This document shows, in pieces, positions 1 to 64,000 of a stretch of DNA of 64,000 nucleotides. The notes below the pieces were generated by a model that had not been told where the DNA came from, searched no databases, and saw only the letters and a list, made by a program, of their open reading frames with translations. The stretch is from Lacrimispora xylanolytica (GTDB taxonomy: Bacteria > Bacillota > Clostridia > Lachnospirales > Lachnospiraceae). Made by a program: the position numbers and the translations under genes. The stretch is taken from contig NZ_CP113524.1 in the NCBI RefSeq assembly GCF_026723765.1, positions 3,519,001 through 3,583,000 on the forward strand, in the 5' to 3' direction. Numbering within the stretch: the first letter of the stretch is position 1; the number at the start of each line of letters is the position of its first letter.

Positions 1-531
1 GGTAATGTATTCCTCTCCAGAATACCGCTTTTGTCCCTGATGGAAATGAAATGCCTTTTCATATAGGTTTCTCAATTTTTCCGGTTCATATTCTGTACCA
101 TTTTCATTTAGAGTATTTAAAAGCTCTTTATAAAGTTCTTCCGGTTCCTTTAAGTTTTCTGTATTTTTTAAAGATAATCCCATGGTGTCTCCTTTCCATG
201 ATTGGTCACGGAGATGAAACGCTCTTAACAGCGCGGGAGAATAGCCGAACTGGCTGATAAAGGCTTTGGCAAAGCCGCCATGGGTATCCCAGCCATAATC
301 GAGAGCCACATCTAAGATTTTCCGGCCTCTGGATATTTCTCCGGCTGCCGCAAAAAGACGTCTCTGCTTTAGATATTCCATGGGAGACGCTCCCACCTTT
401 TCCTTAAAACATCTGGAAAAATACCAGGGGGAATAGCCTGCCCATGCGCTTAAAGCTTCCACAGTCAGATTCTCTTTTAAATGCTCTTCCATATAGAGGG
501 TACATGACAAGGCCCATTCTCCTCTTTTCAT
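1..531 (-). CDS. AraC-type regulator fused to Rel/SpoT-like HD domain (partial)
   Basis: The reading frame opens at an ATG at 531 behind an AGGAGG site and runs off the left edge, so the C-terminus is missing. Residues 1-105 form two AraC-family helix-turn-helix motifs, with the typical stretches YSPWYFSRCFKEKVGASPMEY and then GFAKAFISQFGYSP. After a linker, residues about 141-177 read YEKAFHFHQGQKRYSGEEYIT. This matches the start of the HD hydrolase domain of RelA/SpoT proteins (H-x-G-Q-x-R-x-S-G-E-x-Y-I). The protein may therefore combine DNA binding with a (p)ppGpp-hydrolase-like domain. The order is unusual, because AraC DNA-binding domains normally sit at the C-terminus of a sensory domain. 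The metal-binding HD residues lie outside the window, so catalytic capacity cannot be judged. Confidence 0.8.
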   Translation of the reverse strand, partial: MKRGEWALSCTLYMEEHLKENLTVEALSAWAGYSPWYFSRCFKEKVGASPMEYLKQRRLFAAAGEISRGRKILDVALDYGWDTHGGFAKAFISQFGYSPALLRAFHLRDQSWKGDTMGLSLKNTENLKEPEELYKELLNTLNENGTEYEPEKLRNLYEKAFHFHQGQKRYSGEEYIT

Positions 532-685
532 TCCGCTGCCTCCTGTTGTTGGTTTCCCACGTGGTAACCTGATTATAGCAGAATGAAAAGAGGCTTGCTG
601 CTCCAAATTTGCCTTTTTTAGAATTTTTAGAACTTCAAGAATATTTAGAATCAATAAAATGATTAGAATGATTGGTAAAAACTGA

Positions 686-1885
686 TTATTTCAATGTTTT
701 TAAAACCGCTTCCAGCTTCACGACCATATCATCTACATGTTCCTTCTCAATGACAAGAGGCGGAACCAGACGGATTACATTCGTACCTGCGCTGATGATA
801 ATAAGCTTTTCTTCCAGGATTGCCTTTTCCGCTACTGGAGCCACTGGCACAGAAAACTCCAGTCCCTGGATTAAGCCCACTCCCCGGTGTCCGGTTATCA
901 CCGGATACTTTTTTACAAGCTCCTCCACCTTTTCCCAAAGATAATCTCCCACCTCATTGACGTGGTTCACAATATCTCTGTTCTCAAAGATTTCAAGAAC
1001 CTTTGCTGCCGCAGCTGTCACAAAGGGATTGCCGCCGTAGGTGGTTCCATGATCTCCTGGTGCCATGGCTGTAGCGGCCTTTCCTGATGCTAAAAAGGCA
1101 CCGATTGGCACACCGTTTCCAAGAGCCTTTGCAGCTGTCATCACATCAGGTTTAACGCCGTATTTCTGCCAGGCAAACATATCTCCTGTCCGCCCCATGC
1201 CGCACTGAATCTCATCCAAAATAAGAAGCATATCGTATTCATCACAAAGGGCTCTCACGCCTTTTAGAAATTCTTCTGTAGCAGGATAGATTCCTCCTTC
1301 TCCCTGAATCGTTTCCATGATTATGGCACATGTTTTATCATTGACCAGTGTCTTTACGCTTTCTAAGTCATTGAAATCTGCAAACTTGATTCCTGGAATA
1401 AGGGGCCTAAATGGCTCCTGATATTTATTATTTCCGGTCACGGAAAGAGCTCCAAGGCTTCTTCCATGGAAGGAGTGGTTCATGGCAATGATCTCATGAT
1501 CATGGCTGTTATCCTTATTATAGGCATATCTTCTGGCGATCTTTAACGCCCCTTCAATGGCTTCTGTTCCACTGTTGGTGAAAAACACCTTATCCATCTG
1601 GGAAACCTTTAAAAGCCGTTCTCCCGCCTCTACTACCGGTACGTTATAAAACAGATTGGAGGTGTGAATCAGCTTATCCACCTGAGACTTTAAGGCATTG
1701 TCGTATTCCTTATCATGGTAACCAAGACCCATAACTGCAATTCCAGCGGTAAAGTCAAGATACTCGGTTCCATCGGTATCGTAAAGATGAACACCCTCTC
1801 CATGGTCAAATACCACGGGAAAACGGTTATAGGTCTTATAAATATGCTCTTCTGACTGATCAATATACTCCTGTTTACTCAGCAT
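686..1885 (-). CDS. argD: Acetylornithine aminotransferase
   Basis: This is a class III PLP-dependent aminotransferase. It converts N-acetylglutamate semialdehyde to N-acetylornithine in arginine synthesis. The protein has the usual length (399 aa from the chosen start), the family segments [13 protein letters not shown] and [12 protein letters not shown], and the PLP lysine in [14 protein letters not shown] chose the ATG at 1885 because GAGAGGAG lies just ahead of it and homologues begin close to this point. A longer frame starts at 1951. The start overlaps the end of argB by 11 bases, which indicates translational coupling. It is the last gene of the minus-strand arginine operon. Confidence 0.95.
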
Positions 1886-2771
1886 GATAAAAACGCTCCT
1901 CTCCCGGACTGATAATTGCAGTTCCGATTCCTTTATTAGTGAATATCTCAAGAAGCAGGCAGTGTGGGATACGTCCGTCCATAATATGTACCCTGGATAC
2001 TCCCTCCTTCATGGCATCAATACAGTTTTGAAGCTTTGGGAGCATTCCACCCCCAAGGGTTCCGCTGCCGACAAAATCCTCCGCTTCTTCAATGGACATT
2101 TCGGAGATGAGAGAGTCTTTATCTTTAAAATCCCGGTAGACCCCCTCCACGTCCGTCAAAAAAGCCAGTTTCTCTGCTTTCACGGCTGTGGCAATGGCGC
2201 AGGCTGCGTCATCGGCATTGATGTTGTATGTCTTAAAGTCCTCGTCAAAACCAACAGGGCAGATGATAGGTAGAAAATCCTTTTCCAACAAATCATAGAT
2301 AATCTGTGGGTCCACCTCGGTAATGTCTCCTACAAAGCCGATGTCCTCCCCATTAGAAAAGCGCTTTTTGCATTTTAACATCATTCCGTCTTTTCCGCTG
2401 ATTCCTACCGCCTTGATTCCAAGCTCATTGACTAGCTGCACCAGACTTTTATTCACCCGGTTAAGAACCATTTCCGCAATCTCCATGGTAGGCTCATCGG
2501 TTACCCGAAGTCCTCCCACAAACTGAGGCTCCATGCCAGCCATCTCCACCCAGCGGCTGATTTCCTTTCCGCCTCCATGAACGATAATGGGCTTAAAGCC
2601 AACAAGTCTTAATAAAACCACGTCCTGAATGACCTGTCGTTTCAGCTCCTCATCCACCATAGCGCTTCCGCCGTATTTCACTACAATGATCTTTTTGTTG
2701 AATCTCTGGATATAAGGTAGGGCCTCAATGAGTACTTCTGCCTTCTGCATGATGCTTTGATCTAAATCCAT
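1875..2771 (-). CDS. argB: Acetylglutamate kinase
   Basis: The enzyme phosphorylates N-acetylglutamate in the second step of the acetylated arginine pathway. The amino-acid kinase fold is clear from VVKYGGSAM near residue 30, VHGGGKEIS near 64, and the substrate region [13 protein letters not shown]. The protein has 298 residues, the family's usual size. It starts at ATG behind GGGAGG and lies 25 bases after argJ. ArgB is commonly feedback-inhibited by arginine when it has an extra N-terminal helix. The N-terminal segment here (residues 1-25) is of the length seen in inhibitable forms, but that is only a suggestion. Confidence 0.96.
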
Positions 2772-2796
2772 AATGTTTTTCCTCCCTTATTTCCAG

Positions 2797-4020
2797 TTAC
2801 GAACGGTAATCTGCGTTGATTTTTACATAGTCAAAGGTCAAATCACAGCCCCAGGCTGTGGCGGTCGCCTCTCCCATTTTAATGTCTGCGGTGGCCGTCA
2901 CTTCCGGCTCTGATAATATCTTGGTGGCTTCTTCTTCGCTGTAGGGAAGAGCCACGCCGTCTTCTATGATTTTAAGCTTTCCAGCTGCGCTTTCAAAATA
3001 TAAATCTACCTTTTCCGGATCAAACTGTGCCCCGGAATAGCCCATGGCACAAAGGATTCTGCCCCAGTTGGCATCGTGGCCGAAGATGGCTGCCTTTGTC
3101 AGGCTTGAGGTAATGACAGACTTTGAAAGTGTTTTGGCCTGCTCCTTTGTTTCTGCGCCGATAATCTTTACCTCAAACAGGGCTGTACAGCCCTCTCCGT
3201 CTCCTGCCATCTTCTTTGCCAGTGTCTCATTGACTTCGTGGAGTGCCTTTATAAAGGTGTGATAATCCTCATTTTTTTCTGTGATTTCCGGATTCTCTGC
3301 CAGGCCGTTGGCAAGGAGCAGTACGGTATCATTGGTGGACGTATCTCCATCTACGGAAATCATGTTATACGTGTCTTTAATGTCTTCCCGTAAGGCTTCT
3401 ACCAGAAGCTCCTTTGAAATGGCGGCATCTGTGGTAATGAAGCTTAACATGGTACACATATCCGGATGGATCATGCCAGAGCCTTTGCACATGCCTCCGA
3501 TGGTAACGGTTTTTCCTCCAAGCTCTATCTGCACAGCCACTTCCTTTTTCACGGTATCTGTGGTCATGATAGCTGTGGCTGCATCGGTTCCGCTCTCTAT
3601 GGCTGGGGATAAAGCCGGAGCCATGGCTTTAATTCCTGCCCGTATCCGGTCCATGGGAAGCTGCATGCCAATGACTCCGGTGGAAGCCACCAATACGGCG
3701 TCTGCCGGAATGGAGAGACACTCTGCTGCTTCCTTTGCGGTCTCCTGACAGTAGGAGTAACCCTCCTGACCGGTACAGGCATTGGCGATTCCTGCGTTCA
3801 CTACAATGGCCTGAATGAATTTGGAATGGTCCACCATTTCCTTATCCCATTTGACTGGTGCTGCTTTTACGATGTTGGTGGTATAGGTTCCTGCTGCTTT
3901 ACAGGGAACTTCGCTGTAGATCATTGCCATATCTTTTCTGTCTTTATATTTGATTCCCGCTGCCGTGCAGGATGCTTTAAATCCCTTTGCTGCTGTTACT
4001 CCGCCGATAATTTCTTTCAT
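2797..4020 (-). CDS. argJ: Glutamate N-acetyltransferase / amino-acid acetyltransferase
   Basis: ArgJ moves the acetyl group from N-acetylornithine to glutamate, which recycles acetate. Many bacterial forms also make N-acetylglutamate from acetyl-CoA. The proprotein cleaves itself before a threonine nucleophile. Here the site is the segment KGSGMIHPDMCTML near residue 190, with the threonine before ML. The substrate-binding VASTGVIG segment lies upstream. The length (407 aa) is typical, and the start has GGGAGG. No argA is visible, so a bifunctional ArgJ would complete the cycle. The embedded GNAT gene is an alternative source of N-acetylglutamate. Confidence 0.95.
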   Translation of the reverse strand: MKEIIGGVTAAKGFKASCTAAGIKYKDRKDMAMIYSEVPCKAAGTYTTNIVKAAPVKWDKEMVDHSKFIQAIVVNAGIANACTGQEGYSYCQETAKEAAECLSIPADAVLVASTGVIGMQLPMDRIRAGIKAMAPALSPAIESGTDAATAIMTTDTVKKEVAVQIELGGKTVTIGGMCKGSGMIHPDMCTMLSFITTDAAISKELLVEALREDIKDTYNMISVDGDTSTNDTVLLLANGLAENPEITEKNEDYHTFIKALHEVNETLAKKMAGDGEGCTALFEVKIIGAETKEQAKTLSKSVITSSLTKAAIFGHDANWGRILCAMGYSGAQFDPEKVDLYFESAAGKLKIIEDGVALPYSEEEATKILSEPEVTATADIKMGEATATAWGCDLTFDYVKINADYRS

Positions 4021-4037
4021 ATAATGTCCTCCCTGAT

Positions 4038-4412
4038 CTATGGAAATGTATATCCTGCTTGTATGAGTTTTTCCATTGCCTTTTTATAATTTTCTTTTTT
4101 CACCAATATGTAATCCGTTTGAAAGGTCGAGACTGCAAAAATTCCGATTCCATGGTCTGCCAAAACAGCGGACAGCCTGGATAGTATGCCAGTCAGAGAA
4201 AAATCCAAAGTCCCCTCGATACGAAACGCCCGAAAACCATCTTCGCGCTCGATGGACTCCTTGGGAACCAAAGCGGTTTCACACACCAGGGAAAGTTCTT
4301 CATCGGTCTTTCCAAAGAACCAAAACTGGGAAGCCTGGATTTCCTGAGTCAGCTCTGAAAGTTCGGAGATCCTGCAAACGGTATAATCTCCTTTGATCTG
4401 TTTTAATTCCAT
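4038..4412 (-). CDS. ACT-domain protein in the arginine operon
   Basis: This 124-residue protein has two tandem ACT-like halves. The second half contains DFSLTGILSRLSAVLADHGIGIFAVSTFQTDYILV, whose pattern is that of the CASTOR/aspartokinase-like ACT family. ACT domains bind amino acids, and the arginine-sensing CASTOR proteins belong to this fold, so a role as an amino-acid sensor or regulatory subunit is plausible. It lies between the GNAT gene and argJ with gaps of 10 and 17 bases and has its own AGGAGG. No catalytic domain is attached. The partner, if any, is unknown. Confidence 0.75.
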   Translation of the reverse strand: MELKQIKGDYTVCRISELSELTQEIQASQFWFFGKTDEELSLVCETALVPKESIEREDGFRAFRIEGTLDFSLTGILSRLSAVLADHGIGIFAVSTFQTDYILVKKENYKKAMEKLIQAGYTFP

Positions 4413-4422
4413 CTTACTCCTC

Positions 4423-4872
4423 CTATGGATTTACCATGGATTTATTTCCTTCATTTAATATATAATCATAGGAATTAACGTCTTCTCGCAGAGTAAAGCC
4501 TAAATCCTGCCAGAACTTATTTCCCACTTCGTTGGAGCAGAACGCAATCAAACTAACCTTATTGATTCCTTCTTTTTTCAGTCTCAAAACAGCTTCCGAA
4601 ACCATCTTATGTCCCACGCCCCTGCCTCTGTAATCACTAGCTACACATACGTGGTAAAAGCTTGCCTGTCTTCCATCGTGGCCGCTTAAAATGGTACCGA
4701 TAATTCTGCCGTCTTCCTCTGCAATTACACTGGTCTCTGGATTTCTTCTTAAAAAGCGGTCCACGCCCTCCCTGGAATCATCGAAACTGCGAAGTGCAAA
4801 TCCTTTGATTCCGGTCCAAAGCTCGTAAACCTTATCGTAATCCCCAGGTGTCATGGTTCGAATGATCATCAT
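4423..4872 (-). CDS. GNAT N-acetyltransferase in the arginine operon
   Basis: This is a single GNAT domain of 149 residues. The acetyl-CoA pyrophosphate loop is RGRGVGHKM near residue 83, preceded by the strand FYHVCVASDY. The C-terminal NEVGNKFWQDLGF is the usual GNAT beta-bulge region. It sits between argC and the ACT gene with close spacing, so it is co-transcribed with arginine genes. It might be a non-classical N-acetylglutamate synthase, since no argA is seen, or it might modify a protein or metabolite. The substrate cannot be read from sequence. The start may be the ATG at 4872 or the adjacent one at 4869. Confidence 0.8.
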   Translation of the reverse strand: MMIIRTMTPGDYDKVYELWTGIKGFALRSFDDSREGVDRFLRRNPETSVIAEEDGRIIGTILSGHDGRQASFYHVCVASDYRGRGVGHKMVSEAVLRLKKEGINKVSLIAFCSNEVGNKFWQDLGFTLREDVNSYDYILNEGNKSMVNP

Positions 4873-4901
4873 CTGCTCCTTACTAAAATCAATTTACTCT
4901 T

Positions 4902-5942
4902 TTACGGAAACATGGGAATCAGCTTAAGCCCCTTTTGTTCCGGAAGTCCAAAGAGAAGGTTCATATTTTGAACCGCCTGTCCTGCGGCTCCCTTAACCAG
5001 ATTATCCATGGCTCCCATCATGATGACCCGGTTGGTTCTCTCATCCACCACCGCATTCACATCTACGAAGTTGCTGCCTTCCACCCATTTCGTCTGAGGC
5101 GTAATGTCACCGTTTAATACCCGGACAAAATATTCCTTCTCATAATATTTATGGTAGATTTCTTTGATTTCCTCATTGGAAACCTTTTTTGTAAGAGTTC
5201 CATATGCAGTCACCAGGATTCCCCGATTCATTGGTACAAGATGAGGAGTAAAGCTGATGGTAACCGGATTTCCGGCTCCGTAGGAAAGCTGTTCTTCTAT
5301 TTCCGGTGTATGTCTGTGAGTTCCTACGCCATAAGCCTTGATGTTTTCGTTGACTTCACAGTAAAGATTATCTACCTTAGCTCCTCTGCCAGCGCCGGAG
5401 GTTCCTGATTTTGCATCAATAATGATGCTGGCCGGGTCTATAAGGCCTTCCTTTACCAGAGGATAAATACTTAGAATCGAACAGGTAGGATAACAGCCTG
5501 GATTGGCGATCAGCCTTGCTTCCTTAATTTTTTCCCGGTTAATCTCAGGGAGTCCATAAACTGCTTCCTTAATATAATGAGGCGTTTTGTGAACCATTTT
5601 ATACCATTCTTCGTATACTGCAACGTCCTTGATCCGGTAATCTGCACTTAAATCAATAACCTTTGTCTTTGATAGAATAGTGTCATTCAGCAGAGATGCC
5701 AGGTAACCCTGAGGTGTTGCCGTAAAGATTACATCTGCTTGTTCTGCCAAAGCTTCTATATTATCATCCAGACAGCTGCCTTCTACGATTCCAAACATGT
5801 TTTGATATACAGAAGCATATTTCTGATCTACATAGCTTTTGGAACCGTACCATATAATTTCCACATCATCTCTCTGGAGCAAAAGTCTTGCAAGCTCTCC
5901 TCCTGCATATCCGGTCGAGCCAATGATACCTGCTTTTATCAT
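4902..5942 (-). CDS. argC: N-acetyl-gamma-glutamyl-phosphate reductase
   Basis: ArgC reduces N-acetylglutamyl phosphate to the semialdehyde with NADPH. The N-terminal Rossmann motif is GIIGSTGYAGGE, and the catalytic cysteine lies in ANPGCYPTCSIL near residue 150. The protein has 346 residues from the ATG at 5942. That ATG is preferred over the one at 5948 because AGGAG is about eight bases ahead of it. It is the first gene of the minus-strand arginine operon (argC-GNAT-ACT-argJ-argB-argD), divergent from argG. Confidence 0.95.
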   Translation of the reverse strand: MIKAGIIGSTGYAGGELARLLLQRDDVEIIWYGSKSYVDQKYASVYQNMFGIVEGSCLDDNIEALAEQADVIFTATPQGYLASLLNDTILSKTKVIDLSADYRIKDVAVYEEWYKMVHKTPHYIKEAVYGLPEINREKIKEARLIANPGCYPTCSILSIYPLVKEGLIDPASIIIDAKSGTSGAGRGAKVDNLYCEVNENIKAYGVGTHRHTPEIEEQLSYGAGNPVTISFTPHLVPMNRGILVTAYGTLTKKVSNEEIKEIYHKYYEKEYFVRVLNGDITPQTKWVEGSNFVDVNAVVDERTNRVIMMGAMDNLVKGAAGQAVQNMNLLFGLPEQKGLKLIPMFP

Positions 5943-5986
5943 ATCCATCTCTCCTTTTTGTACTTATCTTATACCTATCATTCTTT

Positions 5987-6008
5987 GCATGAAAATCACG
6001 TTTCATGC
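5987..6008. promoter_or_regulatory. Perfect inverted repeat in the argC leader
   Basis: The arms GCATGAAA and TTTCATGC are perfect inverted repeats around the hexamer ATCACG. The site lies about 15-36 bases downstream of the predicted argC start of transcription. It could be an operator between argC and argG or form an RNA hairpin. It does not match the classic ArgR box well, so the cognate regulator is unknown. Confidence 0.5.
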
Positions 6009-6029
6009 CTGTGGATTTATTAGTTCATA

Positions 6030-6058
6030 ATTATACATCTGTTTTGTATATTATGCAA
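6030..6058 (-). promoter_or_regulatory. Probable promoter of the argC operon
   Basis: On the minus strand TTGCAT (-35) and TATAAT (-10) are separated by 17 bases. Transcription would begin near 6023 and leave a leader of about 80 bases before argC. Confidence 0.6.
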
Positions 6059-6165
6059 GTTCTTTTTAATTTTTATATTTTATGCTTGCATTATACCCAG
6101 TTTTGGTGTATATTTATGAAAGTTCAATTAATAAAAAACCATTTAAGGCAGAGGAGGAACATAGA

Positions 6166-7389
6166 ATGAAAGAAAAAGTTATTTTAGCTTATTCCGGAGG
6201 ACTGGATACCACAGCAATTATCCCTTGGTTAAAGGAGCATTTTGATTACGATGTTGTTTGCTGCTGCATCGACTGCGGCCAGGGAAATGAATTAGACGGT
6301 CTGGAAGAGAGAGCCAAATTATCCGGCGCTTCTAAATTATATATTGAAGATCTCGTTGATGATTTCAGCGACAATTACATTATTCCCTGTGTCCAGGCAA
6401 ATGCCGTATACGAGAATAAATACCTGTTAGGCACTTCCATGGCACGTCCTGCCATTGCAAAAAGACTGGTAGAAATTGCAAGAAAAGAAGGAGCCACTGC
6501 TATTTGCCACGGAGCTACCGGAAAAGGAAATGACCAGATTCGTTTTGAGCTTGGCATCAAGGCGCTTGCACCAGATTTAAAGATCATTGCTCCATGGCGT
6601 ATGACTGATGTATGGACCATGCAGTCCAGAGAAGATGAAATCGAGTACTGCAAGCAGCATGGAATCGACCTTCCCTTCTCCGCAGACAGCAGCTACAGCC
6701 GTGACCGTAACTTATGGCACATCAGCCACGAGGGCTTAGAGCTTGAGGATCCAGCCAATGAACCTAATTATGACCATCTTTTAGTACTTGGCGTTTCCCC
6801 AGAGCAGGCACCAAATGAAGGCGAGTATGTAACCATGACCTTTGAAAAGGGAGTTCCAGTAAGCGTTAACGGGAAAAAGATGAAGGTTTCTGATATTATC
6901 ACCACCTTAAATGAGCTGGGCGGAAAGCATGGAATCGGTATCATCGACATCGTTGAAAACCGTGTAGTTGGAATGAAATCAAGAGGTGTTTATGAAACTC
7001 CAGGCGGCACCATCTTATTAGAGGCTCATCAGCAGTTGGAGGAGCTTGTGTTAGACCGTGCTACTATGGAAGTGAAAAAGGATATGGGAAATAAATTTGC
7101 TCAGATCGTTTACGAAGGAAAATGGTTTACTCCTCTTCGCGAAGCCATTCAGGCGTTCGTAACTTCCACTCAGGAGTATGTGACTGGCGAAGTGAAATTC
7201 AAGCTTTATAAAGGAAATATTATTAAGGCTGGAACTACCTCTCCTTATTCCTTATACAGTGAATCCCTTGCTTCCTTTACCACTGGAGATCTTTATGATC
7301 ACCATGACGCTGACGGATTCATCACACTGTTCGGCCTTCCGTTAAAGGTTCGTGCTATGAAGATGCAGGAAGCTGAGAAGAAGAATTAA
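6166..7389 (+). CDS. argG: Argininosuccinate synthase
   Basis: ArgG condenses citrulline and aspartate, using ATP, to argininosuccinate. The ATP-pyrophosphatase P-loop is [10 protein letters not shown] at residues 6-15, and [13 protein letters not shown] is a further family signature. I start it at the ATG at 6166, directly behind GAGGAGG; the longer frame from 6082 has no support. This gives 407 residues, the family's usual length. It is divergent from argC and ends in a strong terminator. argH and argF are not in the window. Confidence 0.96.
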
Positions 7390-7421
7390 GAAGAAATAAA
7401 AGGAATAAAAGAAACTAAAAA

Positions 7422-7475
7422 AGGGTACTGCAAAACGGAAAGAATCAACGTTTCATTTTGCAGCACCCTCTTTTT
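7422..7475. terminator. Bidirectional terminator between argG and a GNAT gene
   Basis: A stem of about 14 base pairs (AGGGTACTGCAAAA against TTTTGCAGCACCCT, one mismatch) is flanked by an A-run on the left and a T-run on the right. It can stop transcription of argG on plus and of the GNAT gene on minus. Confidence 0.85.
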
Positions 7476-7947
7476 ATTCTCCTAATTGCTTTAAGGAATC
7501 CCCGGTAACCCGGTAAACAGTCCACTCATCCATAGAAACCGCTCCCATGGAACGGTAAAAGTCTATGCTTTTCTGATTCCAGTCAAGACATGACCACTCC
7601 AGTCTTCCACAGCCACGCTCTACGGTTATGGATGCCAGTTTTTTAAGAAGCGCTTTTCCTACTCCCGCTCCCCGGTATTCTGATCTCACAAAAAGGTCTT
7701 CCAGATAGATGCCGGCTCTTCCAAGGAAGGTGGAGAAGTTATGGAAGAACAGGATAAAGCCTGCTTCCTTTCCGTCAGCCTGAGCCAGAATAACCTCTGC
7801 TTTTTTCTGGTTAAATATCCACTCTTCTAAAATTTCCTCCGTTGCTACTACTTCATCCTGTAGCTTTTCGTATTCAGCCAGTTCCTTAATATATTCGAGA
7901 ATCAATCCTAAGTCCTGTCTGTCAGCATATCGAAAAGTAATCTCCAT
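7474..7947 (-). CDS. GNAT-family N-acetyltransferase
   Basis: This is a 157-residue GNAT protein related to the diamine/thialysine acetyltransferase group. The segment GIYLEDLFVRSEYRGAGVGKALL contains the acetyl-CoA loop (R-x-x-G-x-G), and GCGRLEWSCLDWNQKSIDFYRSMGA is typical of that group. The substrate is therefore perhaps a polyamine or a lysine analogue, but this is by resemblance only. It has its own AGGAGG, lies 41 bases after the patatin-like gene and ends at the shared terminator with argG. Confidence 0.8.
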   Translation of the reverse strand: MEITFRYADRQDLGLILEYIKELAEYEKLQDEVVATEEILEEWIFNQKKAEVILAQADGKEAGFILFFHNFSTFLGRAGIYLEDLFVRSEYRGAGVGKALLKKLASITVERGCGRLEWSCLDWNQKSIDFYRSMGAVSMDEWTVYRVTGDSLKQLGE

Positions 7948-7988
7948 TTCATTTTCCTCCTGAATGTAATTTATTTAATGCCTTATAT

Positions 7989-8876
7989 TCACTGCTTCTC
8001 CAGCGCTTTCTTAATGCGGGGAATCATCTGTTTTGTATAAATATAACCATTTTCCATGCACTCCTCCATGCAGTCAAAGGTAAGAAGTCCTGCTTCCTTT
8101 GGTAAAGGCGGCTTTAAGAGCATGACCTCGCCTCCGCTTCCGCAGTCCTTTAAATCCCGGCTCATCACGGAGAAGGAATGATAAGCGATCTCTATAATGG
8201 AATCGTCATGAGGCTTCTCATACTTTTCTCCAATATCCACGCCTAACACTCTGGGGACTCCGGAGGCAATTAATAAGTCTACCGGAAGATTGTTCGTCAC
8301 TCCCCCATCTACCAGCAGAAAATTCTTAATAGGTCTTGGGCGGAAGATGGCGGGAACAGAAGAACTTGCCATCATCACCTCACACAAGGTACCGCTTCTC
8401 TCCCATTTTACATGTTCCAGTTTTAAGGCCGAGAGAGGAATCTGTTCCTGAAATAAATTGGTGAATACAATGGTATCTCCGCTGTTAATATCCACAGCCG
8501 GAATCAAAATTCCTCTGCATTTCCCCTGTATTCCTAAATTGTTGGTAAGATCACAAAGAAAATTTTGTAATCGGTTTCCCTTAATGAGACCTCTAAGGGA
8601 AGTCTGCTTTCCCAATATAATCTGGGGAAGAAATAACGCAATCCCAAGAACGTCAGGGTCAATCAGGCTTTTTCCGTGCTTGGCTAACCAACGCACCGTC
8701 TCCCTCATTTCCCCAATGTCCATACCTGCTGCGTAAAGCCCTGCCACTATGCTTCCAGCGCTGGCTCCTGCGATATAATCCGGTAGAAGTCCATTCTCCT
8801 CCAAGGCTGTTAAAACACCCACATGGGCAGCCCCTCTGGTACCGCCCCCTGCCAGCGCCAGTCCGTAATCTGCCAT
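7989..8876 (-). CDS. Patatin-like phospholipase
   Basis: This is a patatin-family serine hydrolase with a Ser-Asp dyad. The oxyanion loop is GGGTRGAAHVG (residues 8-18), the nucleophile is the serine of GASAGS near residue 40, and the acid is the aspartate of VDGGVTNN near residue 190. It has 295 residues, no signal peptide and no membrane segment, so it probably acts in the cytoplasm on phospholipids or acyl esters, like the RssA/YlbK group. It starts at ATG behind GAGGAG. Confidence 0.88.
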   Translation of the reverse strand: MADYGLALAGGGTRGAAHVGVLTALEENGLLPDYIAGASAGSIVAGLYAAGMDIGEMRETVRWLAKHGKSLIDPDVLGIALFLPQIILGKQTSLRGLIKGNRLQNFLCDLTNNLGIQGKCRGILIPAVDINSGDTIVFTNLFQEQIPLSALKLEHVKWERSGTLCEVMMASSSVPAIFRPRPIKNFLLVDGGVTNNLPVDLLIASGVPRVLGVDIGEKYEKPHDDSIIEIAYHSFSVMSRDLKDCGSGGEVMLLKPPLPKEAGLLTFDCMEECMENGYIYTKQMIPRIKKALEKQ

Positions 8877-8960
8877 TCTTCTCTCCTCGCGTTTCAGCTA
8901 GGTTTCAGAAAAATTTATGCCCTGGAGGAGAAATATATACCTGTCCTCAGGATACAAAGA

Positions 8961-9015
8961 AGAACAGATTTTAAGGCATCCCAAACCCCTGGGATCGCTT
9001 CTTAAAAACTGTTCT
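8961..9015 (-). terminator. Terminator-like palindrome after the amidase gene
   Basis: Nested inverted repeats (AGAACAG/CTGTTCT, TTTTAAG/CTTAAAA, CATCCCA/TGGGAT) form a long hairpin downstream of the minus-strand amidase gene. The following T-run is short, so termination may be partial. It lies in the otherwise empty 8877-9054 gap. Confidence 0.55.
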
Positions 9016-9054
9016 TCATTTCTTTATTTCAATGGATTTGACTAACCCAATGGA

Positions 9055-10173
9055 TTATTTGGCATAATAAGCATCGACACCGTCTGCAATTCCCTTGGCG
9101 ATCTTATCCCGGTATTCTTCCGAAGCCATCTTCTGGTCTTCCTCTGGATTGCTTAAAAATCCCATCTCTACAATGGTCACCGGAATCTTACACCAGTTGA
9201 TGCCGCTCATGGAATCAGTCTCCTGAATTCCCTTGTTCTTAAATCCTGTCTGTGCTGCAATTCCATCAACGACTGTCTTAGAAAGAGCATGGCTCTTATC
9301 GTATAGATTGCCGTTGTATGGATTTTTCGATGTCTGGCTCATAGTTAAAACACCATGAACACTGCTGTCATTTAAAGAATTGGCATGAACACGGATAAAG
9401 ATATCGGCACCGCTTTTGTTTGCCATCTCGGCTCTCTCTGCATTGCTGATATTCACATCATCGGACTCACGGATCATATACACCTGATAGCCTCTGTCCG
9501 TCAGCTCTTTTTTCAGCTTTAAGGATACGGCAAGGGTAAGCTTATATTCGGGGATTCCGGTCTTAACACCGGTTGCTCCTGATGCCACCTTCGCCTTCAT
9601 CTGGGAAGAGCCTGGGGCAACTGGTTCCTTCTCAGAATTTCCCTTAGCCTGATGACCTGCATCAATGGCTATGATCTTACCTGCTCCCTTTGAGGAAACT
9701 GTAGACGCTTTGCTTGGTTCCTCTTCCTTTGGCTTGTCCTTTGACAAGTACTGGGAAGAGACATAGCTGATCTTTCCATCAAGCACCACGCGGCTCCAGG
9801 AGCTGCTATAGCCGGTCCGCTTTAAGGAAGTGCCTTTGTTAAGCTTTGTAAGAATCTCACCACTGGAAGAAGGAGACTTTCTTACATTTACTGATGTGGC
9901 AGTCACGTATACGGTTTCATCTTCTCCCTGAAATGCAGGAGCCGTTTCCTTTGTGACCGATGCCTCATTGGAGCTTGATTCCGCTTTTCCTGAACTGTCT
10001 TCTATGGAAACAGGAGCTGATTCCTTATCTCCCTCAGGCAGACCACCCTGGGCTTCTTCCACCGAAGGGGCATCCAGGGCCTGGTACTTTTTCTGACAGC
10101 CCATAAGGACTGATGCACAAAGAAGAAGCATAAAAAGGAGTAACCAGACCTTACTTTTTCTTAGATTTCTCAC
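9055..10173 (-). CDS. Lipoprotein N-acetylmuramoyl-L-alanine amidase with SH3 domain
   Basis: The protein has a lipoprotein signal peptide with lipobox LMGC (residues 23-26), a low-complexity linker, a bacterial SH3 domain (about 88-147) and a C-terminal Amidase_3 zinc hydrolase domain (about 168-370). The zinc and catalytic residues are seen in [21 protein letters not shown] and VEMGFLSN. It should cut the bond between muramic acid and the peptide stem at the outer face of the membrane. Translation starts at GTG, which overlaps the mnmA stop by four bases, with AGGAGG in front. The operon order is desulfurase-scaffold-mnmA-amidase. Confidence 0.9.
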
Positions 10174-11249
10174 AGTATGGTTCCTCCTCCTACTACATAG
10201 TCCCCATCATAAAATACCACTGCCTGTCCAGGTGTGATTGCACGCTGAGGTTCCTCAAAGCGGCACTCTACGATTCCATCTTCCACTTCCTTTATGGTAC
10301 AGGAAGCACCCTTGTGGCTGTAACGGATCTTGGCAGTAACCTTCATCTCTTCCCCATGAAGCCCGTCCACTGACATCCAGTTAAGGGTACCGGCACGAAG
10401 GGTATCTGAAAATACATCTTCTCCCTTTCCAATGACTACTTCATTGGTTTCCGGGCGGATCTCCACCACAAAGACAGGATATCCCATGGATAAGTTAAGA
10501 CCTTTTCTCTGGCCCACCGTATAATGGGTAATGCCTTTATGACGCCCGATGACCTTGCCGTCTAAATCTACAAAGTTACCTTCCGGTGCTTTTTCTCCTG
10601 CATTCTCTTCAATAAAGCCTGCATAATCATTATCCGGAATAAAGCAGATCTCCTGGCTGTCCGGCTTATGAGCGACCCGCAGGCTGATCTGAGTGGCTAT
10701 CTCTCTGATCTGGTCCTTGGAATAAGCGCCTACCGGCATTAAGGTACGGGAAAGCTGCTCCTGGGTCAGATTATAAAGGGCATAGGTCTGGTCCTTCGCA
10801 GCAGTGACTGACTTTTTTAAGGCAAACCGTCCGTTTGGCAGCTTGTCTATCTGGGCGTAGTGGCCGGTTGCAATGTAATCGGCACCAATATCCAGACTCC
10901 GTTTTAAGAGAGATTCCCATTTCACATACCGGTTACAGGCGATGCAGGGATTGGGCGTTCTTCCCTTTTGGTATTCCTCTACAAAATAATCAATAACACT
11001 TGATTTAAATTCCTCTTTGAAATTCATGACATAATAAGGAATAGAAAGATCCCAGGCAACACGTCTGGCATCGTCTACTGCACTGAGTCCGCAGCAGCCT
11101 CCGTTTTCTTCCTGGGTATTATTATCCTCATCCTGCCATATCTGCATGGTGACTCCGATCACGTCGTAACCCTGCTCTTTTAAAAGCCAGGCGGCGACTG
11201 AGGAATCCACGCCTCCTGACATTCCAACTACTACTTTCGCTTTACTCAT
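10170..11249 (-). CDS. mnmA: tRNA 2-thiouridine synthase
   Basis: MnmA thiolates the wobble uridine of Lys, Glu and Gln tRNAs, activating it with ATP. The P-loop is [10 protein letters not shown] (residues 7-16), and catalytic cysteines are expected in TPNPCIACN and [10 protein letters not shown]. The true start is the ATG at 11249; an upstream extension is not conserved. This gives 359 residues, typical for MnmA. The gene lies directly after the cysteine desulfurase and scaffold genes, which fits their role as sulfur donors. Confidence 0.95.
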
Positions 11250-11298
11250 AGCTTCACGCTTCCACTTTCCGCCCACGCTTCTGGGTATAGAAGGCTTC

Positions 11299-11736
11299 TT
11301 AATATTCTTCTTCAACCTCTTCTTCACCAATATCAGACTTTGGTTTCTTAAGGCCGTCAATTTTAATCCCGTTCTTATTTGCATAATCCCATAACGCGGC
11401 ATGAATTGCTTCCTCTGCCAATAAAGAACAGTGTACCTTTACTGGAGGAAGTCCGTCGAGTGCCTCACAAACGGCCTGGTTGGTAATCTCCATGGCCTCC
11501 TGTACTGTCTTTCCCTTTACAAGCTCGGTTGCCATACTGCTGGTAGCAACAGCTGCACCGCAGCCAAAGGTTTTAAATTTTACATCCTGAATGACCTGAT
11601 TCTCATCAATGTCCAGGTACATTCTCATGATATCTCCGCACTTTGCATTTCCTACGGTACCCATACCGCTTGCGTTCTCTATTTCTCCAACATTTCTTGG
11701 ATGCTCAAAATGATCCATTACTTTTTCAGTATACAT
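11299..11736 (-). CDS. nifU: Fe-S cluster scaffold protein, NifU/IscU N-terminal type
   Basis: This is an IscU/NifU N-terminal scaffold domain on which Fe-S clusters are built. The cluster-binding cysteines are visible in [16 protein letters not shown] and [12 protein letters not shown]. It has 145 residues; NifU's central ferredoxin-like and C-terminal domains are absent, and a short acidic tail (EEEVEEEY) is present. It follows the desulfurase gene and precedes mnmA. I read it as the cell's general Fe-S system and not as nitrogenase-specific, because it is about 27 kb from nifH and is linked to mnmA. Confidence 0.9.
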
Positions 11737-11798
11737 ATTCTATATTCTCCATTTCCAGGTAATGATTCCCAATTGTGATCGTCTGTCGATTGAATGTT

Positions 11799-12983
11799 TT
11801 ATTTGGCCTGATGTCTCATATAATCTTCATAAAGAGGTGACATGCTGCGAAGCTTATCTACAATCTCTTTCATGGACTCCACTACATAATCCATCTCTTC
11901 TCTGGTATTAACCTGATCCAGGGTAAGGCGAAGGGATCCATGAGCGATCTCATGAGGCAGCCCAATGGCTAAAAGTACATGGGATGGATCTAAAGACCCG
12001 GAAGTACAGGCGGAACCGCTGGAGCCGCAGATGCCCTTCATATCCAGCATGATGAGAAGAGATTCTCCCTCAATGAACTGGAATGCAAAATTAACATTAT
12101 TGGAAAGTCTGTTCTTTCTATGACCATTAATCCTGGTATACGGAATCTCATCCATGACGCGATTCATTAAATATTCCCGGAGATCGGTTTCTTTCTGGAT
12201 TCTTTCATCCATCTCTGAAATGGCAAGCTCAACCGCTTTTCCAAAGCCAACGATTCCTGGAACATTCTCAGTTCCTGCACGGCGCTTTCTTTCCTGACCG
12301 CCTCCGTGTACAAAGGAACGGGATTTGATTCCGGTTCTTATATATAGAAAGCCAATGCCCTTTGGTCCGTTGATTTTATGACCGCTGGCACTGAGCATAT
12401 CGATATTGTATTCATCTACATTAATCGGCACATGACCGAAAGCCTGGACTGCATCCGTATGGAAGAGAACTCCGCGTTCCTTTGCAATCTGTCCAATTTC
12501 TTTGATTGGTTCTATGGTACCAATTTCGTTATTGGCAAACATAATGGTAATGAGAATGGTATCCGGACGAATGGCTTTTTTTAATTCCTCCAGTTTTATC
12601 ACACCGTTCTCATCTACATCTAAATAAGTAACTTCAAAGCCCCGTTTTTCTAAATACTCACAGGTGTGAAGCACCGCATGATGTTCAATCTTGCTGGTAA
12701 TGATGTGTTTTCCTTTTGTTTCGTAGGCTTCTGCCGTAGCAATCAGTGCCCAGTTATCAGCCTCCGAGCCGCCTGCGGTAAAATAAATCTCATTGGATTT
12801 TGCACCCAGGGCGTTTGCAATGGTCTCTCTGGCTCCTGTAATGGCCTTTTTTGAGATCCCGGAAAACTCATATACGGAAGATGGATTTCCATAAAATTCC
12901 GTAAAATAAGGCAGCATAGTCTCCACGACCTCTGGTCGTGTTTTCGTCGTTGCTGCATTGTCAAGATAAATCAACTGCTTCAT
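11799..12983 (-). CDS. nifS: Cysteine desulfurase (NifS/IscS family)
   Basis: This PLP enzyme takes sulfur from cysteine and passes it as persulfide to the scaffold and to MnmA. The PLP lysine lies in SASGHKINGPKGIGF near residue 205, and the active-site cysteine lies in SSGSACTSGSLDPSHVL near residue 330. The protein has 394 residues and an N-terminus (YLDNAATTKTRPEV) typical of group I. It is the first gene of the minus-strand operon. The start codon has only a weak GGCGGA site. No iscR is adjacent. Confidence 0.93.
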   Translation of the reverse strand: MKQLIYLDNAATTKTRPEVVETMLPYFTEFYGNPSSVYEFSGISKKAITGARETIANALGAKSNEIYFTAGGSEADNWALIATAEAYETKGKHIITSKIEHHAVLHTCEYLEKRGFEVTYLDVDENGVIKLEELKKAIRPDTILITIMFANNEIGTIEPIKEIGQIAKERGVLFHTDAVQAFGHVPINVDEYNIDMLSASGHKINGPKGIGFLYIRTGIKSRSFVHGGGQERKRRAGTENVPGIVGFGKAVELAISEMDERIQKETDLREYLMNRVMDEIPYTRINGHRKNRLSNNVNFAFQFIEGESLLIMLDMKGICGSSGSACTSGSLDPSHVLLAIGLPHEIAHGSLRLTLDQVNTREEMDYVVESMKEIVDKLRSMSPLYEDYMRHQAK

Positions 12984-13151
12984 AGTTGTTAGTTCCGCCT
13001 TTCTGTAGTTCTAAAGTTAAAAGCTTCATCTACAAATTCTATTATACACACATTTCCTAGAATTTCAATAGGAATGATTCTCATTATGAATATGTCATGA
13101 AGAAAGAATGCCTTCCATATATTATAATAATTCTCATTTCCAGGAGATTTC

Positions 13152-14699
13152 ATGAATGAATCTTTAAAGATCCCACGAAAACTCTCTCCAACAAAATATG
13201 CACTTTTGACCGGCACGATTCTCCTTACTTCTGCCGGACTGATTACCAGAGTGCTGGGCTTTTTTTACCGCATCTTTCTCTCCAGAACCATCGGTGCTGA
13301 GGGTCTTGGAGTCTTTAATTTAATTCACCCGGTCTTTGGCATCTGCTTTGCCTTATGCGCAGGCTCGATTCAGACCGCCATATCCCAGTCCGTAGCCGCA
13401 AATGCCAGAAAAGGACGGTCTATTTTCCGCACCGGCCTTGTGATTTCTGTGGGAATTTCCGTGGTTTTAGCATATGGTATCATTCAGTTTAAGGATATCA
13501 TAGCAAATAACATCCTTATGGAACCCAGATGCGCCCCTCTTTTAATCTTTGTGGCTGTGTCCGTTCCCTGTGCCGCCATTCACGCATGCATCAATGGTTA
13601 CTATTATGGTATGCAAAGACCTCAGGTTCCGGCCTTCGCACAGATCATGGAACAATCCGTCCGGATTGGGGCCGTGTTCCTGATTGCTGATATTATGATA
13701 AAATCCGGGATGACAATCACCGTTCAGCTTGCTGTACTGGGCCACTTAATTGGAGAAGTGGCATCTTCCCTTTATACCATTACTGCCTACCGGTTCTTTC
13801 CGCCTAAAATGGCATCAGACGCTGCTCCCATACACTCTGGCTTTCGGGATACCGCCCCAGAGCTTATGCAGTTTGCCCTCCCTCTTATGGGAAACCGCCT
13901 TATTTTAAATATCCTGGCAAGTGCGGAGGCAATCTTAATTCCCAGCAGACTCCAGATGTCAGGTCTTTCTGACTCTGCTGCTCTATCCGTTTATGGTGTG
14001 CTGACCGGAATGGCTCTGCCCTTTATTTTGTTCCCTTCTACGGTATTTAATTCCCTTGCTGTTCTCCTGCTTCCAACGGTTGCAGAAGCCCAGTCAGAGG
14101 GAAATGAACGGAGAATCGGATCAGCCATCTCCATGTCACTGCGCTACTGCCTGTATGTGGGTATCCTTTGCATTGGCATATTTACCATGTTTGGGGATGA
14201 CCTTGGTGTCAGCGTGTTCAAAGACAATACGGCGGGAAGCTATATGACAATCCTTGCCTGGCTATGCCCCTTTTTATACCTGGTCACTACAATGGGAAGT
14301 ATTTTAAATGGTCTTGGAAGAACCTCCGTCACCTTTGTCCAGAACGTGATTTCCATGGTGGTTCGACTCCTCTTTGTCCTTATTGGCATTCCAAGGTTTG
14401 GAATCCTGGCCTATCTGGTGGGGGCTTTGGTAAGCGAAATCTTATTGGCTCTCATGCATGTTCTCACCTTAAAGAAAAAAATGGATTTTGTCTGGAACGC
14501 CTGGGATATGATTGTAAAGCCATCGGCTCTCATGATACTGGCCATTGGAATTTATTATGCCGCCATTTCCTTTACAGATCCCTTTGACGGCCTCCCCCTG
14601 TTTCTTAAAACAGTCCTACATATCATGGCCTTATGTATCTTCTATTTAGGGTTACTCTTAGGTGCTCACGTTATGAAAAAGGATGAGACCGAGACTTGA
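13152..14699 (+). CDS. SpoVB-like lipid flippase (MOP superfamily)
   Basis: The protein has 515 residues and about 14 hydrophobic segments and belongs to the polysaccharide transporter/MurJ group of the MOP superfamily. The N-terminus (TSAGLITRVLGFFYRIFLSRTIGAEGLGVF) is characteristic of the SpoVB subfamily, which is needed for spore cortex formation, probably by flipping lipid-linked peptidoglycan precursors. It starts at ATG behind CAGGAG and is divergent from the desulfurase operon. It may instead be a general paralogue of SpoVB, of which Clostridia have several. Confidence 0.85.
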   Translation: MNESLKIPRKLSPTKYALLTGTILLTSAGLITRVLGFFYRIFLSRTIGAEGLGVFNLIHPVFGICFALCAGSIQTAISQSVAANARKGRSIFRTGLVISVGISVVLAYGIIQFKDIIANNILMEPRCAPLLIFVAVSVPCAAIHACINGYYYGMQRPQVPAFAQIMEQSVRIGAVFLIADIMIKSGMTITVQLAVLGHLIGEVASSLYTITAYRFFPPKMASDAAPIHSGFRDTAPELMQFALPLMGNRLILNILASAEAILIPSRLQMSGLSDSAALSVYGVLTGMALPFILFPSTVFNSLAVLLLPTVAEAQSEGNERRIGSAISMSLRYCLYVGILCIGIFTMFGDDLGVSVFKDNTAGSYMTILAWLCPFLYLVTTMGSILNGLGRTSVTFVQNVISMVVRLLFVLIGIPRFGILAYLVGALVSEILLALMHVLTLKKKMDFVWNAWDMIVKPSALMILAIGIYYAAISFTDPFDGLPLFLKTVLHIMALCIFYLGLLLGAHVMKKDETET

Positions 14700-14723
14700 C
14701 TTCAAACTCCTTATTGATATAAT
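14696..14723 (+). promoter_or_regulatory. Promoter of the Crp/Fnr-family gene
   Basis: TTGACT and TATAAT are separated by 16 bases. The -35 overlaps the stop codon of the flippase gene. An AAGGAG ribosome site and the ATG at 14749 follow. Confidence 0.8.
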
Positions 14724-14748
14724 GATAAAAAAGGAGTGAGTCGATTCC

Positions 14749-15435
14749 ATGGATGTGAAAGAAGCATGTTCCCAAATTGAATTGTTTCAAATGATATCGG
14801 AAAAATCAAACGCTGCGCTGGAAGCCTGCGGAAGTCTGCGCCGCATTCCAAAGGGAACTCATCTCTTTTGGGATAAGGAAATGAACCAGACTCTTTATAT
14901 GGTAGTTACCGGATTTGTATCCCTTTATAAAATCAATTCCCAGGGGGAAAGAAAAACTGTATTTCTTCTTGGCAAGGGCGATGTGGTCAATGAGGAGGTC
15001 TTACAGAACATGCCGGCTTCCATTAACTGCGAGGCCTTTGAATCTTCCCTGGTATTATGCTTTCATAAAATGGATTTTCTGGCAATCATGCGCCAGGACT
15101 TTTCCCTGACAAAAGCCATGTTCGATTCTCTGGCCTTAAAAAACCGCCGTCTGTACCGCCAGTTAAAAAATACGTCCAATTCCCTCCACGGGGAAAAGCG
15201 GGTAGCTGCTAAGCTTTGGAGACTGTCTAAGGATTATGGCGTTTCAGAGCCTGACGGAACTTTAATTAATATGGAGCTAAGCGTTACCTATCTGGCGGAT
15301 ATGCTGGGCTCAAGACGGGAAACCGTGTCCCGTCATCTAAAGCATCTCACTGAACAAGGTCTTATCCGATCTCAGAATGGAAAAATTGTCATTCCTGACA
15401 GGGAGGCCCTCTCTGTTTTTTTCAAGTCACCGTGA
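14749..15435 (+). CDS. Crp/Fnr-family transcription regulator
   Basis: The protein has an N-terminal cyclic-nucleotide-binding-type beta-barrel (about residues 15-130) and a C-terminal winged helix (about 150-225) with the recognition helix GSRRETVSRHLKHL. It has 228 residues. I see no Fnr-type cysteine cluster at the N-terminus, so it is not an obvious oxygen-sensing Fe-S protein. It lies directly upstream of the FNT-asrABC genes on the same strand and is the likely regulator of sulfite reduction. The effector is unknown. Its 3' end overlaps a hairpin that also resembles a Crp-type operator. Confidence 0.88.
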   Translation: MDVKEACSQIELFQMISEKSNAALEACGSLRRIPKGTHLFWDKEMNQTLYMVVTGFVSLYKINSQGERKTVFLLGKGDVVNEEVLQNMPASINCEAFESSLVLCFHKMDFLAIMRQDFSLTKAMFDSLALKNRRLYRQLKNTSNSLHGEKRVAAKLWRLSKDYGVSEPDGTLINMELSVTYLADMLGSRRETVSRHLKHLTEQGLIRSQNGKIVIPDREALSVFFKSP

Positions 15436-15457
15436 TATAAATCACGGTGATTTTTTT
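15427..15457 (+). terminator. Terminator overlapping the crp stop; also Crp-box-like
   Basis: A perfect 10 bp stem (TCACCGTGAT/ATCACGGTGA), a 4-base loop ATAA and a run of seven T form a strong terminator that starts inside the last codons of the regulator gene. The stem also contains CGTGA-N6-TCACG, close to the Crp consensus TGTGA-N6-TCACA. It may therefore both stop transcription and bind the regulator upstream of the FNT-asr genes. Confidence 0.75.
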
Positions 15458-15518
15458 ATTTATTGATTATACTGTCATTACAGGAAGATTGATAAAAAAT
15501 AAACAAAGGAGGTAATTT

Positions 15519-16286
15519 ATGTTTCAGGAGGAATATTCAGCGTTAGCAAAAGCAGCAGAAATGAAATCAAAGTTCTTTAAAAGCAACCCGGTTGGTTACT
15601 GGATTGCATCTATGCTGGCAGGTATTTATGTGGGGTTTGGAATACTGCTGATTAACTCTGCGGGAGGTATGATTTCTGGTCAGCCCTATGTAAAGATTAT
15701 TATGGGAATGTCCTTTGGTATTGCCCTTAGCCTTGTTATCATGGCTGGTGCCGAACTCTTTACCGGTAATAATTTAGTCATGTTAGGCGGGGTTTTTCAT
15801 GGTACGGTTAAGTTTTCAGATACAGTTAAAGTATGGGTCATCTGTTTTCTCGGAAACTGGGCTGGTTCCTTTCTTCTTGCACTTATTTTCTGGGGAGCCG
15901 GGCTGACAAAGGGTCCTGTGGGAGAATTCATGGCAAACGCAGCCGCAGCAAAGATGGCAATCCCTCTGGTTCCTCTCTTTTTAAGAGGGGTGCTTTGTAA
16001 TGTATTAGTCTGTCTTGCCATCTGGTGCAGCTTCCGCTGCAAATCAGAGAGCGGAAAGCTGATCATGGTATTTTGGTGTCTCTTTGCTTTTATTACCAGC
16101 GGCTATGAGCACAGCATTGCCAATATGACCTTACTCTCCGTAGGTATCTTAAATCCAGGGGAAGCGGCAGTATCACTCTCTGGTTATTTTTACAACATCA
16201 TCGTAGTGACTCTGGGAAATATGGCAGGAGGAATCCTGTTTACTGCAATTCCATACTATTTGATTTCCAGAAAGAAGGAGGTTTAG
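15519..16286 (+). CDS. Formate/nitrite transporter-family channel, probably hydrosulfide channel
   Basis: The protein has 255 residues and six membrane segments of the FNT family, with the conserved segment AGAELFTGNNLVM near residues 72-85 and GYEHSIANM near 205. The family moves small anions (formate, nitrite, hydrosulfide). The gene is followed by asrA with one base between stop and start, so it is co-translated with the sulfite reductase. In Clostridioides difficile the FNT channel beside asrABC is an established hydrosulfide channel, so export of HS- made by AsrABC is the best reading. Formate or nitrite transport is less likely in this context. Confidence 0.85.
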   Translation: MFQEEYSALAKAAEMKSKFFKSNPVGYWIASMLAGIYVGFGILLINSAGGMISGQPYVKIIMGMSFGIALSLVIMAGAELFTGNNLVMLGGVFHGTVKFSDTVKVWVICFLGNWAGSFLLALIFWGAGLTKGPVGEFMANAAAAKMAIPLVPLFLRGVLCNVLVCLAIWCSFRCKSESGKLIMVFWCLFAFITSGYEHSIANMTLLSVGILNPGEAAVSLSGYFYNIIVVTLGNMAGGILFTAIPYYLISRKKEV

Positions 16287-16287
16287 C

Positions 16288-17307
16288 ATGGGTTACATTT
16301 TAGGTCTGAAGGAAATCGATGAGGTGCTTCTTCACTGGAAAAAGGATTACGTCATCTATGCACCGAAGCTGATCCCCGATGGCGGGGCATGTTCTGATAC
16401 GGACTCCATTCACTACGGTGAGATACAGTCCATAGAAGAGATTGTCTTTGACAGAAAGTCAGACTTTTCCTTTAAGGAAATTCTTCTCCCCATCTCTGAA
16501 ACCTTATTCTATTTCACAGAGGATTCCGTCATGGAACCGGCTGCTCCTGAAAAACAGGCCATCGTCTTTCTTCGAAGCTGTGACCTTCACGCAGTAAAGC
16601 GTCTGGATACCATGTATCTACATAACGGTGGGGAGGATCCTTATTATAAGAGGCTTCGTGATCGGGTGAAATTTATCCTGATGGGCTGTGAAGAGTCCTA
16701 TGAAAGCTGCTTTTGCGTGGATATGGAAACAAACCGTACGGAGGATTATCATGCTTCCCTGGATCTTTCCGAAGAAGGTGTCCGCATTGATAACAAAAAT
16801 CCCGATTGGGATGAGGTGTTTGCTTCCAGATGTCTGGAAGAGAGGGATGTCATTCCTAACTATGTGACTGAGACTGAGACCCGGGTCAATATCCCAGACA
16901 ATCTCTCCTTAGACATTATGAAATCAACCATGTGGAATCAATACGACAGCCGCTGCATTGGCTGCGGACGGTGTAACTTCGTGTGTCCTACCTGTACCTG
17001 TTTTACCATGCAGGATATTTTCTATACGGATAATGGCAAGGCAGGAGAACGCCGCAGAGTCTGGGCCTCCTGTATGACCGACGGCTTTACCGATGTGGCC
17101 GGAGGCGGCAGCTACCGTAAGAATAACGGACAGCGCATGCGTTTTAAGGTGCTTCACAAGGTTTATGATTATAAGAAACGGAATGGGATCCATATGTGTG
17201 TTGGCTGCGGACGGTGCGACGATGTCTGTCCGGAGTATATCTCCTTTTCCCACTGCATCAATCAGCTTGAAAATGGTATGAAGGAGGTAAACGAACATGA
17301 AGCATAA
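16288..17307 (+). CDS. asrA: Anaerobic sulfite reductase subunit A
   Basis: AsrA is the ferredoxin-like electron-transfer subunit of the NADH-dependent sulfite reductase. Two [4Fe-4S] motifs are visible: CIGCGRCNFVCPTC near residue 226 and CVGCGRCDDVCPEY near 307. The length of 339 aa is typical. It starts behind AAGGAGG immediately after the FNT gene and overlaps asrB by 11 bases, as expected of a tightly coupled complex in the cytoplasm. Confidence 0.95.
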   Translation: MGYILGLKEIDEVLLHWKKDYVIYAPKLIPDGGACSDTDSIHYGEIQSIEEIVFDRKSDFSFKEILLPISETLFYFTEDSVMEPAAPEKQAIVFLRSCDLHAVKRLDTMYLHNGGEDPYYKRLRDRVKFILMGCEESYESCFCVDMETNRTEDYHASLDLSEEGVRIDNKNPDWDEVFASRCLEERDVIPNYVTETETRVNIPDNLSLDIMKSTMWNQYDSRCIGCGRCNFVCPTCTCFTMQDIFYTDNGKAGERRRVWASCMTDGFTDVAGGGSYRKNNGQRMRFKVLHKVYDYKKRNGIHMCVGCGRCDDVCPEYISFSHCINQLENGMKEVNEHEA

Positions 17308-18091
17308 TGAATATCTTCCCTTTCCATCCCGGATCAAAGAGGTCATTAAGCATACGGATATCGAATATACCTTCCGCATGGCCTATGAGGGAGACGTAAA
17401 ACCGGGTCAGTTCTTTGAGGTCTCCATTCCGAAGTTTGGGGAAGCCCCCATTTCCGTCAGCGGCGTCCGTAAGGATTCTGTGGACTTAACCATTCGCCGG
17501 GTAGGAAAGGTAACTGGAGAAATCTTTGAGCGGTACGAAGGAGACAGTCTGTTTTTAAGAGGTCCTTACGGCAATGGATTCGACGTAGAAAACTACCGGG
17601 GAAAGGAACTGCTTGTGATTGCGGGAGGTACCGGACTTTCTCCTGTGAAGGGCGTGGTGGATTATTTTTCCGATCATATCGAGGAAACCAATGGAATGAC
17701 ACTGGTGGCTGGATTTAAAACGCCAAAGGATATTCTCTTTTTAGAGGATTTCGGCAAATGGAAACAGGCCATGGAGGTCATACTGACCGTTGACTGTGCC
17801 GATGATGACACTGCCTGCCAGATCGGACTGGTCACTCAGTACATTCCAGGCTTAAAGCTTAAGAATAAGGAAGAGACTACTGCAATCGTAGTAGGACCTC
17901 CTGCCATGATGCGCTTTACCACTCAGGGACTTTTGGATATTGGGCTCAAAGAAGAGAATATCTGGATCTCCCATGAGCGGAAAATGTGTTGCGGAATCGG
18001 CAAATGCGGACACTGTAAAATTGATGACACCTATGTGTGCCTGGACGGACCTGTCTTTCCATTTACCAAAGGCCGCAAACTCTTGGACTAG
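17297..18091 (+). CDS. asrB: Anaerobic sulfite reductase subunit B
   Basis: AsrB is the FAD- and NADH-binding subunit, related to dihydroorotate dehydrogenase electron-transfer proteins. The FAD-binding barrel is followed by the NAD-binding segment IAGGTGLSPVKGV near residue 110. A C-terminal [2Fe-2S] site is visible in CCGIGKCGHC near residue 234. It has 264 residues, AAGGAGG at the start and an 11-base overlap with asrA. Confidence 0.95.
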   Translation: MKHNEYLPFPSRIKEVIKHTDIEYTFRMAYEGDVKPGQFFEVSIPKFGEAPISVSGVRKDSVDLTIRRVGKVTGEIFERYEGDSLFLRGPYGNGFDVENYRGKELLVIAGGTGLSPVKGVVDYFSDHIEETNGMTLVAGFKTPKDILFLEDFGKWKQAMEVILTVDCADDDTACQIGLVTQYIPGLKLKNKEETTAIVVGPPAMMRFTTQGLLDIGLKEENIWISHERKMCCGIGKCGHCKIDDTYVCLDGPVFPFTKGRKLLD

Positions 18092-18106
18092 AAAGGGGAA
18101 CGTCTT

Positions 18107-19069
18107 ATGGATATAAACACAAAGGAACTGAAAAAAAATGCATTTCGAATCACCAAGCACAGGGGACTGACTGCTTCCCGAATCCGGGTTCCCGGCGGCT
18201 ACTTAGATGCAAAATTACTGTCTATGATACAGAACATTGCAGAAACCTACGGAAATGGTACCGTACAAATCACCTCCAGACAGGGCTTTGAGATTCCTGG
18301 CATTCCATTTGCCGATATCCCAAAGGTCAATGCCCTTTTACAGCCTATTATTGAAGAACTGGACATCAACCAGGCAGAAAAAGGACAGGGCTACAGCGCT
18401 GCCGGCACCAGAAATATCACCGCCTGCATCGGCAATAACGTATGTCCCTATGCCTGCTATAACACAACTAACTTTGCAAAAAGAATCGAAAAGGCTATTT
18501 TCCCTAACAATCTTCATTTTAAGGTGGCCTTGACCGGCTGCCCCAATGACTGTGCCAAGGTGCGAATGCACGACTTTGGAATCATGGGAATGACACTCCC
18601 ACACTACGATGCAGACCGGTGCGTCAACTGCGGGGCTTGTGTCAAAGCGTGCAAGAGAAAGTCAACCGGCGCTCTTTCATCCGTAAACTGTAAGGTCGTG
18701 CGCAATCATGAGTCCTGTATCGGCTGTGGAGAATGTGTCCTTGCCTGTCCTACCCGCGCCTGGACCAGAAGCCGGGAGAAGTTTTACCGTCTTACCCTCC
18801 TTGGGCGGACTGGTAAGAAAAATCCCCGTCTCGGTGAGGATTTCATAAAATGGGCGGACGAAGACAGCATTCTTAAAATCATTTTAAACACCTATGACTA
18901 TGTAGCAAAATACATTGATCTCACCGCTCCTGGCGGAAAGGAACACATTGGCTATATCGTGGACCGGACCGGCTTTGAAGAATTCTACCACTGGGCCATG
19001 AAGGATGTTTCCCTGCCAGAGGAGGCCGATGTTTATAAGCCGCTTTACTGGAAAGGTGTCAAATACTAG
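18107..19069 (+). CDS. asrC: Anaerobic sulfite reductase subunit C (siroheme)
   Basis: AsrC is the catalytic subunit that reduces sulfite to sulfide at a coupled siroheme-[4Fe-4S] centre. The N-terminal ferrite-reductase-like half is followed by the siroheme cluster motif (CPYACYNT ... TGCPNDCAK, about residues 110-150). Two more [4Fe-4S] motifs follow, CVNCGACVKACKR and CIGCGECVLACP. The protein has 320 residues. It is the last gene of the FNT-asrABC operon and ends in a clear terminator. Confidence 0.96.
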   Translation: MDINTKELKKNAFRITKHRGLTASRIRVPGGYLDAKLLSMIQNIAETYGNGTVQITSRQGFEIPGIPFADIPKVNALLQPIIEELDINQAEKGQGYSAAGTRNITACIGNNVCPYACYNTTNFAKRIEKAIFPNNLHFKVALTGCPNDCAKVRMHDFGIMGMTLPHYDADRCVNCGACVKACKRKSTGALSSVNCKVVRNHESCIGCGECVLACPTRAWTRSREKFYRLTLLGRTGKKNPRLGEDFIKWADEDSILKIILNTYDYVAKYIDLTAPGGKEHIGYIVDRTGFEEFYHWAMKDVSLPEEADVYKPLYWKGVKY

Positions 19070-19103
19070 TTTCTATGCTGCGCCTGTAAAGCTGTGATGA
19101 TAG

Positions 19104-19146
19104 AAAAAGGACTTGAATCCATCTCACGATTCAAGTCCTTTTTATT
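19104..19146. terminator. Bidirectional terminator after asrC
   Basis: A perfect stem (AAGGACTTGAATC/GATTCAAGTCCTT) around an 8-base loop has A-rich and T-rich flanks. It serves asrC on plus and the small membrane-protein gene on minus. Confidence 0.9.
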
Positions 19147-19185
19147 CCTCACGAGAAATCTGGTAATCAGCCTGATGGCTTACCT

Positions 19186-19518
19186 CTAATCCTTATCCTT
19201 AAGCAGATTATTTAAGATTGCTATGATGAAAGCGGCAAGGAGTGAGTTCATAAAACCACCCATGCTTATATTCTCAACAAAATAATCTGCAATCATAATC
19301 GTCCAGGCATTGACTACAAAGCTAAACAAGCCCAGGGTGAGCAGATTGACAGGTAATGTTATGAGCATCAAAATCGGCTTTAGAATAAGGTTTACCAGCA
19401 ATAGCACCATCCCCATAATCAGAAGCGATCCAAAGCTTCCTATATAAATGGTGTTTAATACCAATGACAGTAGATAGATTGCTAATACAATGGATATATA
19501 TTTTACGAACAGTTTCAT
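19186..19518 (-). CDS. Small four-helix membrane protein, phage-holin superfamily IV type
   Basis: This 110-residue protein has four hydrophobic segments with the pattern of the Phage_holin_4_2 (PF04020) family (NLILKPILMLITLPVNLLTLGLFSF). Despite the name, the family is widespread in bacterial chromosomes and its function is unknown; nothing here suggests a prophage. I chose the ATG at 19518 because GGAGG lies seven bases ahead; an ATG at 19524 is too close to it. Confidence 0.75.
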   Translation of the reverse strand: MKLFVKYISIVLAIYLLSLVLNTIYIGSFGSLLIMGMVLLLVNLILKPILMLITLPVNLLTLGLFSFVVNAWTIMIADYFVENISMGGFMNSLLAAFIIAILNNLLKDKD

Positions 19519-19602
19519 TGTCATACCTCCAATCAACATGTTTCCATTATGTTACGTAGTGTCCTGTCGCCAGTCAATAGCCTTAAGAGAATTATATGAT
19601 GA

Positions 19603-20514
19603 TTATGCTGGTCCCTGTTTCATTATAAATGATTTTCTATATTCCAATGGAGATAGCCCTTTCCATTCACGAAAGCACTTTGAGAAATAGCTAATATCTG
19701 AAAATCCACAGCTTATGGCAATTTCATTGGCCTTTTCATCGGTTTCTGTTAACCGTTCCGCTGCCTTTTCAATGCGGTACTGAACCAGGTAGCGAATGGG
19801 TGTGGTTCCAATTACCTGGCGAAAACAGCGCAGGCAAACACTTTTGCTGACGTAAGCACTGTCAGCAATGTCATCCAGAGAAAGTTCCTCTGCATAATGT
19901 TCTTCCATGTACTGTATCATGACCTTGGTCCTTTCAGCAGATAATCGTTCTCGGTGACTGGTTTTAACCCCTTGCACCTGCCGATTGCTATTTAGAAGCC
20001 GAAATGCTTTTGACAAATGATAGCGAGTAAGGTTTTCATAATCATCCAGCTCATCCACCACTGCCTCCCATGCTGCTGCCATATTGTTAATTACATCTGC
20101 CTGCCAGGACATGGAATGGTCCAAGCGCAGATACCGAAAGGATTTATCCTGTATTATGGGAGTAATGAGCTTTTGCCAAAATATGCTGTCAATACTGCCG
20201 CCTATCAGTCTGGCATGAAACACCAGGGAGCGGTATCTGGCTTCTATCACTTTGCTATTATCAATATTGTGGAGGACACCAGAATTGATAAATATGGCAT
20301 CTCCCTCCATGAGCTGAATGGTTGTTTCTTCTACCTGGATGGGAGCAATTCCTTCTGTTATCATAATAAATTCAAACTCATCGTGCCAATGCCATGGCAC
20401 CGTAGTTAATGATAAATCGTCTTCATAGCAGGCTATGGGAAACATAACAAGCCCATGCCTTTTAAGCTCTTTTCTGGTTCTATCTATGGTAACGTCACAA
20501 ACTGATAATGCCAC
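19603..20514 (-). CDS. AraC-family regulator with cupin sensor domain
   Basis: The N-terminal cupin domain contains the ligand-fold motif PWHWHDEFEFIMITEG, and the C-terminal AraC DNA-binding domain has SAYVSKSVCLRCFRQVIG and GFSDISYFSKCFREWKGLSP. A GTG at 20514 follows GGGAGGAG and is the best start (303 aa). The gene is divergent from an MFS-PHP gene pair and probably controls it in response to a small, perhaps sugar-like, ligand. Confidence 0.85.
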   Translation of the reverse strand: MALSVCDVTIDRTRKELKRHGLVMFPIACYEDDLSLTTVPWHWHDEFEFIMITEGIAPIQVEETTIQLMEGDAIFINSGVLHNIDNSKVIEARYRSLVFHARLIGGSIDSIFWQKLITPIIQDKSFRYLRLDHSMSWQADVINNMAAAWEAVVDELDDYENLTRYHLSKAFRLLNSNRQVQGVKTSHRERLSAERTKVMIQYMEEHYAEELSLDDIADSAYVSKSVCLRCFRQVIGTTPIRYLVQYRIEKAAERLTETDEKANEIAISCGFSDISYFSKCFREWKGLSPLEYRKSFIMKQGPA

Positions 20515-20639
20515 GCTCCTCCCCCCCTTTCCGTTATAGATAAAAACGAAGATATAATCATAGGATATCGACGATTTCATTCTATATTTTATACCCTTGC
20601 GATGATATAATCATATCAACAAACAAGGAGGATTGCAAG

Positions 20640-21827
20640 ATGACTCATTTACTTTTAGCAATTATCTATATTGCTTTTATCAGTCTTGGACTGCCTGATT
20701 CTTTACTGGGTTCTGCATGGCCGTCCATCTATACGGAATTCGGTGTGCCGCTTTCTTATGCCGGAATCATATCCATGATTATTGCATTTGGAACTATTAT
20801 TTCAAGTCTCCAAAGTGATCGATTAACACGTAAATTGGGAACTGGAAAGGTAACGGCCATCAGTGTTGTCATGACTGCTCTTGCACTATTTGGTTTTTCT
20901 GTTTCTCATTCTTTTGCAATGCTTTGTCTTTGGGCAATCCCTTATGGCTTAGGCGCAGGCAGCGTTGATGCTTCCCTGAATAATTACGTTGCCCTGCATT
21001 ATGAAAGCAAGCACATGAGCTGGTTACATTGTATGTGGGGAGTGGGTGCAACTCTGGGACCTTACATTATGGGCTTTGCACTAACCGGGGGAAATGGCTG
21101 GAATATGGGCTATCGCTATATTGGTATCTTACAGATCGTGTTGACCGCGGTATTGGTTTTCAGCCTTCCACTATGGAAAGGTTCAAAGACCACTGCTACT
21201 GATTTCACGGATACAAGCAGAAAACCGCTTTCCCTGCCTGAAATCATCCGCATTCCCGGTGCTAAAGAAGTTATGCTATGCTTTTTCTGCTACTGTGCCT
21301 TAGAGCAGACCACAGGGCTTTGGGCCAGCAGTTATTTAACGCTGTACAAGGGCATCCTTCCTGAGACTGCAGCCAGCTTTGCCAGTCTGTTCTTTATTGG
21401 AATCACCATTGGCCGGGCACTGAGTGGATTTGTTACGATGAAGCTGAGTAATGTTCAGATGATTCGCCTGGGCCAGGTGCTGATTGCAGTAGGTATTATC
21501 ACTATGCTCCTTCCTGGCCTGCCGTTATTTTCCCTCATTGGCCTGATTTTAATTGGTCTTGGATGCGCCCCTATTTATCCTTGTATTATCCATTCCACTC
21601 CGGCACACTTTGGGGCGGAACGTTCTCAGGCAATCATTGGGGTTCAGATGGCAAGTGCCTATATTGGTACCTGCCTGATGCCGCCATTGTTTGGAATCTT
21701 GGCAAATAGGATCACAGTCGCTTTATTGCCATTGTATCTGCTGGCTGTATTACTTATTATGGTCCTTATGCATGAGCTATTAACACGTAAGACCGGCTCT
21801 TTTGCAGGTCCAGAAAGTGAGGGTTGA
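20640..21827 (+). CDS. Major facilitator superfamily transporter
   Basis: This is an MFS permease of 395 residues with about 12 membrane segments; SDRLTRKLGTGK near residue 60 is the loop 2-3 motif. It resembles the sugar-type FucP/YfkF-like branch common in Lachnospiraceae. It starts behind AAGGAGG, and its stop overlaps the TTG start of the PHP phosphatase gene, so the two probably act together. The substrate is not known. Confidence 0.82.
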   Translation: MTHLLLAIIYIAFISLGLPDSLLGSAWPSIYTEFGVPLSYAGIISMIIAFGTIISSLQSDRLTRKLGTGKVTAISVVMTALALFGFSVSHSFAMLCLWAIPYGLGAGSVDASLNNYVALHYESKHMSWLHCMWGVGATLGPYIMGFALTGGNGWNMGYRYIGILQIVLTAVLVFSLPLWKGSKTTATDFTDTSRKPLSLPEIIRIPGAKEVMLCFFCYCALEQTTGLWASSYLTLYKGILPETAASFASLFFIGITIGRALSGFVTMKLSNVQMIRLGQVLIAVGIITMLLPGLPLFSLIGLILIGLGCAPIYPCIIHSTPAHFGAERSQAIIGVQMASAYIGTCLMPPLFGILANRITVALLPLYLLAVLLIMVLMHELLTRKTGSFAGPESEG

Positions 21828-22675
21828 AATTGTTTGCAGATTATCATGTTCATACTGATTTTAGTGATGATTCGAATTACCCGATGGAAGCGGTTGTTGA
21901 GGACGCCATTCAGATGGGAATGGACGAGATTTGCTTTACCGATCATGTAGATTATGGGATTAAATGTGACTGGGATTCTGGCCCTGGGATTCCTTATAGG
22001 GATGGTAAATTGCTGGCAAATGTTGATTATCCTCTTTATGCAGAGACCATTCGGCAATTCCAGTATATCTATGGGAGTAGAATCACCATACGAATGGGGA
22101 TGGAATTTGGCATGCAGACCCATACCATTCCCCAATATGAAACACTATTTAAACGATATGCGTTTGATTTTATCATTCTGTCGGTACATGAAGTGGATGA
22201 TAAGGAGTTTTGGACACAGGAGTTTCAAAAGGGCCGAACACAAAAGGAATACAACGAACGCTATTATCTGGAGCTTTATGAGCTGGTGAAAACCTATAAA
22301 AATTACAGTGTTTTGGGCCATCTGGATTTAATTACCCGTTACGATCCAAATGGAATCTATCCCTTTGAGAAGGTACGTCCCTTAATCACTGAAATTTTAA
22401 AAATCGTAATCCAGGATGGAAAAGGGATTGAAGTAAACACCTCCAGCCGCCGTTATGGCTTAAAAGATTTGACTCCTTCCAGAGACATCTTAAAGTTATA
22501 CCGTGAATTAGGAGGGACTATCCTTACCATTGGAAGTGACAGCCATGAAAAGAAGCACCTTGGAGCTTATATTACGGATACCAAGCGTGAGCTTCTTTCT
22601 CTGGAATTTCATCGGTACTGTACCTTCCATAAGATGGAACCATGTTACCATCTCATAAGCAAAGATTTAGAGTAG
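21824..22675 (+). CDS. PHP-domain phosphatase, HisJ-like
   Basis: This is a 283-residue PHP metal-dependent phosphoesterase. Metal ligands are visible in DYHVHTDFSDD (residues 5-15), CFTDHVDYG, MEFGMQ, LSVHEVDD, LGHLDLITRYDP and GSDSHEKKHLG. It resembles histidinol-phosphatase HisJ, but no histidine gene is nearby and it is coupled to a permease, so it may act on a sugar or polyol phosphate. Translation starts at TTG in a TTGA overlap with the MFS stop. Its 3' end overlaps the convergent cdaR-like gene by nine bases. Confidence 0.85.
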   Translation: MKLFADYHVHTDFSDDSNYPMEAVVEDAIQMGMDEICFTDHVDYGIKCDWDSGPGIPYRDGKLLANVDYPLYAETIRQFQYIYGSRITIRMGMEFGMQTHTIPQYETLFKRYAFDFIILSVHEVDDKEFWTQEFQKGRTQKEYNERYYLELYELVKTYKNYSVLGHLDLITRYDPNGIYPFEKVRPLITEILKIVIQDGKGIEVNTSSRRYGLKDLTPSRDILKLYRELGGTILTIGSDSHEKKHLGAYITDTKRELLSLEFHRYCTFHKMEPCYHLISKDLE

Positions 22676-23761
22676 GTTCACATTCAGCCACAGGGCAACA
22701 TAAAGAATGACCCCATGTCTGAATTCACGGGGATTATAGCCTGACAGCCTGTGAATGCGGTCTAATTTATATTGAAGGGTATTCTTATGGAGGAATAAAA
22801 TCTCGCAGGTTTTCGCCAGAGACATTCCCTGCTCGTAATAGGTCCGAAGCAGATTTAAATCTTCTTCACTGAGGGCTGATAATGTCTTTTTTAAATATTC
22901 TTCCCGTGATTTTAAATCAATGCTGCCAAGAATGATTTCTATATCCAGTAAATCAAACTCTGCATAGTTGCTTTTTGCCACTTGCAGACTTTTTAGGGCA
23001 ATATAGCTATTGTTATAAGAAATCTTAAGCTGATTCATCTCCTGACTGCTTCCTACTCCAATGGATAAAATCTGCTCATAATCTGCCGCCAGCTGTTTTA
23101 ATACGGGAACCGTTTGCTGCAGATTTTTTTCGTAGACCACTGCAATAAATTCATTGGGGTAGGTATAAGTAAAAAGGGGAGCTTCTATGGATTCCAGAGT
23201 TCGAAATAGTTTTTGTTCAATCAGGGATATATTTACCACATTATATCTATGATCTAAAAGAAGGACGACGGTCCTCATTTTCTCCGTGGTATCTACCTTT
23301 ACTTCATTTAAGCATTGGGTCAAGTACGTTCTGTTTGAAAAGTCTCCCGTAATGAGGCTTCGCACAATATAATTTACTTTTTCTTTCTGTGTAAAAATGG
23401 CGGCGTCCATCTCCTGCTCACGAATCAAAAGCTGGGTGATTCGAATGGCAAGATGGGCAAATTTGCGGACCTCATCCGGATCCCCGGTGATTCCGATGAC
23501 CGCCACAAAAAGCGCATTATGAAAGATCGGTATGTTTACCCCTTTTTGCGACCCCTTAAATTGTTGTTCGCCTGTTGTCTCAATCACTTCTCCTGTCATC
23601 GCAGCCCGGTAGCCAATCTCGTGAAAATCACCGATTCTATGATGATTGGTACTGGCAAAAATAATTCCGCTTGCATCAATGAAATTAATATGATAGCCGC
23701 TCACGTCCTTCACGGTATCCACGATTTGCTGTGCCAGCTTTTTGCTGATTTTTGTAATCAT
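22667..23761 (-). CDS. CdaR-family sugar-diacid regulator
   Basis: The N-terminal sugar-diacid recognition domain (about residues 1-135) and the C-terminal PucR-type HTH (about 305-364, with SLAKTCEILFLHKNTLQYKLDRI) match CdaR, the activator of glucarate/galactarate and glycerate genes. It has 364 residues and is divergent from glycerate kinase and a GntP permease, the classic arrangement for this regulator. An inverted repeat TAACATAT/ATATGTTA (23823-23860) in the shared promoter region is a possible binding site. Confidence 0.9.
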   Translation of the reverse strand: MITKISKKLAQQIVDTVKDVSGYHINFIDASGIIFASTNHHRIGDFHEIGYRAAMTGEVIETTGEQQFKGSQKGVNIPIFHNALFVAVIGITGDPDEVRKFAHLAIRITQLLIREQEMDAAIFTQKEKVNYIVRSLITGDFSNRTYLTQCLNEVKVDTTEKMRTVVLLLDHRYNVVNISLIEQKLFRTLESIEAPLFTYTYPNEFIAVVYEKNLQQTVPVLKQLAADYEQILSIGVGSSQEMNQLKISYNNSYIALKSLQVAKSNYAEFDLLDIEIILGSIDLKSREEYLKKTLSALSEEDLNLLRTYYEQGMSLAKTCEILFLHKNTLQYKLDRIHRLSGYNPREFRHGVILYVALWLNVNLL

Positions 23762-23822
23762 ATCTCTCCAATCTGAATTCTCTCATTTGATACAGATACG
23801 AGTCTGCCATATTTGTTAAGTG

Positions 23823-23860
23823 TAACATATTTTCATCATATAAGATACAAATATATGTTA
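23823..23860. promoter_or_regulatory. Inverted repeat between cdaR and glycerate kinase
   Basis: TAACATAT and ATATGTTA are perfect 8-base arms 22 bases apart in the AT-rich divergent promoter region. A TATAAT box for the kinase gene lies at 23892-23897. It is a plausible CdaR operator, but the AT-richness raises the chance of coincidence. Confidence 0.35.
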
Positions 23861-23954
23861 TCCAATATATATATTTCTTATAAAAATATTGTATAATTAC
23901 GATTATAAGAAAATAAGTTTTATCCTTGATGAAATAGATACCTGGAGGTTTATC

Positions 23955-25100
23955 ATGAATATAGTTATTGCAATTGATTCCTTTAAAGGAAGCCTTTCTT
24001 CCATGGAAGCAGGGGAGGCGATTGGAGAAGGAATAAAACGAGTGAATCCGCAGGAGCGTATCACAATCTGTCCTCTGGCTGACGGTGGAGAAGGAACCGT
24101 AGAAGCATTGGCACATGGAATGAAGGGAACGCTTCTTTCCATACAGGTGACTGGTCCATTAGGGAAGCCAGTGATCTGTACTTATGGAATCATGGAACAT
24201 ACAAAGACTGCCATTATTGAAATGTCGGGAGCCGCCGGAATCACTCTGGTACCGGATAATAAAAAAAATCCTTTGTATACCACCACCTACGGGGTTGGAG
24301 AGGTGATTAAAGATGCCATTACAAGGGGATGTCGCAGATTTATCATCGGTATCGGAGGAAGTGCCACCAACGATGGCGGTGCTGGAATGTTACAGGCATT
24401 GGGATATGAGCTTTTGGATTATGATGGGAAAGAGATTCCCTTTGGAGCCATTGGACTTTCAAAGCTTAAAACAATTTCTGACCGGAATGTGATTCCGCAA
24501 TTAAAGGAATGTTCCTTTTTTGTTGCCTGTGATGTGACGAATCCTCTTTGTGGTGAGCTTGGATGCAGTGCGATCTACGGACCGCAAAAAGGGGCAACAC
24601 CGGAAAGGATTCAGAACATGGACAAATGGCTGGAAGAATATGCCCTCTTGTCAAAGAAATCATATCCAAAGGCAGATCCAGCCCAGCCCGGAACAGGGGC
24701 AGCCGGCGGTATGGGATTTGCGTTTCTCACCTTTACCAATGCAGTGCTGGAATCGGGAATAAAAATTGTATTGGAGGAAACCAGGCTGGAGGAGAAGGTA
24801 AGGGATGCTGACCTAGTGATTACAGGAGAAGGACGACTGGACGGGCAGACTGCCATGGGGAAAGCGCCAATCGGCGTGGCTAAGCTTGCCAAACAATATG
24901 GGAAAACCGTCATTGCATTTGCAGGAAGTGTAACCAGGGATGCAAGGGAATGTAATCAGTACGGAATTGACGCTTATTTTCCTATCCTCCGCACTATCAC
25001 AACACTAGAGGAAGCTATGGAATCAGAAAATGCCAAGAGAAACCTTTCCGATACCGCAGAACAGGTTTACAGGCTTTACAGGAAAGGGACGGAAGAATAA
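23955..25100 (+). CDS. Glycerate kinase
   Basis: This is a type I glycerate kinase (GarK/GlxK family) that phosphorylates glycerate to phosphoglycerate and feeds glycolysis. The N-terminus IAIDSFKGSLSSMEAGEAI, the segment ADGGEGT and the ATP-site stretch GIGGSATNDGGAGM are characteristic. I chose the ATG at 23955, directly behind GGAGG; 381 residues is the family length. The permease gene follows with no intervening base, so uptake and phosphorylation are coupled. Confidence 0.94.
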   Translation: MNIVIAIDSFKGSLSSMEAGEAIGEGIKRVNPQERITICPLADGGEGTVEALAHGMKGTLLSIQVTGPLGKPVICTYGIMEHTKTAIIEMSGAAGITLVPDNKKNPLYTTTYGVGEVIKDAITRGCRRFIIGIGGSATNDGGAGMLQALGYELLDYDGKEIPFGAIGLSKLKTISDRNVIPQLKECSFFVACDVTNPLCGELGCSAIYGPQKGATPERIQNMDKWLEEYALLSKKSYPKADPAQPGTGAAGGMGFAFLTFTNAVLESGIKIVLEETRLEEKVRDADLVITGEGRLDGQTAMGKAPIGVAKLAKQYGKTVIAFAGSVTRDARECNQYGIDAYFPILRTITTLEEAMESENAKRNLSDTAEQVYRLYRKGTEE

Positions 25101-26369
25101 ATGACAGTTACATTTACAACCATAGGGGCTTTGATCGGGCTGGTCACAGCAATCGCACTCATAAATTTAAAGGTACAGCCAGCTTATAGTTTGATACTGG
25201 GAGCTTTGATTGGAGGTGTCATTGGAGGCGGCGGCATGGATACGACCATTGCTGCAATGATTACGGGATGCCAGGGAATGGTATCTGCTGTTTTAAGAAT
25301 ATTGACATCAGGAATTTTAGCTGGAGCTCTAATTATGACCGGCTCCGCAGAAAAAATAGCCGATGAGATCGTCAACAGACTTGGGTCGAAACGAGCCTTT
25401 CTTGCCATTGGCCTTGCGGCAATGATTATATGTGGAGTAGGCGTTTTTATCACCGTTACTGTAATTACCGTAGCACCTATCGCTCTTGCCATCGGTAAAA
25501 AAGCGGGATTTCCTAAGGAGGCCATTGTTTTGGCTATTATTGGAGGAGGTAAAGCGGGTAATATTATTTCTCCCAATTCCAATACCATTGCTGTGGCAGA
25601 GGCATTTCAGGTGAATTTAACATCTCTGATGATGAAAAATATGATTCCTGCTATTGTTGCTGTGCTTGTTACGGCACTGCTGGCAGCTCTCCTTTCAAAG
25701 AAACCGGGCATCCCAATTACAGATGCCGATTTAGAGCATGGCACCAACCATAGTGCAACACTTCCTCCCATCTGGGCAGCTTTAAGTGGTCCGGCTGTGG
25801 TTATTTTCTTACTGGCTATGAGACCATTGTTTCATATTACCGTTGATCCTTTGATTGCACTGCCCATTGGCGGAGTTGTGTGTACCATCGCATGCGGTCA
25901 CACAAAGCAATTTTTAAAATATGCGGAATTTGGATTGAACAAGGTGATGGGAGTCTCCATTCTATTGTTGGGCACCGGGGCCATTGCAGGCATTATCAAG
26001 GCCTCTTCCCTGCCCTCTGATGTACTTGGCTGGCTCCAGATGATGAATCTGCCTACGTTCCTGCTCGCTCCGGTCTCTGGTATTTTAATGGCTGCTGCCA
26101 CTGCTTCTACTACCGCAGGTTCTACCGTTGCATCACAGACTTTTGCTGGTGTGCTGACTGGTGTTGGTATTTCAGCCCTTTCTGCCGGAGCCATGGTGCA
26201 CTGCGGTGCCATTGTCATTGATTCCCTGCCACATGGTTCCTTCTTTCATGCATCATGCGAACCAGTGGGCCTGACCATTAAGCAGAGAACGAAATTAATT
26301 GGGTATGAAGCAATCATTGGTTTTAGTGCAACCTTAACAGCAGTATTGCTTTATCTTTCAGGGCATTAA
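25101..26369 (+). CDS. GntP-family permease, probably for glycerate
   Basis: This is a GntP/gluconate:H+ symporter family membrane protein (422 aa, about 12 segments). The segments GGGKAGNIISPNSNTIAVAEA and AAATASTTAGSTVASQTF are family signatures. Since its start codon touches the stop of glycerate kinase, glycerate or a related sugar acid is the likely substrate. Confidence 0.88.
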   Translation: MTVTFTTIGALIGLVTAIALINLKVQPAYSLILGALIGGVIGGGGMDTTIAAMITGCQGMVSAVLRILTSGILAGALIMTGSAEKIADEIVNRLGSKRAFLAIGLAAMIICGVGVFITVTVITVAPIALAIGKKAGFPKEAIVLAIIGGGKAGNIISPNSNTIAVAEAFQVNLTSLMMKNMIPAIVAVLVTALLAALLSKKPGIPITDADLEHGTNHSATLPPIWAALSGPAVVIFLLAMRPLFHITVDPLIALPIGGVVCTIACGHTKQFLKYAEFGLNKVMGVSILLLGTGAIAGIIKASSLPSDVLGWLQMMNLPTFLLAPVSGILMAAATASTTAGSTVASQTFAGVLTGVGISALSAGAMVHCGAIVIDSLPHGSFFHASCEPVGLTIKQRTKLIGYEAIIGFSATLTAVLLYLSGH

Positions 26370-26406
26370 CAGGAACGGAAATTAGTCTATATATAACACG
26401 TAAAAA

Positions 26407-26439
26407 GAGGACAGCCATGAACTGGCAGTCCTCCTTTTA
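26407..26439. terminator. Bidirectional terminator between the permease and the nif operon tail
   Basis: GAGGAC-GCCA and TGGC-GTCCTC pair around TGAAC with a T-run on the right and an A-run on the left. It can end both the permease transcript and the 14-gene nif transcript from the other side. Confidence 0.8.
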
Positions 26440-26465
26440 TTTGGTTTAAGATACCTCTTTTACCT

Positions 26466-27452
26466 TTATTCTGCCATAGATTTGTTGCACAAGGAACAGC
26501 TTGCACAGTCGGCTGGACTGCAGTGCATTCCCGGACGTAGAAAAGGTTCAATGGTGAATCCACAGGATTTTATGTAGTATCTATCCCCTTCAATCATCAC
26601 TTCACCGGAATCCGGGAGAAACTTTACCGGTATGCCTGATACAGTCTGAATCTCATCGTACAGGGGATGGGCCTTTACTCGAGGAGAGTATTTTTTCAGC
26701 TCCCCTTCCTCAGTCTGGACATAGATGGAATGGTCACAGGTAATTAACCCCTTTATTTCTCCAGCCTCCGTAAAGGAAAGAGAATTGCTGTCTGCATTGA
26801 TTCCATTCTGATCCGGGTCATAGGCTGTGATTCTGCCAATAGGGGTAGATACAAGAACCGGGTCTCCAGGTTCTATGGACTCCAGATTACCTGACTCGTA
26901 TAAGGACAATCCCACCTTAGTCTCCACCATTCCCATAGGTGTCTTTATGACGGCTTTTTCATTTGGAAACAGGGTGATACTTTTGATGTTTCCGTTTTCA
27001 TAAAAGCAAATGCCATTGATCATTGCTTTAAACTCTGAAAATCCCAGGTCAAAGGTCAGTGAGATGTTCCGCTCCCGCTCATCCTCTTCCGTCCAGAAGC
27101 CGCTTAGCTGTCCATCGAGAATAAATACTCTGTGAAGCTCTCCTGAAGGATAAAACTTGACCAGCTCTGCTGGAAGCTCTCCAATGGGGGTATATACCTC
27201 CTGCTGTTCTTCCAGAGCTACGCTGATGATCATTCCCTGTTTATTAAATTCCACAGACGGCTTCTTTTTTCTTCTGGCGGTTTCTGTGTAAGCAGGCACC
27301 AGCTCTCCTGCCTGGGTGACTATCATGTTTTTTTCGGAGAGATTCACTCCGGAAAGCTCTCCCTTTGGGTGACAGTAAAAGGATTCCACTCCTCCCAGAA
27401 TGCCGTAAGGAGTCTGAATGGTTTCTCTGTCCAGTACCATATAATTTTGCAT
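26466..27452 (-). CDS. Nif-operon repeat protein with four-cysteine tail, unknown function
   Basis: I do not recognise a named family. The 328-residue protein is built from degenerate units that combine a TP-x-G turn (TPYG 14, TQAG 46, TPIG 88, TPMG 171, TPIG 203, TEEG 247) with a MORN-like arm of the type F/Y-x-x-G-E/N-L/I (residues 27, 70, 101, 151, 185, 228, 280). This suggests a continuous beta-sheet repeat structure. The C-terminus carries HC-x4-C-x2-C-x2-C at 310-322, a plausible zinc or Fe-S site. There is no signal peptide. The gene has AGGAGG and is the last of the nif operon, 15 bases after the AnfO-like gene. A scaffold or metal-carrying role in nitrogenase maturation is inference only. 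Confidence 0.75.
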   Translation of the reverse strand: MQNYMVLDRETIQTPYGILGGVESFYCHPKGELSGVNLSEKNMIVTQAGELVPAYTETARRKKKPSVEFNKQGMIISVALEEQQEVYTPIGELPAELVKFYPSGELHRVFILDGQLSGFWTEEDERERNISLTFDLGFSEFKAMINGICFYENGNIKSITLFPNEKAVIKTPMGMVETKVGLSLYESGNLESIEPGDPVLVSTPIGRITAYDPDQNGINADSNSLSFTEAGEIKGLITCDHSIYVQTEEGELKKYSPRVKAHPLYDEIQTVSGIPVKFLPDSGEVMIEGDRYYIKSCGFTIEPFLRPGMHCSPADCASCSLCNKSMAE

Positions 27453-27467
27453 TGCTTACACCTCCTG

Positions 27468-28079
27468 TTAACATCGTGATTTGGTTATGGTTACATACAG
27501 CCCGCCCTCTTCTTTTCTTATCTTCTTTTCGTAGGCCGAATCCATGGAAAGCCAGGGCGGAATATGAGCACAGACCAGATGAAGCTCTAAAAAAGGAGTA
27601 TCGGAAAGAAAGGGAGCGAGTGCCTTTTTTGAGGAAATCTCCGGACACTCTTTTTGCAGCTCCAATAGATTTAAGAAATAGATTCCAGGAGTCTGGGTTT
27701 GCGCGGGTCCTGCATTCTTTACCATTTCAGACCGGATTCTCTTTTTTTCATCACTCTCTTCCAGATCGGAAAGTACGCCATCAAAGGTATCTTCATCCGC
27801 TTCCTCCGTACAGAAAATCCCATATCCTTTCCGATCAAATACAGAGTATGGAATTCCATTGATTTCCTTGCAGAGAATGGCTTTTGCTCCTTCTGCAAAA
27901 GCGGCGGTATTTTGTACCTCTTCCCTTTGCTCCTTTACGGTTGTTCCTTTTATGGGCGCAAAGGAAGCCTCCCTGGCAGGTTTCCAGCCATTTTCCTGCT
28001 TCTCATAAATTGTGACCATATTGCAATCGTAAAAAGGTGCCAGCTCTCCTTCTCTGGTATAAACTGCGATTTGATCCAT
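27468..28079 (-). CDS. AnfO-like nitrogenase accessory protein
   Basis: The 203-residue protein matches the AnfO family (PF09582) from memory of its pattern: an N-terminal IAVYTREGELAPFYDCN strand pair, a middle EINGIPYSVFDRKGYGIF, and a C-terminal PGIYFLNLLELQ followed by FLELHLVCAHIPPWL. AnfO was named from the iron-only nitrogenase cluster, where it supports nitrogen fixation in a way not well defined. Here the only visible nitrogenase is the molybdenum type, with no anfG. It lies between the PqqD-like and repeat-protein genes and has AGGAGG. Confidence 0.75.
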   Translation of the reverse strand: MDQIAVYTREGELAPFYDCNMVTIYEKQENGWKPAREASFAPIKGTTVKEQREEVQNTAAFAEGAKAILCKEINGIPYSVFDRKGYGIFCTEEADEDTFDGVLSDLEESDEKKRIRSEMVKNAGPAQTQTPGIYFLNLLELQKECPEISSKKALAPFLSDTPFLELHLVCAHIPPWLSMDSAYEKKIRKEEGGLYVTITKSRC

Positions 28080-28097
28080 CTGCCGTTCCTCCTTTCT

Positions 28098-28388
28098 TTA
28101 TTCCTCAATCTCAACTACATTTCCATGAATCAGCTTCGCCAGAAATTCCTCCAGCTCCAGCGTAGCTTCTTCCTCATCTAGATTTTTTTCCTCTGCTAAA
28201 AGTGAGACCAGCTCCGTTACCTTTGTTCCCCGCTCCAGGCTGTTCCAGAGAAAGATACAGGTCTCATTGACAGAAGGAAGGCCGTCTAAAGAACCGTTTT
28301 GGCTGTCTCTTTCATCGAATATACAAAATTCTCCTCCCAGCTCCTTTAATACGAAACCAGGCTTTAACCTAACTTGTTTGATTACCAT
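28098..28388 (-). CDS. PqqD-like protein in the nif operon
   Basis: The 96-residue protein has the PqqD fold pattern: an N-terminal beta hairpin (VRLKPGFVLKELGGEFCIFDE) followed by the helical part SVNETCIFLWNSLERGTKVTELV and a helix pair with EFLAKLIHGNVV. PqqD proteins are RiPP recognition elements that bring a peptide to a radical-SAM enzyme. No precursor peptide or dedicated radical-SAM maturase is adjacent; the only radical-SAM protein in the operon is the NifB domain of NifN-B. It lies one base after the GroEL-like gene. Confidence 0.8.
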   Translation of the reverse strand: MVIKQVRLKPGFVLKELGGEFCIFDERDSQNGSLDGLPSVNETCIFLWNSLERGTKVTELVSLLAEEKNLDEEEATLELEEFLAKLIHGNVVEIEE

Positions 28389-28389
28389 T

Positions 28390-29784
28390 TCAACCCCTCA
28401 GTCTTTCTACATCAATCCCGCTTTTTATCAATTCCAAATCCTCCCTGTCATAGCCTGCACTTACCATGACTGCTCCTGTTGTGAGCCACAGGTACATTAG
28501 GCTTGAGGATTTTCGTATCATTAAGGCCAGGAGCCACGCACTGATCTCCGGCTCCTTTACACTTTGATTCATCATCTGGGCCAGAATCGCTTCTGTCTCA
28601 GTCACCCATTTCTGTTTTAAGATATCTTCTTTCCTGCAAATGCCGTACTGCTCTATGGTCTGGGCATAGGCCACAGCGTATTCAAGTCTTGTCTTTTCTT
28701 CCCTGCTTTCCAAAAGAGTATTCCCCCCAGCCAATATGACTGGTGCACACATGGACAGGCCTGCAATCCGTTCTCTTAGTTTCTGTTTATCATAGTAATT
28801 GGTTTCCGGAGCGTTGATTTTATTCTGTATGGATGCGACCCGTCTGCGAATCTCTTCGGAATCCGCATCACCAGCCAGTATGGTATAGTCGCCTGTCATT
28901 GTAAGGGTCTTGGCTCTTCCAAGCATCTCCATGGTAATGTCCTTAATTTCACAGGGATATAATCCGTCAAACACTCTGGTTCCTGTTAAAGCTGCCGCAT
29001 CTTCCATAATATCTGTTTTTCTCCGCCCCAGCCCTGGCCCTTTCATGGCCCATAGGTGGAGACGGTCTTGTTTTACATTAGCAGTGAGAAGAGACAGGGC
29101 CTCCCCTTCAATCTGATCTGCGATTAAAAAGAGTTTTCTATCCCCCAGCGTTTCTAAAAGGGGATAAAGCTCCAAAAAAGATGAAAGTGTCCTGTTTATG
29201 ATGAGTACAAGAACCTCTGTCATGGTTGATGGTTCTCCCACGGAAAGAGGGCCGTCAAGACGCATCCCCCTTGTTATCTCCAGCCTTGTTTCTGCGTACA
29301 TGGATTCTTTTACAACCAGCTCACCTTCTTTACTGCCTTCCAGTACCATCTGGGCGGTTTTATCATCCCTTGTGATCTGACGGATTAAATTCACTTTGGA
29401 ATTCGTAGAGGAAAAAGCATGGGATAGGATAGCTTCTTCCAGCCTTTCTGATGAATTCCTTAAGTCTCTTGCCAGTACAATCGGGTTTTCCCCGGAGGCT
29501 GATTTTCTTTGGTAAAGGGTAAGCAGGGAAAGAATCATGGAAGCAGTTTCCTTTGTGCCGCATCCTGTAAGGGAATTGATTTCACCAATGGCGGCGGCAG
29601 CCAGACGGATTCCCTGATTAAAATAGAGGTCTTCTCCCTCCAGCTCCTTTGCCACCTGGCTGGCAGAAAAGGTATAGCTTCCTTTTACTAAAATGCCCCC
29701 GTCCAGGGAAAGGACATTGCAAAGGCACCGAATTCCATCCGCCATTTTTTCTCTTCCGTCCTGATACTTAGTCTGACGTATCAT
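28390..29784 (-). CDS. Degenerate GroEL-like protein in the nif operon
   Basis: The protein (464 aa; GroEL is about 545) aligns to chaperonin 60 along its whole length. DQIEGEALSLL (223-233) matches the apical DVEGEAL segment, KGPGLGRRKTDIMEDAAALTGTRVF (248-272) matches the KAPGFGDRR...TLTGG stretch, and the end SSLMYLWLTTGAVMVS matches the GroEL C-terminal helix. The ATP site has decayed: GDGTTTAT reads GCGTKETA (74-81), the second catalytic aspartate region (NDG) reads FSAS, and the RVEDALHAT helix reads RLEYAVAYA. The GGG nucleotide loop is missing. It is probably not an ATPase and may act as a fixed binding protein for nitrogenase subunits or assembly intermediates. It overlaps nifV-omega by 17 bases and has AGGAGG. 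Confidence 0.85.
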   Translation of the reverse strand: MIRQTKYQDGREKMADGIRCLCNVLSLDGGILVKGSYTFSASQVAKELEGEDLYFNQGIRLAAAAIGEINSLTGCGTKETASMILSLLTLYQRKSASGENPIVLARDLRNSSERLEEAILSHAFSSTNSKVNLIRQITRDDKTAQMVLEGSKEGELVVKESMYAETRLEITRGMRLDGPLSVGEPSTMTEVLVLIINRTLSSFLELYPLLETLGDRKLFLIADQIEGEALSLLTANVKQDRLHLWAMKGPGLGRRKTDIMEDAAALTGTRVFDGLYPCEIKDITMEMLGRAKTLTMTGDYTILAGDADSEEIRRRVASIQNKINAPETNYYDKQKLRERIAGLSMCAPVILAGGNTLLESREEKTRLEYAVAYAQTIEQYGICRKEDILKQKWVTETEAILAQMMNQSVKEPEISAWLLALMIRKSSSLMYLWLTTGAVMVSAGYDREDLELIKSGIDVERLRG

Positions 29785-30589
29785 CCTTTACACCTCCTGC
29801 CATGATATTTCTTAGTAAATCCTCGGCTTTTCTGATGTCCTGGCTGGTGACTCCTAAATCAAATTTCCGGTTGGCACCATGGACAAACTCGTAAAGATTA
29901 CAGTTTCCAGCACGCTCTCCTATTCCCAGTAAGGTTCCATCCACCATATCGGCCCCAGCCAGTGCCATGACCATGGAGTTGGCAACTGCCATACCAAAAT
30001 CATTATGCTCATGGACCTCCACCTGGATGCCGGTCTGTTTGATTTCCTGAATCAGGGCTCTTGCCCTTCTTGGAAATAAGACTCCTACGGTATCGGCAAG
30101 GCGTATGACCTCTACCCCCTGCTGTTTCATCAATCGGATTAAGGAAATTAAGAACGCGACATCAGCCCGGGAGGCATCTTCTAAGCCAACGGTTAAGGGA
30201 ATATTATAATCCTTTGCCACCTGAATGCATTCCATTAGTGTGTTTTCAATCCATTTTTTGTTCTTTCCTATTTTATTATATATTTGTGAGTAGGAGACAG
30301 GAGTTCCCACATGGATGAGGTCCGGTTTTTGTCTGGCGGACTCTTCGATATCTCCTGCATTCAGACGGGACCAGACGGAAACAATTGCCTGTTTTTTCTG
30401 CTTCATAATCTCACTTAAGTAATTAACGCCTTCTGTTCCGGTGTCATAGATGCCCGCTTCTATTTCATGGATTCCGATGCGGTCTAAATAAAGAGCCAGT
30501 CGGATCTTATCCGATGGAGAAAAAACGATGCCAGGGCACTGCTCCCCGTCACGAAGGGTAGTATCAACTATTTTGATTCGTCTCTTCAT
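29768..30589 (-). CDS. nifV: Homocitrate synthase, omega (catalytic-barrel) subunit
   Basis: This is the N-terminal, catalytic half of homocitrate synthase as a separate protein. VDTTLRDGEQCPG near residue 7 binds the metal and 2-oxoglutarate, and VEVHEHNDFGMAVAN near 195 supplies the metal-binding histidines. The enzyme condenses acetyl-CoA with 2-oxoglutarate to homocitrate, the organic ligand of FeMo-cofactor. The division into nifV-omega and nifV-alpha is known from Clostridium pasteurianum. The start is the ATG at 30589, in 26-base overlap with nifV-alpha; a GTG at 30598 is possible. Confidence 0.9.
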   Translation of the reverse strand: MKRRIKIVDTTLRDGEQCPGIVFSPSDKIRLALYLDRIGIHEIEAGIYDTGTEGVNYLSEIMKQKKQAIVSVWSRLNAGDIEESARQKPDLIHVGTPVSYSQIYNKIGKNKKWIENTLMECIQVAKDYNIPLTVGLEDASRADVAFLISLIRLMKQQGVEVIRLADTVGVLFPRRARALIQEIKQTGIQVEVHEHNDFGMAVANSMVMALAGADMVDGTLLGIGERAGNCNLYEFVHGANRKFDLGVTSQDIRKAEDLLRNIMAGGVKDDTSD

Positions 30590-31547
30590 ATTTTTCACAC
30601 TCGCTCAATATTATTAAAAACTCTTCATCGGTTACTTCTCCGCCTTTTTTCATGCTCTTTCGTTTTACCATATCTAAAAGCTGACCAACATCATATTTTC
30701 CCTCGCAGTCAAACTCTTTCAGCTTATATCGAATGGAGGTGCCGCCGGAGTGCTTTCCTAATACCACCTTTCTGGAGGCACCCACCAGCTCAGGCGCAAA
30801 GGACTCGTAATTGGATGGCTTTTTTAATACTCCATCCACGTGAATGCCGGATTCAATGTGAAATATCTTCCGGCCGATGACTGGCGTATGATCAGGAATT
30901 TCTGTCTTCGTCATTTCTTCAAATAAATCTCTAAGGAGGGTGAGCTTTTCAAAGCTGTGATTTGGCTTATACCGCTCCACCACCCTCATGGCCAGGAGCA
31001 CCTGTTCTGTTGCTGCCTTATTGCCAATGCCTGTAAAGGTGGTCATAACCGTACCATTGTGATGGTACTGGAGATAATCAGCCGCAATGGCTGATGCACA
31101 GTAGTAGGAGTCCTCCGGGTAAAGTATAGGGGATACTGCCATTAAAAGCTTCATCCCCCGCTCATAGATGTCCCGGCTTTCATAGATCAGCAGATCGTCG
31201 AGGCCGGTCAGCCTCAGCTTTTTATCCGCTTCCATATCTTCTAACCCCTTTAGCTCCCATAAGTCATTGACCTGAATGTTTCTGATGCTCCTTCCCGTAC
31301 CGTCGCAGAAGGAAGATAAGAAAAAATGAACTCCAGGATACTTCATATTTTCCGCCAGGCTGGGAAGCTCCATATAATAAACTATTCCCTCCGGCAATTC
31401 TCCCTTTAACAGGCGGTAGACTTTTGGGGATAAAACTACCCCTGAAACAGAAAGATTTCCCAGCCCTTCGATAAAACCAGAAGCCAGTTCCTTTGTCAGT
31501 GCAAAATCATCAAGCATTGTCAGTGTAGCATCAATTATCTTCATCAT
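30564..31547 (-). CDS. nifV: Homocitrate synthase, alpha subunit
   Basis: The 327-residue protein corresponds to the C-terminal half of full-length homocitrate/isopropylmalate synthases. GIGNKAATEQVLLAM, HIESGIHVDGVLKKPSNYE and VLGKHSGGTSIRYKL are the second-domain signatures. The N-terminal 160 residues are a degenerate barrel (DATLTMLDDF in place of DTTLRDGEQ) without the catalytic motif, so it needs nifV-omega for activity. It follows the ferredoxin gene in the operon and overlaps the omega gene. Confidence 0.9.
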   Translation of the reverse strand: MMKIIDATLTMLDDFALTKELASGFIEGLGNLSVSGVVLSPKVYRLLKGELPEGIVYYMELPSLAENMKYPGVHFFLSSFCDGTGRSIRNIQVNDLWELKGLEDMEADKKLRLTGLDDLLIYESRDIYERGMKLLMAVSPILYPEDSYYCASAIAADYLQYHHNGTVMTTFTGIGNKAATEQVLLAMRVVERYKPNHSFEKLTLLRDLFEEMTKTEIPDHTPVIGRKIFHIESGIHVDGVLKKPSNYESFAPELVGASRKVVLGKHSGGTSIRYKLKEFDCEGKYDVGQLLDMVKRKSMKKGGEVTDEEFLIILSECEKYEETNQNS

Positions 31548-31578
31548 CCCACAGCCCCTCCTTTTGCGTGTGAATTTC

Positions 31579-31887
31579 TTAGATCATTAAATCATCGACT
31601 GGCACTCCCCCCTCAAAATGTTCCTCTACAATCCGCTCTACATCATCCTCTGACACATTGCCGTACCAGACTCCTTCTGGATAGACCACTACCACCGGTC
31701 CTTTGTCACAGATGCCGAAACATCCGGTATTATTAATGACCACGTCCCCGGTTAAATCCCTGTCTTCAATTTCCTGCATAAAGCTCTGAATGATATCCAC
31801 GCTGCCTTTTTGAAAACAATAGCCTTTTTGAGTTCCATTGATTCTGCAGCTGGTGCAGATGAATACATGATATTTTGGCTGTACCAT
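31579..31887 (-). CDS. [2Fe-2S] thioredoxin-fold ferredoxin
   Basis: This is a 102-residue thioredoxin-like [2Fe-2S] ferredoxin. Cysteines lie in CTSCRINGTQKGYC (about 11-24) and NNTGCFGICDKGP (about 53-65), the arrangement of the well-known [2Fe-2S] ferredoxin of Clostridium pasteurianum. That protein interacts with nitrogenase MoFe protein. It sits between nifN-B and nifV-alpha, so it is a nif-regulated electron or cluster carrier. Confidence 0.9.
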   Translation of the reverse strand: MVQPKYHVFICTSCRINGTQKGYCFQKGSVDIIQSFMQEIEDRDLTGDVVINNTGCFGICDKGPVVVVYPEGVWYGNVSEDDVERIVEEHFEGGVPVDDLMI

Positions 31888-31901
31888 TTGACTCCTCCTC
31901 T

Positions 31902-34547
31902 TTACATGGCAGCGGCTGCCTTTTTCACCGCATCTTCGATCATGTCATAGGTATTCACTGGTTTGATTCCCAGCTCTGCCAGCTTTCTCGTTGGCTCCAT
32001 ACCGATCCGCATGGCAATGACTCCATTGCAGCCCTCTATTGCCGCCATAATTCCTTCCATCTTAGTTTCCTTTTCTCCGCATTCCTCTTCCCCCATGCAG
32101 TACTGCTCAACCTTTCTTTTTCCGGCGAAACGCACCTCTCCATTTAAGTAATCATAGAGATAAAATTCTTTTGCATGACCAAAATGAGTATCTACGATGA
32201 CTCCGCTTTTTGAAGCTACCGCAAACCGGTACTTTGTGGTAACTGTCTGGGGATTTTTTGGTTCTTCATTTAAAAATCCTTTCAGCTCTATGGATTTATC
32301 ATCGGTTAAGGTTCCCACGGCATCTGCCCGGCAATGCTGGCAGTGATACATCTGGGGCATGATCTCCTCACACTGTTTTCTGATCTCCGTCAGCTGCTTA
32401 TTGGAAATAGGCTCTACCTGTTCAAATATACTTCCCTCTACCGGAATCATCTGCATGATATTGGTAATAAAACACCCCAGGTCTTTTACCGTTTTCACTA
32501 CTTCTGCTACATGGCCGTCATTGATTCCCCTGACGGTTACAATGTTTACCTTAACAAGAACACCGCTTGCAACGAGAAGACGGATTCCTGCCAGCTGGTT
32601 TGCCACCATAATGGCCCCTGCCGCATCTCCCGTATATTCCTTTCCCATGAACCGGATGTACTGATACATCTGGCCGCTGATATGAGGGTCCACCGCATTT
32701 AAGGTCACAGTTACGTGGGAGACCGAGAGCTTAGCCAGTTCCTCCGCATAAAGGGGAAGCTTTAATCCGTTGGTGGATAAACAAAAGGTAACATGAGGAT
32801 CATGAGCCCGGATCAGTTCAAACAGGGACTTTACGCTCTCCCAGTTTTCCAGTGCTTCCCCCGGCCCGGCAATCCCTACCACCGTTAAGTTTGGCATCTT
32901 TTCCTTTACCGCCAGATAACGGCTTAGTCCTTCCTCCGGGGTGAGAATCACAGAGGTAACTCCCGGACGGCTTTCATTGGGGCAGTCAAATTTTCTGACA
33001 CAGTATTTGCACTGGACGTTGCAGGCCGGTGCCACCGGAAGATGAATCCTTGCAAACTTATGACCCTTGCAGTTATAGCAGGGATGCTCCAGAGTCTTTC
33101 GTCTCATTTCCTCTTCTCTCGTACTTATCATAGGCTCCACTTCCTTTTCCTTGGTGTCGATTAAAGTATCTTTATAATAGTCCTTGTAAAGGGCTTCCCG
33201 AAAACTTGTTTCTGTGGTATCTATCAGGTGGTTGGATATCTCATCCATGTATTCCATGGAACCTTCGTACCCCAGCATCTTTAATCTCTGGCCTCCTACG
33301 TGGTCGTGAATGGGAAATCCTCTCCGCACCAGGGGAAGTTTTAAATCCTCTGCAATCCTTCTGCCATCGGAATTCCCCACCAGTATGTTAGCCTTGCATT
33401 CAATTACCATAGCCTCAATTTCTTTAAAATCCGCTTTGTCTATAACCTTATACTCTTCCTCCAGATAAAGGTCTGCCAGCTTTTCTATCTCAGGACCGGC
33501 TTTCTTTGCCAGCTCCGGACAGGCAGTTCCAGTGGCGCACACAACAGGCAGAATTCCGGATTCACACATGAGACGGATGGTGGAATACACCATATCCGGC
33601 TCTCCAAAGACAGCGGCTCTTCCGGCAGAGTTGTATTTGTGGGAGTCGATCATGGAATCCAGATACCGGCCTCTTTCCTTTTTAAGCTCCTCAGGTATCT
33701 CCTTTCCTGAAATCTCTGAGAGGGTATTTAAAAAGGTGTCGGTATCTCTTAATCCCACAGGGAGGGGAATTCTTACAAATGGAACCCCATAGGTTTCCTG
33801 CAAATATTCTCCCACAGAATTCTTTCTTTCAAAATCGCAGATTTCCAGGGTAATTTTTGCTCCGCCCATTTTCTTTAACTCTGAGATACTGGTTCCATAA
33901 TGGGGAAGTCTTTTATACTCCTTATGGTGCTCCCCATCCAGATTTTCAGAAAGGTCAGGAAGGAGTATGGCTTCCAGTCCAAACAGCTTTAACATGGATT
34001 TTATGTATCTGGTATCCCCTGGGCTTATAGGGGCAGTCACCACATTCACCAGATTGTTTTTCCCGCTGTCCATTATAATAGAAGAAACCATGGAATAGAG
34101 TGCTCCGAAATACCCGTCGTACTGACTCCCGCCATATCCTGGGGAAGGACATGAGATGAGTGTGATATCCTTATACTCCGGATGCTCCTCTTTAAAATCA
34201 TCTAAGATTCCGGGGACATCTTCGCCAATAGTCTCTGCTAAGCATGTGGTCATGACTCCAATGATATCCGGATGGTAAAGCTCGATTAAATTATTCAGGC
34301 CTTTCTTTAAATTCTCACTTCCCCCGTAAACAGTTCCTTCCTCTGTGAGGGAAGAGGAAGCAATGTCCACAGGTTCATTGTAATGGGTCGCCATATGTCT
34401 GCGGATGTAGGTCGCACACCCCTGAGAGCCATGAAGAATGGTCATGGAATTTTTCAGACCATAAAATGCAGTCGCACTTCCCATTGGCATACACATCTTA
34501 CAGGGATTGATATTTAGATTTACCAGAGGTTCTACCTTACTTTTCAT
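31902..34547 (-). CDS. nifB: NifN-NifB fusion, FeMo-cofactor assembly
   Basis: One protein of 881 residues joins three parts. Residues 1-445 are NifN, the beta subunit of the NifEN scaffold (INPCKMC, HGSQGC, TTCLAETIGED). Residues about 485-735 are the radical-SAM NifB core with CNVQCKYC at 509-516, which makes NifB-co. Residues about 755-880 are a NifX/NafY-like carrier domain (DTHFGHAKEFYLYD). The fusion, known from C. pasteurianum, would channel NifB-co directly to the scaffold. The start at 34547 has GGCGGA six bases ahead; an ATG at 34553 is too close to it. Confidence 0.95.
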   Translation of the reverse strand: MKSKVEPLVNLNINPCKMCMPMGSATAFYGLKNSMTILHGSQGCATYIRRHMATHYNEPVDIASSSLTEEGTVYGGSENLKKGLNNLIELYHPDIIGVMTTCLAETIGEDVPGILDDFKEEHPEYKDITLISCPSPGYGGSQYDGYFGALYSMVSSIIMDSGKNNLVNVVTAPISPGDTRYIKSMLKLFGLEAILLPDLSENLDGEHHKEYKRLPHYGTSISELKKMGGAKITLEICDFERKNSVGEYLQETYGVPFVRIPLPVGLRDTDTFLNTLSEISGKEIPEELKKERGRYLDSMIDSHKYNSAGRAAVFGEPDMVYSTIRLMCESGILPVVCATGTACPELAKKAGPEIEKLADLYLEEEYKVIDKADFKEIEAMVIECKANILVGNSDGRRIAEDLKLPLVRRGFPIHDHVGGQRLKMLGYEGSMEYMDEISNHLIDTTETSFREALYKDYYKDTLIDTKEKEVEPMISTREEEMRRKTLEHPCYNCKGHKFARIHLPVAPACNVQCKYCVRKFDCPNESRPGVTSVILTPEEGLSRYLAVKEKMPNLTVVGIAGPGEALENWESVKSLFELIRAHDPHVTFCLSTNGLKLPLYAEELAKLSVSHVTVTLNAVDPHISGQMYQYIRFMGKEYTGDAAGAIMVANQLAGIRLLVASGVLVKVNIVTVRGINDGHVAEVVKTVKDLGCFITNIMQMIPVEGSIFEQVEPISNKQLTEIRKQCEEIMPQMYHCQHCRADAVGTLTDDKSIELKGFLNEEPKNPQTVTTKYRFAVASKSGVIVDTHFGHAKEFYLYDYLNGEVRFAGKRKVEQYCMGEEECGEKETKMEGIMAAIEGCNGVIAMRIGMEPTRKLAELGIKPVNTYDMIEDAVKKAAAAM

Positions 34548-34565
34548 TCTCATTCCGCCTTTCTG

Positions 34566-35921
34566 TCAGCTTACAAATTCCCATACCGAACTGTTTATGC
34601 TTTTATTGATTTCCATGGTAAAGTTGTAAACCCCCTCAAAGCCTGCCAAAGGTATTTTCCGTTCGTGATTGTGATCGCAAAAGGCGATGCCCAGCTTATA
34701 AGCCAGGGGCCGCTCTTTTACTCCCCCTACCAGGATATCAGCTCCTTTTTCCCGCATAAAGGTCTCAAGCTCCGCAGGATTTGCATCGTCAAGGATTACA
34801 GTTTCCGGCTCCACCAGGCTCTCTATGATTTCGTAATCTTCCTTTTTTCCTGTCTGAGTTCCCACAACCACGGTTTCAATTCCCATGGCTTTGAACTGGC
34901 GGATTAAAGATATGGCCTTAAAGCCTCCCCCTACATAAATTGCTGCTTTTTTTCCCTCCAGATGTTTCCGGTATTTTGCAAGGAAGCTGTTTAATTCTGC
35001 CTCTTTTTTAGAACAGAAGGCAACTGCCTTTTTCCTTGCTTCTTCATCCTTAAGTGCTTCTGCCACCCGGATCAAAGAAGCCGTGGTATCCTCGATTCCA
35101 AAGAAGCTGACCTTTAAAAATGGAATGCCAAATTCTTCCTCCATCCGATTAGCCAGATAGGTGCTGGACCCTGCACACTGGACGATGTTTAAGGAAGCTT
35201 CCGGTGCCTTTATCATCTGCTCATAGCTGCTATCCCCCGTAAACCCGGATATGACATCAATCCCCATTTCCTTAAAATAATTCTTTATAATCCACATTTC
35301 CCCTGCAAGATTAAAGTCTCCTAAGATATTGATAGCCTTTCGTTTCTTCTTCCCCTTAAAAGGAAGAATCACCTTCATAATGGCATCGCAGGCCATACGG
35401 TAGCCGGTGGATTTATTCCCGGAGAAACCGGGGGATTTTACGGGAATGACCGGAATCCCATATTGTTCCGACTTCATCCTGCAAAGAGCATCCACATCAT
35501 CTCCGATGACTCCTACGATACAGGTGGCGTAGATGAAAATCAGCTTTACCTTCTCTTCTTTTTCCATTAACTCATCCACTGCTGCCTCCAGCTTTTTGAT
35601 CCCTCCGAAAATAATATCTGTCTCCTGCAGATCCGTAGAAAAGCTGTTGCGGTAAATATCTTCTCCGCTTGTTAAGGACCCTCTGATATCCCAGGTATAG
35701 CTGGAACAGCCAATGGGACCGTGGACGATATGATAAGCATCTGTAATGGGATTTAAGACGACCCTGGCTCCGCAGTATACACAGGCCCTTTGGGACACGG
35801 AACCGGATATACTGTTGCTGTCACAGCAGATCCCGCCCTTTGGGCCGTTGCATCCCTGGGTTACGACAATAGAACTTTTTCTGGCATCTAATACATTTTT
35901 GTTGCAGCTCTCCGCTTCCAT
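34566..35921 (-). CDS. nifE: NifE, FeMo-cofactor assembly scaffold subunit
   Basis: NifE pairs with NifN and is paralogous to NifD. The cysteine motifs QRACVYCGARVV and VHGPIGCSSYTW, and IYATCIVGVIGDD, mark the P-cluster-like Fe-S site. The NifD-type homocitrate/cofactor histidine region is altered, as expected of a scaffold. The ATG at 35921 has AAGGAG eight bases ahead and gives 451 residues. It lies 18 bases before nifN-B. Confidence 0.94.
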   Translation of the reverse strand: MEAESCNKNVLDARKSSIVVTQGCNGPKGGICCDSNSISGSVSQRACVYCGARVVLNPITDAYHIVHGPIGCSSYTWDIRGSLTSGEDIYRNSFSTDLQETDIIFGGIKKLEAAVDELMEKEEKVKLIFIYATCIVGVIGDDVDALCRMKSEQYGIPVIPVKSPGFSGNKSTGYRMACDAIMKVILPFKGKKKRKAINILGDFNLAGEMWIIKNYFKEMGIDVISGFTGDSSYEQMIKAPEASLNIVQCAGSSTYLANRMEEEFGIPFLKVSFFGIEDTTASLIRVAEALKDEEARKKAVAFCSKKEAELNSFLAKYRKHLEGKKAAIYVGGGFKAISLIRQFKAMGIETVVVGTQTGKKEDYEIIESLVEPETVILDDANPAELETFMREKGADILVGGVKERPLAYKLGIAFCDHNHERKIPLAGFEGVYNFTMEINKSINSSVWEFVS

Positions 35922-35963
35922 GACCATGCTCCTTTCAAGCCTCTGACGACAAAATACCACAAT

Positions 35964-35986
35964 AGGGAGGGGTCGGCTCCCTCCCT
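35964..35986 (-). terminator. GC-rich hairpin between nifK and nifE
   Basis: AGGGAGG and CCTCCCT form a 7 bp GC-rich stem with a 9-base loop in the 84-base nifK-nifE gap. No T-run follows, so it is more likely an mRNA-stabilising or partially terminating stem that lowers nifE-nifB expression relative to nifHDK. Confidence 0.45.
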
Positions 35987-36005
35987 GGTTCCTTTGTTTA
36001 CTGGT

Positions 36006-37379
36006 TTACATTACTACTTCAAAATCTTCATCTGCCACATCCCGGTCCAGACGGTCCATTAAGGTATCTACGATTTTTTCCACGTAGCGGATTCCTCCTG
36101 CGTAACCAACGGTGGCCTGAATGGGGTTGCCATACCGGTCAAGCACTGGAAATCCCATCCGCACCATTGGAATGTCCTCTGCCTTTGCAATCTGCTTTCC
36201 ATAGCTGGACCCAAGAAGGAGATCGACGGTCTCGTTCTTAATCAGCTGATGAAGGTAGAATAAATCGGTATCCGCCTTTACCACATACTCGCTTTCATCC
36301 ACTCCGTACTGATCCATAAGCGCTTTAATTTCCTTCTCCCACCGTTCCTTTGGTGTTCCGGTGATGATATACTTAGGACTCATACCAAGCTCCAGACACA
36401 GAGAGGTAAACGCATACACAATATCAGGATCGCCGTAGATGGCTGCCTTTTTCTTATAAACATACTGGTGGGCATCTAACATTAAATCCACCAGACGGCC
36501 TCTCTCATCCTCAAGCACAGAGGGAACCTCTTTCTTCGTAAATTTCTGAAGCTCCAGAATGTACTGATCTGTAAGCTTCACTCCCACTGGCACTGGAATG
36601 TTTGAAAATGGAACCTTATATTCCTTTTTTAAATGCTCCGACGGCTCCAGACTGCAGTAAGTTCCCATGGAAATAAGCTTTTCACAATCCCCAAGAGCTG
36701 CAATGTCCGCACCACTGGTTCCTGCGTTGCTGTGAAAATATTCATTTTTGCCATCCATGGGGTGATCCAGGATTCCATCGTGATCCGGGAAATAGATATA
36801 TTCCGCACCCATAAGACCCGCAATCCTCTTTAACTCTCTGTCATCTCCGGGATTGACCCAGCCTGGGAAAATAGCAACCTTTCCGTTTGGCTCTCCCGTT
36901 TTCTTTGTCATATATTTCATGAAACCAATCATCATATTGGCATAGCCCTGAATATGAGAGCCTTCATAAGAAGGAGTACTGGCATATAAGACGGTCTTTC
37001 CTTCCGGCACTTCCACATCGAAAATATAGGAACCAACGTCATCTCCAATGGTCTCGGAAAGACAGGTGGTATGTATGGCCATAATATCCGGATTATAGAT
37101 ATCAAAGACATTTTTCACAGCCGTAGTGATATTGCTTCTTCCGCCAAATACGGATGCTCCCTCTGTAAATGAGCTGCTGGATGCAATGGCCGGTTCTTTA
37201 AAATGTCTGCTAAGCACGGTTCTGTGATAGGAACAGCAGCCCTGAGACCCATGGGAATGGGGCATACATTTTTCTGCACCAAGGGCACAGAACATGGCAC
37301 CTACCGGTTCACAGGTCTTGCATGGGTTTATGGTCATATGGCGTTTTTCCATAATTTCTTTTGGGGTCAATTCAAGCAT
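36006..37379 (-). CDS. nifK: Nitrogenase MoFe protein beta subunit
   Basis: NifK forms the alpha2beta2 MoFe protein with NifD and shares the P-cluster. Its cysteine ligands are in NPCKTCEPVGA (about 19-29), HGSQGCCSY and HTTCLSETIGDD. It has 457 residues and lacks the long N-terminal arm of the Azotobacter protein, as in C. pasteurianum. The ATG at 37379 overlaps the nifD stop as TGATG and has AGGAGG; a longer frame to 37427 is not needed. Confidence 0.97.
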   Translation of the reverse strand: MLELTPKEIMEKRHMTINPCKTCEPVGAMFCALGAEKCMPHSHGSQGCCSYHRTVLSRHFKEPAIASSSSFTEGASVFGGRSNITTAVKNVFDIYNPDIMAIHTTCLSETIGDDVGSYIFDVEVPEGKTVLYASTPSYEGSHIQGYANMMIGFMKYMTKKTGEPNGKVAIFPGWVNPGDDRELKRIAGLMGAEYIYFPDHDGILDHPMDGKNEYFHSNAGTSGADIAALGDCEKLISMGTYCSLEPSEHLKKEYKVPFSNIPVPVGVKLTDQYILELQKFTKKEVPSVLEDERGRLVDLMLDAHQYVYKKKAAIYGDPDIVYAFTSLCLELGMSPKYIITGTPKERWEKEIKALMDQYGVDESEYVVKADTDLFYLHQLIKNETVDLLLGSSYGKQIAKAEDIPMVRMGFPVLDRYGNPIQATVGYAGGIRYVEKIVDTLMDRLDRDVADEDFEVVM

Positions 37380-38977
37380 CAGCCTACACCTCCTAACGTT
37401 CCTTCCAGCATTGGGGTTACCTTCCACGGGGGCTTAACGAGAGCCCAGGCATTGGTATACAAACTCATGGAAACATCTCTTCCAAAAATCACAGCTCCCC
37501 GAAATCCGGCATAGGGACCGGAATAATCATAGGAATGCATCTGTCTGGATACCACACCGCCGTGCTGAATGGCGTATTTATCCTTGATTCCTGAGAAGAA
37601 AATATCAGGTTTGAATTCTTCGATCAACTGGTCTGTCTCAAACATGTTATAGTCATCCACGACTACATAGCCTTTTTTCATATCCCGTATCATACCATCA
37701 TAGGTGTCAAGCTCTACTCCTGACTTTCTCATGGTATCCATTACTTCTTCCGAGTAACGGTCCTCAAAGCCTGGTTCACGCTCTACCGAAATCTCTTCGA
37801 TATTTTTGGAATCTGCATCTGCCTTTATCAGGGGAATGACTTCACGTCCTTCGTAATCATCCCGGTGAGCGAATTCATAGCCTGCAATGGTGGTTTCCAT
37901 ACCAAAATCCCTTAAAAGCATCTGGTAATGATGGGAACGGGAGCCTCCTACAAAGATACCGGCGGTCTTTCCCTTTAATTTGGATTTGTAATATTCCATA
38001 TCCTCATTGATTTCTGCCAGTTCCTCTGCAATGACTTCCTCTGTCCTCTGTGTAAGCTCCGGGTCATTAAAATAGGTGGCAATCATTCGCAGGGATTTAC
38101 AGGTCGACCCCACTCCGATAAAGTTTACCTTAATCCAGTCCACACCGTATTTGGTCTTCATCATCTCTGCTATGTAATTGATGGACCGATGGCACATGAC
38201 CAGGTTTAAATCTGCCAGATGGGAATTTTTAATGGTCTCATAGGAACCGTCACCAGTAAAGACCGAAACCACCTCATAGCCGATTTTCTTTAAGATACGT
38301 TCCTGCTCCCAGCCATCACCGCCAATGTTATATTCCCCAAGCAGGTTTACACTGTATTTGCCCTTTGGCGCTTCTTCCCCTTTTCCAATGACATAGCGCA
38401 TCAGGCCGTTATTTGCAATGTGGTGTCCTGCGGACTGGGAAACTCCCTTATAACCCTCGCAGGAATATCCGATTGCAGTGATTCCATACTTTTCTTCCAC
38501 CCGTCTTGCCACGGCCTGCACATCATCACCAATCAGACCAATGGGACAGGTAGAGCAGATAAAGATACACTTGGGGTTAAAAAGCTTCATGATCTCGTCA
38601 ATTCCCTCTTCCAGCTTTTTCTCTCCCCCAAACACGATATCAGATGGTCTCATATCCGTACAAAAAGAATACGGTACAAAATTTGGCTCTCCTTCATAGG
38701 AAGGCTTTGCCTTGTTTCTTCTGGTAGACCAGGAATAAAATGCACAGCCAATGGGTCCGTGGGTAATGACCACAGAGTCTTTCATGGGTCCTACCACAAC
38801 GCCCTTACATCCGGCATAACAGCATCCTCTAGCTGTAATAATTCCTGGTATTGCCCTGGTATTGGCAGCGATTTCATCTGGCTTCTCTGCAAATTCCAGC
38901 TGCGTAATGTGACTCTTTCGATTCTTAAATACTCTGGATGAATATTTATCCAGCAATATATCTCGTTCTTTTGCCAT
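37379..38977 (-). CDS. nifD: Nitrogenase MoFe protein alpha subunit
   Basis: NifD binds FeMo-cofactor and half of the P-cluster. P-cluster cysteines are in GCCYAGCKGV (51-60) and HGPIGC (73-78). Cofactor-site residues are visible in SQSAGHHIAN, the ligand cysteine in GSTCKSLR, the arginine in VGGSRSHHYQ and the ligand histidine in RQMHSYDYSGPYAGFRG. The protein has 532 residues and carries the roughly 50-residue clostridial insertion before the cofactor histidine. Compared with the Azotobacter pattern, SWDYSGPYHG reads SYDYSGPYAG. I start at the ATG at 38977 with AGGAGG eight bases ahead. Confidence 0.97.
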   Translation of the reverse strand: MAKERDILLDKYSSRVFKNRKSHITQLEFAEKPDEIAANTRAIPGIITARGCCYAGCKGVVVGPMKDSVVITHGPIGCAFYSWSTRRNKAKPSYEGEPNFVPYSFCTDMRPSDIVFGGEKKLEEGIDEIMKLFNPKCIFICSTCPIGLIGDDVQAVARRVEEKYGITAIGYSCEGYKGVSQSAGHHIANNGLMRYVIGKGEEAPKGKYSVNLLGEYNIGGDGWEQERILKKIGYEVVSVFTGDGSYETIKNSHLADLNLVMCHRSINYIAEMMKTKYGVDWIKVNFIGVGSTCKSLRMIATYFNDPELTQRTEEVIAEELAEINEDMEYYKSKLKGKTAGIFVGGSRSHHYQMLLRDFGMETTIAGYEFAHRDDYEGREVIPLIKADADSKNIEEISVEREPGFEDRYSEEVMDTMRKSGVELDTYDGMIRDMKKGYVVVDDYNMFETDQLIEEFKPDIFFSGIKDKYAIQHGGVVSRQMHSYDYSGPYAGFRGAVIFGRDVSMSLYTNAWALVKPPWKVTPMLEGTLGGVG

Positions 38978-38992
38978 TGCCTTCACCTCCTG

Positions 38993-39376
38993 TCAAAAAG
39001 CATCCCTGGTGTGCTCGCCGCTTCTTACGGTATACGCCTCGTATATGGGGAGCACAAATATTTTTCCATCCCCTGGATTTCCTGTCTGGTTTGTCTTAAT
39101 AAGGATATTTACCACATCCTCTACCTGCTCATCTTCCACAATCAGAGTGATCAGCCGCTTTGGAATCCACCGAAAGGACTCTGTCAAATGTTCTCCCTGG
39201 GAAGATAAGGGAAGCTCTCCGCTTTCTATGACCAGACTGATAAGCTCCGGATCAATCCGTTTCTTTCCTCTGCCAAGCACCGACCGGCAGGTAAAAGCCG
39301 GAAAACCGCCTTCTGCCAAGGCTTTTTTGGTGGGATTGATTTTATTGACCCGGATAAATGCCATTACCTCTTTCAT
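38993..39376 (-). CDS. nifI2: NifI2, nitrogenase-linked PII protein
   Basis: This PII-family protein is of the NifI2 type and is located between nifI1 and nifD. With NifI1 it blocks electron transfer to the MoFe protein when ammonium is available, relieved by 2-oxoglutarate. The C-terminal signature PGDGKIFVLPIYEAYTVRSGE is clear, and the T-loop is longer than in NifI1 (KKRIDPELISLVIESGELP). The start at 39376 has AAAGGA in front and gives 127 residues. Confidence 0.93.
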   Translation of the reverse strand: MKEVMAFIRVNKINPTKKALAEGGFPAFTCRSVLGRGKKRIDPELISLVIESGELPLSSQGEHLTESFRWIPKRLITLIVEDEQVEDVVNILIKTNQTGNPGDGKIFVLPIYEAYTVRSGEHTRDAF

Positions 39377-39404
39377 AATAATCATTCCTTTCTTAAAAGC
39401 CCTT

Positions 39405-39728
39405 TTACAGTCCTTTTTTGCCTGTGCTGACGGTATAAGCCTCTTCAATGGGTGATATAAAGATCCGGCCGTCTCCGTAATTACCCTCGCCGGTTCTGGC
39501 TGTTCTTAAAATCACCTTTACCAGGTCATCCTTATCTTCATCATTGCAGAAGAATAACAGCATTTCCTTTGGGATCTCATCATAGTGAATTTCTCCTACT
39601 GTGATTCCCTTTTGCTTTCCACGTCCATAAACGTCCATTTTGGTCACTGCCTGGAATCCTGCTTCTGCTGCCTCTTTCATTACGTGATCCGCCTTCTCCG
39701 GCCGGACGATCGCTCTCACCAATACCAT
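39405..39728 (-). CDS. nifI1: NifI1, nitrogenase-linked PII protein
   Basis: This 107-residue PII-family protein directly follows nifH. It has the C-terminal motif NYGDGRIFISPIEEAYTVSTG and the T-loop region VYGRGKQKGITVGEIHYDEIPKE. The pair nifI1-nifI2 between nifH and nifD is the arrangement known from methanogens and clostridia and provides post-translational switch-off of nitrogenase. Confidence 0.94.
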   Translation of the reverse strand: MVLVRAIVRPEKADHVMKEAAEAGFQAVTKMDVYGRGKQKGITVGEIHYDEIPKEMLLFFCNDEDKDDLVKVILRTARTGEGNYGDGRIFISPIEEAYTVSTGKKGL

Positions 39729-39752
39729 ATTTTTTCTCCTCTCCCTGTTTGG

Positions 39753-40589
<837 letters not shown>

Positions 40590-40596
40590 TTAAGAA

Positions 40597-40642
40597 AAGA
40601 GGCAGAAGGCAGATACATAGGTATCCTGCCATTCCACCTCTT
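40597..40642 (-). promoter_or_regulatory. Terminator-like hairpin in the nifH leader
   Basis: Reading the minus strand, AAGAGG...GGCA-GATAC pairs with GTATC-TGCC...CCTCTT, loop CTAT, followed by TTTCTTA. It lies between the predicted start of transcription and the nifH ribosome site, in the roughly 105-base leader. This is the position of an attenuator or of an mRNA-stabilising stem. Confidence 0.6.
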
Positions 40643-40682
40643 CGTGAATAGAATAGAAAACAAAACCACTTAGGTTGCTACT

Positions 40683-40711
40683 ACTATATCTGTTTTAAAC
40701 AGCCAATTCAA
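40683..40711 (-). promoter_or_regulatory. Promoter of the nif operon with operator-like palindrome
   Basis: On the minus strand TTGAAT (-35) and TATAGT (-10) are 17 bases apart, a housekeeping-type promoter. The spacer contains the perfect palindrome CTGTTT-A-AAACAG at 40690-40702, a position where a bound repressor would block polymerase. No sigma-54 (GG-N10-GC) promoter is seen. Confidence 0.7.
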
Positions 40712-40790
40712 TACAGCACTATGTACAAATGAAAGAAGGGCTATGGGGAGCATTCTATACAAATATTACTTATATGCCACTTCAGCCTTC

Positions 40791-40816
40791 GAAAAAAGAG
40801 CTGGATCACCAGCTCT
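40791..40816 (-). terminator. Terminator after the molybdenum genes
   Basis: AGAGCTGG and CCAGCTCT pair around a 4-base loop and are followed on the minus strand by a run of six T. It separates mop/mod transcription from the nif operon. Confidence 0.88.
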
Positions 40817-40831
40817 CTCTTCTTAAGTTTC

Positions 40832-41038
40832 CTAGACCCCGATCATCACCGAGGTCGCTTTCATCACAGCATAGGCGTCTTTTCCTACTTCCAGCTCCAA
40901 GTCCTTTACCGCTGCCATGGATATGGTGGCTGATACAAGATTGCCGCCACCGATATCAAGGGTCACCATTGCATTTACGGCCCCTTCTTCGATTCCTATT
41001 ATTTTTCCTTTTAACTGATTTCTTGCACTTAATCTCAT
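40832..41038 (-). CDS. Molybdopterin/molybdate-binding protein (Mop)
   Basis: This 68-residue single Mop domain begins MRLSARNQLKGKI and contains GAVNAMVTLDIGGGNLVSATI. Such molbindins bind molybdate oxyanions and buffer molybdenum in the cytoplasm. The ATG at 41038 gives the usual N-terminus; a GTG at 41044 lies closer to the GGAGGAG site. The gene lies after modABC and directly before the nif operon, which fits supply of molybdenum for FeMo-cofactor. Confidence 0.9.
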   Translation of the reverse strand: MRLSARNQLKGKIIGIEEGAVNAMVTLDIGGGNLVSATISMAAVKDLELEVGKDAYAVMKATSVMIGV

Positions 41039-41154
41039 GGGCACCGTCTCCTCCGATTGTCATTGAAAAAAAGCAGGTCCTTGCGTTTTCCTTTTGGAAC
41101 ATCTTACGCACTTCCCTGGCAAAAGTCAATTTATATTCATTAAAACTAATATTA

Positions 41155-42183
41155 TTAAGACAAAAGCAGGATTTCTTCTTTGGGAAACTGAATAAATAAT
41201 GGTATATCTTCTTTTTTATCCTGTATGAGCCAGATCTGCTTCGAATCCTTTTCCTCCCCGTTGTGAAAAATGACCTGACGCTCAAAGGGAGTATCCGTTA
41301 CTCCCCTCAGCCGGATCTTCATGGTATTCTCTCCTGGCTGGCTTACGGGAATTAGGGTGTGCCCCCTGATTCCAATATAACGAATGGTTTCCCTGATCCT
41401 TTCTGCTGTCTTAAGCCTTATGTTCCAGTCACAGGCATACAGCTCGTAATCTCCCAGTCGTTCTATGGCTGATATATTCTTGCAGCCAGTCAGCCTTGCG
41501 GCCTCCATGGTACCGGGATTTTGAAAAATATCTCTTGTATTTCCCTGGAGCAGGCTCTTTCCTTCTGACATGACCACCATTTGATTGCAAAAGGTATAGA
41601 TCTCATCTCTGGAATGGGATACCATGAGTACATCCTTTCCATAATCTCTGATAAACTCCAGCATCTCATTTTGCAATATATCCCTTAAGAATCCATCCAG
41701 AGCGGAAAATGGTTCATCCAGGAGAATGACTTCCGGTGTGCTTAATAGCATACGGGCCAGTGCCACCCTCTGCTGCTGTCCCCCGGATAACTGGGAAGGG
41801 TATCTCTTTTTTAACCCGGAGAGCTGAAACCTCTGTAAGATTTCATCAATGACCCGCCCTTTCTCCGTTTTCTTTCCGGGAATTACGATTCCTAAGTTGT
41901 CTTCCACCGTCATGGCAGGAAAGAGGGCGTAATTTTGAAACAGATATCCGATGTGACGGTCTCTGGCTGGAACATTGATGCCTTTCCTGGAATCAAAGAG
42001 CACCCTATCATTTAACACGATACGGCCTTTATCTGGCTTCTCGATTCCAGCCACACATTTTAATGTCATGCTTTTGCCGCAGCCGGACGCCCCTAAGATT
42101 CCCAGGCAGCCGCCGTCCATCTCAAATTCCACCTTCATATGAAATCCGGAAAACTTTTTACTGATATCTACCTGCAATGCCAT
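41155..42183 (-). CDS. modC: Molybdate ABC transporter ATP-binding protein
   Basis: This is an ABC ATPase of 342 residues with Walker A GASGCGKS (31-38), signature LSGGQQQR (132-139) and Walker B VILLDEP (152-158). The C-terminal part (from about 240) is short and may be a regulatory oxyanion-binding domain as in ModC. It begins one base after modB ends, so the two are translationally coupled, and it energises molybdate uptake. Confidence 0.92.
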   Translation of the reverse strand: MALQVDISKKFSGFHMKVEFEMDGGCLGILGASGCGKSMTLKCVAGIEKPDKGRIVLNDRVLFDSRKGINVPARDRHIGYLFQNYALFPAMTVEDNLGIVIPGKKTEKGRVIDEILQRFQLSGLKKRYPSQLSGGQQQRVALARMLLSTPEVILLDEPFSALDGFLRDILQNEMLEFIRDYGKDVLMVSHSRDEIYTFCNQMVVMSEGKSLLQGNTRDIFQNPGTMEAARLTGCKNISAIERLGDYELYACDWNIRLKTAERIRETIRYIGIRGHTLIPVSQPGENTMKIRLRGVTDTPFERQVIFHNGEEKDSKQIWLIQDKKEDIPLFIQFPKEEILLLS

Positions 42184-42184
42184 A

Positions 42185-42883
42185 TTATCTCCACCCGCTG
42201 AAATCCTTGCTGCCTTCCCCAGAAACCAGATTAATAAGTACCACCATTAGAAACGATATGACAACAATCACCAGTACCCAAAAGCCTGCCACCTCCCAGT
42301 TACCGGCTGCCACCTCTGTGGCAATGGCTACAGAAATGGTCCGGGTCTTTCCAAGGATGTTTCCTGCCAGCATGGTGGTAGCCCCATACTCCCCAATGGC
42401 TCTTGAAAAGGAAAGTACAGTTCCTGATGCAAGTCCCGGCCCTGCCATGGGAACAATGATTTTCCAGAATATCTTCCGTTCGGATAGTCCCAGGGTCCGC
42501 CCCGCATAAATCATGGTTACATCCACCTGTTCAAAAGCCGCTCTTGCATTCCGGTACATGAGAGGAAAGGCGATTACAAAAGCAGCCATGACACAGCCAA
42601 GCCAGGTCTGAACCAGCTTCACCTCATAATGCTCCCATAAAAAAGCACCAAGTGGCCGCCGCAGGCTGAACAGGAACAGGAGAAGAAAACCAGCCACCGT
42701 AGGCGGAAGCACCAGAGGAAGGGTAAGGATTCCATCTACAACAGACTTGGCCCGGTGGTTCAGCCTCATGACTCCCCTGGCTGCAGCCGTTCCCAGAAAA
42801 AAGGTGAGCACCGTTGCCAGAATCCCCGTTTTCAAAGAGAGAAACAGGGGGCTGAAATCAATGGTATGTATCAAGGTTTCCAT
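42185..42883 (-). CDS. modB: Molybdate ABC transporter permease
   Basis: This is an integral membrane protein of 232 residues with about five or six segments and the coupling motif region AGRTLGLSERKIFWKIIVPMAGPGL. The segment FSRAIGEYGATTMLAGNI is characteristic of ModB/CysT permeases. It lies between modA and modC. Confidence 0.93.
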   Translation of the reverse strand: METLIHTIDFSPLFLSLKTGILATVLTFFLGTAAARGVMRLNHRAKSVVDGILTLPLVLPPTVAGFLLLFLFSLRRPLGAFLWEHYEVKLVQTWLGCVMAAFVIAFPLMYRNARAAFEQVDVTMIYAGRTLGLSERKIFWKIIVPMAGPGLASGTVLSFSRAIGEYGATTMLAGNILGKTRTISVAIATEVAAGNWEVAGFWVLVIVVISFLMVVLINLVSGEGSKDFSGWR

Positions 42884-42912
42884 GGCCTCTTCACTCCTTT
42901 CCTGGCATATAT

Positions 42913-43752
42913 CTACTTATACAATTCAAATCCTGCATCTAAAAACAGTTTTTTCACCTCTTCCGATCCGGTCAAATATTGAAAGAATTCTTCTGCTGCC
43001 TCCAATTCTTCCTTTGACGCCTCTTTATCCTCTGTAAGTCCAACAGGATAGATGGCCGGGTCAAGCATTCCTTTGTCCACCGTTGCAATCACTTCCACTT
43101 TGTCGGCCATGGAAGCGGCGTCTGTGGCATACACGATTCCCACTTCATTGCTGCCTTCTGCTACGGCTGTGAGCACAGCGGTCACATTTGGTCCCTGATT
43201 GATTTCCATTGCCATTACTTTGTCTAGAATCCCCATTTTCTCAAAGAGCTTTCTGGCATATTGGCCCACCGGCACGTCTTCCCCTGCAAGAGCGAGGCTT
43301 GAGGCATTTGTTATATTATCAAATCCGATCACTGTGGTTTTACCGCCCTTTGGTTTTATGAGCACCATCTGATTGACCAGTAAATTATTTACTGAATCTT
43401 CTTTTACAAAGCCGCCTTTCTTAAGTTCATCCATCTGCTTGGTAGCCGCAGAAAAGAAGATATCACATCTGGCCCCTTCTTCAATCTGGGTCTTTAAGGT
43501 TCCGGAGCTGTCCGCATTGTAAATCACCGTAACCCCCGGATGCTTGCTTTCATATTCCTTTTTCACTTCCTCCATGGTATTTTTCAGACTCGCTGCAATG
43601 AATACGTAAAGGTCTGCGCTCTGGGAAACGCTTGTTTCCGTTTTTGTCTCAACCTTCCCGGCGTTTACGGCTGCTGCTCCCTGGCAGCCTGTAAGCTGTA
43701 AGGCGGTTAATACAGCAAGCAAAAGGGCAAATAACTTTTTTCCTCTCTTCAT
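42913..43752 (-). CDS. modA: Molybdate-binding lipoprotein
   Basis: The protein has a lipoprotein signal peptide (lipobox LTGC near residue 23) and a periplasmic-binding fold of the ModA type (LYVFIAASLKNTMEEV, YNADSSGTLKTQIEEGARCDIFFSA, MEINQGPNVTAVLTAVAEGSNEVGIVY). It captures molybdate outside the membrane and delivers it to ModBC. It has 279 residues, starts behind CAAGGAGG, and is divergent from a probable molybdate-responsive regulator. Confidence 0.94.
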   Translation of the reverse strand: MKRGKKLFALLLAVLTALQLTGCQGAAAVNAGKVETKTETSVSQSADLYVFIAASLKNTMEEVKKEYESKHPGVTVIYNADSSGTLKTQIEEGARCDIFFSAATKQMDELKKGGFVKEDSVNNLLVNQMVLIKPKGGKTTVIGFDNITNASSLALAGEDVPVGQYARKLFEKMGILDKVMAMEINQGPNVTAVLTAVAEGSNEVGIVYATDAASMADKVEVIATVDKGMLDPAIYPVGLTEDKEASKEELEAAEEFFQYLTGSEEVKKLFLDAGFELYK

Positions 43753-43777
43753 TGTGTTTCCTCCTTGATTTTTATTT

Positions 43778-43799
43778 GAATAACATAGAAATGTTGTTC
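43778..43799. promoter_or_regulatory. Inverted repeat upstream of modA
   Basis: GAATAACAT and ATGTTGTTC are 9-base arms with one mismatch around AGAA, 26 bases upstream of the modA start. A site here would overlap the modA promoter or its start of transcription and is a candidate operator for the divergent regulator. Confidence 0.45.
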
Positions 43800-43885
43800 A
43801 TTCTTATTGTGTTTTGTTCTGTCTTTTTCTGTTTCGTTCATTTTAGAAGATATTGGCATCAAAATCAATGTTCATATATTCACAG

Positions 43886-43899
43886 TATATCGAGATATA
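43886..43899. promoter_or_regulatory. Palindrome in the modA-regulator intergenic region
   Basis: TATATC-GA-GATATA is a perfect inverted repeat in the 271-base divergent region. It recalls the TATA and CGAT elements of ModE sites without matching the full consensus. Confidence 0.4.
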
Positions 43900-43951
43900 A
43901 TCAGACACTTTTTATCAATATAGCACAATAGTTCATCTGAATATCCTTTCA

Positions 43952-43979
43952 TTGACAATGATTCAAAATATGATATAAC
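43952..43979 (+). promoter_or_regulatory. Promoter of the HTH/binding-protein-fold regulator
   Basis: TTGACA and TATAAC are separated by 16 bases, 45 bases before the ATG of the regulator gene. Confidence 0.7.
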
Positions 43980-44023
43980 TAATTATAACTGACAGTAACC
44001 ATAGGAAATTAAGAGGGTCTTGA

Positions 44024-45016
44024 ATGGAGAAAATATATACGCCACAGGAAGTGGCAGACCGGCTGCTGATAAAGAAAGCAACGGTTTATGAACTGATTAA
44101 ACGGGGAGAATTGAATGCCACCAAAATTGGAAGGCAGATAAGAGTCAGCCAGGAACAGCTTGACAGTTATTTAAAAGTGTCTTCAAAACCGGCTGAAAGG
44201 TCCTATGCCGAAAGGCCCAATATGGAGGAAGCTCTGCTACAGGTCACGGACATTCCACGCTTTGCTTCTGTGTCAGGAGCCCAGCAGACGGATTATTTAC
44301 TCAATACCAGCGGTCTTGTGATAAGCAGTCAGGAGTCCAGAGTGGTAGAACTGCTCCGGGGGCAGCTAGGTAAGGAAAGGAACAGCCTTCCTATATTACA
44401 TTCTTATATGAACGACTATAACAGTTTGTACTCTCTGTATTATGAGAAGACCCATCTGGCTCTTACTTGTTTTTTATCTGATCGTGAGAATTGGGACAGG
44501 AATCCGATGAAACATCTGATGCCGGGAAAGGAAGTGGTGGTTCTTTCTGTGTGCAGTTTTCTGTGTGGCTTCTACGTAAAAAAGGGGAATCCGCTCCATA
44601 TCCTCACTCTGGATGACCTAACTCGTCCCGAGGTGCGTTTCTTAAACCGGGAGCTGGGAAGCGGTCTGCGCATGTATCTTGATTCTTCCCTGCTGGAAAA
44701 AAAGATTCCGAAAAACGCCATTAACGGATATGATAAGGACTGTTTATCCAATATGTCTGCCGCTCATGGAGTCGCATCTGGAGCTGCTGACATAAGCATA
44801 GGGGATATCTCCCTGTTGTCCTCTTACCCCCAACTGGAATCTATCCCCTTTGCCCATGGTTTTCTTGACCTTGTTTTTCTTAAATCAGACTTAGACCTTC
44901 CTGCGTTAAAGTCCATCTTAAACGCCGTTCATTCGGAAGAATTTAAAAGCAGTCTGCTGCATTTTAAAGGCTATGATACAAAAACGACTGGAAAGATGAC
45001 TATCATAAGCGGTTAG
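44024..45016 (+). CDS. HTH regulator with periplasmic-binding-like domain, probable molybdate sensor
   Basis: The N-terminus (residues 1-55) is an excisionase/MerR-like helix-turn-helix (YTPQEVADRLLIKKATVYELIKRGELNATKIGR). Residues about 95-325 resemble the PBP-like domain (PF12727) found on molybdate-linked regulators, with GVASGAADISIGDI and FAHGFLDLVFLKSDLDLPAL. Because it is divergent from modA and close to nif, it probably controls modABC, and perhaps nif, in response to molybdate. It would be a non-ModE solution to molybdate sensing. Its stop overlaps that of the convergent MFS gene. Confidence 0.8.
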   Translation: MEKIYTPQEVADRLLIKKATVYELIKRGELNATKIGRQIRVSQEQLDSYLKVSSKPAERSYAERPNMEEALLQVTDIPRFASVSGAQQTDYLLNTSGLVISSQESRVVELLRGQLGKERNSLPILHSYMNDYNSLYSLYYEKTHLALTCFLSDRENWDRNPMKHLMPGKEVVVLSVCSFLCGFYVKKGNPLHILTLDDLTRPEVRFLNRELGSGLRMYLDSSLLEKKIPKNAINGYDKDCLSNMSAAHGVASGAADISIGDISLLSSYPQLESIPFAHGFLDLVFLKSDLDLPALKSILNAVHSEEFKSSLLHFKGYDTKTTGKMTIISG

Positions 45017-46167
45017 TCCGCACGCCCTTCCCTTCGATAAAACAGATAAAACATGATGGCTCCAGCCAGACAAAGAATGGCCCCACAGCTCATCGCCCAG
45101 GAAATATTTACTTGGGCCGCCTGTCCGAATATCACATTGGTAACCACGCCCGTACCTTCAAGAAGCACGGCATAGATGCTTAAAGCGGTTGCCCGGTCCG
45201 CAGTTTTTATTTGCCGGTTCTGCAACTGAGTGGAAAAGGGTGCGAAAAGACTGGCAGAGATGCGCAGCATAACAATTGCTGCCACTGATACCAAAGCCTG
45301 GTTGGTCAAGGCCAAGATCACGCAGGATATCGCTCCACTTAAAAACATGGCGAGACCGAAGGATATTCCTCCCATCTTTTTCGTGACCCAGTGAGACCAC
45401 ATCCCAACCATTCCACATAAGGTAACAAGAATATAAATAAGTCCCATGGTTTTTACATCAATTCCAGCTTTCACATATTGAATCTGATTTAAATATATAG
45501 TTATCGTCTGGTTTGTCTCAGCCAGAAGTCCCATGCCAATCACAGCCAAAAGAAACCGTCTGTCTTTCACTGTTTCTAAAAATACACGGATAAAGGCCTG
45601 ATTGCCCCACCTCCCTTGTTCCGTGGCTTTCACTTCCCTGATTCCAAAAGCCAGGACCGCGGCTGCCCCATAGGTTATCATGGTCAGTAATCCGGCCAGT
45701 CGGTAATTTGCTCCAACGTATACAGAATACAATAGAGAAGCCCCCAACAACCCAGCCATATTAAAAAACTGATAAATCCCAAATACCTTCTGGCTCTCCT
45801 CTTCCTTACAGGACAAATATAAAAGGCTCACGTCACACCCGGAAAATCCAGCCAACACTACACTAAGAAGAATCCGCTCCAGTAAAAAATCAAAAAAGCT
45901 GTCTGCTCTCCAGAATACGATTTTTGACAGGAAATAAATTATAGAGCAGGCAATCAGCGTTTTTCTATATCCAATCCGATCTGCCACCATCCCCCAGGGC
46001 ATCTCAAGACCAATGCACAGCGCCAGGCTTATGCTCTCAATTAAGGTAATCTGAAATACACTCACCCCTGCCGCCTGGCGGTAAAGTGTTGCTATGGGTC
46101 CATAAAATACCATTCCATGTAAAAAAGAAATGGCAAACATAATATATATATTTCGTCTCGTTTTCAT
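45013..46167 (-). CDS. Major facilitator superfamily transporter
   Basis: This is a 384-residue MFS protein with about 12 membrane segments; WGMVADRIGYRKTL near residue 57 is the loop 2-3 motif. It resembles drug-efflux-type MFS members, but no substrate can be inferred. It lies between the molybdate regulator and blaI and shares four bases of overlapping stops with the former. Confidence 0.82.
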   Translation of the reverse strand: MKTRRNIYIMFAISFLHGMVFYGPIATLYRQAAGVSVFQITLIESISLALCIGLEMPWGMVADRIGYRKTLIACSIIYFLSKIVFWRADSFFDFLLERILLSVVLAGFSGCDVSLLYLSCKEEESQKVFGIYQFFNMAGLLGASLLYSVYVGANYRLAGLLTMITYGAAAVLAFGIREVKATEQGRWGNQAFIRVFLETVKDRRFLLAVIGMGLLAETNQTITIYLNQIQYVKAGIDVKTMGLIYILVTLCGMVGMWSHWVTKKMGGISFGLAMFLSGAISCVILALTNQALVSVAAIVMLRISASLFAPFSTQLQNRQIKTADRATALSIYAVLLEGTGVVTNVIFGQAAQVNISWAMSCGAILCLAGAIMFYLFYRREGRAD

Positions 46168-46350
46168 TTTCTCTTATCTCCCTGTTTTTTCCTACGAAAA
46201 ATAAGCCCTGCTCTGCAGCGCCTGTTTATAGCCATATTCCTTATAAACTACGTGGGATTGTTTAAGAGAGACATGAAAACTGACATGATAACCAGACCTT
46301 CCTGATTTTTTTCAACATTATATCACAGAAGACAGGGTGTGTAAAGAGTA

Positions 46351-46380
46351 TTGACATCCTGCTCTCCCTATTTGTATAAT
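46351..46380 (+). promoter_or_regulatory. Promoter of blaI-blaR1
   Basis: TTGACA and TATAAT are 18 bases apart. The BlaI-like box at 46388-46399 follows eight bases after the -10, so repressor binding would cover the start of transcription. Confidence 0.8.
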
Positions 46381-46387
46381 GTATGTA

Positions 46388-46399
46388 TTACAGTTGTAA
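46388..46399. promoter_or_regulatory. BlaI/MecI-type operator at blaI
   Basis: TTACA-GT-TGTAA is a perfect inverted repeat matching the TACA-N2-TGTA core of BlaI/MecI operators. It lies between the -10 and the ribosome site of blaI, which implies autorepression. Confidence 0.75.
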
Positions 46400-46415
46400 G
46401 AACAGGAGATTTTCA

Positions 46416-46799
46416 ATGAACCATCTGCCTCAGATTTCAGAAGCTGAATATGAAGTAATGAAGGTGCTGTGGAAACATGCCCCCATCAACACCAATGAAG
46501 TGACTGACATGCTTACAAAGACTATCGGCTGGAATCCCAAGACAATACACACCCTTTTAAAGCGGCTGGCCCAAAAAGGTGCCATTACCTATGAAAAGGA
46601 AGGCCGTGTCTTTGTCTATACTCCTATAGTCAAGGAAGATGAATATCTAAAAAAGGCCAACGACCATTTTTTAAACCGTTTTTATAATGGTAAGATTTCC
46701 AGCATGGTGACCAATTATATGAACAATGAACAACTGGAACAGGACGAACTGGAGGAACTGAGAAAGCTTTTACTGAACGGAAACAGGGAGGACCGCTGA
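46416..46799 (+). CDS. blaI: BlaI/MecI-family repressor
   Basis: This is a winged-helix repressor of 127 residues with the family pattern ISEAEYEVMKVLWKHAPINTNEV and WNPKTIHTLLKRLAQKGAITYEKEGRVFVYTPIV. Cleavage by an activated BlaR1 sensor in the linker region is the known release mechanism. The ATG at 46416 follows AGGAG; the upstream extension from 46383 contains the operator and is not coding. blaR1 follows with one base between stop and start. Confidence 0.93.
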   Translation: MNHLPQISEAEYEVMKVLWKHAPINTNEVTDMLTKTIGWNPKTIHTLLKRLAQKGAITYEKEGRVFVYTPIVKEDEYLKKANDHFLNRFYNGKISSMVTNYMNNEQLEQDELEELRKLLLNGNREDR

Positions 46800-46800
46800 C

Positions 46801-48591
46801 ATGCCCTATTCTTTTATGGCACGCCTTTTCCTAAACAGTCTGGCCATTCCTCTATTCTTCATCCTCATCCTCTGTATGAGGAAATTCCTGGGCAGCCATC
46901 TGACCAGCAGAGACAGATACCGTTTATGGTTCCCCTTTCTGCTTCTTTTAACGTTTCCATTTCTCTACTTCCTCCACCTTGGGACGTATACAGGATATCT
47001 GCCTTCCCAACTTTTTTGGGGAATCCATCCTAAGGCAGCCCCTCCCCCGTCTCCACACGCTTATGAAACAGCAGTTTCTGGAAAGGACCTGTTTTTAGAT
47101 TTTTCTATTTCAGTGATTTGCAATACGCCTTCCATTGTGCCTGTGATTCTTTTTGTTTTGTGGGCTGTTGGTGTGGTATTTATGACAATGGTCACCTTAT
47201 ATAGTCATCATCAGGTCAGACGGCTAAAGAAATCGTCCCTTTTACTACAGAATGAAAGGATACGGGCCTTGTTTGAATCCTGTTTAAGAGAATCCGGTAT
47301 TCGCAGAGACATTCCCATCTACAGCAGTGCCTATGTGAAATCTCCCATTGCAGTAGGCTTCCTTTTTCCTTCCATCATCGTTCCGATCCACATTCTTTCT
47401 GAAATGCCGGAAAAGGATATCCGATATATCCTGCTTCATGAGCTATCTCATTGCAGACATAAGGACCTTTTTATCAGCCAGTTGATGGCCCTGGCTCAGA
47501 TTGTCTATTGGTTTCATCCTGTGGTATGGCTGGCTTTTAAAACCATGGAACATGACCGGGAAATCGCCTGTGATTCTTCGGTCCTATCCATGCTTCCACC
47601 GGAGCAGTATCTGGACTATGGAAATACCTTAATCAACTTTGCAGAAAAACTTTCCCGTTTCCCCTATTGTACCACAGGGATTGGGGGATCAAAAAAAGAA
47701 ATCCGTAAGCGTATCATAAGCATTGCCCGTTTTCAAAAGGAATCCAAGAAGCATAGAATGAAAAGTGGAGTCATTTTAGTCACAACCACCCTGTTCATAG
47801 CTTCCTTATCCCCTTATCTTTCTGCCGGAGCCGCCTATGATGGGAACTATAAATTTCACGGTGAGAATATCAATAAGCTGGATGTTGAATCCTGTTTCTG
47901 TGGCAAAAAAGGCAGTTTCGTCTTATATAAAATAAACTCGGACCAATACTCCATTTATAATGAAAACGAGGTTACCAAAAGAATCTCCCCGGATTCCACC
48001 TATAAAATATACAGCGCTTTGGCCGCACTGGAGGAGGGCGTCATAGCCCCTTCCTCCTCTAAACTTCGATGGAACGGGAACACCTATCCTTATGAAGCCT
48101 GGAATGAGGACCAGACTCTTAACAGCGCCATGAAATATTCCGTAAACTGGTATTTTACTGAATTAGACAAACAAACCGGATTAAATACATTAAAGAGATA
48201 TTTTCAGAACATGGGCTATGGTAATTCTGATTTCAGCGGTGGCTTAGGGCGGTTCTGGGCAGAATCCACCTTAAAGATATCCCCAGTGGAACAAGTAGAG
48301 CTTTTAACACGCTTCTACCAGGGAAATTTAAATGTTTCCCCTGAAAATCAAAGAGCCATTAAGGATTCTTTATTTATCTCTTCCTCAAAGGGAGCTTCCC
48401 TGTATGGCAAAACCGGAACCGGTGCAGTCAATGGAAAACAGATAAATGGGTGGTTCATTGGGTTTGTGGAAGCGGCTGAGGAAACCTATGTGTTTGCCAC
48501 CAATATTCAGGATACAGATTCTGCCAGCGGAAGCGCTGCTGCGAAAATCACTATGGAAATTCTGAATGAAAGAAATATCTATGGGAACTAA
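46801..48591 (+). CDS. blaR1: BlaR1/MecR1-type beta-lactam sensor protease
   Basis: The N-terminal part (residues 1-335) has several membrane segments and an M56 zinc-protease domain with HELSH at 213-217 and the downstream EIACD at 254-258. The C-terminal part (about 350-596) is a class D beta-lactamase/penicillin-binding-like sensor outside the cell, with STYK at 399-402, YSVN at 446-449 and KTGT at 537-540. Acylation of the serine by a beta-lactam activates the protease, which leads to BlaI loss. All key motifs are intact. No beta-lactamase gene is adjacent. Confidence 0.93.
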   Translation: MPYSFMARLFLNSLAIPLFFILILCMRKFLGSHLTSRDRYRLWFPFLLLLTFPFLYFLHLGTYTGYLPSQLFWGIHPKAAPPPSPHAYETAVSGKDLFLDFSISVICNTPSIVPVILFVLWAVGVVFMTMVTLYSHHQVRRLKKSSLLLQNERIRALFESCLRESGIRRDIPIYSSAYVKSPIAVGFLFPSIIVPIHILSEMPEKDIRYILLHELSHCRHKDLFISQLMALAQIVYWFHPVVWLAFKTMEHDREIACDSSVLSMLPPEQYLDYGNTLINFAEKLSRFPYCTTGIGGSKKEIRKRIISIARFQKESKKHRMKSGVILVTTTLFIASLSPYLSAGAAYDGNYKFHGENINKLDVESCFCGKKGSFVLYKINSDQYSIYNENEVTKRISPDSTYKIYSALAALEEGVIAPSSSKLRWNGNTYPYEAWNEDQTLNSAMKYSVNWYFTELDKQTGLNTLKRYFQNMGYGNSDFSGGLGRFWAESTLKISPVEQVELLTRFYQGNLNVSPENQRAIKDSLFISSSKGASLYGKTGTGAVNGKQINGWFIGFVEAAEETYVFATNIQDTDSASGSAAAKITMEILNERNIYGN

Positions 48592-48594
48592 CAA

Positions 48595-48621
48595 GGGAGG
48601 GCCACGCTGGCCCTCCCCTTT
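48595..48621. terminator. Hairpin between blaR1 and the GH1 gene
   Basis: GGGAGGGCCA and TGGCCCTCCC form a perfect 10 bp GC-rich stem with a 3-base loop, followed by CTTTA on plus. It is probably the blaR1 terminator and may also act on the convergent bgl operon, though T-runs are short on both sides. Confidence 0.7.
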
Positions 48622-48657
48622 ATATGATTCTCCCCTTATTTTGTTTCACTTGGTATC

Positions 48658-51935
<3,278 letters not shown>

Positions 51936-51966
51936 AGCTATTCTCCCATCTTTTATTATTTGATCT

Positions 51967-51994
51967 ATATAAAAGGTGTCGACTTCCTTTATAT
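51967..51994 (-). promoter_or_regulatory. Hairpin between licT and bglF
   Basis: ATATAAAAGG and CCTTTATAT pair with one bulged base around a GTCGAC core, just after the licT stop. There is no T-run on the minus strand after it, so it may be a processing or stability stem. No second RAT is seen here. Confidence 0.35.
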
Positions 51995-51996
51995 CT

Positions 51997-52851
51997 TTAA
52001 TTTTTTTTGATTTCCCGTTCTGCGACTCGGTTGATATGAAGCATAAAGTAAATCATCTCTTCCTGAGAAATCGTAACTTCGAATTTCTTAATGAAATAAT
52101 CTTTTACTTTATCCGCACAGGCCTTTGCCTGGGGCATCTTGGTTCGAATCTGCTCGTATAGATAATCATCGTCTGCCCCATGAAGCTCCTCTCGCAAAAG
52201 TCTTCTTGCAAAGAATCGGATATGGGTAACGAAACGGTTATAGTTTAAGGAATCCTCGTTCAGCTCAATCTGATAGTGGTATTTCACAATACTTAAAATA
52301 TCACTGACGATTTCAGTAACAATCATGGTAAGCTGAATTTCCTCTCCCTCCTGCTGCGCATTGACAAAATGAAGGGCGATAAACCCGGTCTCATCGTCAC
52401 TTAAATCAATTTTTTCGTAGTACTTAATCAGATTTAAGGCATTTTTGGCTGCCTGATATTCTTTGGGGTAATAATTCTGTATTTCCCAAAGCAAGGCATT
52501 TTTCATGGTCATTCCAGCTTTATACCTGGAGATGGTATAGCTGATATGATCCGTCAGTCCGATGTAAATGCTGTCGTGAAACGTAACATTTAACTCTTTT
52601 TGAGCCTGGGCAATGATTTTACTGCTTAACTCCACTTGGTTCAAAGGTACTTCTGTTAGTAAAGTCATAAATTTGGAAGAGGATTCAGAAGACTCAAATA
52701 CAAACTTTTTATCAATGAGAGCTTCATCGATCAAATCTCCTGGTCTTTTTTGAAACGCAATTCCTTTTCCCAGCAATATGACCTCTGACCATTTTTCATC
52801 TTCTGCTAAAATAATATTGTTGTTATATATTTTTTTAACACGGTAGCTCAT
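51997..52851 (-). CDS. licT: BglG/LicT-family antiterminator
   Basis: The N-terminal RNA-binding CAT domain is seen in VKKIYNNNIILAED and GKGIAFQKRPGDLID (about 4-45). Two PTS regulation domains follow (about 65-170 and 175-280), with conserved histidines in GLTDHISYTISRY, FIALHFVNA, VTHIRFFARR and MLHINRV. The ATG at 52851 matches the N-terminus of the family and gives 284 residues; an upstream ATG at 52875 lies before the ribosome site. LicT binds the RAT at 53001-53029 and prevents termination of its own operon when beta-glucosides are present. Confidence 0.93.
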   Translation of the reverse strand: MSYRVKKIYNNNIILAEDEKWSEVILLGKGIAFQKRPGDLIDEALIDKKFVFESSESSSKFMTLLTEVPLNQVELSSKIIAQAQKELNVTFHDSIYIGLTDHISYTISRYKAGMTMKNALLWEIQNYYPKEYQAAKNALNLIKYYEKIDLSDDETGFIALHFVNAQQEGEEIQLTMIVTEIVSDILSIVKYHYQIELNEDSLNYNRFVTHIRFFARRLLREELHGADDDYLYEQIRTKMPQAKACADKVKDYFIKKFEVTISQEEMIYFMLHINRVAEREIKKN

Positions 52852-52952
52852 CTCCCGATCAATCCTCCTTATCATAATGAATTTGGCTCGTCATTTACAT
52901 CCTGCCCGGCAGGGTATATTTGAGTCATAGGGAGCAACTTCTGGAAATAAAA

Positions 52953-53029
52953 AACACCCAAATTAATAAACACATGTATGAACATGTATCTATTAATCTA
53001 GGTGTTGCCTGCCGAACAGTTACAATCCC
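52953..53029 (-). promoter_or_regulatory. RAT antiterminator site and overlapping terminator
   Basis: On the minus strand the leader reads GGATTGTAACTGTTCGGCA and continues GGCAACACC, the LicT/BglG ribonucleic antiterminator pattern. It overlaps a terminator with stem ACACC-AGATTAATA/TATTAATTT-GGTGT followed by six T. LicT bound to the first hairpin would prevent the second. Confidence 0.88.
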
Positions 53030-53043
53030 GATATATTTTCTTT

Positions 53044-53073
53044 ATTATAACATAATTCGACATCATATAACAA
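53044..53073 (-). promoter_or_regulatory. Promoter of the licT-bglF-GH1 operon
   Basis: TTGTTA and TATAAT on the minus strand are 18 bases apart, 15 bases upstream of the RAT. Confidence 0.65.
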
Positions 53074-53136
53074 TGGTGCTTTGTTATAGTTTACCGCTTC
53101 TATTTTTGTGCATCTTGCCCAATTTCCAGGTTATAG

Positions 53137-55251
53137 TTACTGCTTCTTAGTAAAATAAGCATCTAATACCACTTTATCTTTTCTGACCACATATCCGCTG
53201 CCGCCACGATTTTTCACATCCTCTACCATACTGACTAATAGAATAGGCTTCTCCACCGCCTGGTCTGTGGTAAAAACAGAAAACCAGCCAAGCTCTGTTC
53301 CAGTGGTATCGTTTTTTGATGCTTTAATCTCCGCCGTTCCTGTTTTTCCGGCTAAATGGATGTCACTTCGGTTTATGGCATGACCGGTTCCATGTTCAGA
53401 GCTTACTACCTTTACAAGATCAGATGCTACGGTTTCTGCTATCTCAGGAGTGGTGGCATCTTTTAGCCAAATCTCGGAAGCAGGCTCTTTTTTGTATAAC
53501 AGATAAGGCTTTATTACATTTCCCTTATTGGTGAACATGGTATAGAGAGAAGCAAGATGTATGGGGTTCATTAAAATCTGACCCTGTCCGTATCCGCTGT
53601 CAGCCAACTGGACCTCAGAGTCTATGGTGTCTCCATTGGAGTACTGGGATTTTGCCACGGTAATTTCAAAGGGCAGGTCTTCCTTAAAACCAAGCTTATC
53701 CAGCTCAGTCATAAAATCCTTGGCACCGATTTTTAATGCGGCCTTGGCAAAGTATATGTTGTTGGAATAGATTAAGGCGTTCTCCAGATTGAGAGGACTG
53801 CTGTCATGAAGGGTGGTCACGTAGTAATTGCCCCAGCTTTCATCCTTTCTCCATTTTAACCCGGTGCTTATGTAATCCTCATTGGGGTCGACGGCTCCGG
53901 TATTAAGTCCTATGACCGCAGTGATTGGCTTTAGAGAGGAGCCGGGAGCGAATTTTTGGCGGAACCGGTTAAACATGGGCTTTCTCTCATCCGTATTCAG
54001 AGCATTCCATGTATCATTTGACATACCAAGGATGAAGTCATTGTCATCAAAGGACGGCGTGCTTACAAGAGCCAGGATTTCTCCCGTAACCGGATTCATG
54101 GCGACCGTGGTACTCTTATCCTCCAAAAAGGTGTTATAAATGCTGGCTTGCAGCTCACTGTCAATGGTCAGGGTAATGTCTTTTCCGTCCATTCTTGATT
54201 TGGCAGCCAGAACTTTCTTTTCTGTTCCATTCCCATCCACTATGGATACGGTTCTTCCGTTAACTCCCTTTAAATCTTTTTCGTAGAGAGCTTCCATTCC
54301 GCTGCGCCCGATGACGCTGTCAGTCAGATAATCCTCATCCGGATGCTCCTTGATATCCTCAGCCGTTACATTCTGAACGTACCCGATTAAGTGTGCTCCG
54401 CTTTCCATCAGAGGATAAAAGCGGACTGGAGTATCTGAGATTAAAACACCAGGAATGGTCAGAAGCTTATCCTGCAGCTCTTTGTTTTTCACATTATCTT
54501 CTCTGGGCTGGGAGGATACTAAGTTAAATTCATCTACCTTTTTTAAAGTTTTAAGAGGAACAAAGGAATCTTCTTTTACCCATTTGGCGGCCAGCTTCTT
54601 TTTGATGCTGTCCGCCGGTATTCCAAGCAGACCGGAAAGAGTCTCCATATCACCGGAAGGGTCCTCACTCATCTTACCCGGAACCAGACCGATGGAAGAG
54701 GCGGTTCCTTTTCCAGCCAGGACATTCCCGTTACGGTCATAAATCGTTCCCCTTATGGCCTTGTCCACAGATATCCTTACCTTATCTCCCCGAAGGAGCT
54801 CAGGGAAAATCAGGCTGTCGCTCCAAATGAGCTGGTAGCCCTTCTTTTTATCTCTTTCATACTCCGCTTTGTTTTTAAAGCTGATATCTCCAGCGACAGT
54901 CTTATACTTCATCTCATAGGATAAGACCGCCTTTTTATCGTTATATTCCACATTTGTGATTACAGTCTTGATGTCGGAAACTTCAAGACCTTCATAAATG
55001 TTTTTATTTCTGGCAGTAAAATCTTCTTCGCTGATATTAATCCGGCTCTGATCGGTCAGCATTCCGTACATGGCTTTGTAATCAGCCCCTTTTACGCTGT
55101 CCATATATTCCGAAAATAAAACATCCGGCTTTTTTCTCTCTGCTAGCTTTTTCTGAATCTGAAAAAAGAGGAAAGCACCTGTCAGACCCGCAAGCAGAAT
55201 CAAAACAGTTACGATAATACGAAATAAATTTTTATTTCTGGCACGGCTCAT
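53137..55251 (-). CDS. Class B penicillin-binding protein with MecA-type N-domain
   Basis: The protein (704 aa) has one N-terminal membrane segment, an NTF2-like MecA_N domain (about 40-150), a PBP dimerisation domain and a C-terminal transpeptidase. The active serine lies in FAPGSSLKP, the second motif in YSNN and the third in AGKTGTAEI. MecA-type N-domains occur in low-affinity, resistance-type or sporulation PBPs. It follows the larger PBP gene by 12 bases and has AAGGAGG, so the two form an operon. Confidence 0.9.
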   Translation of the reverse strand: MSRARNKNLFRIIVTVLILLAGLTGAFLFFQIQKKLAERKKPDVLFSEYMDSVKGADYKAMYGMLTDQSRINISEEDFTARNKNIYEGLEVSDIKTVITNVEYNDKKAVLSYEMKYKTVAGDISFKNKAEYERDKKKGYQLIWSDSLIFPELLRGDKVRISVDKAIRGTIYDRNGNVLAGKGTASSIGLVPGKMSEDPSGDMETLSGLLGIPADSIKKKLAAKWVKEDSFVPLKTLKKVDEFNLVSSQPREDNVKNKELQDKLLTIPGVLISDTPVRFYPLMESGAHLIGYVQNVTAEDIKEHPDEDYLTDSVIGRSGMEALYEKDLKGVNGRTVSIVDGNGTEKKVLAAKSRMDGKDITLTIDSELQASIYNTFLEDKSTTVAMNPVTGEILALVSTPSFDDNDFILGMSNDTWNALNTDERKPMFNRFRQKFAPGSSLKPITAVIGLNTGAVDPNEDYISTGLKWRKDESWGNYYVTTLHDSSPLNLENALIYSNNIYFAKAALKIGAKDFMTELDKLGFKEDLPFEITVAKSQYSNGDTIDSEVQLADSGYGQGQILMNPIHLASLYTMFTNKGNVIKPYLLYKKEPASEIWLKDATTPEIAETVASDLVKVVSSEHGTGHAINRSDIHLAGKTGTAEIKASKNDTTGTELGWFSVFTTDQAVEKPILLVSMVEDVKNRGGSGYVVRKDKVVLDAYFTKKQ

Positions 55252-55263
55252 AGGTACCTCCTT

Positions 55264-58128
55264 TTAATCCGTTCTTAAGTTATTGGAAACATTTGATGCG
55301 GTATTTGTAATAATCGCTTCTTTTTCCTTAAGCTGGAAATAATAATCAAAAATACCTCTTCCCACTCCTACCACATTGCCAGAGCTATATCCATTGGCGA
55401 TGCGGACTGCAATTGCAATTTTCGGATTCTCAAGTGGCGCATATCCAATAAAGAGACCGTGGTTTGGCTTGCTTTTGGATTCCTCTGCGGTACCGGTCTT
55501 ACCAGCCGCACTGATTTTTAAATCCTTAAGGCTTGCATTGGAGGTTACCAGCTCATTCATTCCCTTTGCCACCTCTGCCCATACGGTTTCTGACAGCTGG
55601 GCGGTATCCTTTAATACAGGTGCAAAGGACTTTACCAGATTTCCATCTGGATCTGTAATTTTGTATACAAGAGAGAGATCATAGCTCTTTCCATGGTTCG
55701 CCAGCATGGTGGTATATCTGGCAAGCTGGGTGGTGGTATAGTTATGAGTTCCCTGTCCGATGGAGGAAGGGATTGCGAACTGGTCGGTCACGTGAGGCTG
55801 AGCCTCTCCGATTTCAATTCCTGTCTTCTTATCAAGATCCATAATGCCTGCATATTTTTGAAGCTTCTGCAATCCATCTGCCTCAGAAAAAGTTCCATCT
55901 GCTGTACTTCCCATACGGTATGTGATTTCTGATAAATATACGTTACAGGAATTCTTCAGGGCATCGGCTGGAGAATTGATGACTCCGTGGCCATTTCTCT
56001 TCCAGCAGCGAAGTGCCGGCTGCACCTTATCAAAGATTCCGGTACATACAATGCTGGTATCTGAATTGATGACACCCTCGCTCATTCCTGCAATGACGGT
56101 CACCGGTTTAAAGGTTGAACCAGGAGCCGTCAGCTGACTGGTGGCACGGTTAAAGAGGGGCAGGGAAAGATCGTTTGACAGCTGCTTATAATACTGGGCA
56201 TCCATCTGATTGGCCAGCCGGTTGTTATCATAACCTGGATAGCTGACACAGGCCAGTACCTCTCCATCCTCAGGATCTACAATAACTGCAGAACCAGAGC
56301 ATGGGTTCAGAGCCAGCTGGGCTGGAGTGATTTCCAGATTTTTAATTTTCTTCTGGATAAATGCCCAGGGGCTTAGCTGACCGCTGTTTAAGAGCCCGCG
56401 GTCCGGATCTTCCGGGGATAAGACTCCCTGGTCGTAAAGAAGATTTTCAATGGTCTCTCCGTTTAGAGAGCCTTCTGAAATCATTGCCTCGTAGATTTTT
56501 AAATCAAATTCCTGGCTGTTCTTTAAATCAGCCAGCATCTTTTCTTCTACAAGACGCACTTCCTCTTCGATTGCCACATATGCTTCGTTGTTCTGAATCT
56601 TGCTTAAGTCTACCATTCCTCCTGCAATGCAGTCATTTAAATACTGGCGGAAGCTTTTATTCTTCCAGTCAGGAGAACCTGCATTTCCGATAATCAGCTT
56701 GGATTTCTTTCCTTCACTTACAAGATAATCCAGATACCCTTTCATCTCATCGCTTAAGCCGTCATATCCTGGTCCTGCTGCGTCAAAGGAAGCGGATAAC
56801 TGGGTAAATACCCGTTCTTTTTTTTGAGTAAAGGCTCCATAGACTGATTTTTCCAGGTCTGTACTGGAGTCTTCCTTTAACCGCTCGGTATTAATAACAT
56901 GGTTTTTAAACAGAGCAAAATAAACTTCGTCAGAGGAGATACGAATCTGAGCTGCATTTTCAGCCTTTGGCATTTCGGAACGTTTTGTATCTACCATATT
57001 GGAAAGAAGAATTCCTGCTATCTGCTGCTCCAGCATCCGATAGACCGCATCCTGCAAATCCTTATCTATGGTCAGGTATAGATTTTTTCCGGTTCCAGGG
57101 GCTTTTGTAATGACTGGCTCGGTTTTCTTATTTCCTACTACATCGGTATAGAACTGCTCGGTTCCATCATCTCCCCGCAGCCAGCTCTCCATGGATTTTT
57201 CAATTCCGCTCTTTCCTACGATTGACTGGTTGGTATAAATGCTTTCTCCCTGGTTTAAGGCGTCCAGCTCATCGGATGAGATAGCACCGGTGTATCCTAA
57301 GATGGATGCCATGCTCTCTCCTCCCTCATACGTCCTGATGCTGCTCTCCTGAACATCCGCTCCCGGAAGGTTTATTTTATTTTCAATGACTGCCGCCATG
57401 GTCTCTTCGGATACATCGGAAGCCACCATGTAAGGCAGGTATTTCCGGTAGGAGTTTAAGGAAAGTCCATAGCGGATATTGGCAATCTGCAGCGCCTGCT
57501 GTGGTGTCAGGGATTCTGGCATGCCGAACTGCTTTTGTTCTTCCTCTGTATAGGAAAGATCAATCATGAATTTTTTCTTACCGGTCAATTCATTCATCAG
57601 CTCTTGTGCGGTTACCGCCTTTTGTTCCTCCGTCAGTTCTTCTACTTCCATCTTCCCGTAAAAATCAGCCTTAAAACGGCTGAGCTTCCAGCCATCTGCG
57701 GTAAATTCGTAGGTTCTATCGTCACTGATGCCGATGGGAAGAACGACATTTAACTTTTTATCATCATGGATCATCTGAATCAGGCGGTAGGCAATTCCAT
57801 TTAAGGATCTCTGCCGCTCCTTGGTTGTTTTATAATTCATGGAATCTTCTAAGGTGACATCATAGGATAATCGGTTGGAAGCTAAAAGCTTTCCATTCCT
57901 GTCATAGATGTTACCCCTGCTGCCGGACAGCTTCTGGGTCTTTACAATGGAGCTCATAAATGCTTCCTGATTGGTAGCTCCCTCCATGATCTGGAGACGA
58001 TACAGCCGAAAGATAAGTGAACCGAATAAAAATCCAAAGAAAAGTCCCAGGATGGCCAGTCTCGGAATCTTTTCAAAAAATGGAATTTCCGGAAATTGAT
58101 TGTCTTTATATGATCTATGTTTACGCAA
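55264..58128 (-). CDS. Class B penicillin-binding protein, PBP2/SpoVD-like, extended
   Basis: The protein of 954 residues begins with a membrane anchor (about 24-45). A PBP dimerisation domain follows, interrupted by a long insertion of about 250 residues (370-620) rich in helices, and then a transpeptidase domain with TAPGSTFKP, NSCN and AAGKTGTAEE. Typical PBP2 proteins have 600-700 residues, so the insertion is notable. It should cross-link peptidoglycan outside the membrane. It starts at TTG with AAGGAG seven bases before. The promoter region carries two BlaI-like boxes. Confidence 0.88.
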   Translation of the reverse strand: MRKHRSYKDNQFPEIPFFEKIPRLAILGLFFGFLFGSLIFRLYRLQIMEGATNQEAFMSSIVKTQKLSGSRGNIYDRNGKLLASNRLSYDVTLEDSMNYKTTKERQRSLNGIAYRLIQMIHDDKKLNVVLPIGISDDRTYEFTADGWKLSRFKADFYGKMEVEELTEEQKAVTAQELMNELTGKKKFMIDLSYTEEEQKQFGMPESLTPQQALQIANIRYGLSLNSYRKYLPYMVASDVSEETMAAVIENKINLPGADVQESSIRTYEGGESMASILGYTGAISSDELDALNQGESIYTNQSIVGKSGIEKSMESWLRGDDGTEQFYTDVVGNKKTEPVITKAPGTGKNLYLTIDKDLQDAVYRMLEQQIAGILLSNMVDTKRSEMPKAENAAQIRISSDEVYFALFKNHVINTERLKEDSSTDLEKSVYGAFTQKKERVFTQLSASFDAAGPGYDGLSDEMKGYLDYLVSEGKKSKLIIGNAGSPDWKNKSFRQYLNDCIAGGMVDLSKIQNNEAYVAIEEEVRLVEEKMLADLKNSQEFDLKIYEAMISEGSLNGETIENLLYDQGVLSPEDPDRGLLNSGQLSPWAFIQKKIKNLEITPAQLALNPCSGSAVIVDPEDGEVLACVSYPGYDNNRLANQMDAQYYKQLSNDLSLPLFNRATSQLTAPGSTFKPVTVIAGMSEGVINSDTSIVCTGIFDKVQPALRCWKRNGHGVINSPADALKNSCNVYLSEITYRMGSTADGTFSEADGLQKLQKYAGIMDLDKKTGIEIGEAQPHVTDQFAIPSSIGQGTHNYTTTQLARYTTMLANHGKSYDLSLVYKITDPDGNLVKSFAPVLKDTAQLSETVWAEVAKGMNELVTSNASLKDLKISAAGKTGTAEESKSKPNHGLFIGYAPLENPKIAIAVRIANGYSSGNVVGVGRGIFDYYFQLKEKEAIITNTASNVSNNLRTD

Positions 58129-58147
58129 CGTTATTCTCCTTTTAATC

Positions 58148-58159
58148 TTACGTTTGTAA
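58148..58159. promoter_or_regulatory. BlaI-like box near the PBP start codon
   Basis: TTAC-GTTT-GTAA has the same arms and spacing as the blaI operator TTAC-AGTT-GTAA. It lies 20 bases upstream of the TTG start of the PBP2-like gene. Confidence 0.55.
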
Positions 58160-58228
58160 TATTTTGCTGATAAAAAAACAGGGAATCCCTTATGACAGCT
58201 CCCCCTACTGTATGATTCATGTCTAAAA

Positions 58229-58244
58229 TACTACGTATGTAAGA
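58229..58244. promoter_or_regulatory. BlaI-like operator at the PBP operon promoter
   Basis: TACTACGTATGTAAGA resembles BlaI/MecI operators (TACTACATATGTAGTA-like) and lies four bases after the -10, the same geometry as the blaI promoter. Confidence 0.65.
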
Positions 58245-58248
58245 CATA

Positions 58249-58277
58249 ATTATACACCGGTTTATACCCCCTGTAAA
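58249..58277 (-). promoter_or_regulatory. Promoter of the PBP operon
   Basis: On the minus strand TTTACA and TATAAT are 17 bases apart. The BlaI-like box at 58229-58244 overlaps the expected start of transcription. Confidence 0.75.
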
Positions 58278-58499
58278 CTCTTTTTTATAAGATTTCACAG
58301 GTAGAATAAAACGGCCCTGAATTCGCCATCAATATTCCAATACTTTCTTTATTATCTATAGTTTATCCATTAAAATGTTATTATTTCAAGCGTATGTAAT
58401 TTCTCACTTCATAAAACAAATCTTTTTTATTGTATCAGATCAAACTATCCCTGAAGGTTCCAATAATTGGTAAAAGATGATGATGCCTTGTCCATGGAT

Positions 58500-59297
58500 C
58501 TACTTCGTTATCTTTTCTTTGTTCTTATATAACTGGTAGGGACTTTTACGAAACTGATTGGGCGTCAGTCCTGTGATTTTCTTAAACTGGCGGAAAAAAT
58601 GTTCCATATTGCTGTAGCCGCATAATGTTACAATTTCCGCAATGGTATAATTGTGATACACCAGATATTTTTTTGCAAGGTTAATCCGGCTGTTTATCAC
58701 GTCATTCATGCAGGAAACGCCGAAGGTGCTTTTATAGATATCTTCCAGGTAACCAACGCTGATATTTAACATATCAGCCATTTTGGATACGGTCCACTCT
58801 TTGTTTGGGTTATGGTAAATGTCTAATTTTAATTCATTTAAGTCATGAAACAGCGGAGATACCGCTTTATAATTATATGATTCCAGCAGCTTGTTAAACA
58901 GGATCCGAAGCAAATGATCCACGGAGATATCTTTAAAATTATTGTTTAAGACATGCTCTGTTACAAGCAGCTTATAGATATTATGGCAATAGGCCGGATC
59001 GTGAATGACAAAGGGAACTCCACAGGGAAGGGGTGCCGTGGTCACATAGGATTCATCGGTATAAAAACGAATCCAGTCATTGGCATAGCTTTCTGCGCAC
59101 GCGCGATAATAAATCTTCTGCCCTGGCCGATAGAGTATGGCACAATTGGGAGGATATTTCCTGCATTCACCGTCCACAAAAAAGACAGCAGGTGTCTGGG
59201 TCAGCAAAAGCAGCCAGCAGTCATGCCCTTTTGGGATATCAAATACAAAATCTTCTGAATGGCAAGCATCATATTCTGCATAATCAATAAGAATCAT
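58500..59297 (-). CDS. AraC-family regulator
   Basis: The protein has 265 residues with an N-terminal arm of cupin-like type and the AraC DNA-binding domain at about 160-258 (VSKMADMLNISVGYLEDIYKSTFGVS and CGYSNMEHFFRQFKKITGLTP). It has AGGAGG at the start. It lies downstream of the GH43-esterase genes on the same strand, beyond a terminator, and is a likely regulator of them. Confidence 0.85.
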   Translation of the reverse strand: MILIDYAEYDACHSEDFVFDIPKGHDCWLLLLTQTPAVFFVDGECRKYPPNCAILYRPGQKIYYRACAESYANDWIRFYTDESYVTTAPLPCGVPFVIHDPAYCHNIYKLLVTEHVLNNNFKDISVDHLLRILFNKLLESYNYKAVSPLFHDLNELKLDIYHNPNKEWTVSKMADMLNISVGYLEDIYKSTFGVSCMNDVINSRINLAKKYLVYHNYTIAEIVTLCGYSNMEHFFRQFKKITGLTPNQFRKSPYQLYKNKEKITK

Positions 59298-59476
59298 GGT
59301 TTTCCTCCGTGCTTAAATAGTCATAATTTAAGTCTCACTGCTTTTTTCATTCTATCATAAATCATCATTTCGTAGAAGCCATAATCATCGCGTTAGAAAA
59401 AATAGTTGTCCTGGACGTTTCTGCCTCATCTGCTTATCATTTTATGACCTCATGCTCCCGCTGATGATAAGAGCTT

Positions 59477-59538
59477 AAAAAAAGCCCCTTTTGCTGTTAT
59501 CAGTCTCAAAACTGATTCCGGCAAAAGGAGCCTTTTTT
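59477..59538 (-). terminator. Terminator after the GH43 gene
   Basis: A long stem (GGCTCCTTTTGC/GCAAAAGGGGC with an inner ATCAG/CTGAT) is followed on the minus strand by seven T. It is A-rich on the other side and could work in both directions. The remainder of 59298-59557 shows no gene. Confidence 0.88.
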
Positions 59539-59557
59539 ATTGGATAGAACATATCTG

Positions 59558-61387
59558 TTATTTACTAAATGAAGGAATGACCACCTGCATGGTGACCTCA
59601 GCCAGTTCTCTGTTTAAATCTCTCTCAGGTACTAAATCAAAAACCGGCACACCATTACTGTTTATATGAACCCGGTGCATGGCACTGCATCTGGTTCCCG
59701 ACGGGGTGAGCACTGTTTCTCCATGATACATGATCATGATCGTACCGTCATAATCACGGAAGAAGGAATTGTGACCGGGTCCATACACATCATTTCTGGA
59801 ATAGTAGGAAAGCACTGGTGTACTCGACTTCTTCCATGCGCCCGGGTCCAGGTAGTTACTGCCCCTTGGGATACTGAGAAGTCCAATGGCATAGGTATAT
59901 CCCCCTGCTGCTCCACCGGAATACGTCAGATACACAGCATCATCTGTAACCAAAGGATAAGGGCCTTCGTTATTTATGGTTCCCTGAATATTTTCCCAGC
60001 CGTACAAGGGCCTTGATAACAGCAACGGGTCACTGGTCAATATGGTTGGATTTCTTTCATCCACGGTTGCTATATAGAGCATGGAGCCGGTATCCAGGGG
60101 AGTGCCAATTCCTTTTCGGTAGGACCAGACAACACAGGAAACTTTGTCTGCCTGAAAATACGTCATATCCAGAGTAATTCCGTCCTGGGTGAGAGGGCTT
60201 CCATCGGATCTCTTCACCCGAACTGGCTCTTCCCAGTCTCTCGCGCTTAAAATCTCTCCTCCTTCTTTTAACTTCATCATATGACACTGAGGTCCCCATG
60301 CCTTACCGCCAAGGGCAAAAAGCAGATATAGCTCTTCCCCAATCACATGAAATTCCGGTGCCCAAAAGGTCTGGACATAACCTTTTTCTTCATTATAATC
60401 CAGTATGATACGTTCTTCATATCCTGGTGAAAACAAGCCCTTTATGGTGCTTGATTCCCTGACATAAATTCCAATATCATTTTTGTTGTCGTTGGTCGCA
60501 ACATAATAATACTTCCCATTCCAGGGTAAAATCACAGGGTCCGCATAGCCAGAGGCAAGAGGGAACTGGTATTCTTCCTGTATCACTCTGCCTTTTACGC
60601 GGTAAGTCCCTGGCTTCCTATCATCAATTCCACTGACGTCCCAGAGAACATTCTTTTCTCTCGTGGAACCATCGGTATAGATGGCAATTGCCTTTACTTC
60701 TTCTATTTGCTGCTTTGAGGGGACACATACGCTCTCCGGAATGCGAATTTCTTCATTGAAGAGAGGAATCCACCGTAACTTGATTTCTCTTCCCACCTCT
60801 TCCGTAACAGAAATGATATTTCCAGGAGTAATATCTGGTATACCCACCTCCGTTCGAGCCGATTCGTATGGCTCTGACGGTTCTGGCAGAGATATGCTGT
60901 TAAAATCCTCAAGGCTTGTTAACCGGTTGCAGTAACAGGCTCCTTCCCGGCTGAACCACCGTATCACATAGGTTCCTGACTTCTCCTCATAATCACATAC
61001 TGCTTCCCGGATAAATAAATCTTCATGAAGCCTTATAAGCCCTAAGAAATGAAATGCAATCAGATCCTCAGAAGTCCAGAGAAGAAGCTGCCCTCTGCTT
61101 TCCTCATCCTCATTTCCATTCTTATCGACCCTGATGGCTATGATACCAAACCCACCGTCAGCTTTATGAAAGATATAAGGATTCCTAAGCCCCTTTTCCT
61201 GAATGACGTTCCTCTCATCTACCGTAGCCAGTGGAAATAAAATGCCATAATTCTCATTCAATGGCTGAAAATCACCCGTTCCGTCACCATAAGCAAAATG
61301 AATGCTGTTGCTCAGGGAATTGGTATAATCCTCATTGGGCTTTCTGGTGTAAATCAATATTTTATTATGTAATTCCTGATTTTTCAT
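59558..61387 (-). CDS. GH43-family glycosidase with extra N-terminal domains
   Basis: The C-terminal five-bladed propeller (about 275-590) is a GH43-type glycosidase. The base is Asp283 in SGYADPVILPW, the pKa-tuning residue is Asp407 in ITLDMTY, and the acid is Glu474 in NNEGPYPL. Residues 1-170 look like a partial second propeller (GLRNPYIFHKADGGFGIIAI, LLLWTSEDL), and about 222-275 is a bacterial Ig-like domain. GH43 enzymes remove arabinose or xylose from hemicellulose. There is no signal peptide, so it probably works on imported oligosaccharides. It overlaps the carboxylesterase gene by four bases. Confidence 0.88.
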   Translation of the reverse strand: MKNQELHNKILIYTRKPNEDYTNSLSNSIHFAYGDGTGDFQPLNENYGILFPLATVDERNVIQEKGLRNPYIFHKADGGFGIIAIRVDKNGNEDEESRGQLLLWTSEDLIAFHFLGLIRLHEDLFIREAVCDYEEKSGTYVIRWFSREGACYCNRLTSLEDFNSISLPEPSEPYESARTEVGIPDITPGNIISVTEEVGREIKLRWIPLFNEEIRIPESVCVPSKQQIEEVKAIAIYTDGSTREKNVLWDVSGIDDRKPGTYRVKGRVIQEEYQFPLASGYADPVILPWNGKYYYVATNDNKNDIGIYVRESSTIKGLFSPGYEERIILDYNEEKGYVQTFWAPEFHVIGEELYLLFALGGKAWGPQCHMMKLKEGGEILSARDWEEPVRVKRSDGSPLTQDGITLDMTYFQADKVSCVVWSYRKGIGTPLDTGSMLYIATVDERNPTILTSDPLLLSRPLYGWENIQGTINNEGPYPLVTDDAVYLTYSGGAAGGYTYAIGLLSIPRGSNYLDPGAWKKSSTPVLSYYSRNDVYGPGHNSFFRDYDGTIMIMYHGETVLTPSGTRCSAMHRVHINSNGVPVFDLVPERDLNRELAEVTMQVVIPSFSK

Positions 61388-62922
61388 TGAATTCCCTCAT
61401 TTTGTCCCTTTATAAAATACTCCTTTAACAGAAACTTCATGATTTCTTCCGGCTCTTTCTTAACAAATTCAGCGGTTTCCCCAAAATACATTCCGTAGGG
61501 AGCATCCGTTTCATATGGAGCCCAATGGGGCATTTCCTCCCCATCTGCATCCGTTCCGTTTGGATCCCCGGAGCGGATAAAATTAGCCCAGTAGTTACAC
61601 ATGAGCCTGGCAAGGTCGTAATGCTTTCCCGTAAATGGCCTCCAGCACTTAGCCAGTGTTTCAAAAAAGAACCAAAGGTCCACGGAATGAAAGGTTCCCG
61701 GATTATCCCAGCCAGGAATCTGGGCATCAAAGTTGTAATAATAAACAGGTTCTTTATTACCAGAATTCGAGTTTGCCTGGGCTATGATTCGGTTTGCGTG
61801 TTCTACCATTCTTACCGAAGCCTTTTGTTTCATTTCCTCTAAGTTGCCGGAATCGGACTTGCAGATAGAAAGAAATTCTTCCCCGTCGCTGCCAAATAAA
61901 GAGAACGCCAGCTGACGAAGTTCCTCTATGCTACCCACCTGTGGTGCGGCGTGAAACTCGTCAGAGGTATGACCAAAGAGCAAGGGAACCATAAGACGCT
62001 TATTTTGAACCATCAGATCAAATGCGTAACCCGTACTAAACACATTATCAACAGCAGGCAGCCAGAACTTATTATATTGAAGCCCTTTGCGGTTTACATA
62101 CTCAGCATCAAGCTTACGGGCTTCCTCTAAGGTGGAAACACCTAACAGCTCAAAGAATTTTACCCCTTCCTCCTCTGCCTCGGATAAGGTCAAACGGTCA
62201 TTGAATAAGATGGTTCCAGGATAAAGCTCGGTAAACATTCCGCTTTCAATGATTGCCTTTTGAAAAAGTCCTTCATTCTCTTGGCACGTCAATTGTCTTA
62301 AAACGCTGCCGCCTCCCGCTGACTGACCTCCTATGGTGATGTTATCCGGGTCCCCTCCAAAGGAGGCTATGTTACGTTTCACCCAACGGGTACCGGCCTG
62401 CTGATCCAAAAGGCCAAAGTTTGCCGGCGCCTCCGGTGCTTCCCTGGTTATATCCGGGTGGCACAAGAATCCAAACACATTCAAACGGTAATTGACCGTT
62501 ACTACCACAATTCCCCGGCGGGCAAGACGCTCTCCGTCAAATTCCATCTCAGCCGTATTGCCAACCTGATAACCTCCGCCAAAATACCATACAAATACAG
62601 GGAGTTTGTCATCAGCGCTCAAGGCAGGCGTCCAGACATTTAAGTACAAGCAATCCTCACTCATTGGCACATCCGGGTCTACGGCCCATTCTCTGGTATA
62701 AAGATTATCCTTGTCAACGCCCACCGGGGCCTGCATGGATATGGGGGCGAATTCAAATGCTTTTAATTCACCGGACCAATCCTCTGCAGGCTGGGGGGCA
62801 CGAAAACGGTTCTTGCCGATTGGCGGTGCTGCAAAGGGAATCCCTTTAAAGCTTGTAATACGAGGATCGGCCGCCGGCAATCCCCGTATCCTACCATTTT
62901 CAGTTGTCACTGCTCGAATCAT
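61384..62922 (-). CDS. Type B carboxylesterase
   Basis: This alpha/beta-hydrolase of 512 residues has the type B signatures EDCLYLNVWTP (89-99) and the nucleophile Ser201 in GGQSAGGGS. The oxyanion segment is YFGGGY and the histidine lies in GTFHSVDLWF. It has no signal peptide. Coupled to a GH43 gene, it may remove acyl side groups from hemicellulose fragments. It starts behind AAAGGAG. Confidence 0.9.
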   Translation of the reverse strand: MIRAVTTENGRIRGLPAADPRITSFKGIPFAAPPIGKNRFRAPQPAEDWSGELKAFEFAPISMQAPVGVDKDNLYTREWAVDPDVPMSEDCLYLNVWTPALSADDKLPVFVWYFGGGYQVGNTAEMEFDGERLARRGIVVVTVNYRLNVFGFLCHPDITREAPEAPANFGLLDQQAGTRWVKRNIASFGGDPDNITIGGQSAGGGSVLRQLTCQENEGLFQKAIIESGMFTELYPGTILFNDRLTLSEAEEEGVKFFELLGVSTLEEARKLDAEYVNRKGLQYNKFWLPAVDNVFSTGYAFDLMVQNKRLMVPLLFGHTSDEFHAAPQVGSIEELRQLAFSLFGSDGEEFLSICKSDSGNLEEMKQKASVRMVEHANRIIAQANSNSGNKEPVYYYNFDAQIPGWDNPGTFHSVDLWFFFETLAKCWRPFTGKHYDLARLMCNYWANFIRSGDPNGTDADGEEMPHWAPYETDAPYGMYFGETAEFVKKEPEEIMKFLLKEYFIKGQNEGIQ

Positions 62923-62953
62923 AATCTACATCTCCTTTACGAAGACTACATGG

Positions 62954-64000
<1,047 letters not shown>

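Follow-up and report, generated by a model that had tools for sequence, protein, structure and literature searches.

A gene inside the nif operon of Lacrimispora xylanolytica encodes a GroEL-derived protein that is apparently ATPase-dead yet clearly maintained, which suggests a chaperone turned dedicated binding scaffold. The gene occupies positions 28390..29784 on the minus strand of the window (the whole 64,000 nt stretch of DNA that was analysed, from a genome assembled as a single 4.5-Mb contig). Its frame is intact, starts with ATG and encodes 464 aa, with an apical domain at approximately residues 171–347. The explanation as a whole, in which this pseudo-chaperonin would act without ATP as the scaffold or holdase of a Nif protein, is given a probability of about 0.5. 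The finding is conserved but narrow, with one genus and one broken relative known so far.

Six NCBIfam GroEL models match the protein (E 7e-49 to 2e-35), each under its curated cut-off, and PF00118 of Pfam was not reported at E≤1. Solved GroELs match at E of approximately 1e-39, the best match covering residues 38–382. Both sets of matches agree with the original prediction that the ORF is a GroEL paralogue. The alignment to chaperonin 60, said there to run throughout, holds for most of the body, but not for residues 383–415, which stand in place of a longer GroEL stretch, nor for the last 21 residues. The shortening, estimated at about 80 residues, is 75 when compared with the genome's own GroEL (539 aa), a normal copy that is also kept and has a GroES-like ORF upstream by reading of the sequence. 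The three-domain GroEL fold is recovered by predicted structure and homology, with apical helices H and I retained in the model; the proposed structural check against GroEL thus returned a chaperonin-like fold. The C-terminal strand region is modelled with low confidence. By alignment the stem loop is approximately 10 residues short of that of GroEL, a loss that would fit a protein that does not form a normal ring.

Residues were compared by aligning 18 members of the family with 27 GroELs. Asp52, Asp87 and Asp398, which we take to be the catalytic/Mg residues of GroEL, are kept in 27/27 GroELs and lost in 18/18 family members, bearing out the predicted loss of three catalytic aspartates. The Asp52 position is Ser in 13 and Ala in 5 members, and the Asp398 position is Ser in 10, Tyr in 6 and Cys in 2. 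Asp87, a metal-binding residue in GroEL, is replaced by Cys in all 18 (Cys75 of the window's protein, codon 29560..29562, minus strand). The LGPKG loop is not kept, Pro33 and Lys34 being deleted, and the GGG nucleotide loop is lost as claimed, with a less certain alignment around it. The motif changes from GDGTTT to GCGTKE and from R(V/M)ED to RLEY were likewise found as described. Judged by these residues, the protein is almost certainly without a canonical ATPase. Additionally, GroEL positions 199, 203, 204, 234, 237, 259, 263 and 264 were considered, which we take to be GroES/client contacts. Tyr199 gives way to Leu in 17 members and to Pro in one, residues 203 and 204 are deleted, and position 234 holds Tyr in 16 members and Leu in the other two (the GroEL residue is kept in 2/18). 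Position 263 varies among T, N, S, A, E and R and never has the GroEL residue (0/18), position 264 keeps it in 2/18, and Leu237 and Leu259 are retained in 18/18 and 16/18, respectively. Loss of these hydrophobic apical contact residues probably weakens generic client binding.

A protein of this make-up might instead join or cap the cell's own GroEL rings under nitrogen fixation and steer them to Nif clients. The normal GroEL with its GroES-like neighbour and the retained body fold (predicted) are compatible with such a modifier; however, the shortened stem loop and low-confidence C-terminal strand argue against docking in a GroEL ring, the GroES-contact residues are mostly lost, and the proposal is considered decidedly unlikely. 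Cys22 and Cys75 are invariant in the 18 members. With Cys75 in place of Asp87 and neighbouring genes that make the nitrogenase cofactor, the nucleotide pocket could have been rebuilt around this pair to handle a metal or Fe-S intermediate in cofactor assembly. Two invariant cysteines and no known metal motif make this very improbable.

The C-terminal tail (residues 444–464 plus stop, 28390..28455, minus strand) was followed by conservation, pLDDT and a tail-model scan. It is the most conserved stretch of the family, with 14 of 21 residues invariant, and is absent from all GroELs compared. Model confidence is mostly low here, with pLDDT <50 at residues 438–445, 454–457 and 459–464. A conserved tail of low model confidence is what a partner-binding tail might look like.

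The gene belongs to a run of 14 genes on a single strand (minus), with intergenic gaps of −49 to +45 bases, in agreement with the prediction of a place within a nif operon. The run starts with nifH (39753..40571) and the P-II genes nifI1 (39405..39728) and nifI2 (38993..39448), all identified by domain search. Three PF00148 genes follow, which are presumably nifD (37379..38986), nifK (36006..37427) and nifE (34566..35960), told apart by gene order. Next are an 883 aa NifN-NifB fusion (31902..34553; Pfam and NCBIfam), a 102 aa [2Fe-2S] thioredoxin-like ferredoxin (31579..31887; Pfam), and nifV-omega (30564..31547) and nifV-alpha (29768..30598), both assigned by Pfam and NCBIfam. The GroEL-like gene overlaps nifV-alpha by 17 bases and is followed after 1 base by a gene for a 96 aa PqqD-like protein (28098..28388; PF05402). 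The last two genes encode a 203 aa AnfO-like protein (27468..28079; PF09582 over cut-off, TIGR02940 below cut-off) and a 328 aa MORN_2-like protein (26466..27452; below the Pfam cut-off). The predicted model of the latter is poor (pLDDT 57.5). Its C-terminal Cx4CxxCxxC motif is invariant in 16 sequences. Of 11 other nif loci in Lachnospiraceae, 7 hold a MORN-like homologue and 7 an AnfO-like one.

Within the genus sample of 25 genomes, searched at E≤1e-50, the GroEL-like gene was found in 18, none with an internal stop; the match in L045/L062 starts only at residue 12. NifK is present in the same 18 genomes and both are absent from the same 7, one of which is only 67 % complete. The search for a nif link that accompanied the original prediction thus gave strict co-occurrence in the genus, and this largely reflects one inheritance, not 18 independent events. 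The closest named relative is from Clostridium sp. 12(A), with 99 % identity in the GroEL-like protein. The 16 true named loci are labelled Lacrimispora (7), Clostridium sp. (4), [Clostridium] aerotolerans (1), Hungatella sp. (1) and Paenibacillaceae MAG (3). The nif gene order is conserved in these loci, some of which are truncated where a contig ends, as well as in G404 (L123), giving the GroEL-like gene a fixed nif-operon place within one genus. The Clostridium indolis genome paper (PMC4149025) lists nif genes in what it terms the C. saccharolyticum species group, in which fixation, according to the paper, had not been demonstrated; the word 'GroEL' does not occur in it. Among the matches listed from the open-licence literature, no paper deals with the present gene.

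A functionless, decaying leftover of a nif-linked GroEL could also be proposed, given the lost catalytic residues and a rate of evolution that, like that of AnfO, is on the high side for the operon. However, dN/dS is approximately 0.13 (0.127 against L049 and 0.141 against L050), indicating purifying selection; this is above most operon genes (range 0.02–0.17) and far under 1. The comparison of NifK with L050 (dN 2.195, no dS) was disregarded as an alignment artefact. Frames open in 18/18, 118 gap-free invariant columns across the family alignment and the almost invariant tail also speak against decay. The pseudogene reading was rejected on these grounds, a leftover being extremely improbable, and the gene can with near certainty be regarded as a maintained part of the nif operon.

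Outside the genus, nif loci were located by NifK at E≤1e-90 in 26 of 371 genomes of a class sample and 13 of 348 of a family sample, each including two of the window's species, leaving 24 and 11 further genomes. The surroundings of these 35 NifK genes (14–20 kb each, some cut by contig ends) were scanned. The family model had no match in any of the 24 class loci, and one of the 11 family loci (in G300) holds a chaperonin, of another form. None of the 35 nif loci examined beyond the genus thus holds the present GroEL-like form, which does not generally occur with nif.

Wide occurrence of homologues without nif genes would have spoken against the original prediction and was not seen as far as was searched. 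In a set of 397 family genomes, two or more matches were seen in 32 that do not belong to the window's species, and all 32 were re-searched with PF00118. Thirteen diverged paralogues (L162, L194–L205) were read closely, and the tail model was run over the remaining additional copies and fragments. Over 83 chaperonin loci this model matched L203, in genome G045, at E 6.6e-12, with all others at 0.41 or worse. Of the 13, Asp52 or Asp398 is missing in L194, L195, L199, L200, L201, L203 and L204, and Asp87 and GGG are retained in every full-length one. In 391 class genomes the tail model found the window's species and a weak false match, L072, a glycosyltransferase-like ORF by reading. An order search at E≤1e-60 with the query A1 matched 9 of 392 genomes, 4 of them in the genus; the other five matches are frames of 540–568 aa scoring 205–211 bits, taken as ordinary GroELs by length and score. 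GroELs score approximately 190–210 bits with A1, so a very diverged copy could escape this search. No relative was found in the viral_contigs set. A 28 % match in a Zoogloeaceae MAG (L064) lies beside a GroES-like ORF by reading and was set aside as an ordinary GroEL cut by the contig end.

Diverged full-length GroEL paralogues occur at L195–L202 and L204 in other Lachnospiraceae, several without Asp52 or Asp398, and a short-chain-dehydrogenase-like ORF lies near 7 of these 9 loci by reading. In G038 (L163), a 279-aa ORF encloses a partial match to Cpn60 (PF00118 364–475) and lies on a contig different from that of the genome's nifK.

Two relatives bear on the origin of the family. In G300 (L138), nifV-alpha, AnfO-like and MORN-like genes and a 175-aa ORF are followed by a Cpn60 paralogue (L138:3662-5275) of 537 aa, which keeps all three aspartates and GGG and has no such tail; a second GroEL lies elsewhere in that genome. 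A single clade of this paralogue and the window's family is not rejected, nor shown (AU p 0.458). In G045, a homologue of the 175-aa ORF (44 % identical to that of G300) is followed by a GroEL-like gene (L203:2830-4389, minus strand) and a PqqD-like gene (L203:2480-2791, minus strand; product 43 % identical to the window's). The G045 GroEL-like gene lacks Asp52 and Asp398, keeps Asp87 and GGG, and contains one in-frame TGA, which may be decay, sequencing error or a recoded codon. Its end matches the tail model at E 1e-13 in a 48-protein set, the next best being 0.95. NifK was sought in this 84 % complete genome, with no match at E≤0.001. The proteins directly before the two paralogues (L138:5301-5828 and L203:4400-4867, both minus strand) form a family without a Pfam match at E≤0.1; no match to it was found in G000, G404, G170 or G038.

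Trees join the G045 relative to the window's family with support of 100/95, and of 99/98 with tails and four long rows removed, a grouping for which long-branch attraction is a possible cause. The family stem is very long (6.65 changes per column, and 2.27 in a tree with other rows), which makes any placement of the family among GroELs tentative. L003 (a near copy) and L163 (a fragment) were dropped throughout; the tree with the 2.27 stem further omits the duplicates L204 and L205 and nine other rows. With a tail-bearing relative in a genome without a NifK match, the module could have originated, or could act, outside nif. In one scenario, a GroEL paralogue beside a PqqD-like gene already existed in this bacterial family and was then fixed in the nif operon of the window's genus; in the other, the link to nif came first and G045 has lost nif and is losing the gene.

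In another proposal, the GroEL-like protein has ceased to be a chaperone and would act together with the PqqD-like protein in peptide binding or regulation, the pair having come to nif from a different pathway. Of the 18 genus genomes, 17 have the two genes side by side, as does L203, where NifK was not found, and a PqqD-like gene also lies beside nifH in G170 (L145:19536-19862, plus strand; PF05402), divergently oriented. However, the GroEL-like gene of L063 has no adjacent PqqD-like gene, and the L203 gene, with its in-frame stop, may be a decaying copy. Such a pair is regarded as unlikely, though worth keeping in mind.

In the scaffold or holdase explanation, a GroEL paralogue would have entered the nif operon in an ancestor of the Lacrimispora group. 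It would have lost the ATPase residues, most GroES/client contacts and part of the ring-forming stem loop, and kept the body of three domains, apical helices H and I included. The resulting pseudo-chaperonin would no longer run a folding cycle or form a normal GroEL ring; it would bind through the apical groove and conserved tail, acting without ATP as scaffold or holdase of a Nif protein. That it binds a Nif client in this way is put at slightly under even odds from sequence, the step from lying in the operon to acting on Nif proteins being one that we infer. A more detailed version, in which the emptied pocket carries the Cys22/Cys75 thiol pair, a partner, for instance the PqqD-like protein, docks on the tail and a Nif polypeptide is presented during cofactor loading in nitrogenase maturation, is a long shot. 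GroEL is reportedly required for final MoFe-protein assembly, as the title of Ribbe and Burgess 2001 (cited in PMC11168457) has it; support from the literature is indirect. To our knowledge, why GroEL matters for nitrogenase maturation is not well explained. If a nif-fixed chaperonin kept its body and gave up ATP, the binding role would be separated from the folding cycle. The protein may also matter for moving nitrogenase into new hosts. The family would also be a bacterial case of a chaperonin apparently turned dedicated scaffold, of which related genomes may hold intermediate states.

Compared with known systems, the protein resembles the group I chaperonin GroEL/Cpn60 in sequence and predicted three-domain fold, but lacks the catalytic aspartates and both the GPKG and the GGG loop, has lost most of the GroES/client residues, has a shortened stem loop and carries a different, conserved tail. 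The groESL of Bradyrhizobium under NifA, which we take to be a nif-regulated rhizobial copy that is canonical and has GroES, is likewise a chaperonin paralogue tied to nitrogen fixation; unlike it, the present gene is without ATPase residues and sits inside the nif operon. The G300 paralogue likewise belongs to the nif cluster of a Lachnospiraceae genome, where AnfO-like and MORN-like genes precede it, but its 537 aa, three aspartates, GGG and lack of the tail set it apart. Chlamydial GroEL2/GroEL3 and the vertebrate BBS/MKKS chaperonin-like proteins have likewise diverged as chaperonin paralogues. Of the two chlamydial NCBIfam models, that of GroEL3 matches at E 4e-14 with 52.1 bits and that of GroEL2 reaches 16.9 bits, each under a cut-off of 600. 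We know of no nif link for either group, and both belong to lineages different from that of the GroEL-like family.
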